Below, one piece after another: positions 1 to 36,718 of a DNA stretch of 36,718 bases. Where the stretch lies: contig JAGBXX010000033.1 of assembly GCA_017629035.1 (NCBI GenBank), forward strand, positions 1-36,718, given 5' to 3'. The position numbers were made by a program, and so were the translations under genes. The notes beneath the pieces were generated by a model that saw only the letters and a list, made by a program, of their open reading frames with translations, was not told the origin of the DNA and searched no databases. Source of the stretch: Alistipes sp. GTDB taxonomy: Bacteria; Bacteroidota; Bacteroidia; Bacteroidales; Rikenellaceae. Numbering within the stretch: position 1 is the first letter of the stretch; each line of letters begins with the position of its first letter.

Positions 1-74
1 ACTATCCACCATTTGCTTTTCGTGGGTTGCGTAGCAACTGCGCACCCGAAACTATTGCCGAGCCGCCACAGTCA

Positions 75-165
75 GTGCGAGTCCCTTTATCCGCACAAGA
101 CAAAAAAAGACGAGCAACTCTCGCTGCTCGTCTTCAAAACCTTGTGCGGATAAAGGGACTCGAAC
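75..165. repeat. Inverted repeat of the tRNA-Leu 3' end
   Basis: The 25 bases at 75-99 are the reverse complement of 141-165 with one mismatch. The right arm is the T-arm and acceptor 3' end of the tRNA-Leu gene plus a few flanking bases. The left arm is therefore a partial tRNA 3' end in plus orientation, with no matching tRNA 5' half in bases 1-74. The tRNA terminator lies between the arms. A tRNA 3'-end fragment is what a recombinase attachment site leaves behind, but no integrase is in the window. The left arm could also simply be a local inverted duplication. Confidence 0.8.
102..134 (-). terminator. Rho-independent terminator after tRNA-Leu
   Basis: A 10-bp perfect stem (107-116 with 125-134) is followed on the minus strand by seven T residues (102-108). 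It lies about 10 bases past the 3' end of the minus-strand tRNA-Leu, so it ends that transcript. Confidence 0.85.
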
Positions 166-226
166 CCCCACGCCTCTCGGCATCAGATCCTAAGTCTGAC
201 GTGGCTACCAATTACACCATATCCGC
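145..226 (-). tRNA. tRNA-Leu (anticodon UAG)
   Basis: The reverse complement folds as an 82-nt class II tRNA. It has a 7-bp acceptor stem (GCGGATA/TATCCGC), discriminator A, a D-arm with GG, an anticodon loop CTTAGGA with anticodon TAG, a long variable arm typical of Leu, and a T-loop TTCGAGT. The CCA end is not encoded. It decodes CUA/CUG-type leucine codons. Confidence 0.95.
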
Positions 227-273
227 AGGATCTTAAGCTCTCGACACTCTCGCCCGAGAGGTCTAAAGCGTTG

Positions 274-281
274 CAAAGGTA
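274..281 (-). promoter_or_regulatory. -7 box of the tRNA-Leu promoter
   Basis: On the minus strand this is TACCTTTG, a perfect TAnnTTTG Bacteroidetes -7 element. It lies 48 bases upstream of the tRNA-Leu 5' end. A TTG sits about 20 bases further upstream (near 302). Confidence 0.6.
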
Positions 282-333
282 AAAAACTTTTGTAATATAC
301 ACAATAGCTTAGGCATATTTATTTTATTTTTTG

Positions 334-341
334 TAATTTTG
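334..341 (+). promoter_or_regulatory. -7 box of the FAD-dehydrogenase promoter
   Basis: TAATTTTG matches TAnnTTTG 19 bases before the ATG at 361, which predicts a very short leader. No good TTTG -33 element is visible. It is divergent from the tRNA-Leu promoter. Confidence 0.45.
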
Positions 342-360
342 TGGGATAAAACGATATCTT

Positions 361-1926
361 ATGCCAAAGACCATAACTCTGCAGCTGTCGCCTAAGCAGG
401 CTGCCGACGAGAAGTTTTACATAGCGCGTGCTGCGCAGATGCTTGCCATACGTCAGAGCGATATCGCTCTTGCACGTGTTGTGAAACGTTCGATTGACGC
501 CCGCCAACGCATGGCCAAGGTTAACCTCACACTCGAGATATACGTAGATCAGGAGCCACAACCAGCACCGTTGCACTTCGACTACCCATCGGTAGAGAAT
601 GGCACGGAGGTGATTGTCGTAGGCTCGGGTCCTGCAGGTCTTTTTGCCTCACTACGCCTCATAGAGCTCGGCTTCAAGCCTATACTTCTGGAGCGTGGTA
701 AGTCGGTGCTATCACGCAAGCACGACATTGCGCAGATCAACCGTGGCGGAAGCGTAGACCCCGACTCGAACTACGCCTTTGGCGAGGGTGGCGCAGGAAC
801 ATTCTCCGACGGTAAGCTCTTCACACGAAGCAAGAAGCGTGGCGACTACAACAAGGCGCTGCAGACACTCGTGTGGCATGGCGCAAACCCAACAATCCTC
901 TACGAGGCACATCCACATATCGGTACCGACAAGCTGCCACGAATAATATCAAACATCTGCCGTACAATCACCGAGCATGGTGGTAAGGTGTTGTTCGAGA
1001 GCCGTGTGTCGGGCTTCGTGCTCAAGCATGGCCGTATAACTGGCGTGAAGGTGGGCAGCAACACCATCGAGGGTGCTGCCGTAGTTCTGGCAACAGGTCA
1101 CTCGGCACGAGATATCTACGAGCTGCTATACTCATCGGGCATTGCCGTCGAGGCCAAGCCTTTTGCCATGGGCGTGCGTATTGAGCACCCACAGCGTCTG
1201 ATCGACAGTATTCAGTATCACCGTGAGGAGCGTGGCGAGTGGTTGCCTGCGGCGAGCTATTCGCTTGTGAGCCAGGAGGCTGGCCGTGGCGTATACTCCT
1301 TCTGCATGTGCCCCGGAGGCTTCATCGTGCCCGCCATGACCGACACAACACAGTCGGTAGTAAACGGCATGTCGCCAAGTGGTCGTAACTCGGCATTTGC
1401 CAACTCGGGCCTTGTAACCGAGGTGCGCCTCGAGGATTTTGCACACCTCAGAGAGCAGTGGGGCGAGCTTGCAGGCTTGCGCTACCAGCAGCTCTTCGAG
1501 GAGCTCGCACGTGAGCATAGTGGCGACCGCCAGGTGGCTCCAGCACAGCGTGTGTCAGACTTTGTAATGGGCCGTGAGTCACGCTCACTACCCCGCACAT
1601 CATACATCCCTGGACTCACACCATCACGCCTTGATAGGTGGATGCCCGAGGAGATTGGAGCACGCCTGCGCAGTGGTATCGCAACATTTGGCCGCAAGAT
1701 GAAGGGCTTTGTAACAGACGAGGCTATTGTCGTGGGTGTGGAGTCACGAACATCTACCCCTGTGCGTATTCCTCGTGACCCTGAGACTCTTATGCACACG
1801 CAGGTCGACGGCTTGTTCCCTGCGGGCGAGGGTGCTGGATATGCTGGCGGTATTGTCTCGGCAGCTCTCGATGGCGAGCGCATTGCCGACGCCGTGGCAC
1901 GCTACTGCAAGGCTCACAACCTATAA
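361..1926 (+). CDS. FAD-dependent dehydrogenase (COG2509-like)
   Basis: This 521-residue predicted cytosolic flavoprotein belongs to the uncharacterised NAD(P)/FAD-dependent oxidoreductase group. After an N-terminal domain of about 80 residues comes the dinucleotide-binding Rossmann motif GSGPAG (88-93) with an acidic residue ending strand 2 (E111). A glycine-rich GEGGAGTFSDGK segment follows, and a C-terminal FAD motif around PAGEGAGYAGGI contacts the flavin. The length fits the family. The substrate is unknown; related proteins are annotated only as dehydrogenases. No signal peptide or membrane segment is seen. The next gene starts 9 bases after its stop, so the two are probably co-transcribed. 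The ATG at 361 follows a promoter-like box and is the natural start. Confidence 0.88.
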   Translation: MPKTITLQLSPKQAADEKFYIARAAQMLAIRQSDIALARVVKRSIDARQRMAKVNLTLEIYVDQEPQPAPLHFDYPSVENGTEVIVVGSGPAGLFASLRLIELGFKPILLERGKSVLSRKHDIAQINRGGSVDPDSNYAFGEGGAGTFSDGKLFTRSKKRGDYNKALQTLVWHGANPTILYEAHPHIGTDKLPRIISNICRTITEHGGKVLFESRVSGFVLKHGRITGVKVGSNTIEGAAVVLATGHSARDIYELLYSSGIAVEAKPFAMGVRIEHPQRLIDSIQYHREERGEWLPAASYSLVSQEAGRGVYSFCMCPGGFIVPAMTDTTQSVVNGMSPSGRNSAFANSGLVTEVRLEDFAHLREQWGELAGLRYQQLFEELAREHSGDRQVAPAQRVSDFVMGRESRSLPRTSYIPGLTPSRLDRWMPEEIGARLRSGIATFGRKMKGFVTDEAIVVGVESRTSTPVRIPRDPETLMHTQVDGLFPAGEGAGYAGGIVSAALDGERIADAVARYCKAHNL

Positions 1927-1935
1927 CCTACGCAC

Positions 1936-3378
1936 GTGGCTCCCGCAATCATCATAGCAACACTCCTGGGCTATGTGGCCATGCTATTTATCGTGGCATG
2001 GCTGAGTAGTCGCAACATGGAGAGTGGCACCTTCTTTACGGGAGGTCGCTCCACACACCGTGTCGTGGCAGCCATAGCCATGGTGGGCGCTGCAATGTCG
2101 GGCGTGACGTTTATATCGGTTCCGGGCACTGTCGCTGCGGACAACTTCTCATATCTTCAGACATGCATGGGCTTCGTGGTGGGCTACGCCATAATCGCCT
2201 ACCTGCTCATTCCGCTATACTACCGCCTCGGCGTGGTGTCGCTATACGAATACCTCGACCAGCGCTTCGGCATCACTGCACATCGCACTGGCGCATGGCT
2301 CTTCTTCATCTCGAAGATCGCCTCGGCATCGCTGCGTGCATACGTTGTATGCGTGGTGCTACAGGGACTATTATACGACAAGTTCGACATCCCGTTTGCG
2401 GCCAACGCAGCAATAATGATGACTCTCGTGTGGATATACACACGTCGTGGAGGCGTAAGGTCGGTGGTGTGGGTCGAGATGCTCAAGACAATACTCATGG
2501 TGGTGAGCGTGGCCACGTGTATACTCTTTGTTATCAAGGCTTTGGGCGTAGACCTCGGTGGTGCACTCACGCTTATTTCCGATAGCGACTACTCGCAGAT
2601 ATTCCACCTCGACAACCCTCTGGATAGACGATACTTCTGGAAGCAGTTCATCGCAGGAGTATTTCTTGTTGTGGCCATGACAGGCCTCGATCAGGATATG
2701 ATGCAGACAATCTTGTCGTGCCGCACGCAGCGTGATGCACAGCGAGGCATGATAAGCTCGATAGCTATTCAGGTAGTAGTCATCACACTCTTCCTCATGC
2801 TCGGAGCACTCCTATATATATTTATAGGGCGTGAGGGCCTCAGCATAGAGCGTGGCGACGATCTCTTCGGCTTTGTTGCCACTGAGTGCGGACTTCCGAT
2901 TGTTGCTGGTGTGCTCTTCCTATTAGGACTTGTGGCCTCGACATACTCCTCGGCAGGCTCGGCACTCACGGCGCTCACAACATCGTTCACGATAGATATT
3001 CTCAAGAGGCGAGATAGTGACACTATTGTCCAGACACGCAAGCGAGTACACACGCTTGTGGCAGTAGTCATGGCACTTATAATCGTGGTATTCAACGAGT
3101 TTAGTGGTGCCGGTGCTATCACCCTGATCTTCACCATGGCAAGCTACACCTACGGCCCACTGCTCGGACTATTCATCTTTGGCCTCTTCAGCCAGCGTGA
3201 GCCCCGTGGCTGGTCAATACCCTTGCTCTCGGTTGCAGCGCCAACGCTCAGCTACATCATTGCTCGCAACTCGACACATTGGTTCGCAGGATATCAGTTT
3301 AGCTACGAGATCCTGGTTGTCAACGCTATAATTATGCTTCTGGGACTTATGCTACTCTCACGCCCTAAGGCTGAGTAG
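1936..3378 (+). CDS. Sodium:solute symporter (SSS family)
   Basis: This 480-residue polytopic inner-membrane protein has about 13 hydrophobic segments and the layout of the solute:sodium symporter family. The first helix begins at residue 3 and a GTFFTGGRST loop follows, as in SSS members whose TM1-TM2 loop carries an F-x-x-G-GR pattern. It should import a small solute with Na+. The sequence alone does not tell whether that is a sugar, amino acid or organic acid. The start is GTG at 1936, 9 bases after the dehydrogenase stop; the next in-frame ATG (1981) would cut into the first helix. Its last 14 bases overlap the convergent patatin-like gene. Confidence 0.88.
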   Translation: MAPAIIIATLLGYVAMLFIVAWLSSRNMESGTFFTGGRSTHRVVAAIAMVGAAMSGVTFISVPGTVAADNFSYLQTCMGFVVGYAIIAYLLIPLYYRLGVVSLYEYLDQRFGITAHRTGAWLFFISKIASASLRAYVVCVVLQGLLYDKFDIPFAANAAIMMTLVWIYTRRGGVRSVVWVEMLKTILMVVSVATCILFVIKALGVDLGGALTLISDSDYSQIFHLDNPLDRRYFWKQFIAGVFLVVAMTGLDQDMMQTILSCRTQRDAQRGMISSIAIQVVVITLFLMLGALLYIFIGREGLSIERGDDLFGFVATECGLPIVAGVLFLLGLVASTYSSAGSALTALTTSFTIDILKRRDSDTIVQTRKRVHTLVAVVMALIIVVFNEFSGAGAITLIFTMASYTYGPLLGLFIFGLFSQREPRGWSIPLLSVAAPTLSYIIARNSTHWFAGYQFSYEILVVNAIIMLLGLMLLSRPKAE

Positions 3379-4228
3379 CCGTAAAATTGATCTTTGAGGC
3401 TATGGCATAGCCCTCGTCGTAGAGCTCTCGCAACTTATCAATATCACGCTCCATGCGACCTACGGCAATAGGCTTCTCGGGGCGGATAACAGTGATCTTA
3501 CCCTCGCTCTCAAGTCTCTCAACAAGTTCCATATCGCTATTATATCGCAAGTTACGGCTCTCGATAGCTCTGCGTAGTTCAGGGTACTTACGATAGAATA
3601 GTGGCGGTATCCAGCTCCTCTTATTCTCCTTGCGATAGCCACGATTGCGAGTGAGCACCACGCAGAGATTATCGTAGCCACACTCCATAGCTCTGCGCAC
3701 AGGCACAGAGTCGCCAATGCCACCATCGAGCATAGGCCTACGATCAACATAGGCTATAGGAGCAACAAAGGGAAGGCTGCTCGAAGCCTTGACAATGTCG
3801 ATGATGCGCACAGGGTCGCTCTTCTCACGAAAATAACAGGCCTGACCCGTATGGCAGTCGGTGGTGACCATCTCGAATATAGCCCTATTACCAGCATAAG
3901 CCTCGTAGTCATAGGGGATAATCTCGTTAGGAAACTTCTCGAACAGAAGTTTGAAATCCATGATATTACGCCCGAGGAGCAGGTGGCGAAAGCCGATATA
4001 GCGATACTTCTCCAAGAGGTCTATGTTGCTAAACTTGGCACGGCCCCTCTGATGCGACATATACGACAAACCGTTGCAAGCACCAGCACTCACGCCAATG
4101 GTATATGGAAACTCGATGCCTCGATCCATGAACGAATCGAGAACACCACACGTGAAGACACCACGCATGCCTCCACCCTCGAGCACGAGGCCAGATTGCG
4201 GCGTGATATTATACTCTATATTAGCCAT
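3365..4228 (-). CDS. Patatin-like phospholipase
   Basis: This 287-residue protein is of the patatin/RssA type. The glycine-rich oxyanion loop is GLVLEGGGMRG (13-23), the nucleophile elbow is GVSAG with Ser47, and the catalytic Asp168 lies in DGG (168-170). These form the Ser-Asp dyad of the family, which hydrolyses acyl esters of membrane lipids. No signal peptide is present, so it probably acts in the cytoplasm or at the inner face of the membrane. Its ATG shares one base with the dxs stop codon (TAATG), which indicates translational coupling to dxs. The 3' end overlaps the symporter gene tail to tail. The exact lipid substrate cannot be read from the sequence. Confidence 0.9.
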   Translation of the reverse strand: MANIEYNITPQSGLVLEGGGMRGVFTCGVLDSFMDRGIEFPYTIGVSAGACNGLSYMSHQRGRAKFSNIDLLEKYRYIGFRHLLLGRNIMDFKLLFEKFPNEIIPYDYEAYAGNRAIFEMVTTDCHTGQACYFREKSDPVRIIDIVKASSSLPFVAPIAYVDRRPMLDGGIGDSVPVRRAMECGYDNLCVVLTRNRGYRKENKRSWIPPLFYRKYPELRRAIESRNLRYNSDMELVERLESEGKITVIRPEKPIAVGRMERDIDKLRELYDEGYAIASKINFTATQP

Positions 4229-6090
4229 TACTCGTTAAGAAGCGAAAGAAGCGAGGCCATGTCGTAGCCACACTCAGCATACAGCTGGTCGGGGGTACCC
4301 TGCTCAACAAAGCGGTCGTCGATACCGAGATTTGTGACTCGTGGAGAGAGGCCACTCATCGAAATGAGTGCCACCACAGCCTGACCAACACCACCTCGAA
4401 CAACACCATCCTCGATGGTTATGATGCGCTTAAATTTCGAACCGACCTCCAATATAAGCTCTCTATCCAGCGGCTTTGCGTAGCGCAGATCGTAGACAGC
4501 AACGCTCTTTGACGACTGCTCTGCAGCTCTGAGTGCCACATTTGCCATAGGGCCCACTGCAAGAATAGCCACGTCGCTACCCTCTCTCAACACCTCGCCA
4601 CGGCCAACCTCAACCATCTCGAAGGGCTTATTCTCCCACTCCACACCCTCACCGATACCTCGAGGATAGCGGATAACAGAGGGGGTCTCGGCATTAAGCG
4701 CCGTGTACATCATATTGCGCAACATGAGCTCGTTGCGAGGTGCTGCTATAGTAAGGTTAGGAATACAGCCGAAGTATGCAAGGTCGAATGCTCCATGGTG
4801 TGTTGCACCATCCTCGCCCACCAGACCACCACGATCCAGACACATGACAACAGGGAGACTCTGAAGGGCTACATCGTGGATGACATTGTCGTAGGCACGC
4901 TGCATAAACGTAGAGTAGATGTTGCAGAATGGGCGCTTGCCCTGTGCAGCAAGACCTGCCGAGAAGGTTACAGCATGACCCTCGGCAATACCCACATCGA
5001 AGCAGCGCTCGGGGAGCTGCTCCATCATAATATTCATAGAGCATCCCGAAGGCATTGCGGGCGTAATACCCACAACTCGCTCGTCGATGCGTGCAAGATC
5101 AAGAAGTGTCTGACCAAAGACATCCTGATAGCGTGCGGCAGGATAGTTTGAACGCTTGCGCTCGCCTGTCAAGACATCGAACTTGCCTGGGGCATGCCAC
5201 ACCGAAGGGTTGGCCTCGGCAGGAGCATAACCCTTGCCCTTGCGTGTCTTGATATGGAGCAACTTAGGGCCATTGATATCCTTGAGGGCGCTGAGCGTGC
5301 GGATAAGCTCAGCGATGTTATGTCCGTCGATAACGCCAAAATATCGGAAGTTGAAACTCTCGAAGAGGTTGCTATTCTGCATTAGACCCTGCTTGATAGC
5401 ATTACCCGTCTTGCGCACAAGACGGTGCAGCGGAGGTATGACACCAAGCCCCTTCCACAACGTGCGCTTAAGGCCATTGTACCACTTCGAGGTAGACATA
5501 CGCACAAGATAACTATCGAGAGCTCCCGTAGGCTTGTCGATAGACATCTCATTGTCGTTGAGCACGACAAGGAGATCGGTTGTAGGCGAAGCACCAGCAT
5601 TATTAAGACCCTCGAAGGCAAGGCCTCCGGTCATAGCGCCGTCGCCAATAACGGCCACCACATGCTCGCCTGTGCCACTCATCTCAACGGCCTTGGCCAT
5701 GCCGAAGGCTGCCGAGATACTCACTGAGGAGTGACCTGCGCCAAAGGCGTCGTACTCGCTCTCGGCAATACGCGGAAAGCCACTAATGCCTCCCTGCTTG
5801 CGGTTGTTGACAAAGGCCTCACGGCGACCCGTGATAATCTTGTGGGCATAGGCCTGGTGGCCCACATCCCAGACAATGCGATCCTCGGGGGTGTCGTAGA
5901 TATAGTGCAGCGCCACGGTGAGCTCCACAGCACCAAGGCTCGAGCCAAGGTGGCCTGGGTTTGAGGCACAACACTCTATAATGTAGTGTCTAAGCTCCTG
6001 GCAATAGACCTCCAACTCGGCCACCGACAGGCGTTTAAGGTCGGCAGGCGAGTTAACAGATGTAAGGTATTTATACTCCTTTCTCTCCAT
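4228..6090 (-). CDS. dxs: 1-deoxy-D-xylulose-5-phosphate synthase
   Basis: This 620-residue thiamine-diphosphate enzyme condenses pyruvate and glyceraldehyde 3-phosphate, the first step of the MEP isoprenoid pathway. The sequence shows the HLGSSLG motif with His47, DVGHQAYAHK with His78, the ThDP/Mg site GDGAMTGG (149-156) ending in NDNEMS (178-183), and the transketolase pyrimidine domain with GIAEGHAVTFSAG. A C-terminal transketolase domain completes the protein. The length is normal for Dxs and no key residue is missing. It has its own promoter-like box upstream (6133-6140), and the patatin-like gene follows with a one-base overlap. Confidence 0.97.
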   Translation of the reverse strand: MERKEYKYLTSVNSPADLKRLSVAELEVYCQELRHYIIECCASNPGHLGSSLGAVELTVALHYIYDTPEDRIVWDVGHQAYAHKIITGRREAFVNNRKQGGISGFPRIAESEYDAFGAGHSSVSISAAFGMAKAVEMSGTGEHVVAVIGDGAMTGGLAFEGLNNAGASPTTDLLVVLNDNEMSIDKPTGALDSYLVRMSTSKWYNGLKRTLWKGLGVIPPLHRLVRKTGNAIKQGLMQNSNLFESFNFRYFGVIDGHNIAELIRTLSALKDINGPKLLHIKTRKGKGYAPAEANPSVWHAPGKFDVLTGERKRSNYPAARYQDVFGQTLLDLARIDERVVGITPAMPSGCSMNIMMEQLPERCFDVGIAEGHAVTFSAGLAAQGKRPFCNIYSTFMQRAYDNVIHDVALQSLPVVMCLDRGGLVGEDGATHHGAFDLAYFGCIPNLTIAAPRNELMLRNMMYTALNAETPSVIRYPRGIGEGVEWENKPFEMVEVGRGEVLREGSDVAILAVGPMANVALRAAEQSSKSVAVYDLRYAKPLDRELILEVGSKFKRIITIEDGVVRGGVGQAVVALISMSGLSPRVTNLGIDDRFVEQGTPDQLYAECGYDMASLLSLLNE

Positions 6091-6109
6091 GATTTAGGTC
6101 TATTTGTTT

Positions 6110-6140
6110 GCTCCAAAGGAGCAGAGCATCAACAAAGGTA
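6110..6140 (-). promoter_or_regulatory. dxs promoter and small leader hairpin
   Basis: On the minus strand TACCTTTG (6133-6140) is a perfect -7 box about 43 bases before the dxs ATG. Between it and the start, GCTCC-AAA-GGAGC (6110-6122) forms a 5-bp hairpin in the leader. No clear -33 TTTG is seen. Confidence 0.55.
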
Positions 6141-6199
6141 CTTCTTTTTTCCGAGATTTAAGCTAAATATCCAAAATATTATGCTCAAAAGTCGAGCCT

Positions 6200-7726
6200 C
6201 TACTTAACTCTGAGCTTTCGGCCAAGCTTCAAAATATCATCCTTGCCCATATTATTGAGCTCGCAGATACGCTTCACAGTGGTATCATACTTCACTGCAA
6301 TATGACCGAGTGTATCGCCATCAACGATAGTGTGATATACCTCTTTTGAGCTGCTTGACTTCGAGGTCTTGCTGCTCTTCTGGGATGCTGGCTTAGACGA
6401 TGTGCTCGACACAATAATCTGATCTCCAGGATGATAGATTGTGCTCTCGTTAGCGCCGTTAAGCTCCATGATCTTCTTTACCGTAGTGCCATACTTTTGC
6501 GCAATGCCACCAAATGTGTCACCCGCCTCGATAGTGTGGTAGACAACAGCTGGTGCCTCAGATACCTGGAGCTGCATGCCGAGCTTGAGGATATCGTTCT
6601 TGTCCATGTTGTTGAGCTCGCATAGCTTGCTAACCGAGGTGTTATACTTCTGGGCAATATGACCGAGAGTGTCGCCCGAGACAACAGTGTGATACTGAGC
6701 TGCTGAACTCTGCACAACGTTTGTTTTGCTCGTGCTCTCGCTCTTCTGGCTTGACTTGCTACTTGACTCCTTGCTCTGCTCAACTGGCGCATCCTGCGCT
6801 GCAGACTCTCGAGGCTGAGGTGCTGGGGCGTTGACATCGAGATAGCGACCCTTGGTGTTAGATGCGGTAGGTGGATCGATGACTGTCACAGCGCCACCAC
6901 GTGTGAGTCCTGCATAGGCCTTGCGCGACTCACTGAAGCTTGAGTATGGCACCGACACACTACGATCCACAGGGCGATTCTTATCGGCTGTAGTATGCTT
7001 GAAGAGCCATTTATAGATCTCGTCGACATAGAATACACGTGCATATACCGAGTGGTTAGCACCCACCTGCTCGTCGTAGCGCAAGCGTGGCAATGAAGGG
7101 TCGTTCTCGCTCATAGCATCGCGCACACGGCGTGACTCGCTAACAGCCACCGAAGCGTCGGCCGTGCCGTGCATAATCCACAGAGGTACTTGATTGAGCT
7201 TATGAAGTACTGACGCCTTCTTGGTTGAACCACCGCAGAGAGCCACCGCAGCCGCCGTGCGATCGGGGTATGTAGCAGCAAAATCGAGAGTACCATAGCC
7301 ACCAAGACTCATACCCAAGACATAAAGACGTGTTGGGTCTACATCGTAGCGTTTGATAACCCAATCTACCACGTTAAGCAATCGCTCAGGACGCCACCAA
7401 TCACCATGGTTAACCTGTGGGGCGATGACCAGGGCGTTGATCTTACGACCACGGCCAAGTGCATCGATAGTGCCATATTTGCGCACTGTGTAAATATCTG
7501 TACCACTGAGGCTTCGACCATGCAAAAAGAGCACTATAGGGAGTGGCTCCTTGACCGAAGATGGGTCTTCGGCCTCGAGGCGCTTGACTCTATTATCCTC
7601 ATAGTTATTGGGCACATAGAGCCAGAAATCGTATCCATTGCTCACAGAGTCACGCATGGCATACATCTGAGCCGAGGTGAGCATAGGAACCAACACAAAT
7701 GACAATAGTAGTATAAATCTTCTCAT
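6200..7726 (-). CDS. Exported alpha/beta hydrolase with three LysM domains
   Basis: This 508-residue secreted or periplasmic protein has a Sec signal at residues 1-19 ending before a Gln. Residues 30-245 form an esterase-type alpha/beta hydrolase with HGRS (69-72) for the oxyanion hole, the nucleophile elbow GMSLG with Ser140, and the likely triad partners Asp190 (HGTAD) and His225. A Ser/Lys/Gln-rich linker follows. Three LysM repeats of about 44 residues lie at 345-388, 396-440 and 464-507. LysM binds N-acetylglucosamine polymers such as peptidoglycan, so the esterase is probably held at the cell wall. The substrate could be an acetylated or acylated glycan or a peptide ester; this is not resolved. 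It starts 20 bases after the beta-propeller gene and is probably in the same operon. Confidence 0.88.
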   Translation of the reverse strand: MRRFILLLSFVLVPMLTSAQMYAMRDSVSNGYDFWLYVPNNYEDNRVKRLEAEDPSSVKEPLPIVLFLHGRSLSGTDIYTVRKYGTIDALGRGRKINALVIAPQVNHGDWWRPERLLNVVDWVIKRYDVDPTRLYVLGMSLGGYGTLDFAATYPDRTAAAVALCGGSTKKASVLHKLNQVPLWIMHGTADASVAVSESRRVRDAMSENDPSLPRLRYDEQVGANHSVYARVFYVDEIYKWLFKHTTADKNRPVDRSVSVPYSSFSESRKAYAGLTRGGAVTVIDPPTASNTKGRYLDVNAPAPQPRESAAQDAPVEQSKESSSKSSQKSESTSKTNVVQSSAAQYHTVVSGDTLGHIAQKYNTSVSKLCELNNMDKNDILKLGMQLQVSEAPAVVYHTIEAGDTFGGIAQKYGTTVKKIMELNGANESTIYHPGDQIIVSSTSSKPASQKSSKTSKSSSSKEVYHTIVDGDTLGHIAVKYDTTVKRICELNNMGKDDILKLGRKLRVK

Positions 7727-7746
7727 AGCTATTTAGGTTATCTCGA

Positions 7747-9273
7747 TTAACGTATTCTAAACTTATAAATCTCACGGCCACGGCTGCCCACAACAACCGT
7801 ATTGCCCACAACCACGGGCGAGGACTCGAAGTTGTTGGCCATCAGCTTCTTATATATTATGCGACCGCTCTCGCCCTCGATCAAGTAGGCATAGCCCGTA
7901 ACATCGCCCGTGAAGATATACATCTTATTATCGGGCGTATAGAAGGCCACGGGCGACGACCATGCGTAGTGGTTGAGTCGTGTGCGATATACAATCTCGC
8001 CCGTAGAGCGGCTTATGGCCACAAAGGTACCTACATCCGAGCTGCCCATGCCACAAATATGGGTGAAGATAAGGCCCTCGCAGTCGCCATGGCCAAGCAG
8101 CGGCGTGGAGAACATACCACCCTCAACAACCTTCTCGGAGCTACCCATCTTGCGACACTTTATCTTGTTCTGCCACACCAGCTCACCAGTCAGGGCGTTG
8201 AGCTTGGTGAAGTGGCAATAGCCAGGGCTCGACTGCTTGTCGACCGACGAGCCAGCATAGAGCATCACGCCATCCTCCTCCTGGGCAACGACAATAGTTG
8301 CATCGGTATCGTCGCCATTGCTGAAGCACCACACAGGCTTCATAGTATTTATATTGGTACACAATATGTTACCACGATTATCGCAGGTAAACAGGTAGTT
8401 TTTATACACCGCTGGCGAGGACTCCATGCCTGGTGCTGAGCCACCCTTGCGGTAGCGCAACTTCGAGTGCATAGTTACCTCTTTGTCAGTTGCCGAGAGC
8501 TTGTAAATAGTACCATTCTCCGAGGCACGAATAACGAAATCATCGACAACAATCACCGAGGCATCGTAGGCACCCCAGCTACGCCATGCCTGATTATCAC
8601 GACCAAAGTAGTTAATGCGCTTATGGTCGAAAATATTGTACACAACAGCGCCAATAGCACCATCACAAGGGATACCCTGGCCTACGTATAGGTTACCATT
8701 TAGGCGTGGGTCGAGCGACACAGACCCCTTGATAGGGTTTTGCCCCTTGAAGGCTTCACGTGAGGGGCGACCACTCTGAAAATCAATGAAATACACATTA
8801 CCACAGAGCGAGCCCACGATAATCTCCTGGCTGCCGAAGTTCGACATAAGCGACTGCGAACGCTCACGCTGAATGGTCATCAGCGAGTCGCTCCACTCCA
8901 CATATACTGGCTGGCCAGTCCATCCCGAGCCACCACCCCACACACCATAGTTAGTCTCACGGCCATCGTAGTCGGTGCGGAAGGTCCACTCGTGCTCAAT
9001 TACCGAGGGGACACTATCAAGCCTACCCGCATAAGGCATGTCACGACGTGGCGAGCCACGAAAGGTGAAGATACCTGGAACATCGGCATAGAGGTCACGA
9101 TGTGAACGCAGATTTGGGTCGGTAATTGTATCAAGAATATCAACTCTATACTCAAGGCCCGACACCGAGTGATAGGTCGTATCGGGTAACTCGTCTGGGC
9201 TCTGAGCCATAGCCACAGAGCTGCAAAGTAGAGCAGATAATGATATTAAAATGTACTGAAATAGTCTCAACAT
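7747..9273 (-). CDS. Exported PQQ-like beta-propeller protein
   Basis: This 508-residue protein has a Sec signal peptide (1-23, cleavage after AMA). The mature part is a series of short blades of the PQQ/BamB type, recognisable as repeats in which a strand such as VYFID, IYKLS, LCTNI or AYLIE is followed by a SGxx or TGEL turn. It should fold into a single propeller in the periplasm. No enzymatic residues are evident, so it may be a scaffold or binding protein rather than a quinoprotein dehydrogenase; none of the hallmark PQQ dehydrogenase features were recognised. It is the first gene of a minus-strand group with the LysM hydrolase. Its promoter box shares a 17-bp inverted repeat with the divergent pyrH promoter. 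Confidence 0.82.
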   Translation of the reverse strand: MLRLFQYILISLSALLCSSVAMAQSPDELPDTTYHSVSGLEYRVDILDTITDPNLRSHRDLYADVPGIFTFRGSPRRDMPYAGRLDSVPSVIEHEWTFRTDYDGRETNYGVWGGGSGWTGQPVYVEWSDSLMTIQRERSQSLMSNFGSQEIIVGSLCGNVYFIDFQSGRPSREAFKGQNPIKGSVSLDPRLNGNLYVGQGIPCDGAIGAVVYNIFDHKRINYFGRDNQAWRSWGAYDASVIVVDDFVIRASENGTIYKLSATDKEVTMHSKLRYRKGGSAPGMESSPAVYKNYLFTCDNRGNILCTNINTMKPVWCFSNGDDTDATIVVAQEEDGVMLYAGSSVDKQSSPGYCHFTKLNALTGELVWQNKIKCRKMGSSEKVVEGGMFSTPLLGHGDCEGLIFTHICGMGSSDVGTFVAISRSTGEIVYRTRLNHYAWSSPVAFYTPDNKMYIFTGDVTGYAYLIEGESGRIIYKKLMANNFESSPVVVGNTVVVGSRGREIYKFRIR

Positions 9274-9300
9274 TGGGGCTTAAGATTAGTGTTTATCTCT

Positions 9301-9456
9301 GCGAAGGTAGTAATTTTATTTCGAACAACCACTATGTTGGGCGCTAATATCGCCATTTTTAGAGCAAAGAGCCGGGTTAATTATAGTTCTTAGCCATGTG
9401 AGATGAAATTAGAGAGCGAAAAAATATGATTTTAATCTAAAAATTACTACCTTCGC
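9301..9456. promoter_or_regulatory. Divergent promoters with identical 17-bp arms
   Basis: Bases 9301-9317 and 9440-9456 are perfect reverse complements. Each arm contains TACCTTCG, a one-base variant of the TAnnTTTG -7 box (minus strand 9302-9309 for the propeller gene; plus strand 9448-9455 for pyrH). The pyrH start follows 37 bases after its box. The AT-rich spacer of about 120 bases contains no ORF. Confidence 0.6.
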
Positions 9457-9492
9457 AACTGATATAGATATTTAACACCCGTATATAAAAAT

Positions 9493-10209
9493 ATGGCAAC
9501 AGCAAAATACAAGAGAATTCTCCTTAAACTCAGCGGAGAATCACTTCAGGGTAAGCAGAATTATGGTCATGACGTAGATGTCTTGCGTGACTACGCAGAG
9601 CAGATTAAGCGCATCGCCGAGATGGGCGTTGAGATAGGCATTGTCATCGGTGGTGGCAACATCTTCCGAGGCATTCAGGGCGCAGGTCGTGGCTTCGACC
9701 GTGTCAAGGGCGACCAGATGGGCATGCTCGCAACGATCATCAACTCGCTGGCACTGCAGTCTGCACTCGAGTCTGTTGGCGTTAAGTGCAAGGTGCTCAC
9801 ATCAATCCGCATGGAGCCTATTGGCGAGTACTACTCTAAGGCTAAGGCTCTGGAGTATCTCGAGGCAGGATATGTCGTAATCATCGGCGGTGGCACTTCA
9901 AACCCATACTTCTCGACCGACACTGCTTCGGCACTGCGTGGTATCGAGATCGAGGCTGAGGTGATGTTCAAGGGTACACGTGTGGATGGCATCTACACCG
10001 CAGACCCCGAGAAGGATCCTACAGCTACAAAGTTCGACACCATCACCTTCGACGAGGTGCTCGCACGTCGACTCAAGGTTATGGACCAGACAGCCTTCAC
10101 TCTCTGCCGTGAGAACCACCTCTCGCTCATAGTATTCGATATGGATACTGTTGGTAACCTCGAGAAGGTTGTTGCTGGCGAGAATATTGGCACGATAGTT
10201 ACTGAGTAG
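9493..10209 (+). CDS. pyrH: UMP kinase
   Basis: This 238-residue bacterial uridylate kinase of the amino-acid kinase fold phosphorylates UMP to UDP with ATP in the cytoplasm. Motifs seen are KLSGES (12-17), IGGGNIFRG (52-60), RMEPIGEYY in the middle, GGGTSNPYFSTD (132-143) and VDGIYTADP (164-172). The length equals the usual bacterial PyrH. It leads the group pyrH-thioredoxin-frr, with gaps of 47 and 32 bases and a strong terminator after frr, so a three-gene operon is likely. Confidence 0.98.
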   Translation: MATAKYKRILLKLSGESLQGKQNYGHDVDVLRDYAEQIKRIAEMGVEIGIVIGGGNIFRGIQGAGRGFDRVKGDQMGMLATIINSLALQSALESVGVKCKVLTSIRMEPIGEYYSKAKALEYLEAGYVVIIGGGTSNPYFSTDTASALRGIEIEAEVMFKGTRVDGIYTADPEKDPTATKFDTITFDEVLARRLKVMDQTAFTLCRENHLSLIVFDMDTVGNLEKVVAGENIGTIVTE

Positions 10210-10256
10210 AAGTCTATCAGAGATACAAATGTATAACTTGAACAAAGAGTAAAACT

Positions 10257-10922
10257 ATGGCAATTGAAAGTAAATACAAGAAGCGTGGCTCTAACCTCTC
10301 GCTAATACTCATGCTTGTACTGCTCATCGTCCTCGTGGTGGTGATCATCAAGTGGCCTTTTGCATCAGCAGCCGAGGAGGTTGTCGAGCAGGTGGCAACA
10401 ACCGAGCAGGTGGCTGCAGAGCCTGAAGCTAATGTGGAGCCTGCAGCTGAGCAGCAGAAGAGCGCCGATGACGATGTCGAGGCAACAACACTCATCAATG
10501 TTGGCGACATGGCTCCCGACTTTACAGTGACAATGCTCGACGGCCGAGAGTACACACTCTCTGAGCTTCGTGGCAACGTGGTTATGGTATGTTTCTGGGC
10601 TACATGGTGTCCTCCATGCCGCCAGGAGCTTGCACACCTCCAGGAGGGTGTCATCGACCACTTTGCAGGCGAAAAACTTGTCGTGCTCCCTATCTCACGT
10701 GGCGAGCAGCGCGAGGTTGTCGAGAAGTTTATTACGGATATGGGCTACACCTTTGGTGTGGGCTTGGATAGCGACCGTGCTATCTACGACCTCTACGCCT
10801 CGAACTACATCCCTCGTACGTTTATTGTCAACAAGCAGGGCAAGGTTGTATACCGCAACGCTGGCTACGACGAGACTATCGCCCAGGAGGTGAATGCCGC
10901 AATCACTAAGGCACTTAAGTAG
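10257..10922 (+). CDS. Membrane-anchored TlpA-type thioredoxin
   Basis: This 221-residue protein has a short basic N-terminus, one transmembrane helix (about 14-32), an Ala/Glu/Val-rich linker (38-78) and a thioredoxin domain of the AhpC-TSA/TlpA group. The active site is WCPPC (117-121) with Cys118 and Cys121, and a cis-proline lies in NYIPRTFIV. With the Cys pair outside the cytoplasm it should carry out thiol-disulfide exchange on exported proteins or in cytochrome c maturation. The partner is unknown. It sits between pyrH and frr, two genes that are adjacent in many bacteria, and reads in the same direction. Confidence 0.9.
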   Translation: MAIESKYKKRGSNLSLILMLVLLIVLVVVIIKWPFASAAEEVVEQVATTEQVAAEPEANVEPAAEQQKSADDDVEATTLINVGDMAPDFTVTMLDGREYTLSELRGNVVMVCFWATWCPPCRQELAHLQEGVIDHFAGEKLVVLPISRGEQREVVEKFITDMGYTFGVGLDSDRAIYDLYASNYIPRTFIVNKQGKVVYRNAGYDETIAQEVNAAITKALK

Positions 10923-10954
10923 TTGACCGAAAAATAATTAAATAAAGAAGAAAT

Positions 10955-11512
10955 ATGGATACTAAGACTATTTTGAACGAGGCAGCTGACCGTATGCAGC
11001 GTGCTGTTGACCACCTTACTGAGGAGTTGCTCAACCTCCGTGCAGGTAAGGCTTCTGTAAACATTCTCAACGGTGTGTTTGTCGACTACTACGGCTCGCA
11101 GACACCAGTATCGGGCGTTGCCAGCGTGACTGTACCTGATGCTAAGACTGTGCTTATCCAGCCATGGGACAAGAATATGATTCGCCTCATTGAGAAGGCT
11201 ATCATCGACTCTAACATCGGCCTCACACCATCAAACAACGGTGAGCACATCCGTCTTACAATGCCACCTCTTACAGAGGAGCGCCGTAAGGAGATCGTAA
11301 AGAAGGTTAAGGCCGAGGGTGAGACTGCACGTATCAGCTTGCGTAACGCACGCCGTGATGCTGTCGAGGCATTCAAGAAGGCTCAGAAGGATGGCATGTC
11401 TGAGGATGAGCAGAAGGATGGCGAGGCACAGGCACAGAAGCTCCTCGAGAAGTACACTAAGCTTATCGACGTAGAGCTCGAGAAGAAGGAGAAAGAGGTG
11501 ATGACTGTGTAG
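10955..11512 (+). CDS. frr: Ribosome recycling factor
   Basis: This 185-residue RRF acts with EF-G to split post-termination ribosomes. The family's LRAGKAS segment (28-34), the conserved GVASVTVPDA-type beta domain, the PPLTEERRKE motif and the RISLRNARRDA helix are all present. The length is exactly that of bacterial RRF. It is the last gene of the pyrH group, 32 bases after the thioredoxin gene. Confidence 0.98.
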   Translation: MDTKTILNEAADRMQRAVDHLTEELLNLRAGKASVNILNGVFVDYYGSQTPVSGVASVTVPDAKTVLIQPWDKNMIRLIEKAIIDSNIGLTPSNNGEHIRLTMPPLTEERRKEIVKKVKAEGETARISLRNARRDAVEAFKKAQKDGMSEDEQKDGEAQAQKLLEKYTKLIDVELEKKEKEVMTV

Positions 11513-11531
11513 TCATACCAAGATATCCAAC

Positions 11532-11570
11532 AAAGGGTAGCCAAGAGATGTTTGGCTACCCTTTTTATTT
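11532..11570 (+). terminator. Rho-independent terminator after frr
   Basis: A 13-bp perfect stem (11532-11544 with 11552-11564) with a short loop runs into a T-rich tract. It ends the pyrH-thioredoxin-frr transcript. Confidence 0.92.
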
Positions 11571-11628
11571 TAATAAGAGAGTGGTTTTCACGAAAATATT
11601 GAGAATTATTCATATTATTTTTTTCGAT

Positions 11629-11663
11629 TTTGCTCGGCGAATTGCTACTTTTTTATAAATTTG
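11629..11663 (+). promoter_or_regulatory. Promoter of aspartate kinase gene
   Basis: TTTG at 11629-11632 and TAAATTTG at 11656-11663 are separated by 23 bases and lie 31 bases before the ATG. This matches the Bacteroidetes promoter pattern with a slightly long spacer. Confidence 0.65.
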
Positions 11664-11694
11664 TAGCGTATAAATCGAAAATATTAGCTGAGCT

Positions 11695-12951
11695 ATGAAA
11701 GTATATAAGTTTGGAGGTGCGTCGGTCAAAGATGCGGCAGGCGTACGCAACCTTTTAGATATTGTTACTGGCGAGAAGGAGCTATTCATCATCGTGTCGG
11801 CCATGGGCAAGACAACAAATGCTCTCGAGGCAGTATTTAGCGCCATGCAGCAGGGCGACGAGGCTACGGCACTTCAGCGCATTGATGAGAGCTACGCCTA
11901 CCACCGCACAATCATCGACGACCTGATGGGCGCTGACCGCACAATCGAGGATGTAGACAACCTCTTTGAGCAGCTGCGCAACATCGTGCGCAACACAATC
12001 TATCGTGCGTCGGATGCAGAGCTCTGGTACGACACCATCGTGGCATTTGGCGAGCTTATCTCAACAACAATCATCTCTAACTACCTCAACGGCCACGGCG
12101 TGGAGAACCGCTGGGTAGATATGCGTCGTGCCTTTCTCACTGAGCAGCGACACAAGGATGCCAACGTAAATCTCGAGGCCACAGAGATACGCCTCAAGCG
12201 TGAGATTGCCAACAGCCCCGTATCGGTATTCGTAGGTCAGGGCTTTATCGGTGGCGCTCCTGACGGCACAACAACAACACTTGGCCGTGAGGGTTCGGAC
12301 TACTCGGCAGCAATCGTGGCAAATGTGCTCGGTGCTGAGTCGATGAGCGTATGGAAGGATGTGGATGGTATTCTCAACGCAGACCCAAAGATATTCCCCG
12401 ATGCACGCAAGATTGAGCGTCTGAACTATATGGATACAATCGAGATGGCATATAGCGGTGCGCAGATCATCCACCCTAAGACCATTAAACCACTGCAGCA
12501 GAAGAACATACCGCTCTACGTGCGTCCATTTGGCAACAAGCACGCAGCGGGCTCAGTGATCACGGGCGATGTGGAGCGTGCCTACGAGCCTATAATGATC
12601 CAGAAGAACAACCAGGTGCTGCTCAAGCTCCACTCACGTGACCTGTCGTTTGTCCTCGAGGAGAAGTTTGCCAAGGTGTTTAACACTCTCGAGAGCCACC
12701 GCATCAAGACCAACATCATCCACAACTCGGCAGTCAACCTCTTCATGTCGGTCGACAGCTCATGGCATATCGACGATGCTATCTTGGAGCTCGAGGCCGA
12801 GGGTTTCGATGTTGAGAAGAGCGAGGATGTAGAGATGGTGACTATACGCTACTACAACGACGAGCTCTATCAGCGCTACGCAGCCTTCGATGAGCGCACA
12901 ATCATCAAGCAGGTTACGCCCCACTCGTTGCGCATCGTGCGCCACAAGTAG
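11695..12951 (+). CDS. Aspartate kinase
   Basis: This 418-residue monofunctional aspartokinase phosphorylates aspartate, the first step towards lysine, threonine and methionine. The N-terminus has KFGGAS (5-10; most relatives have KFGGTS), the kinase core has TTTLGREGSDYSA (193-205) and KDVDGI (221-226), and two ACT-type regulatory domains follow from about residue 305. ACT domains usually give feedback inhibition by an end product; which one cannot be told here. No homoserine dehydrogenase domain is fused. It has its own promoter. No clear terminator is seen before the tRNA promoter. Confidence 0.95.
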   Translation: MKVYKFGGASVKDAAGVRNLLDIVTGEKELFIIVSAMGKTTNALEAVFSAMQQGDEATALQRIDESYAYHRTIIDDLMGADRTIEDVDNLFEQLRNIVRNTIYRASDAELWYDTIVAFGELISTTIISNYLNGHGVENRWVDMRRAFLTEQRHKDANVNLEATEIRLKREIANSPVSVFVGQGFIGGAPDGTTTTLGREGSDYSAAIVANVLGAESMSVWKDVDGILNADPKIFPDARKIERLNYMDTIEMAYSGAQIIHPKTIKPLQQKNIPLYVRPFGNKHAAGSVITGDVERAYEPIMIQKNNQVLLKLHSRDLSFVLEEKFAKVFNTLESHRIKTNIIHNSAVNLFMSVDSSWHIDDAILELEAEGFDVEKSEDVEMVTIRYYNDELYQRYAAFDERTIIKQVTPHSLRIVRHK

Positions 12952-13059
12952 CAGCTATATATCTGCGGCACGACTATTGAGTTTAGGCCGAAATGTCTGT
13001 AGCTGCAGGGGTGCAAATCATTTTTTTTAGCGAAAATTACCTAATTATAAAATTTTTGC

Positions 13060-13067
13060 TATCTTTG
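13060..13067 (+). promoter_or_regulatory. -7 box of the CAU tRNA promoter
   Basis: TATCTTTG is a perfect TAnnTTTG box 20 bases before the tRNA 5' end. No TTTG -33 element is obvious in the T-rich upstream sequence. Confidence 0.65.
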
Positions 13068-13087
13068 CACTCACAATTTAAAGTGCT

Positions 13088-13161
<74 letters not shown>

Positions 13162-13168
13162 CAATATT

Positions 13169-13203
13169 AGGCAGTTACCTCGCAGTAACTGCCTTTTTGT
13201 TTG
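13169..13203 (+). terminator. Rho-independent terminator after the CAU tRNA
   Basis: A 10-bp perfect stem (13169-13178 with 13185-13194) is followed by TTTTTGTTT, eight bases past the tRNA 3' end. Confidence 0.9.
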
Positions 13204-13266
13204 CCCCAATATGGGCTAATCGATCAACTTTCGGTGACGGGTGATGCGATATTTGCGAAAATTAAT

Positions 13267-13274
13267 TAACTTTG
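13267..13274 (+). promoter_or_regulatory. -7 box of DUF5606 gene promoter
   Basis: TAACTTTG fits TAnnTTTG and lies 56 bases before the ATG at 13331. No TTTG is seen at the right distance upstream. Confidence 0.55.
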
Positions 13275-13330
13275 CGCTCGTTAACCCGTTTTTGAAATAA
13301 TTAATGCAAATTTAATAGATACACAAAACT

Positions 13331-13738
13331 ATGGAATTGAAGGATATTTTGGCTATCGCTGGCCAGCCAGGTTTGTACAAGTTTGTTGCACAGTCTATGC
13401 GTGGTGTTATTGTTGAGTCGCTCATCGACGGCAAGCGCATGAACGCATCGGCAACATCGCGTGTAAGCGCACTCACAGAGATCTCTATGTTCACCGAGGG
13501 CGAGGATATCGCTTTGGCCGATGTCTTCACCAACATCTGGAACTACACTGGTGGCAAGCAGGCTATTTCTCACAAGGAGTCTGCCGAGAAGATCAAGGAG
13601 GAGTTTGCTAAGGTATTGCCTGAGTACGATCGTGAGCGTGTACACGTATCGGATATGAAGAAGTGCTTTGCTTGGTACAACACCCTCGTTGAGGCTGGTT
13701 TCACAGAGTTCAAGCTCCCTACTGAGAGCGAGGAGTAG
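13331..13738 (+). CDS. DUF5606 family protein
   Basis: This 135-residue soluble protein starts MELKDILAIAGQPGLYKFV and resembles a Bacteroidetes-restricted family annotated as DUF5606; I recognise the N-terminal pattern but not a function. The first 60 residues look like a small beta-rich domain (IAGQPGLYKF, GVIVESLIDGKR). The rest is helical and acidic, with a WYNTLVEAGF segment near the C-terminus. There is no signal or membrane segment. It stands alone between two terminators, with its own promoter box, so it is probably a single-gene, housekeeping-type transcript. Confidence 0.8.
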   Translation: MELKDILAIAGQPGLYKFVAQSMRGVIVESLIDGKRMNASATSRVSALTEISMFTEGEDIALADVFTNIWNYTGGKQAISHKESAEKIKEEFAKVLPEYDRERVHVSDMKKCFAWYNTLVEAGFTEFKLPTESEE

Positions 13739-13761
13739 TAGCTACAAATCGGTTAGATACT

Positions 13762-13800
13762 AAAAGGGCTGTCCACCTTTGGACAGCCCTTAGTTTTTTA
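13762..13800 (+). terminator. Rho-independent terminator after DUF5606 gene
   Basis: An 11-bp stem (13764-13774 with 13781-13791) precedes a TTTTTT tract. It lies 25 bases past the stop codon and may also separate this gene from the convergent CotH-like gene. Confidence 0.9.
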
Positions 13801-13812
13801 TGTTGGTTGCCT

Positions 13813-15324
13813 CTACTTGCTCGGAATTGACGATGCCTTAACCTTGAAAAAGTTCATAGACGACCCTGCATCGAGAATACGGTAGTCGTAGATGTTACCC
13901 CAACCTGCTGGGCGATCCTTAATCTCGCAATCCTCGTCGGTATCGTTGTCGACATAGTTGCGAATCATAGAGTGCCAGCCATTGATACGGTCAATAGAGT
14001 ACTGGTAGTAGAAGAGGTTGTTAGCTGGGTTGATAAGCTCGTTGAGCGCCTCGACATATATCTTGCGATAGTCGTCGAACTGCAAAATCTTGCCTATGAG
14101 TGGCGACTTGTTCGTGTCACCCCAGTTCAGCGGATCCTGACGACCCGAGTCGCTCTGCACACCGCAGTTGAGCGACGTGCCGAGTGTGTTGTCGTAGTCG
14201 TAGGGGATAAAGAAGAATTTGTAATTGTTCTTATCCGACGAGTTGAAGTATATGTAGTAGTTATTCTGATTATTCCAGTAGTCATCCCACATGCCCACAA
14301 CGACATTCACGGCATAGGTACGCAGCAGCAGACGCACATCGCACACCGAGGCAATCCAGTCGTGGAAATCCTGGCCCGAGCGCTGCTTGACATTCTTAGC
14401 AAACTCTATAAGCTGCTCACGTGCAGCGTTATAATTCTCGATATTTGTCTTAAGCTCGTAGGCGTGGTTCGCTCCCGAGTCGTCGTCGAAGTAGATATCT
14501 GCGTGCTTGATATCGTCGTAGTTGAGGTTAGCGCCCCAGCCACACTTCCAGAGGTTGTGCTTGTGGTCGCCAAAGAGATCTTTACGCTTCTTGATAAACT
14601 TGTCGTCGATAGCCTCGATCTGCTCGTAGATGCCGTAGTATGCTGGCTCCGAGTCGCCCTCTACATGTATCCACAGGCGGCAGTATGAGCTATATGGCGC
14701 TGTCCAGATACCAAAGCGGCGGAAGAGGTCGTAGCAGTATATCTCACGGCAGTAGGCACGGTCATCCTTGTGCCACTTGAGGTGTAGCTTACGCACGTTG
14801 TGCAGCTCGTGGGCATCGTCCTTCTGATACTTGCGCAGGTTGATCATAAAGTGGCAGTGGTGCCAGTCGGCATCATTGCGCTTGTGCATCTCGCCACCAT
14901 TACCCTCGGGACGTCGACGTGAGGTGTTTCCACGCAGGCGCAAACCTGCATCCTCGAAAAAGTACTCCTCGCCCTTAGACTTGTAGTTCACATCGCAGTG
15001 GATATAGGCATTGGTGTTGCTATCACGGTCGTAGGCCGTGAGCAGCTCGTTCCACTGCTGCTCGCTCACCGTAACACGAATCTCGGGCAATGCATTCATA
15101 TCGAATACCCAGTCCAACTCGCCCGCAGCCCACGAGGTGTTGGGATAGTCGTTGTAGAGTGGATCCTCGGGCTCAGGGGTGTTGTTATCATCATCCTTGC
15201 CGTCATCCTTGCCGTCGTCGTTTTGTCCATAGTCCGGGAGGATAAACTCAGGGCCATCGGTACAGCCAGCAAGGCCAAATAGTAGCAGCGATACGAGTAT
15301 AAGTAGTGAAGATAGTCGCTTCAT
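13813..15324 (-). CDS. CotH-like kinase family lipoprotein
   Basis: This 503-residue protein has a lipoprotein signal peptide with lipobox LAGC (Cys21). A low-complexity Asp/Gly/Lys/Asn segment (about 33-50) acts as a spacer. The body matches the CotH family: LRLRGNTSRR (128-137), KLHLKW (179-184), CREIYCYDLFRRFG (192-205) and the FFIPYDYDNTLGTS segment (371-384), where the Asp residues correspond to the metal-binding part of the atypical kinase fold. In spores and some pathogens CotH proteins phosphorylate proteins outside the cytoplasm. Here the target is unknown and activity is inferred only from the fold. It is divergent from the TPR/HTH regulator. Confidence 0.87.
   Translation of the reverse strand: MKRLSSLLILVSLLLFGLAGCTDGPEFILPDYGQNDDGKDDGKDDDNNTPEPEDPLYNDYPNTSWAAGELDWVFDMNALPEIRVTVSEQQWNELLTAYDRDSNTNAYIHCDVNYKSKGEEYFFEDAGLRLRGNTSRRRPEGNGGEMHKRNDADWHHCHFMINLRKYQKDDAHELHNVRKLHLKWHKDDRAYCREIYCYDLFRRFGIWTAPYSSYCRLWIHVEGDSEPAYYGIYEQIEAIDDKFIKKRKDLFGDHKHNLWKCGWGANLNYDDIKHADIYFDDDSGANHAYELKTNIENYNAAREQLIEFAKNVKQRSGQDFHDWIASVCDVRLLLRTYAVNVVVGMWDDYWNNQNNYYIYFNSSDKNNYKFFFIPYDYDNTLGTSLNCGVQSDSGRQDPLNWGDTNKSPLIGKILQFDDYRKIYVEALNELINPANNLFYYQYSIDRINGWHSMIRNYVDNDTDEDCEIKDRPAGWGNIYDYRILDAGSSMNFFKVKASSIPSK
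15191..15214 (+). repeat. Two tandem 12-bp repeats in the CotH-like gene
   Basis: Two exact copies of a 12-bp unit encode a repeated Asp-Asp-Gly-Lys motif in the spacer behind the lipidated cysteine. Such repeats can change copy number in frame and alter spacer length. Confidence 0.75.
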
Positions 15325-15349
15325 AGTAAATAGTATTTATCTTATGGGG

Positions 15350-15357
15350 CAAAGGTA
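15350..15357 (-). promoter_or_regulatory. -7 box of CotH-like gene promoter
   Basis: On the minus strand TACCTTTG is a perfect -7 element 25 bases before the ATG at 15324. Confidence 0.6.
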
Positions 15358-15409
15358 CAAAGATTTTTCGATTATCACTCCCTATGCAGATAAAAAGGGC
15401 ATATATGCC

Positions 15410-15417
15410 TATTTTTG
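15410..15417 (+). promoter_or_regulatory. -7 box of TPR/HTH regulator promoter
   Basis: TATTTTTG matches TAnnTTTG 39 bases before the ATG at 15457. A second match, TATATTTG, lies at 15472-15479 inside the N-terminal coding part and would give a transcript starting near the GTG at 15484. Confidence 0.5.
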
Positions 15418-15456
15418 CGTAGTTAAAGTGTAAAAGTGTTGGCTGATAGTGAAATA

Positions 15457-17214
15457 ATGGTAAAAAAATTATATATTTGTATCGTGAAACGAGCAACGAC
15501 AATACTACATCAGCTGCAGAGCATAACCCCAGGAGTATACCTGGTGTTGTGTGCACTCGTCGTACTTGTCGCTCTTGGCTCCTGCACCCCAACCAAAGAT
15601 CCCGACCATATCCTCGAGCGCATAGCACAAGCCGATGCTATCAAGGAGAGCAATCCTACGCAGGCATGCGACATCATGAGATCGATAGATCGTGATAGCA
15701 TTGTCACCGAGGAGGGCCTGGCACGCTACGCCCTGATATATAGCGAGGCCTGCTACTTTAGCCGTGGATATATCGACGTGGACTCTCTGAGCAGCATTGC
15801 CTTGCGCTTCTACTCCGAGACCGATATGCACAATGAGCATGCACGCGCCCAGTTCCAGCAGGCCTACGTGATGTACAACGCCAACAAGCACCCCGAGACG
15901 ATGATCGCTCTACTCGAGGCTGAGAAGCTGCTCGAGAATTGCGACAATGAGCGTCTGCTGGGTGTCGTACACCGCTCCAAGGGCGACGTGTACCACTATG
16001 GTGGACTCTATCAGAATAGCTTCGAATCGTATAGCAAGGCCATCGAGAGTTTTGAGCGATGCGGGCTGCAATACCACATATACTTCTCTAAGTACAACAA
16101 GGCTCGTGCGGCTACAATGATTCGTGACTATGAGCTTGCCGAGCGTCTATTCTTCGAGGCACGAGACTGGGCCATAGAGAACGACGACAAGGATTTTCTA
16201 TGCGTGGTGCTTCACGAGCTCTGCGAGATGTATCTCCTGCGCAGAAACTTTACAAAGTGTGCCGAGGCCGTTGAGATGTTCGAGCGCTACGACTGCGCCA
16301 AGTGGCTTATGTCTCGCTACTATGCCATTCGCGCCATTGTGGAGCTCCAGGTGAACAACGATCTCCAGGCTGCATACTCTATGCTCGACCTCGCCGAACA
16401 ACACCCACAACGTGACGAGGAGATTATCGAGAAAACACGATACCTTATATATAAACATACGGGTAACGACACCGAGGCACTCAAGTGGTGCGAGAAGCTA
16501 CTCGTGCGCAGCAACAACTACACTAGGGAGGTTGTCTCACAACCCGTGCTCGACTATCAGATAGACCTGCTACGCACCAAACTCAGCCACGAGGAGGCAC
16601 AGAAGGAGGCTATCATCCGAGAGCGCAACCTCTCCTTCAAACTCAATATGGCGATCTTTATCTCGTTTACGATCATCATCCTGCTTCTTGTCATCCTGCA
16701 GCGCATACGCGTAAGACAGAAGGATCGTGATATTGACCATTATGTAGCAATGATCGACAAGCTGCAGCTTACACGTAACGATATTTCGCAGCCTATGGCC
16801 GACGCCATCGACCGACTATACAACGACCGACTCAAGGAGCTAAACCACCTATGCGAGACATTCTACGAGCATAGCGATACATCACGTCAGGTGTCGAAGG
16901 TGTTCGAGGAGGTGCGCCTCACAATCGAGCAGATCAAGGGCGACGATGCACGTATCGACGAGCTCGAGCGCTCGGTGAACAGCTACCACAATGGTCTTAT
17001 GTCGAAGCTCAGGGAGCAGTGTCCAAAACTCAACGATAAAGAGCTCAAAGTTGCATTATATAGCTATGCTGGTTTTTCGGCACGAGCAATTTCGGTCTTT
17101 GTGGATAGCAATCCTGTCGCTCTGTCGAAGATTAAATATCGCATGAAGACAAAAATCAAAGAGTGCGATGGTCCCGACGCTGATATGCTCATCCAGAACC
17201 TCATAGACCGTTAG
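15457..17214 (+). CDS. Membrane-bound TPR protein with C-terminal HTH
   Basis: This 585-residue protein (from ATG 15457) has a lipoprotein-like N-terminus with a hydrophobic stretch and a G-S-C lipobox (Cys43), several TPR-like helical repeats (about 50-370), one transmembrane helix (about 397-416), a coiled region and a C-terminal helix-turn-helix (about 523-570). The HTH resembles LuxR-type domains, with KLNDKELKVALYSYAGFSARAIS as the LxxxE...G.S...I pattern; only its overall form is recognised. This matches Bacteroidetes TPR regulators that sense outside and bind DNA inside. An upstream GTG (15436) adds seven residues. A GTG at 15484 would give a shorter, more typical signal peptide. Targets are unknown; the divergent CotH-like gene is a candidate. 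Confidence 0.8.
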   Translation: MVKKLYICIVKRATTILHQLQSITPGVYLVLCALVVLVALGSCTPTKDPDHILERIAQADAIKESNPTQACDIMRSIDRDSIVTEEGLARYALIYSEACYFSRGYIDVDSLSSIALRFYSETDMHNEHARAQFQQAYVMYNANKHPETMIALLEAEKLLENCDNERLLGVVHRSKGDVYHYGGLYQNSFESYSKAIESFERCGLQYHIYFSKYNKARAATMIRDYELAERLFFEARDWAIENDDKDFLCVVLHELCEMYLLRRNFTKCAEAVEMFERYDCAKWLMSRYYAIRAIVELQVNNDLQAAYSMLDLAEQHPQRDEEIIEKTRYLIYKHTGNDTEALKWCEKLLVRSNNYTREVVSQPVLDYQIDLLRTKLSHEEAQKEAIIRERNLSFKLNMAIFISFTIIILLLVILQRIRVRQKDRDIDHYVAMIDKLQLTRNDISQPMADAIDRLYNDRLKELNHLCETFYEHSDTSRQVSKVFEEVRLTIEQIKGDDARIDELERSVNSYHNGLMSKLREQCPKLNDKELKVALYSYAGFSARAISVFVDSNPVALSKIKYRMKTKIKECDGPDADMLIQNLIDR

Positions 17215-17231
17215 TCGCTGATAATCAGCGA
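17215..17231 (+). terminator. Short hairpin after regulator stop
   Basis: A 7-bp stem with a 3-base loop starts directly after the stop codon and is followed by only three T residues, so it is a weak terminator at best. An inverted copy of its central 11 bases (CTGATTATCAG) lies at 17277-17287. Confidence 0.4.
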
Positions 17232-17377
17232 TTTAGACCCTATTTCTCAAAAGTCTATTTCCATCGCTGTAACTTGCTGATTATCAGGCCCGAGAAAATT
17301 TTTCAAAATCTCATTTTTCAACTCCCTGAAACTCAACTACTTACAAAGTGGTCGGGGAAATCTTTTATTGATAAAAA

Positions 17378-17409
17378 TTTGGTATTTATGGAACGTCGTA
17401 TTAATTTTG
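17378..17409 (+). promoter_or_regulatory. Full promoter with no protein gene downstream
   Basis: TTTG at 17378-17381 and TAATTTTG at 17402-17409 are separated by 20 bases, the best form of the Bacteroidetes promoter. Transcription should begin near 17416, where no protein gene follows on this strand. Confidence 0.75.
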
Positions 17410-17415
17410 TACCAG

Positions 17416-17648
17416 CAAACAAAGGGTAGAGAACACGCCGAGATTGGTTACTCGAATAGTGTTGCAAGATATTAAGAATATCGCCTTCTGCTTTACGGCT
17501 AAAAATGAGTAGAACCTATTTTAGACTTTGGTCGAATATATAGAGCATAGTGCTCAAAAAAATTGGTTAATGTATATTATGTGTGTCCGCGAGTCTGCCA
17601 AGAGCAGATAGCAAAAAGAGCTTCCCTTTTGGGGAAGCTCTTCTGTTT
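17416..17648 (+). ncRNA. Candidate small RNA of about 230 nt
   Basis: A complete promoter starts this stretch and a strong terminator ends it. The only noticeable ORF inside is 12 codons (17505-17543). Several local hairpins are visible: AACAC/GTGTT (17432-17436 with 17459-17463) enclosing GAG/CTC, GATATT/AATATC (17468-17482), GAGCA/TGCTC (17543-17555) and TCTGC/GCAGA (17594-17608). The size and free-standing setting would fit a regulatory RNA such as 6S, but I do not recognise a family. The rest of 17215-17666 holds no gene that I can support. Confidence 0.5.
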
Positions 17649-17650
17649 TT
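17616..17650. terminator. Bidirectional terminator
   Basis: An 11-bp stem (616-626 with 632-642 of the 17 kb block) with a short T-rich loop. On the plus strand it is followed by CTGTTTTT, and on the minus strand by TTTTTGC. It can end both the candidate small RNA and the convergent channel gene. Confidence 0.88.
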
Positions 17651-17666
17651 ATACTCCGATAGGGAG

Positions 17667-18917
17667 CTATGCCTTGACGTCGTAGCTCGAAGGGGCCTGG
17701 TAGACCTTGAGCTCGAAACATGGAGCAAGAGCCACGATATAGGCCATGATCTCATTCTGCAAACCCTCGTAGTATACCCAGCGAGTATCGGCCGAGAAGC
17801 AGTATAGCTCGATTGGCATACCCCACTGCGTAGGCTGCAGCTGGCGAACCATGCTCAGCATATTGCCATTGATGCGTGGATGCGTAGCGACAAAACGGGT
17901 AACGGAGCGAGTAAAGAGGTCGAGGTTTGTAAGCGGAAGGCCCTCCTCGGTCTTTGTAGCAATATCGGCAATGGCAGCCTTGGCGAGCTCGTTCTGGGCA
18001 ATGCGCTCAAGAAGCTTGTCGTCGACAAACTTTACCGATGTCATATCGATATTCAGCGAACGCTTGATGCGTCTACCTCCGGTCTCGAACATCGCCTGCC
18101 AGTTGTCGAAAGGCTCGTTAACAAGCAGGTAGGGAGGGATAGTCTGCAGGGTGTTGTCCCAGGCACGTATCTTAACGGTAGTGAGCGCCACCTCCTCGAT
18201 AACACCATCGACACCATGGCTCGGCATAGAGATCCAGTCGCCCACCTTAAGCATCTTGTTGACCGAGAGCTGAATGCCCGCAACAAAGCCGAGGATGCTA
18301 TTCTGGAATATCAACATGAGCACAGCCGCCGAGGCACCAAGACCCGTGAGGAGCATGGTTGGCGACTTGTCGATGATGATTGCTATAATGAGTATCGAGG
18401 CGATGCAGAGCACTATCACCTGGCATGTCTGCATGAGTCCCTTGATGGGTCGTCCGTGGAGCGCAGGGCGCTTGTCGGCAATCTCGAATGCCATACGTAT
18501 CACAGCATTGAAGAATCGCACGAAGGCCACGACGATATATATATCAACGCCACGATAGAGTATGGTGGTGAGCAACGAGTGGTTATCTCCGCTTGGGAAG
18601 GCTATGGGCAGCAGGGCGTAGATCGTGAGAGGAATCACGATGTTGCACATGCGTGAGAGCACGCTGTGATCAAAGAGCATATCGTCCCACGACGCCTTGG
18701 TACGACGCACAATATTGCGCACGAGGCGCAGCACCACACGTCGTAGCACCATGTCGACACTCAGGGCAAGAATAATGATCAACAACAGCAGCACCCACTC
18801 GTCGATAGAGTCTGCTGTCTTGACACTTGCACCCCACTCCGTAAGCTTAGTATTTACAAGCTCTAATATCTCATTTGTGGTCTGCTCGACCACCTCGCTT
18901 TTAACATTCTCCTCCAT
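17667..18917 (-). CDS. MscS-type mechanosensitive channel
   Basis: This is a 416-residue inner-membrane protein from the ATG at 18917. It has about four hydrophobic helices (first near residue 40), and the last is the pore helix with the Gly/Ala pattern GLGASAAVLMLIFQNSILGFVAGIQ. The beta domain with KVGDWISMPSHGVDGVIEEVALTTVKIRAWDN follows, then a cytoplasmic C-terminal domain. Such channels open under membrane tension and release solutes on hypo-osmotic shock. A longer reading from 19028 (453 residues) would start inside the terminator hairpin of the upstream gene, so I reject it. A weak -7 box (TACCTTTA, minus strand 18947-18954) lies just upstream of the chosen start. Confidence 0.88.
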   Translation of the reverse strand: MEENVKSEVVEQTTNEILELVNTKLTEWGASVKTADSIDEWVLLLLIIILALSVDMVLRRVVLRLVRNIVRRTKASWDDMLFDHSVLSRMCNIVIPLTIYALLPIAFPSGDNHSLLTTILYRGVDIYIVVAFVRFFNAVIRMAFEIADKRPALHGRPIKGLMQTCQVIVLCIASILIIAIIIDKSPTMLLTGLGASAAVLMLIFQNSILGFVAGIQLSVNKMLKVGDWISMPSHGVDGVIEEVALTTVKIRAWDNTLQTIPPYLLVNEPFDNWQAMFETGGRRIKRSLNIDMTSVKFVDDKLLERIAQNELAKAAIADIATKTEEGLPLTNLDLFTRSVTRFVATHPRINGNMLSMVRQLQPTQWGMPIELYCFSADTRWVYYEGLQNEIMAYIVALAPCFELKVYQAPSSYDVKA

Positions 18918-18984
18918 ACTATTATATATATAGGTAAATCCGAGGCTAAAGGTAACAAAAATTATGGAATTAACCTCGAGTGGA

Positions 18985-19023
18985 TATAAAAATTCTCGCC
19001 ACCCGAAGCCGAGTAGCGAGAAT
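18985..19023 (-). terminator. Terminator after the WG-repeat gene
   Basis: On the minus strand an 8-bp stem (18992-18999 with 19016-19023) continues into six further pairs including G-T around a GCTT tetraloop and runs into TTTTTATAT. It ends the WG-repeat transcript and overlaps the N-terminal extension of the channel ORF. Confidence 0.85.
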
Positions 19024-19058
19024 ATCAAGTAGATAGATTAAATAACGGGGACAAGATA

Positions 19059-19814
19059 TTACCATGATTGTACACGACCATCAGTATAAACTGCATATTC
19101 GTAAGCTCCCTTTTCTGCTTCATAATATCCGTCATCATAATCATAAGACCAGATTTTATCATATTGCGCAGATGCGATGACCTTTCCATTGATATTAACA
19201 AGTCCATACTTACCGTTCAGGGTAAAACGTGCAATATTATTGTTATCGAATTCTTCGATACTGTCATACTGAGCTGCTAGGATAACCTTTCCTGTGTTAT
19301 CGATGATACCCCACTTATCATTCAACTTAAAGAAAGCACGGTTTCGGTCAAAATGAGTAACCTTCTCGTATTTAGGAGCAATGATAATCTTACCCTCAGG
19401 GTTTATAAATCCATAATATACGCCCTGTCGAATCCTGATAAGACCACAATTAACATCGCCATCAATCTCATACTGAGGTGTTTGCTCCACCTCCTCAGTG
19501 GCAACCTCCTCATCGCTCTGCATAGAGGCGATAAGTTCGTCAATCTTAGTCGTGATGGCAACTACCTGCTCGGAGTTTGATTTATATGAACTCTCGAGAT
19601 CTTGGTATGCAGCAACCATAGTCTTGAGTTGCTCAGCAAACAACTTGTTGCTCTCGGCTATAGCCGTAAGTTGATCGATTTGTGTCTGAAGCTCAACATT
19701 TTGAGTCTTAAGGGCATTGAGCTCCTCGGTGAGTGCCAACACCTCCTTCTTCTGTGCCGAAGCACTGACTATGGTAATCAATGCAAGGCAGATGAGTGCA
19801 AATATACGTTTCAT
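19059..19814 (-). CDS. Exported coiled-coil protein with WG repeats
   Basis: This 251-residue protein has a Sec signal (1-20, cleavage before Gln21), a coiled coil (about 22-98) rich in Leu/Gln/Glu, an acidic linker with ATEEVEQT, and three WG-type repeats. The repeats are recognisable as GVYYGFINPEGKIIIAPKY (131-149), DKWGIIDNTGKVILAAQY (166-183) and GKYGLVNINGKVIASAQY (201-218). WG repeats form small beta modules of unknown, probably binding, function. The codon usage looks more AT-rich than its neighbours. The coiled coil suggests that it oligomerises in the periplasm. Its promoter is near-consensus and its terminator is strong, so it is a single-gene transcript. Confidence 0.85.
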   Translation of the reverse strand: MKRIFALICLALITIVSASAQKKEVLALTEELNALKTQNVELQTQIDQLTAIAESNKLFAEQLKTMVAAYQDLESSYKSNSEQVVAITTKIDELIASMQSDEEVATEEVEQTPQYEIDGDVNCGLIRIRQGVYYGFINPEGKIIIAPKYEKVTHFDRNRAFFKLNDKWGIIDNTGKVILAAQYDSIEEFDNNNIARFTLNGKYGLVNINGKVIASAQYDKIWSYDYDDGYYEAEKGAYEYAVYTDGRVQSW

Positions 19815-19843
19815 AATATCTGTTTAGTTAAAAATCGGTAGTA

Positions 19844-19874
19844 CAAATATAGGAAATATTTTATCTATTTCAAA
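19844..19874 (-). promoter_or_regulatory. Promoter of the WG-repeat gene
   Basis: On the minus strand TTTG (19871-19874) and TATATTTG (19844-19851) are separated by 19 bases, 29 bases before the ATG. This is a near-ideal Bacteroidetes promoter. Confidence 0.75.
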
Positions 19875-19899
19875 AGCGAAACTGATATACCGACTATTA

Positions 19900-20027
19900 A
19901 ATTTGTGGTTAGAAGGCTGTAGATGTGGCCTCGATAAAGAAATTGGCTCGGATGGATAGTACTCGGCGTACATTCCATTCGAGCCAATGATTGAGAGGTC
20001 AAGAATGACCCCTTATCACCACAAATT
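19900..20027. repeat. Inverted repeat enclosing fab 3' hairpins
   Basis: The 10 bases at 19900-19909 are the exact reverse complement of 20018-20027, and they enclose both hairpins downstream of fabG. The right arm includes two bases of the fabG stop codon. The whole could fold as one multi-branched 3' structure. Confidence 0.65.
19933..19988 (-). terminator. Terminator of the fab operon
   Basis: A 9-bp stem (19942-19950 with 19980-19988) continues through inner pairs (ATGGA/TCCAT, GTAC/GTAC) and is followed on the minus strand by TTCTTTAT. It lies about 40 bases after the fabG stop. A second hairpin (19997-20001 with 20006-20010) precedes it. Confidence 0.75.
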
Positions 20028-20772
20028 AGCAGTTCATTGCACCACAACAGTGAATAGTCTGACCGCTAACATACGAAGAGAGGTCAGAAGCGAGGAACAA
20101 TGCTACGTTAGCAACATCCTCTGGGGTACCGCCACGACGCATAGGAATCTGCTGTGCCCACTGATCCTTGATCTCCTGTGAGAGCTGGTTGGTCATCTCG
20201 GTGATGATGAAGCCTGGGGCGATGCAGTTAGCACGGATGCCACGAGGACCCATCTCCTTAGCGATAGACTTAGCAAGACCGATCATACCTGCCTTAGATG
20301 CAGAGTAGTTGCACTGGCCAGCGTTGCCTGAAACGCCTACTACAGATGACATGTTGATGATAGAACCACCACGCTGCTTAGCCATGATAGGGGTAACGGC
20401 GTGGATGAAGTTGAAGGCTGACTTGAGGTTCACGTTGATGACAGCATCCCACTGAGCCTCAGACATACGCATCATAAGGCCATCCTTAGTGATACCTGCA
20501 TTGTTAACGAGCACATCGATGCGACCGAAGTCCTCGACAACCTGCTTAACAACCTCGTGAGTCTCGTCGAAGTTAGCTGCGTTCGAAGCATAAGCCTTAG
20601 CCTTAACGCCCATAGCCTCAAGCTCCTTAACAGTCTCCTCAACAGCCTCGTTGATAGCCAAATCGGTGAATGCTACGTTAGCACCCTCCTGGGCAAAACG
20701 CACAGCAATAGCCTTGCCAATGCCACGACCTGCACCCGTAACGAGTGCTACCTTACCTTCGAGAAGTTTCAT
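20026..20772 (-). CDS. fabG: 3-oxoacyl-ACP reductase
   Basis: This 248-residue short-chain dehydrogenase reduces 3-oxoacyl-ACP with NADPH in the fatty-acid elongation cycle. It has the cofactor motif TGAGRGIG (12-19), NNAG (90-93), Asn114, the Ser of INMSSVVG (143 or nearby) and the YxxxK pair Tyr156/Lys160. The C-terminus ends in HCCGAMNC, with three cysteines, a less usual tail for FabG. It is the last gene of fabH-fabF-fabG, 33 bases after fabF, and no acpP gene is in this operon. Confidence 0.95.
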   Translation of the reverse strand: MKLLEGKVALVTGAGRGIGKAIAVRFAQEGANVAFTDLAINEAVEETVKELEAMGVKAKAYASNAANFDETHEVVKQVVEDFGRIDVLVNNAGITKDGLMMRMSEAQWDAVINVNLKSAFNFIHAVTPIMAKQRGGSIINMSSVVGVSGNAGQCNYSASKAGMIGLAKSIAKEMGPRGIRANCIAPGFIITEMTNQLSQEIKDQWAQQIPMRRGGTPEDVANVALFLASDLSSYVSGQTIHCCGAMNC

Positions 20773-20805
20773 AGTTATATCTTTTCTTGTTTCACTTTTA
20801 CTTGA

Positions 20806-22059
20806 TTACTTGTTCTCCCACTTGCGGAGTGCTACGCAGGCATTGTGACCACCGAAGCCGAGTGAGTTAGAGATAGCCACTGTGAGTGGTGCCTCAACAG
20901 CCTTGAGTGGTGTGTAGTCGAGGTCGCACTCAGGATCTGGGTTTGTAAGACCGATAGTAGGTGTTACGATACCGTGGTGCAATGACAACGCCGAAGCGAT
21001 AAGCTCAACAGCACCTGTGGCGCCGAGCATGTGACCTGTGATAGACTTTGTAGAGGTGATCTTAGCCTTCTTAGCAGCCTCCTCGCCCATAGCAAGCTTG
21101 ATAGCCTTGGTCTCAGCAGCATCGTTGAGAGGGGTACCTGTACCGTGAGCGTTGATGTAGAGGAGATCCTTGTCTGCGTCGAACTGAGCCTCGTCGAGCG
21201 CCTGCTTGATAGCACGTGAAGCAGGGATACCATCAGGACGTGGAGCAGTGAAGTGGTGAGCATCGCAGCTGTTGCCGTAGCCTACAACCTCAGCGTAGAT
21301 CTTAGCACCACGCTTCTCGGCGCTCTCCAAGCTCTCGAAGATCATCATACCTGCACCCTCAGCGATAACAAAACCGTGGCGGTCAGCAGAGAATGGCAAT
21401 GATGCCTGGAGTGGATCCTCAGAGCGTGACAACGCCTTGCTGTTAGCAAAACCACCGATAGCCAATGGGTGTACCGAAGCCTCGGCACCACCAGTGATGA
21501 TAGCATCAGCATAGCCATGCTTGATTGCACGATAAGCCTCGCCTGCAGCGTGAGTACCTGTAGCACAAGCTGTTACAACAGGAAGACATACACCCTGAGC
21601 ATTGTGAGAGATAGCAACATTACCCGAAGCAATGTTTGAGATCATCATAGGCACGAAGAATGGAGAGATACGGCCTACACCCTCCTCCAAGAGCACCTTA
21701 GTCTGGTTAACAAATGTATCCATACCACCGATACCAGAGCCAATATATACGCCAAGACGCTCAGGATCGATATTCTCGCCACTAACCAAGCCAGAATCCT
21801 TCATCGCATCCGATGCAGCAGCCATAGCATATACGCAGAACTTATCGCTGCGACGTGCAAGACCAGCATTGAGCTCATACTCCGACTGGTTGAAGTTCTT
21901 AACCTGGCCAGCAACCTTAACAGGAAGGTTGTACTCGTCCAAGCCCTGAATAAAGTCAATACCGCAATTACCCTCGACAAGGTTCTTCCAAGTCTCACCA
22001 GCATGGTTACCCACTGGGGTGATAGCACCAATACCTGTGATAACTACTCTCTGTTCCAT
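20806..22059 (-). CDS. fabF: 3-oxoacyl-ACP synthase II
   Basis: This 417-residue elongating beta-ketoacyl-ACP synthase catalyses Claisen condensation of acyl-enzyme with malonyl-ACP. The catalytic Cys-His-His triad is complete: Cys165 in VTACATGTH, His305 in NAHGTGTPLND and His343 in SITGHMLGATG. The length fits FabF. It lies 67 bases after fabH. Bacteroidales usually have a separate acpP next to fabF, but here fabG follows directly. Confidence 0.95.
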   Translation of the reverse strand: MEQRVVITGIGAITPVGNHAGETWKNLVEGNCGIDFIQGLDEYNLPVKVAGQVKNFNQSEYELNAGLARRSDKFCVYAMAAASDAMKDSGLVSGENIDPERLGVYIGSGIGGMDTFVNQTKVLLEEGVGRISPFFVPMMISNIASGNVAISHNAQGVCLPVVTACATGTHAAGEAYRAIKHGYADAIITGGAEASVHPLAIGGFANSKALSRSEDPLQASLPFSADRHGFVIAEGAGMMIFESLESAEKRGAKIYAEVVGYGNSCDAHHFTAPRPDGIPASRAIKQALDEAQFDADKDLLYINAHGTGTPLNDAAETKAIKLAMGEEAAKKAKITSTKSITGHMLGATGAVELIASALSLHHGIVTPTIGLTNPDPECDLDYTPLKAVEAPLTVAISNSLGFGGHNACVALRKWENK

Positions 22060-22126
22060 TTTTTATGTTTCTCTATTTATTGCACCCTTTGACAGATGCT
22101 GTTAATAATCAAATACTTAAATCAAA

Positions 22127-23080
22127 TTATTTTGCCCACTCAATAACACAAGCACCAGTGGTGAAGCCAGCACCAAAGGCACTGAACACCAACTTATCGC
22201 CCTTCTGAAGCTTGCCCGAGCGATTGAGCTCATCGAGCAACGCTGGGAGTGCTGCTGACGAGATATTGCCATAGCGCTCCACGTTGTGTGGCACCTTAGA
22301 CTCGTCGACACCAAGGAAGCCTCGGATAGAGTCAATGATGCGGCGGTTAGCCTGGTGCAAGACGTAGTACTTAATATCCTCGGCCTCAAGACCTGTCTGG
22401 TTGAGAAGCTTGCGGATATCACGGCATGAGCTTGTCACAGCATGCTTAAATACCTCACGACCACGCATCACGAGTGGCTCGAAGTTCTCCTCCTTGTCGA
22501 TATAAGGGGTAGGCTCGAGTGCACGCTGGTAGTAGAGCACGTCGGTAAGCGACGACGTAGTAAGACGGATAGCCTTGAGCTCGTCGCCCTCAGTGACAAC
22601 AGCGGCACCAGCACCATCACCAAAGAGCACGCAGGTGCTACGGTTCTGCCAGCTCACCATGCGTGATGGCTCTTCGGCACATACAATAAGAATGTTCTTA
22701 GCCTTCTTGCACTTGATCTTATCCTCGGCAATATCCATCGCAAAGATAAATCCAGCACAAGCAGCGTTGATATCTACTGTTGGACAAGTAGCGCCAATCT
22801 TACCCTGGATGATGCAGCTGAGCGCAGGTGTAACATACTCGTTAACCACGTTCGAGCAGATAATAAAGTCGATGTCGGCAGCTGTAAGACCCGCATCCTC
22901 GAGGGCCTTGTTGGCTGCAATCACAGCCATATCCTCCAACTTCTCCGATGAGATCACACAACGCTCCTTGATACCAGTACGCTCAGTGATCCACTCGTCA
23001 GTTGTCTCAAGGAACTGCTCAAGCATCTCATTTGTCACTGCACACTTAGGGTGCGCAGCTCCTGTTCCGATAATTTTCAT
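22127..23080 (-). CDS. fabH: 3-oxoacyl-ACP synthase III
   Basis: This 317-residue initiating condensing enzyme joins an acyl-CoA primer to malonyl-ACP. The Cys108 (NAACAGF), His242 (LHQANRR) and Asn272 (YGNISSAALP) triad is intact, and the N-terminal TTDEWITERTGIKER signature is typical of FabH. In this group FabH choice of primer sets branched or straight chains, but the primer cannot be read from sequence. It is the first gene of the operon. Its start lies 133 bases downstream of the -7 box, leaving an unusually long leader. Confidence 0.95.
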   Translation of the reverse strand: MKIIGTGAAHPKCAVTNEMLEQFLETTDEWITERTGIKERCVISSEKLEDMAVIAANKALEDAGLTAADIDFIICSNVVNEYVTPALSCIIQGKIGATCPTVDINAACAGFIFAMDIAEDKIKCKKAKNILIVCAEEPSRMVSWQNRSTCVLFGDGAGAAVVTEGDELKAIRLTTSSLTDVLYYQRALEPTPYIDKEENFEPLVMRGREVFKHAVTSSCRDIRKLLNQTGLEAEDIKYYVLHQANRRIIDSIRGFLGVDESKVPHNVERYGNISSAALPALLDELNRSGKLQKGDKLVFSAFGAGFTTGACVIEWAK

Positions 23081-23212
23081 CTGAAAATATAGTTTAGTTC
23101 AATAATAAATACTTAAATAAGCGAGCATTGGGCTAACATTTGGCCTTAGCAACTGCCACTCACGGCTACAACACTGCTCATAGTCCCGCAATTATGTTTG
23201 CCAATTTCGGTG

Positions 23213-23245
23213 CAAAGATACGTTATGCGAGCGTATACGCACGAA
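23213..23245 (-). promoter_or_regulatory. Promoter of the fabH-fabF-fabG operon
   Basis: On the minus strand TATCTTTG (23213-23220) is a perfect -7 box. TTCG (23242-23245), one base off TTTG, lies 21 bases upstream and sits beside the first of the three direct repeats. A leader of about 125 bases precedes fabH; no riboswitch was recognised in it. Confidence 0.65.
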
Positions 23246-23248
23246 GAA

Positions 23249-23300
23249 TGTGGTAAAAACCGGTATTTTGTGGTGAAAACGCAATATGTGTGGTAAAAAT
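23249..23300 (+). promoter_or_regulatory. Three phased 12-bp operator-like repeats
   Basis: The element TGTGGTRAAAAY occurs at 23249-23260, 23269-23280 and 23289-23300, exactly 20 bases apart. A weaker fourth copy (TGTGGTCATAAC, 23330-23341) overlaps the -7 box of the LytTR gene. LytTR domains are known to bind direct repeats spaced about two helical turns apart, so this is the predicted binding site of the neighbouring regulator. It lies between both -33 regions. Confidence 0.8.
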
Positions 23301-23331
23301 TTTGTCGAAAATGAAAAATTTAATATTTTTG
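23301..23331 (+). promoter_or_regulatory. Promoter of the LytTR regulator gene
   Basis: TTTG (23301-23304) and TATTTTTG (23324-23331) are separated by 19 bases and lie 27 bases before the ATG at 23359. The third repeat ends one base before the TTTG. Confidence 0.75.
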
Positions 23332-23358
23332 TGGTCATAACAACACGATTATTACCCT

Positions 23359-24345
23359 ATGATAAGCAGAGAAATACCCAAATATTTAATCTCGCGACGA
23401 TATATCTCCGTGATGATTGCGTTCATCGTAGTCTTCTCGGCTCTCTTCATGCTCATCTACGAGCCATTCTCACTTGCAGTATGGTTTAGCACCAGCAATA
23501 CACTGCAATTCTCAATAACGATACTATTCTACGTGGCAGCTATCGTTATCCTTATCATAAGCCGCTCGCTGATGTATGCACTGCAGGATAGATACATGAT
23601 GACAATAATAAGGTATCTATGGTGGCTCATGGGCGAAAACTTGGCTATCTCGCTACTTTATACCATACTCACGATATCACTATTTTCCGAACCAGGAGTT
23701 ACATTCCCAAGCGTCGGTGTGAGAGCCCTTTTTTGCGTGACACTAATACTCGCTATACCAAACGGCATAATTCTATTCTTCTCAGCATATCGCACAAAGT
23801 GTGAGGAGCTTGAGGCGGTTTCGTATCAGCTGCAACGCTCTCGTGAGGAGTGTCGAAGACTCGAGCTCATGACCGAGCACGAGAAGGAGCGTCGTGTAGA
23901 GGCGGCAAGCCAGGCGGCTGCCAACGAGCGCTCTCCAAGAATGATTAATTTCCACGACAACGGCGGCACATTGCGACTGACAATAAGCGAGGAGTCGCTC
24001 TACTATCTCGAGTCTGAGGATAACTATATCAAGGTGAACTACAAGCACAACGACAAGATAGCAACCTACATGCTACGCTGTCGCACGAAGAGTGTGGAGG
24101 AGAGCTTGCAGGGAACATCACTAAGACGATGTCATAGGTCTTATATTGTGAATATTAACAAGATACGTTTTGTGGGTGAGGAACACCGCATGCACTTCAT
24201 AACTCTCGACGACGACTCTATACGCCGTATTCCGCTCTCAAAGAGCTACTACGAGTCTGTACTATCGTCGCTCAACATGGCACAGCGCAGCGGTGGCCAC
24301 AAAAATATTATCGCCCAGACAGGCGAACTTGAGGACAACATATAA
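23359..24345 (+). CDS. Membrane-anchored LytTR-family regulator
   Basis: This 328-residue protein has four predicted transmembrane helices (about 15-33, 50-67, 86-107 and 120-143), a charged coiled coil (about 145-190) and a LytTR DNA-binding domain (about 196-305). The LytTR domain is recognised from YLESEDNYIKV and RCHRSYIVNINKI. There is no receiver domain, so it is not a classical two-component regulator; it may sense something in the membrane. It is divergent from the fab operon, and the LytTR-type repeats lie between. Autoregulation plus fab control is inference. The comF stop lies just past its own stop on the other strand. Confidence 0.9.
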   Translation: MISREIPKYLISRRYISVMIAFIVVFSALFMLIYEPFSLAVWFSTSNTLQFSITILFYVAAIVILIISRSLMYALQDRYMMTIIRYLWWLMGENLAISLLYTILTISLFSEPGVTFPSVGVRALFCVTLILAIPNGIILFFSAYRTKCEELEAVSYQLQRSREECRRLELMTEHEKERRVEAASQAAANERSPRMINFHDNGGTLRLTISEESLYYLESEDNYIKVNYKHNDKIATYMLRCRTKSVEESLQGTSLRRCHRSYIVNINKIRFVGEEHRMHFITLDDDSIRRIPLSKSYYESVLSSLNMAQRSGGHKNIIAQTGELEDNI

Positions 24346-24350
24346 GGAGT

Positions 24351-25073
24351 CTATCGACTACGTCGGGCGAGCTTGCCAGCTACTGCAGCAGTAGCGATAG
24401 ATATTCTGCACGAGGGTGCGGCCTGCAAAATTGCACGTGCACACGAGCATAGCGTGGCGCCTGTGGTGAGAACATCGTCGACAATGAGCACATGCTTACC
24501 ATGTAGCTTCTCGGGCCTACGCACGGCAAAGATCTCATCGACATTATCCCACCTCTCACCAATCATCTGACCCGCCTGCGGAGGGTTATTTATACGACGA
24601 TAGAGGGCATTGCGGCAGACCTTGGCGCCGAGAGCCTCGGCAACGCCATCGGCAATATAGTTTGACTGATTATAGCCTCTTTGGAGTAGCTTACGCCAAT
24701 GCAGAGGCACAGGGACAACAATATCTACATCAGAGTATAACCCTGAATCGAGCAGCTCGCCACCAAGCATAATACCGAGCTGGCGGGCGATAAACCACTC
24801 CTGACCATACTTTGAACGATAGAGCGCTCGTTTCCACTTATTATCTGCCTTGAGATAGAACAACGAGGCACAGTTTACACTCTCAAAATGGTTATCGAAA
24901 TACTCTTTGACAGGGTTATCGGGTCGAAAAGCGAAGAGGGTCCTGGGTAGATTATAGCGACACTTCATACATACGCGATGCACGCCACGCTCGACGTGAG
25001 CACCACATATCACACATGTGTCGTGAAAGACAAATGCAAGGATATCACGATATATGTCATGAAGCATCGACAT
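24351..25073 (-). CDS. ComF-family phosphoribosyltransferase
   Basis: This 240-residue protein has an N-terminal zinc-finger pattern (Cys20, Cys23, Cys35, Cys38) and a C-terminal type I phosphoribosyltransferase domain. The PRPP loop is VLIVDDVLTTGAT (about 194-206). ComF is needed for DNA uptake in some bacteria and may act with PriA in loading single strands. No other competence genes are here. Its start overlaps the priA end by 17 bases, so it is translated from the priA transcript. The second Met (residue 3) is an equally possible start. Confidence 0.9.
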   Translation of the reverse strand: MSMLHDIYRDILAFVFHDTCVICGAHVERGVHRVCMKCRYNLPRTLFAFRPDNPVKEYFDNHFESVNCASLFYLKADNKWKRALYRSKYGQEWFIARQLGIMLGGELLDSGLYSDVDIVVPVPLHWRKLLQRGYNQSNYIADGVAEALGAKVCRNALYRRINNPPQAGQMIGERWDNVDEIFAVRRPEKLHGKHVLIVDDVLTTGATLCSCARAILQAAPSCRISIATAAVAGKLARRSR

Positions 25074-27315
25074 CGACCGAGATAGTTACCTTATTAAAAC
25101 TCTTGTCTGAGCGAACGGCCGCAAGCGACTCGCCGATAAGCTCACGGGCACGTCGCATTGAGGCTCCAGCCTCGATCTTCAGGATAATCTCGGCACGGTG
25201 CTCACCACGCAACATCTCAAGGGCAGAGGATACTGGGCCCATGACTCGTTGGCCGAACTTTGTGCGCAGAGTCTGGGCAAGAACGTGAGCCACACGTCTA
25301 AGAAGCTCATAGTCGCTGCAACGCATCATGAAACGGATGATACGAGAGTAGGGAGGATAGCCAAAAGCCTTGCGCTCGGCGAGCTCGGTGCGTGCCATAG
25401 CGTGATAATCTCCCGACGTAACATACTGAATTACTGGATGCTTAGGCTGCGAGGTCTGAATAACCACCCTACCACGATCATTGTGTCTACCAGCACGTCC
25501 TGACACCTGCATCATAAGCTGAAAGGCTCGCTCGGCAGCCCTGAAGTCGGGAGCCGAGAGTAGGTTGTCGGCATTGAGGATACCCACAGTGCTAACACCC
25601 TCGAAATCGAAGCCCTTAGAGACAATCTGCGTACCAACGAGGATATCTGCCTCACGCTGCTCGAAGCTCGAGACGATGCGGCGAAAGGCACTCTCCGAAG
25701 TCGACGTATCGCCATCAAGACGCAAGACACGTGCCTCGGGATAGAGGCGTGACACCTCCTCCTCGACCTTCTCGGTACCAAAGCCCATGGTGGCCATATC
25801 CTGAGTCTGGCAGTTGGGACATATAAGCGAGTTCTCCACCGCATAGCCACAATAGTGGCACTCCATGCGTGAGGAGGACTTATGCTGCGTGAGTGTAACG
25901 TTGCAATGGGGACAACGAGGCGAGTATCCGCAGGTTTTGCACTGCAAATAGGGGGCATAGCCACGACGATTCTGGAAGAGGATAACCTGCTCGCCACCCT
26001 CCAAAGAGCGCTCTATGTTTCTGAGCAGGTCGAAATTGAAGTGCGTACGGCGCTCGCCACGCTTAACAGCACGAATAGTGTCCGAGACGACAATCTCGGG
26101 AAGAACACCACTACCCCAACGCTCCTTAAGCTCAACATAGTGATACTTGCCCGAGATAGCATTCATATAGCTCTCGAGCGAGGGTGTTGCCGAGCCAAGA
26201 ACAACCTTAGCGCCATATATGCGTGACATTACCACGGCACAATCACGGGCATTGTAGCGAGGCTGGAAGTCGCTCTGCTTGTAGCCCATATCGTGCTCCT
26301 CATCGACAATAACGAGGCCGGGGCGGCGCATAGGCAGGAATATCGTTGAACGAACACCCACAATAAGCTCGCCACCTGTCGAGGCAGCAAGGCGAAGGAA
26401 TGTTCTTCCACGACGCAGAGGCGTGAGGCGTGAGTGATAGGTTGTGGTACGACCCTCGAATATGCGCTCAAGGCGCTCGATAAGTTGTGAGGTGATGACA
26501 ATCTCGGGAACGAGAACCATAACATCCTCGCCCTTAGCCAAATGGTCGGCTATAAGGTGGATATATATCTCTGTCTTTCCCGAGCCCGTAACACCATGAA
26601 GCAGAGCCACCTTATCACTTGCATGGCCATCTCTGATCTGCTGCAGCGCCTCGCTCTGAGCAGAGGAGAGTGTGGGCAGAAGAAATTGCTGCGCACCACT
26701 ACCAGCAAGGCTCTCACGCAGTCGCTGTTCGGTGCGGATAAGTCCCTTGGAGCGCAGTGCTGCGAGATGCTGTGTATCGACATCGACCAACCTACGAGGT
26801 ACAAAGCCATCATCTGCACTACGCTCAAAGGCAAGTGCTGCAATGCGCTCGATAGTCTCAACACGTCGGGGTGCACGGCGCACGTTTTTCTCCCTGTAGG
26901 CTGCAATAGCCTCCTCAGTTTGAAGCTCCTTGCTGAGAGCAATAAACTGCTCTACGGGGGGCTCTATGCTACGCTCGTCGAGCTCCGCGAGCGATGTTGC
27001 CGAGGGCTTGGCCAACGAGGGCAGAGCAAGGCGCATGACCTCGCCAAGGGTCGAGAGATAGTACTCTGCAATCCACTCCCAGAGGCGCTGACCCTGGGGT
27101 GTAAGCAGCGGACGAGAGTAGAGCTTACTAAGGATTGGTTTCAGGCGTGGATAATCGGGCCTTTGGGTCGAGATACTCCACACAATACCTGTATAAAAAC
27201 GACTGCTGCCAAATTGTACAACCACAGCATCGCCCACCTCCACAGCCAGGCTCTCATCGAGTGAGAAGCTATACATGGGCTGTGCCAACGGAAGAACTAC
27301 CTGTGCGTACAACAT
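25057..27315 (-). CDS. priA: Primosomal helicase PriA
   Basis: This 752-residue 3'-5' DNA helicase restarts stalled replication forks. An N-terminal DNA-binding domain (1-105) precedes the helicase: Walker A GVTGSGKT (241-248), DEEH box (338-341) and later motifs with QVSGRAGR. Between them lies the eight-cysteine zinc region (Cys459, 462, 468, 471, 486, 489, 499, 502). All are intact and the length is normal. It follows the yitT-like gene by 36 bases and precedes comF with an overlap. Confidence 0.96.
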   Translation of the reverse strand: MLYAQVVLPLAQPMYSFSLDESLAVEVGDAVVVQFGSSRFYTGIVWSISTQRPDYPRLKPILSKLYSRPLLTPQGQRLWEWIAEYYLSTLGEVMRLALPSLAKPSATSLAELDERSIEPPVEQFIALSKELQTEEAIAAYREKNVRRAPRRVETIERIAALAFERSADDGFVPRRLVDVDTQHLAALRSKGLIRTEQRLRESLAGSGAQQFLLPTLSSAQSEALQQIRDGHASDKVALLHGVTGSGKTEIYIHLIADHLAKGEDVMVLVPEIVITSQLIERLERIFEGRTTTYHSRLTPLRRGRTFLRLAASTGGELIVGVRSTIFLPMRRPGLVIVDEEHDMGYKQSDFQPRYNARDCAVVMSRIYGAKVVLGSATPSLESYMNAISGKYHYVELKERWGSGVLPEIVVSDTIRAVKRGERRTHFNFDLLRNIERSLEGGEQVILFQNRRGYAPYLQCKTCGYSPRCPHCNVTLTQHKSSSRMECHYCGYAVENSLICPNCQTQDMATMGFGTEKVEEEVSRLYPEARVLRLDGDTSTSESAFRRIVSSFEQREADILVGTQIVSKGFDFEGVSTVGILNADNLLSAPDFRAAERAFQLMMQVSGRAGRHNDRGRVVIQTSQPKHPVIQYVTSGDYHAMARTELAERKAFGYPPYSRIIRFMMRCSDYELLRRVAHVLAQTLRTKFGQRVMGPVSSALEMLRGEHRAEIILKIEAGASMRRARELIGESLAAVRSDKSFNKVTISVDVDAS

Positions 27316-27351
27316 CGCAGCAGTCGTTTAGTATGTATATATATCGCTCTA

Positions 27352-28362
27352 TTAGAGCTTGTTCAAGGCGTCGAAGCCCTGGCCGTAAACGCCCATTACT
27401 GAGCCTACGGTGATAAATGCAGTTGGATCCTCCTCGCGCACAAACTTCAAGATTGTTGATGTGTCACGCTTGCGGCAGACAACCATAACAGCCTTTGAAG
27501 GGGTCTTAGTGTATGAACCCATAGCGTCGATAAGTGTAGCACCACGGTTAGCCTTAACCTTAATCATCTCAGCCATAGCCTCGTAGTCCTTACAGAAGAT
27601 CATGATCTGGTTAGACTGCTGGTTGCCTGACTGTACGAAATCTACGGTGTAGCCAATAACTGCAATCATCATGAAACCATAGATCATACGTGCAAATGCA
27701 TCGGGCGACAATGGCATGATAGATACAGCCTTGATAAGCTCATCAGATGCAGCAACATAGTCAGAAGGCACCATGTTTACAGCAGTGGTAAGGAAGAGCG
27801 AACCGATAAGGATACCACAGTCGGTCATGAGCAACACCTTACCGTAGCTCACTGTACGGAACTTGTTGATAATCATTGCAACGATATCGGTACCACCTGT
27901 TGAGCCACCCTGCATGAACGATACTGCGATACCAACACCGCAAGATGCAGCACCCATAGCAACCAAAAGAATACGCCATGAGTCAACACCCATAACCATC
28001 TTAACCATAGTGTCTGCAGGCATCATGCTTACAAGGTTGAACATCACTGACATCATCAAGATGCAGTAGAGAGTCTTGATACCGAACTTCCATCCTACGA
28101 TCATAACACCGAGGATAAGGAGGATACAGTTGATCACGAAGATCAAGTTACCGATGGTAACAAAGCTGGCGATAAACTCAGAACCAGGGAATACGCTTGA
28201 GAGAACAGCATTGATAAGCGTAGCCAAACCTGCGGCACCACCACCCATACCACCTGCGGGAAGTACGCACATCTGCCAACCAAAGGCGTAGCAGAACATA
28301 CCAAAGGTCATCAAAAGATACTCTTTGACGCCTACAACAATGTCACGAGATGAAATTTTCAT
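27352..28362 (-). CDS. YitT-family membrane protein
   Basis: This 336-residue inner-membrane protein has about five to six helices and the YitT layout: a MQGGSTGGTDIVAMIINK segment after the fourth helix (DUF161) and a C-terminal cytosolic DUF2179-like domain from about 245. The molecular function of YitT proteins is unknown. It has its own promoter and is followed by priA after 36 bases, so read-through into priA-comF is likely. Confidence 0.88.
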   Translation of the reverse strand: MKISSRDIVVGVKEYLLMTFGMFCYAFGWQMCVLPAGGMGGGAAGLATLINAVLSSVFPGSEFIASFVTIGNLIFVINCILLILGVMIVGWKFGIKTLYCILMMSVMFNLVSMMPADTMVKMVMGVDSWRILLVAMGAASCGVGIAVSFMQGGSTGGTDIVAMIINKFRTVSYGKVLLMTDCGILIGSLFLTTAVNMVPSDYVAASDELIKAVSIMPLSPDAFARMIYGFMMIAVIGYTVDFVQSGNQQSNQIMIFCKDYEAMAEMIKVKANRGATLIDAMGSYTKTPSKAVMVVCRKRDTSTILKFVREEDPTAFITVGSVMGVYGQGFDALNKL

Positions 28363-28419
28363 AACGCAAAGGGTTAGTTATTATCTTTTTTTAAAGTTTT
28401 ATTGTAAATAAATTCGGGG

Positions 28420-28452
28420 CAAATGTACAAACTTTCGCCCGAATTAAGCAAA
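28420..28452 (-). promoter_or_regulatory. Promoter of the yitT-like gene
   Basis: On the minus strand TTTG (28449-28452) and TACATTTG (28420-28427) are separated by 21 bases, 57 bases before the ATG. Confidence 0.7.
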
Positions 28453-28464
28453 AATTTTGATATA

Positions 28465-28520
28465 TTTTGCAAGGCAATGCGCAAAATAGTGATTATCACC
28501 ATCTTGCGCACCCTGCAAAA
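28465..28520. repeat. Nested inverted repeat downstream of the GH92 genes
   Basis: Three nested stems lie just after the first GH92 stop: TTTTGCA/TGCAAAA (28465-28471 with 28514-28520), TGCGCAA/TTGCGCA (28478-28484 with 28504-28510) and GTGAT/ATCAC in the centre. No T-tract follows on the minus strand, so it is not a typical intrinsic terminator, but it may protect or end the glycosidase mRNA. Confidence 0.7.
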
Positions 28521-28524
28521 ATCA

Positions 28525-30705
28525 CTAATACCAGCACTTCTGCTCGCTACCCATCACAAAGACGAGCTTGCCACCAGCAATCACCTCGTCGTGAGCAATG
28601 TAGTTGCGCTCCAGAGGCTTGCCATTGAGCTCCACGCTCTGGATATAGCGACACTCCTCAGAGTAGCCCTTACGCTCCACGGTGAAGATACCACCCTGGA
28701 CATCGATCTCTGCCTTGTCAACAAGTGGCACACCGAATACATACTTGCCAGCAGCTGGCTCTACTGGGTAGAAGCCGAGCGAAGTCATGACATACCAAGC
28801 CGACATCTGGCCAACATCCTCGTTACCAGCAAGGCCATCAACCTCGGTTGAGTACATAGTGTCGCAGATCTCGTATATGCGGTCTGCAGCCTTCCATGGC
28901 TGACCAAGCATGGTGTAGAAGTAGACGATATGGTGGCTTGGCTCATTGCCGTGAACATACTGACCGATAAGGCCTGAGATATCGGGAGTTACATCCTCGC
29001 CCTCCATCTTAGTGTCGGCAGTAAAGAGTCCGTCGAGCTTCTCAATAGTCTGCTCCACGCCACCAAAACACTCAACAAGAAGGTCGAGATCCTGAGGCAC
29101 GAGCCAGAGGTACTGCCAAGCGTTACCCTCGCAATACTCGTTATTGATACGTGAGGCGTTGTATGGATTAAAATCCTCGCGCCACTGGCCTGTAGATGAC
29201 TTACCACGTGGATAGCCTACCGACTTATCGAAGTAGTTGAGCCATGAGTGGCTACGGTTGTCAAGGTAGGCAAAAGCCTCCTCCTTGCCGAGCTTCTTAG
29301 CAACCTCGGCAGCTGCAGCGTCGGCAATAGCAAACTCCATGTCGTGAGCGATAGACTCCTGCTGCAAGTCGTTAGGCATATAGCCATACTGCTTGCGGTA
29401 CTTGCCACCACGAATATCGTGCATATACGATACCTCGAGAGCCTTCCAAGCACGCTCGGCGTCGATACCCTCGATACCCTTAGCTACAGCATCGGCTACG
29501 GCGATGATACCTGGCGAGCCAACCATACAGCCATTATCCCAACCCCAGAGGTGCCAGATAGGCAAGAATCCCTGCTCCTCGCAGATGTTAATCATGGTGT
29601 TGATAACATCGTCCATGCGCTCAGGGTGAGTGATGGTCATGAGCGGAAGCTTAGCACGGTAAGTATCCCACAATGAGAATGTTGTATAGGTATCGTGGCC
29701 AGGGTTCTGATGGATCTCCTGGTCAGCACCACGATATGTGCCGTCGACATCCGAGAAGAGCGATGGCGCTACATACATGTGGTACATGCCTGTGTAGAAT
29801 ATCTCCTGCTGCTCCTCGGTAGCACCCCAGATACGAATCTTACAAAGCTCCTTGCGCCACTTATCGGCAGCAAGTGTGCGTGCTGCATCGAAGTCGATAT
29901 TAGCAACCTCGGCGTCGTAGTTTCGCTTAGCACCCTCGATGCTTGTTGACGAGAGAGCCACCTTAACGCCAATCTGCTCGCCTTCTGTAGTCTTGAAATG
30001 AAGACGGAAGTAGAAGTTATCCTCGCCAATAGGCTCGAACTTATCGAAAGGCTTTGAGAACTCGATGACAAAGTATACCTTCTGGTAGTTAGCCCAGCCA
30101 TAGGTGTGGCGATAACCCTCGATGCGGGTGTCGCTAACAGCCTCGGCATGAAGCTCCTCGGGGCGATCCCAGCAACCACCATGCACAAGGTCAAGGATGA
30201 TAGATGCCTCGTCGCTAGCAGGGAAGGTGTAGCGGTGCAAGCCACCACGCTCCGTAGCTGTCATCTCGGCAGTGATGTTGTATCGAGTAAGAGGCACTGA
30301 GTAGTAACCTGGCTCGACAACCTCCTTTGTACGGTCAGCCTCCGACCAGAAGCCTGTAGAGTAGTCGCCAAGACGGCCACGACCATACTCCACCTCGCCT
30401 GTAACAGGCATGAGCGTAACGTCGAACAAGTCGCCACAACCAGTACCTGAGAGGTGAGTGTGCGAGAAGCCGATGACGCTATTCTCCGAATCGTGGTATC
30501 CCGAGCACCAGTCCCACTCCTGGGTGATGCTTGTAGGGCCCACCTGGGTCATGCCGAAAGGTACGTTAGCACCTACAAATACATGGCCATGGCCACCAGA
30601 GCCAATCTTTGGATTTACCTTCGCAAGAGGGTCTGCGAAATCTGTGGCACAGCCAACAAGCGTGGCCACCGCCAAAAGAAGAGTAAGTAGTTTTGCTGTT
30701 CTCAT
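28525..30705 (-). CDS. GH92 alpha-mannosidase lipoprotein
   Basis: This 726-residue lipoprotein (lipobox LVGC, Cys19) of glycoside hydrolase family 92 contains calcium-dependent exo-alpha-mannosidases. Seen are the N-terminal beta-sandwich with GSGGHGHVFVGANVPFGM, the SLWDTYRAKLPL segment, the EGNAWQY block carrying the probable catalytic acid, and GNEDVGQMSAWY (627-638) with the metal- and base-region acids. These match the alpha-1,2-mannosidase type. It probably trims mannose from N-glycans or mannans at the cell surface or in the periplasm. It starts one base after the stop of the second GH92. Confidence 0.92.
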   Translation of the reverse strand: MRTAKLLTLLLAVATLVGCATDFADPLAKVNPKIGSGGHGHVFVGANVPFGMTQVGPTSITQEWDWCSGYHDSENSVIGFSHTHLSGTGCGDLFDVTLMPVTGEVEYGRGRLGDYSTGFWSEADRTKEVVEPGYYSVPLTRYNITAEMTATERGGLHRYTFPASDEASIILDLVHGGCWDRPEELHAEAVSDTRIEGYRHTYGWANYQKVYFVIEFSKPFDKFEPIGEDNFYFRLHFKTTEGEQIGVKVALSSTSIEGAKRNYDAEVANIDFDAARTLAADKWRKELCKIRIWGATEEQQEIFYTGMYHMYVAPSLFSDVDGTYRGADQEIHQNPGHDTYTTFSLWDTYRAKLPLMTITHPERMDDVINTMINICEEQGFLPIWHLWGWDNGCMVGSPGIIAVADAVAKGIEGIDAERAWKALEVSYMHDIRGGKYRKQYGYMPNDLQQESIAHDMEFAIADAAAAEVAKKLGKEEAFAYLDNRSHSWLNYFDKSVGYPRGKSSTGQWREDFNPYNASRINNEYCEGNAWQYLWLVPQDLDLLVECFGGVEQTIEKLDGLFTADTKMEGEDVTPDISGLIGQYVHGNEPSHHIVYFYTMLGQPWKAADRIYEICDTMYSTEVDGLAGNEDVGQMSAWYVMTSLGFYPVEPAAGKYVFGVPLVDKAEIDVQGGIFTVERKGYSEECRYIQSVELNGKPLERNYIAHDEVIAGGKLVFVMGSEQKCWY

Positions 30706-30706
30706 A

Positions 30707-32947
30707 TTAATATAGTTTTAGTTTTAACTCCTTTGCCTTCATAAGCTCGGCGTGCGATATGCGGTAGCCCGCACTCTTGCCACCAAGCGTGATGCTCTTG
30801 ATATAGTCGCCCGTGCCCTCGGTAGAGATCACGATAGTACCCGCCTCGGTGTCCAACTCAACACGCTCGAAACGTGGCGTGGTGATGGTGTAGTATGGCT
30901 CACCAGGGCAATCGGGATAGATACCCATCATAGAGAATACCGCCCATGTAGACATTGTTCCTGTGTCGTCGTTGCCAGGAAGACCATCGGGCCTTGTCGA
31001 GTAGTTCTCATCAAGGAGCCTACGCACATAGTCCTGCGTGAGGTGCTCGTAGCCCTTAACACGGCTAAAGAGGTATGGATAGGCGATATCTGGCTCGTTT
31101 GTAGGATCGTAATACCCCTTCTCGAAGATGTTTTTAAGGGTGGAGATAAATCGGCTCTTGCCCATAACCTCGATAAGCCCCTCAACATCGTGAGGCACAA
31201 AGAAGGTATAGTTCCACGAGCTACCCTCGTGAAAGCCGATTGTATTCGAGAAGTTAGCGCCCGCAGTAGGGTCGAACTCGCCAACAAACTTACCATCCTG
31301 GCCTATTGGGCGCATAGCACCATCCTCCTTAGAGTAGTAGTTGCGCCAGCCCGAGGCACGCCCACGCAGAGTCTTGGCAAACTCCTTGTCGCCACGCAAC
31401 TCGGCAAATGTCGCAAGGGCATTATCTGCCACGTAGTACTCCAGGGCATGCGATACGGAGTTGTCGCCCGACATATCCTGAGCAAAGAGGCCCACGGGGA
31501 TATATCCGAGCTCGATATATGGGTCGATATCTCGACGTATAGGGTTATCCTTGCCTGGGGTTGTTGCCGAACGCTTCATAGCCTCGTAGGCAGCCTCGAC
31601 ATCGAAATCACGAAGACCCTTGAGGTAGCTATCTACGATAACAGGTATTGCAGGGTCACCCTCCATGGTAAATGTCTCACGGCCATAGAGCTCCCAACGA
31701 GGCAGCCAGCCCCACTCCTTGGCCATGCCTACCATAGAGCGAATCATATCGATCTGACGCTCAGGATATACCAATGTAAGCAGCTGATGTACATTGCGAT
31801 ATGTATCCCAGAGCGAGAATACTGTATAGCGGTCATAGTCGACAGCCACACCCGTCTTGCCACTCTCCATTGCGGGGTACTCGCCATTTACGTCGCTCAC
31901 GATATTTGGGTGAAGCAACGAGTGGTATAGGGCAGTATAGAATATTGTCTTGTCGTCATCCGAGCCACCCTTGACACGAATACGGCCAAGCGCCTCACGC
32001 CACTTTGCCTGGGCAGTGTCGAGTACCTGGTCAAAGCTCTTGGCGCCTACCTCTGCATCGAGGTTTTTGCGCGCATTTTCGATCGAGACATAGGAGAGAC
32101 CCACCTTGACCTCTACCTCCGTGCCTGGCTCAAGGTTGCCAAGCGAGAAGATTGCGCCGATATCGTCGCCCATGATCTCACGTGCGTAGTTATTATATAG
32201 TTTATAGTCGCCGCTATCGCCCGACCACTGCGCCTCGATGCCTGTCATCTCGGGCTGCAACTTCCAGTAGTTCACACTCTTGGCTGCGTGCGAAAGGCGC
32301 ACGACAAAATATATGGGGAATACAGCCTGATTAGTGTAGCAGAATGTTCCCAAGAGGCGCATACCCTCAACCTCTGTGTCGCCCACACGACGAAGCATAG
32401 CTCCCGACTCGTTCGAGAGTGCTGTGCCGAGGTCAACTATAATATTAGCCTCTCCGCCATCCTTGAAGGTATAACGCTCGACCGAGGCACGCTCCGTGGC
32501 AGTAGCCTCGGCACGCACGCCAAACTGATTATAGGTCGTGGCGTAATATCCAGGCGAAGCCACCTCGTCGACGTATGTAGAGCCACGCTTGGTGCGGTTA
32601 GCCTCGGGAGTGCCTGTTGTGGCCATAGTGATGATAGCTCCCATCTCGGGGCAGCCCACGCCACTCAAAGCGCCGTGAGCAAAGCCTACGCTATACTTGT
32701 TGCGTATGTCGTAAGGTGTTGACCACCAGCGATTATCCTTGTCAAAGCGATTAAGCTCCGAGCCTGTAACATTAAATGGCACAGCCGCCATCATGCCGTG
32801 TGGCACAACAGCACCTGGGTGCGTAGCCGAGTAGTCGGCAGTACCGATAAATGGGTCAACCCACTTGGTATTATCCCCTCTCTCCTGCGCCGAGAGTGTC
32901 AGGCACGAGAGAAGAAGTGCTATTATCGTAAGTCGTAGTTTCATCAT
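30707..32947 (-). CDS. GH92 glycosidase, second paralogue
   Basis: This 746-residue exported protein has a Sec signal (1-20, cleavage before Gln) and no lipobox. It has the same GH92 plan as its neighbour: FIGTADYSATHPGAVVPHGM near the start, SLWDTYRNVHQLL, FHEGSSWNY with the probable acid and GNDDTGTMSTW (658-668). The block reads TMSTW where the other copy has QMSAW, so linkage preference may differ. It starts 4 bases after GH97 and ends one base before the next GH92, which argues for one transcript. Confidence 0.92.
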   Translation of the reverse strand: MMKLRLTIIALLLSCLTLSAQERGDNTKWVDPFIGTADYSATHPGAVVPHGMMAAVPFNVTGSELNRFDKDNRWWSTPYDIRNKYSVGFAHGALSGVGCPEMGAIITMATTGTPEANRTKRGSTYVDEVASPGYYATTYNQFGVRAEATATERASVERYTFKDGGEANIIVDLGTALSNESGAMLRRVGDTEVEGMRLLGTFCYTNQAVFPIYFVVRLSHAAKSVNYWKLQPEMTGIEAQWSGDSGDYKLYNNYAREIMGDDIGAIFSLGNLEPGTEVEVKVGLSYVSIENARKNLDAEVGAKSFDQVLDTAQAKWREALGRIRVKGGSDDDKTIFYTALYHSLLHPNIVSDVNGEYPAMESGKTGVAVDYDRYTVFSLWDTYRNVHQLLTLVYPERQIDMIRSMVGMAKEWGWLPRWELYGRETFTMEGDPAIPVIVDSYLKGLRDFDVEAAYEAMKRSATTPGKDNPIRRDIDPYIELGYIPVGLFAQDMSGDNSVSHALEYYVADNALATFAELRGDKEFAKTLRGRASGWRNYYSKEDGAMRPIGQDGKFVGEFDPTAGANFSNTIGFHEGSSWNYTFFVPHDVEGLIEVMGKSRFISTLKNIFEKGYYDPTNEPDIAYPYLFSRVKGYEHLTQDYVRRLLDENYSTRPDGLPGNDDTGTMSTWAVFSMMGIYPDCPGEPYYTITTPRFERVELDTEAGTIVISTEGTGDYIKSITLGGKSAGYRISHAELMKAKELKLKLY

Positions 32948-32951
32948 CTGC

Positions 32952-34961
32952 TTAGTGTTTTATCGAACCGTGATAGATGTAGTGTCCTGTAATCTTAACA
33001 AGGAAGCCACCACCTGCGGCCATATCTATATTAATACCTCTCTTTATATACTCTTTTGCCGTAAGTTCGATATGCTGATAGTCGCTGCCATCTGTTGCGG
33101 CATTAGGGCCATCAATATAGATATCAACCCTCTCTATCGCATAGTCAAGGGGATACCCCGCAACACGAACTGTACGAGGGGTATGACCATTAAGTCCTGC
33201 GTGGTAGATAGAGCCATCCTCGGCTACTGCATCTCCGACGATATACTCGCCAATCTCACCATCGTAGAAATTTTTCCTACGCCACACCGTAGGTATCTCC
33301 GCAACGAACTTAGTGTACTCTGGCTCCTTCTCGTAGTTTGTTGGCGAGTCGCAGAGCATCGTAAGCGGTGCATCGTAGAGGATATACATAGCAAGCTGGT
33401 GGCAACGTGTTCCCTGGCTCATAGGGCGTGAGTAGTCGGGGTAGTAGTAACCCTTGGCAGCATTGCGCATAGCACCCTGCGTGTAGTCCATAGGGCCTGC
33501 TGCACCACGGATAAATGGAAGCGTAACATCGTAGGTTATCTGGTCGTGCTCCGCACCGAGCCACTTCATAGTCTCAAGGCCGTGAACACCCTCAAAATTG
33601 ATGGCATTGGGGTAAGTTTTATTAAGACCCGTAGGCTTGTAAACGCCGTGATAATCAACGAGCATGTGGTACTTTGCAGCTATCTCTGCCAAGTCGTAGA
33701 CAAACTCCACCATCTCCTGGTCATCACGGTCGAGGAAGTCGACCTTCCAACCCTTAACGCCCATCTCGGAGTAGTGCTTACATAGGCCCTCAATATCACG
33801 GTTTAGTGCCCAGTAGCCCGCCCAAAGAATAATGCCCACGTTGCGCTCGGCAGCATAGTCAACAAGCTCTTTGATGTCGATCTCGGGCACTACTTGCATA
33901 AGGTCGGCAGCAAGATTTACCGACCAGCCCTCGTCCAAAATAACGTACTCGATGCCGAAGCGTGAGGCGAAGTCTATATAATATTTATATGTATCGTTGT
34001 TGATACCAGGCTTGAAGTCTACGCCCTCCAAACCCCAGTCGTTCCACCACTCCCAGGCCACCTTACCAGGCTTTATCCACGAGGTATCCTCCAAGCGGCA
34101 CTCGTCGGCAAGATACCGTACAAGGTCGTTGTTGGCTAAATCTTTGTTCTCCTCGCCAATTGCTACAATGCGCCAAGGGAACGAGCGTGCGCCGTGGCAC
34201 TCGGCGATATAGTCGTGGCGTGACTTTACCATACCCTGCAACATATTGTGACCACCCTGCTCCACCTCCTTAGGGCGTGGTGCGAACTCGGTATCGAGCG
34301 TTCCGTCGCCATCACGATTTGAGAGGAACATTCCTGGATAATCTTCGAGGTTAGACTCTGATATCCATAGCTTTACATCGCCACGCTCGACAACGATAGG
34401 GGCAAAAATCAGACGTCGCCAGTCGATATCCTTAAGTGATGTATGGGTGTAGGTATTCTCGAAAGATGTTTCAAACTGCGTAGCGTAGTCAGAAGTTGCA
34501 TCGGGGCGGAAATTAACATAAGGTATCCACGCCATATCCTCCTCGCTGAACGAGAACTCCGCCAACTCATCTACGATTTTATACTCGCCGTCAACATTTG
34601 AAATAAAGCGGTAGGCAACGCCATTGGCGTAGGCACGAACCTCAACGCTGTAGTCACCAAAGTTGACCACAGCACCGCTATACCGTGAGTCATAGTTGCC
34701 GTAATCACCACCATCACTTCGCTTGATTCGTGCACTCTTAATACCCTCGCCCCAAAGACCTCTGTCGGTAGTCATAGTAAGGCGTGAGGGGGCGACAACC
34801 TCCTTATCGCCGAGGTGAGCCGACCAACGCAGCGTGCCATCGCTCCAATCAAGAGTAATAGTACTAAGCTCTTTGGAATAGCACACACGCACACTCTTCT
34901 TACCATAGGCAAAACCTACGGTAAGCAACAAAAGAGTGAGTATGGTAAACAGCTTTCTCAT
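32952..34961 (-). CDS. GH97 alpha-glycosidase, probably retaining
   Basis: This 669-residue exported enzyme has a Sec signal of about 20 residues (1-20) and the GH97 layout: beta-super-sandwich, (beta/alpha)8 barrel with WEWWNDWG (303-310) and YVILDEGW (339-346), and a C-terminal domain. KVDFLDRDDQ places Asp408 where retaining members (BtGH97b-type alpha-galactosidases) have their nucleophile, and Glu463 fits the acid/base. The inverting SusB type lacks this Asp. Substrate is therefore more likely alpha-galactoside than starch, by inference. It lies 21 bases after rlmN and 4 before GH92. Confidence 0.9.
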   Translation of the reverse strand: MRKLFTILTLLLLTVGFAYGKKSVRVCYSKELSTITLDWSDGTLRWSAHLGDKEVVAPSRLTMTTDRGLWGEGIKSARIKRSDGGDYGNYDSRYSGAVVNFGDYSVEVRAYANGVAYRFISNVDGEYKIVDELAEFSFSEEDMAWIPYVNFRPDATSDYATQFETSFENTYTHTSLKDIDWRRLIFAPIVVERGDVKLWISESNLEDYPGMFLSNRDGDGTLDTEFAPRPKEVEQGGHNMLQGMVKSRHDYIAECHGARSFPWRIVAIGEENKDLANNDLVRYLADECRLEDTSWIKPGKVAWEWWNDWGLEGVDFKPGINNDTYKYYIDFASRFGIEYVILDEGWSVNLAADLMQVVPEIDIKELVDYAAERNVGIILWAGYWALNRDIEGLCKHYSEMGVKGWKVDFLDRDDQEMVEFVYDLAEIAAKYHMLVDYHGVYKPTGLNKTYPNAINFEGVHGLETMKWLGAEHDQITYDVTLPFIRGAAGPMDYTQGAMRNAAKGYYYPDYSRPMSQGTRCHQLAMYILYDAPLTMLCDSPTNYEKEPEYTKFVAEIPTVWRRKNFYDGEIGEYIVGDAVAEDGSIYHAGLNGHTPRTVRVAGYPLDYAIERVDIYIDGPNAATDGSDYQHIELTAKEYIKRGINIDMAAGGGFLVKITGHYIYHGSIKH

Positions 34962-34982
34962 AGCTCCTTCATTCTAACTATT

Positions 34983-36011
34983 TTACCTCTTTTCGGCAGT
35001 TGATAGTAGTCCGCACGCAGCCTCGATATCCTCGCCACGTGAAGCACGGAGCGTAGTCTGAATACCACGCTTAGTGAGTGTATCACGGAACTCGATAATC
35101 TTCTCTAACTCAGGAGAGTAGAATGGCGAGTCGGGAATCTTATGGAAGCGGATAAGGTTGATACGACACTTTATGCCGTCGAGCAACCTCGAGAGCTCCT
35201 TGATATGGCGCATCGAGCAGTTCATGCCCTCAAGCACAATATACTCGAATGATACTCGGCGCTGGTGTGTGAAGTCGTAGCGACGCAAGATGTCGCAGAC
35301 CTCCTTAATAGAGTATGAGTTCTCGATAGGCATAATCTCCTTGCGCTCCTCGGGGAAGGGGTTGTGTAGCGACACGGCGATATGCACCTTCGATTCATCG
35401 AGAAGTCGTGGCAGGGTGCGAGCAACACCCGCAGTAGACACTGTGATACGCGTTGGCGACCAGGCCATACCCCACTCCGAGGTAAGGATGTCGAGCACAC
35501 GCATGAGATTGTCGATATTATCCAGAGGCTCGCCCATGCCCATGAAGACAAGGTTGGTAAGCTGGTCACGCTCAGGGATGGAGAGTATCTGGTTGATGAT
35601 CTCCGTAGCTGAAAGATGGTGTCTAAAGCCCATGCGACCCGTAGCGCAGAATTTGCAACCCATCTTACATCCCGCCTGCGACGATACGCAGAGAGTCATG
35701 CGCTCACCATCGGGAATAAGCGCCGACTCGATATACTCGCCCTCGGAGGTGCGGAAGAGATACTTCTTGGTGCCATCGACCGAGGTCGATACCTTGAGAG
35801 GCGCCGAGAGTCCAAGCTCGCAGTGCTCCTTAAGGCGCTCACGTGCCACCTTCGAGAGGTTGGTCATGGCGTCGATGTCGGAAACAAAGCGTGTATATAG
35901 CCATCCTGCGATCTGCTTGGCAGCAAATCGAGGGAGCTCAAGTTGCTCACATAGCACTTTAAGCTCATCGAGCGAAGCTCCGTAGAGTCGAGGTTTAAGG
36001 GTCTTAGTCAT
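34983..36011 (-). CDS. rlmN: 23S rRNA A2503/tRNA A37 methyltransferase
   Basis: This 342-residue radical-SAM enzyme makes 2-methyladenosine in 23S rRNA (A2503) and some tRNAs. The radical-SAM cysteines are Cys115, Cys119 and Cys122 (CKMGCKFC), SAM binding uses GMGEPLDN (158-165), and Cys108 and Cys333 match the methylation-cycle cysteines of RlmN. It is the first gene of a run continuing with GH97 and two GH92 genes. A -7-like box (TAATTTTG, minus strand 36037-36044) lies 25 bases upstream of the ATG. Confidence 0.96.
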   Translation of the reverse strand: MTKTLKPRLYGASLDELKVLCEQLELPRFAAKQIAGWLYTRFVSDIDAMTNLSKVARERLKEHCELGLSAPLKVSTSVDGTKKYLFRTSEGEYIESALIPDGERMTLCVSSQAGCKMGCKFCATGRMGFRHHLSATEIINQILSIPERDQLTNLVFMGMGEPLDNIDNLMRVLDILTSEWGMAWSPTRITVSTAGVARTLPRLLDESKVHIAVSLHNPFPEERKEIMPIENSYSIKEVCDILRRYDFTHQRRVSFEYIVLEGMNCSMRHIKELSRLLDGIKCRINLIRFHKIPDSPFYSPELEKIIEFRDTLTKRGIQTTLRASRGEDIEAACGLLSTAEKR

Positions 36012-36036
36012 ATCATCACAGGTGCAATACCGACTA

Positions 36037-36044
36037 CAAAATTA
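36037..36044 (-). promoter_or_regulatory. -7 box of the rlmN promoter
   Basis: On the minus strand TAATTTTG lies 25 bases before the rlmN ATG. No TTTG is found at the usual distance upstream. It may also drive the glycosidase genes downstream. Confidence 0.45.
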
Positions 36045-36097
36045 ATAAAAATTAAATATTTTTTAGAGTATAATGAGATTTTTTGGAATTTTATATA

Positions 36098-36105
36098 TAT
36101 CTTTG
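36098..36105 (+). promoter_or_regulatory. -7 box of the TonB gene promoter
   Basis: TATCTTTG is a perfect -7 element, giving a leader of about 97 bases before the ATG at 36209. The leader holds a GACGC/GCGTC hairpin. Confidence 0.6.
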
Positions 36106-36208
36106 CGTAGTGTAGTGCGCATTATGCGTGCGTGTGGACGCTCCGCAAGAGGCGTCAGCAGAAAATCAAAAATGGCTAAGTAATTAAAAACTAAAAAATT
36201 AACTATAA

Positions 36209-36718
36209 ATGGAGATTAAGAAATCACCTAAGGCGGACCTTGAGAACAAAAAGATGCTCTTTTTGGAGATCGGTCTAGTAATTGCACTCGCAGTATGTGG
36301 TGCAGCATTGGCTTTCAACACTAAGCCAGAACCAGAGCCATACACACCTCCTAAGCAGGATGTTCGTGAGCAGGAGTTCGAGATGGATCGTACTGTTCAG
36401 GAGCAGGAGCAGAAGCAGCCAGAGCAGCAGAAGGCTAAGACTCAGGTGCTCGCTGACGTGCTTACTATCGTGTCAAACGACACTAAGATTGACACACCAG
36501 ACCTCTTGTTCTCTGACGATGCTTCAGCATTCGACGACTTTGAGTTCGAGGTAGAGGAGGTTGTTGAGAACATTATCGAGGAGGAGATCTTCGTGACTGC
36601 CGAGGAGATGCCTACATTCCAGGGTGGTGACCTCTCGAAGTTCCGTAACTGGGTACAGTCTAACGTGAAGTACCCACAGATCGCTCTCGAGAACGGTATC
36701 CAGGGTAACGTAGTTATC
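36209..36718 (+). CDS. TonB-family energy transducer (partial, 3' end cut)
   Basis: The first 170 residues of a gene that runs off the window. A short charged N-terminus is followed by one transmembrane helix (about 17-36), then a long proline-, glutamate- and glutamine-rich periplasmic linker with EPEPYTPPKQ and repeated EQEQ stretches. The visible end has the start of the TonB C-terminal domain: a block ending in YPQIALENGIQGNVVI, which matches the YPxxAxxxGIxGxV core. It should couple the proton motive force to outer-membrane TonB-dependent transporters. The stop codon and final beta strands are outside the window. Confidence 0.88.
   Translation, partial: MEIKKSPKADLENKKMLFLEIGLVIALAVCGAALAFNTKPEPEPYTPPKQDVREQEFEMDRTVQEQEQKQPEQQKAKTQVLADVLTIVSNDTKIDTPDLLFSDDASAFDDFEFEVEEVVENIIEEEIFVTAEEMPTFQGGDLSKFRNWVQSNVKYPQIALENGIQGNVVI

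Follow-up and report, generated by a model that had tools for sequence, protein, structure and literature searches.

What is the function of three nearly identical repeats that occupy the gap between a fatty-acid synthesis operon and a divergent LytTR regulator gene in an Alistipes genome? The window examined (the whole stretch of DNA analysed, 36,718 nucleotides) contains the following features around this gap:

20026..20772, minus strand: fabG, 3-oxoacyl-ACP reductase (TIGR01830, over cut-off)
20806..22059, minus strand: fabF, beta-ketoacyl-ACP synthase II (TIGR03150, over cut-off)
22127..23080, minus strand: fabH, beta-ketoacyl-ACP synthase III (domain and profile matches)
23213..23220, minus strand: putative fabH promoter -7 box, TATCTTTG, of the Bacteroidetes TAnnTTTG type
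23249..23260, plus strand: repeat copy nearest the fabH promoter, TGTGGTAAAAAC; its minus-strand core reads ACCACA toward fabH, with 28 bp to the fabH-side -7 box
23269..23280, plus strand: middle repeat copy, TGTGGTGAAAAC
23289..23300, plus strand: repeat copy nearest the LytTR gene promoter, TGTGGTAAAAAT, with 25 bp to the regulator-side -7 box
23324..23331, plus strand: putative -7 box of the LytTR gene, TATTTTTG
23330..23341, plus strand: weak fourth copy, TGTGGTCATAAC; not conserved, probably outside the operator
23359..24345, plus strand: membrane LytTR regulator, 328 aa (PF04397 match and hydropathy)

The first-pass annotation had described three near-identical copies 20 bp apart, and we find them starting at 23249, 23269 and 23289, an exact 20-bp start-to-start spacing, with the consensus TGTGGTRAAAA. 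This consensus occurs exactly three times in the window, always within the array; when one mismatch is allowed there are five matches against 0.97 expected, a number reached by none of 100 shuffles. In the window's own genome (G000, 1.8 Mb, 84.7% complete), the paired pattern TGTGGYNAAA-N10-TGTGGYNAAA was found only at the window array when up to two mismatches were allowed; allowing three gave ten matches, two of which are the array, and the reversed pattern gave five. Read along the fabH strand, the core is ACCACA and resembles the published LytTR sites ACCACTTAN. Chance origin was rejected by shuffles of the window and of the 46 fabH-LytTR regions described below, and the repeats look like a conserved operator. 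An RNA element was also considered and rejected, Rfam giving no matches in 22950-23450.

A weaker fourth copy had been proposed to overlap the regulator's -7 box. The plus-strand copy does exist, 41 bp from the third copy, but it is not conserved: exact TGTGG occupies this place in only four of the 25 rows with LytTR identity of at least 55% (L001, L008, L009 and L020). It thus probably arises from the end of the -7 box together with chance, and we rejected it as part of the operator.

The regulator has its LytTR domain (PF04397) at residues 212-302 (E=8.8e-13, over cut-off), and Pfam at E<=0.1 finds no other domain in it. Hydrophobic segments fall at residues 15-33, 49-67, 90-108 and 123-141, the third being weak at 1.49; judged by hydropathy alone, four such segments are present in all 13 regulator rows. 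The nearest solved chain is 3d6w (E=2.4e-6). The gene that follows the regulator is comF-like and lies on the opposite strand. As for the fab genes, we searched 29 chosen genomes, which are MAGs, for FabH at E<=1e-15. FabH of the window type was the only FabH match in 6/6 genomes that have it, ten others carry a single different FabH (30-35% identical), and 13 gave no match at this threshold, so that the search may miss other forms of FabH. Because the window-type FabH stands alone in all six, the fab operon is probably the main chain-initiation route, within the limits of MAGs and of the search, and a switch placed here may operate at the point of entry into the cell's fatty-acid synthesis.

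In each of the five nearest-relative loci, the gap between fabH and the LytTR gene contains three repeats spaced 20 bp apart; one copy in L005 reads GGTGG. Further loci came from a search of 200 family genomes, which are a sample. Arrays were scored with the consensus TTTNRCCMC on the fabH strand, as three copies at one period, against dinucleotide shuffles, after dropping regions identical over the last 150 bases. The annotation's expectation that the repeats persist where the divergent gene pair is kept was borne out, with an array above shuffles (p<=0.05) in all 46 distinct fabH-LytTR regions, 44 of them at <=1/200 shuffles. The mean array score peaks at period 20 (21.2, versus 17.0 at 19 and 17.8 at 21), and the opposite strand scores near shuffles. 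Regulator identity ranges from 100% down to 34% across these loci, so the conservation of the array does not reflect recent common descent. Within the copies, the CCAC/GTGG core is as well kept as the A-run. The order fabG-fabF-fabH with a divergent LytTR gene is kept, and comF, the window's next gene, was matched in 2/40 loci. Two loci (L061 and L064) show by eye a FabZ-like dehydratase reading frame between fabF and fabG, where these relatives have a long gap that the window lacks.

Eight loci (L047-L053 and L058) have the LytTR gene divergent from fabF or fabG, with fabH gone, and here the repeats are mostly gone. Beside fabF/fabG without fabH, the window-type regulator, which we term LytTR-A, is accompanied by an array at <=1/200 shuffles in 0/8 loci and at 0.05 in 1/8; by eye, L052 retains three degenerate copies. 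These fabH-less loci indicate that the array is tied to fabH more closely than to the LytTR gene alone. The single, and hence thin, control in which fabH has no adjoining LytTR gene (G080) gave no clear array, its score of 16/24 being at background and near that of the weakest true array (17).

Bacteroidetes promoters have a -33/-7 consensus in which the -7 element is TAnnTTTG. Of 48 fabH loci (the 46 distinct regions plus L250 and L256 from other families), 43 have a NAnnT[TC]TG box 28-29 bp beyond the end of the last array core in the fabH direction; the corresponding gap in the window is 28 bp. On the regulator side, where the window gap is 25 bp, a distance of 25-26 bp separates the array from a -7-like box in 26/26 close regions (LytTR identity >=49%) and in 0/20 distant ones, making the fabH side the more conserved of the two. 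The window's fabH-side box, TATCTTTG, is printed as a Bacteroides promoter box in Table 3 of PMC6193735. The array is oriented toward the divergent gene fabH and away from the regulator's own gene, from which we infer that fabH is the main target. Orientation and fixed spacing together support control of the fab operon by the array; the regulator's own gene may be controlled as well, as the position of the array would allow.

We found similar arrays at other lipid genes. Scanning the 200 genomes for the paired pattern with at most one mismatch gave matches in 32, mostly at the fabH-LytTR locus. Eight of the ten extra sites were read, and these comprised three at fadL, two at plsY (with an acyl-ligase gene next after plsY), one at a ligase gene and two with no evident lipid gene. 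With up to two mismatches, 70 chosen genomes yielded 58 sites outside the fabH-LytTR locus versus 21 for the reversed pattern, so many of the 58 are probably noise. By group, the counts were 51 sites in the 51 LytTR-A genomes versus 15 reversed, and seven versus six in the 19 genomes without LytTR-A. Twenty outside sites picked by eye, whose genes were mostly named by eye and some by Pfam, fell at fadL (six), plsY (one), an acyl-ligase gene (one), an electron-transfer flavoprotein gene (one) and genes with no evident lipid role (11). A paired TGTGGCGAAA-type match that overlaps the start of a membrane-protein gene in L137 and L138 is probably coding sequence rather than a site.

FadL relatives occur in 28 of the 70 chosen genomes; a FadL fragment scored 23.1 bits with Pfam, under the 29.7 cut-off. 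Among 27 distinct fadL upstream regions, all but L156, L160 and L171 carry an array scoring at least 17 (24/27, in LytTR-carrying relatives), oriented as at fabH, and L175 was further dropped with its start missing. For 23 of these 24 arrays the distance to a -7-like box is 28 or 29 bp modulo 20, but other phases are represented too (nine loci-hits at 22 or 42), making the phase evidence weaker than that at fabH.

The control gene plsY, present in 66/70 genomes, has arrays in 11/39 genomes with the fabH-LytTR pair, in 0/8 with LytTR-A lacking fabH and in 0/19 without LytTR-A; the 15/18 cut behind these counts was picked after the scores were known, the arrays scoring 15-18 and the rest 12 or less. 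All 11 plsY arrays have a phase-matched -7-like box and the same orientation as at fabH. They are confined to a clade with distant LytTR-A proteins, and the window's clade has none. The window's own genome has a plsY without an array (12/18) and no FadL was found there, leaving the window array as the only site found in that genome.

Eight genomes encode a further membrane LytTR protein just upstream of fadL; this protein, LytTR-B, shares about 27% identity with the one in the window, and the gap between the two genes contains TTTCGCCCC-type repeats at 20-21 bp. Elsewhere, LytTR-B lies between acyl-ACP thioesterase and acyl-ligase genes in three genomes and before the ligase gene only in a fourth. 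Loci with this second paralog beside fadL or thioesterase/acyl-ligase genes include L141, L142 and L244-L247.

How far does this regulator type extend? We searched 295 Bacteroidales genomes, which like the 200 family genomes are a sample and mostly incomplete MAGs, with a profile of both LytTR types; 64 matched at E<=1e-25, or 56 after setting aside eight weak ones (best E above 1e-60). The family has a common layout of four predicted membrane helices followed by LytTR. Partners in 29 order-wide loci were DUF6051 (19), fabH (two), acyl-ligase (four, one of them downstream) and others (four). Of these loci 24 were scored (leaving L249, L264, L265, L272 and L274), with a consensus widened at one position after the sequences were known, and a significant array was present in 19/19 DUF6051 regions and 3/5 fabH/ligase regions. 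L273 and L276 have a membrane LytTR gene divergent from an acyl-ligase gene without a period-20 array, and the site there may differ. At the DUF6051 loci a -7-like box was at the expected offset in only 4/19.

DUF6051 (PF19519, alpha/beta-hydrolase-like) is over cut-off in 53/295 genomes. LytTR and DUF6051 are both present in 31 genomes (co-occurrence Fisher p = 3e-13) and are adjacent in all 31. PMC11878206 notes that in CFB-group bacteria DUF6051 genes are found together with LytTR domains and long-chain-fatty-acid-CoA ligases; the part of the paper available describes neither an operator nor a link to fab or fadL, and proposes no lipid regulator. DUF6051 genes also occur in 22 regulator-less genomes, 21 of which were fetched; dropping L286 (141 bases, with no upstream sequence) left 20 usable loci. 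None of the 20 has a LytTR neighbour in the stretch read, and 19 have no array. The exception, L290 (76% complete, no membrane LytTR gene found), has a period-20 array about 0.5 kb upstream on the DUF6051 strand; a small reading frame lies between, and the array may nevertheless be that of DUF6051.

Fab-linked regulators of different families cluster together (99/98) in a tree of 32 rows, which has a very long outgroup branch and from which L048 was dropped owing to a stop in the translated stretch. The core letters differ between the partner types: fabH arrays mostly have [AG]CCAC, and [AG]CCCC is the usual core of DUF6051 arrays; L263 and L271 are among the exceptions.

FapR, FabT and FadR are soluble regulators of fatty-acid genes with other domains. 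Their DNA- and acyl-binding domains are absent from the window protein, in which Pfam finds only LytTR. The locus instead has the features of LytTR regulators, namely a PF04397 domain and direct repeats about two helical turns apart at the likely target promoter. LytTR regulatory systems (LRS) such as HdrRM and BrsRM recognize ACCACTTAC-12 bp-ACCACTTAC repeats with a period of 21, located in most cases 10 bp upstream of -35 (Zou et al. 2018, PMC6193735). As described in the available sections of that paper, they share with our locus a LytTR domain, direct repeats just upstream of -35 and the involvement of a membrane protein; the ACCAC core, the spacing and the placement agree with the window array. 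An LRS, however, pairs a soluble regulator with a separate membrane inhibitor, whereas here helices and LytTR are in one protein, the copies number three or four at period 20, and a lipid operon adjoins the gene. Positive autoregulation through repeats upstream of the own promoter is a further LRS trait; here the array lies 25-26 bp from the regulator's -7 box in the close regions, in none of the distant ones, and points toward the divergent gene. We rejected LRS membership since there is no separate co-transcribed membrane inhibitor: there is one protein, and the next gene is the opposite-strand comF-like gene. The LRS-like operons of Bacteroides (Table 3 of PMC6193735) come nearer in having LytTR regulators with multiple membrane segments, in Bacteroidia, and repeats near a TATCTTTG promoter, but they have an NfeD/DUF2154 membrane partner and 11-bp repeats beginning TCCGG or ACCGG, and no lipid genes are named for them in the part of the paper at hand.

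CoxC (MHYT-LytTR; PMC11347149) is, as far as the accessible text of that paper describes it, likewise a one-component membrane LytTR protein, and its three direct repeats are spaced 18-21 bp apart. The window protein and its relatives have the same membrane-embedded N-terminus fused to LytTR (hydropathy, 13 rows). CoxC differs in its MHYT sensor, CO signal, -35-overlapping repeats, repressor action and alphaproteobacterial host. With no MHYT domain in the window protein (Pfam, E<=0.1), we rejected membership in the CoxC type.

We consider it probable, at about 0.8 on the strength of these sequence comparisons, that the divergent LytTR protein binds the array as its operator and sets transcription of fabH-fabF-fabG. 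The predicted binding of the array by this protein is well supported by comparison. The regulator would be a one-component, membrane-anchored protein with four predicted helices, whose C-terminal LytTR domains would line up along a single face of the DNA by occupying the direct repeats, which are spaced two helical turns apart. The last copy lies just upstream of the fabH -33 region, and the bound domains would help RNA polymerase to start fabH-fabF-fabG. The membrane part probably senses a lipid or membrane-state signal and acts through the four helices, and occupancy of the array may influence the regulator's own promoter as well. Counting against this explanation are the eight fabH-less loci, none of which reaches <=1/200, the two ligase-linked loci lacking an array, the low share of DUF6051 loci with a -7-like box at the expected offset (4/19), the score of the G080 control close to that of the weakest true array, and the choice of the order-wide consensus and the plsY cut after the sequences were known. 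The array by itself fits activation or repression, and the fadL/plsY clade carries a second membrane LytTR protein, so that either protein may act there.

As to the direction of control, activation of fabH appears more likely than repression, because the repeats face fabH, because their distance to the -7 box is fixed at 28-29 bp, and because activation is the role described for most LytTR regulators binding upstream of -35. That the protein binds but mainly represses, blocking fabH or both promoters as CoxC does at coxB, is the strongest competitor, though we hold it to be distinctly the less probable. CoxC provides a precedent as a membrane LytTR repressor with three repeats 18-21 bp apart (in the portion of PMC11347149 consulted), and the window array fills the gap between two divergent promoters. 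The CoxC repeats overlap -35, however, whereas here the nearest core is 28-29 bp from -7 and upstream of -33 (43/48 loci).

A possible objection is that the repeats are the site of an unlinked fatty-acid regulator, with the LytTR gene as a passenger or as a target. This would fit the loss of the repeats in loci that keep LytTR-A without fabH (0/8 at <=1/200) and the position of the fadL and plsY arrays away from LytTR-A. We nonetheless find it improbable, for no plsY array exists in the 19 LytTR-A-less genomes, 19/20 usable regulator-less DUF6051 loci have no array, the core letters mostly track the LytTR clade and resemble published LytTR sites, and the second LytTR paralog adjoins fadL with an array of its own. 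The A-run in each copy and the period of about two helical turns would also suit phased A-tracts, or a UP-like element, bending DNA without a dedicated protein; but the A-run is no better kept than the CCAC/GTGG core, orientation and core type track the regulator family, and the LytTR-less controls have no arrays, which makes such an element very unlikely. Short repeats are common in AT-rich intergenic DNA, yet with 46/46 regions above shuffles and a fixed spacing to the -7 box, we give almost no credence to chance or to a functionless repeat expansion.

Beyond operator binding at fabH, we propose, at only slightly better than even odds, that the four-helix membrane LytTR family is a missing lipid-homeostasis system of the Bacteroidales. 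Such proteins would sense fatty acids or membrane state in the bilayer and set expression of fabH-fabF-fabG, fadL, acyl ligases, plsY and perhaps lipid hydrolysis by DUF6051. They would do so through three or four direct repeats at 20 bp, the last about 28 bp from the -7 box, with a core (ACCAC or ACCCC type) that changed with the regulator clade.

LytTR direct repeats, membrane LytTR proteins and one-component membrane regulators are already known. Searches of the open-access literature turned up no transcriptional regulator described as governing fatty-acid synthesis in Bacteroidota; nor did they link any LytTR protein to fatty-acid genes, the DUF6051 remark in the accessible portion of PMC11878206 excepted. 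The first-pass annotation's statement that LytTR control of a fab operon is undescribed in Bacteroidetes therefore agrees with that literature, with this remark as one partial precedent. The same remark aside, we likewise found there neither the link to lipid genes, nor an operator of three to four copies at fixed spacing, nor the order-wide family. A membrane-embedded one-component regulator beside lipid genes makes membrane-state sensing directly testable, and a recurring operator makes the targets of the regulator readable from sequence.

Five Alistipes sp. MAGs, from the gut of buffalo, sheep and yak, are the closest named relatives that we found. At 28525-34961, the window carries three large same-strand reading frames, which we take to resemble glycoside hydrolases.
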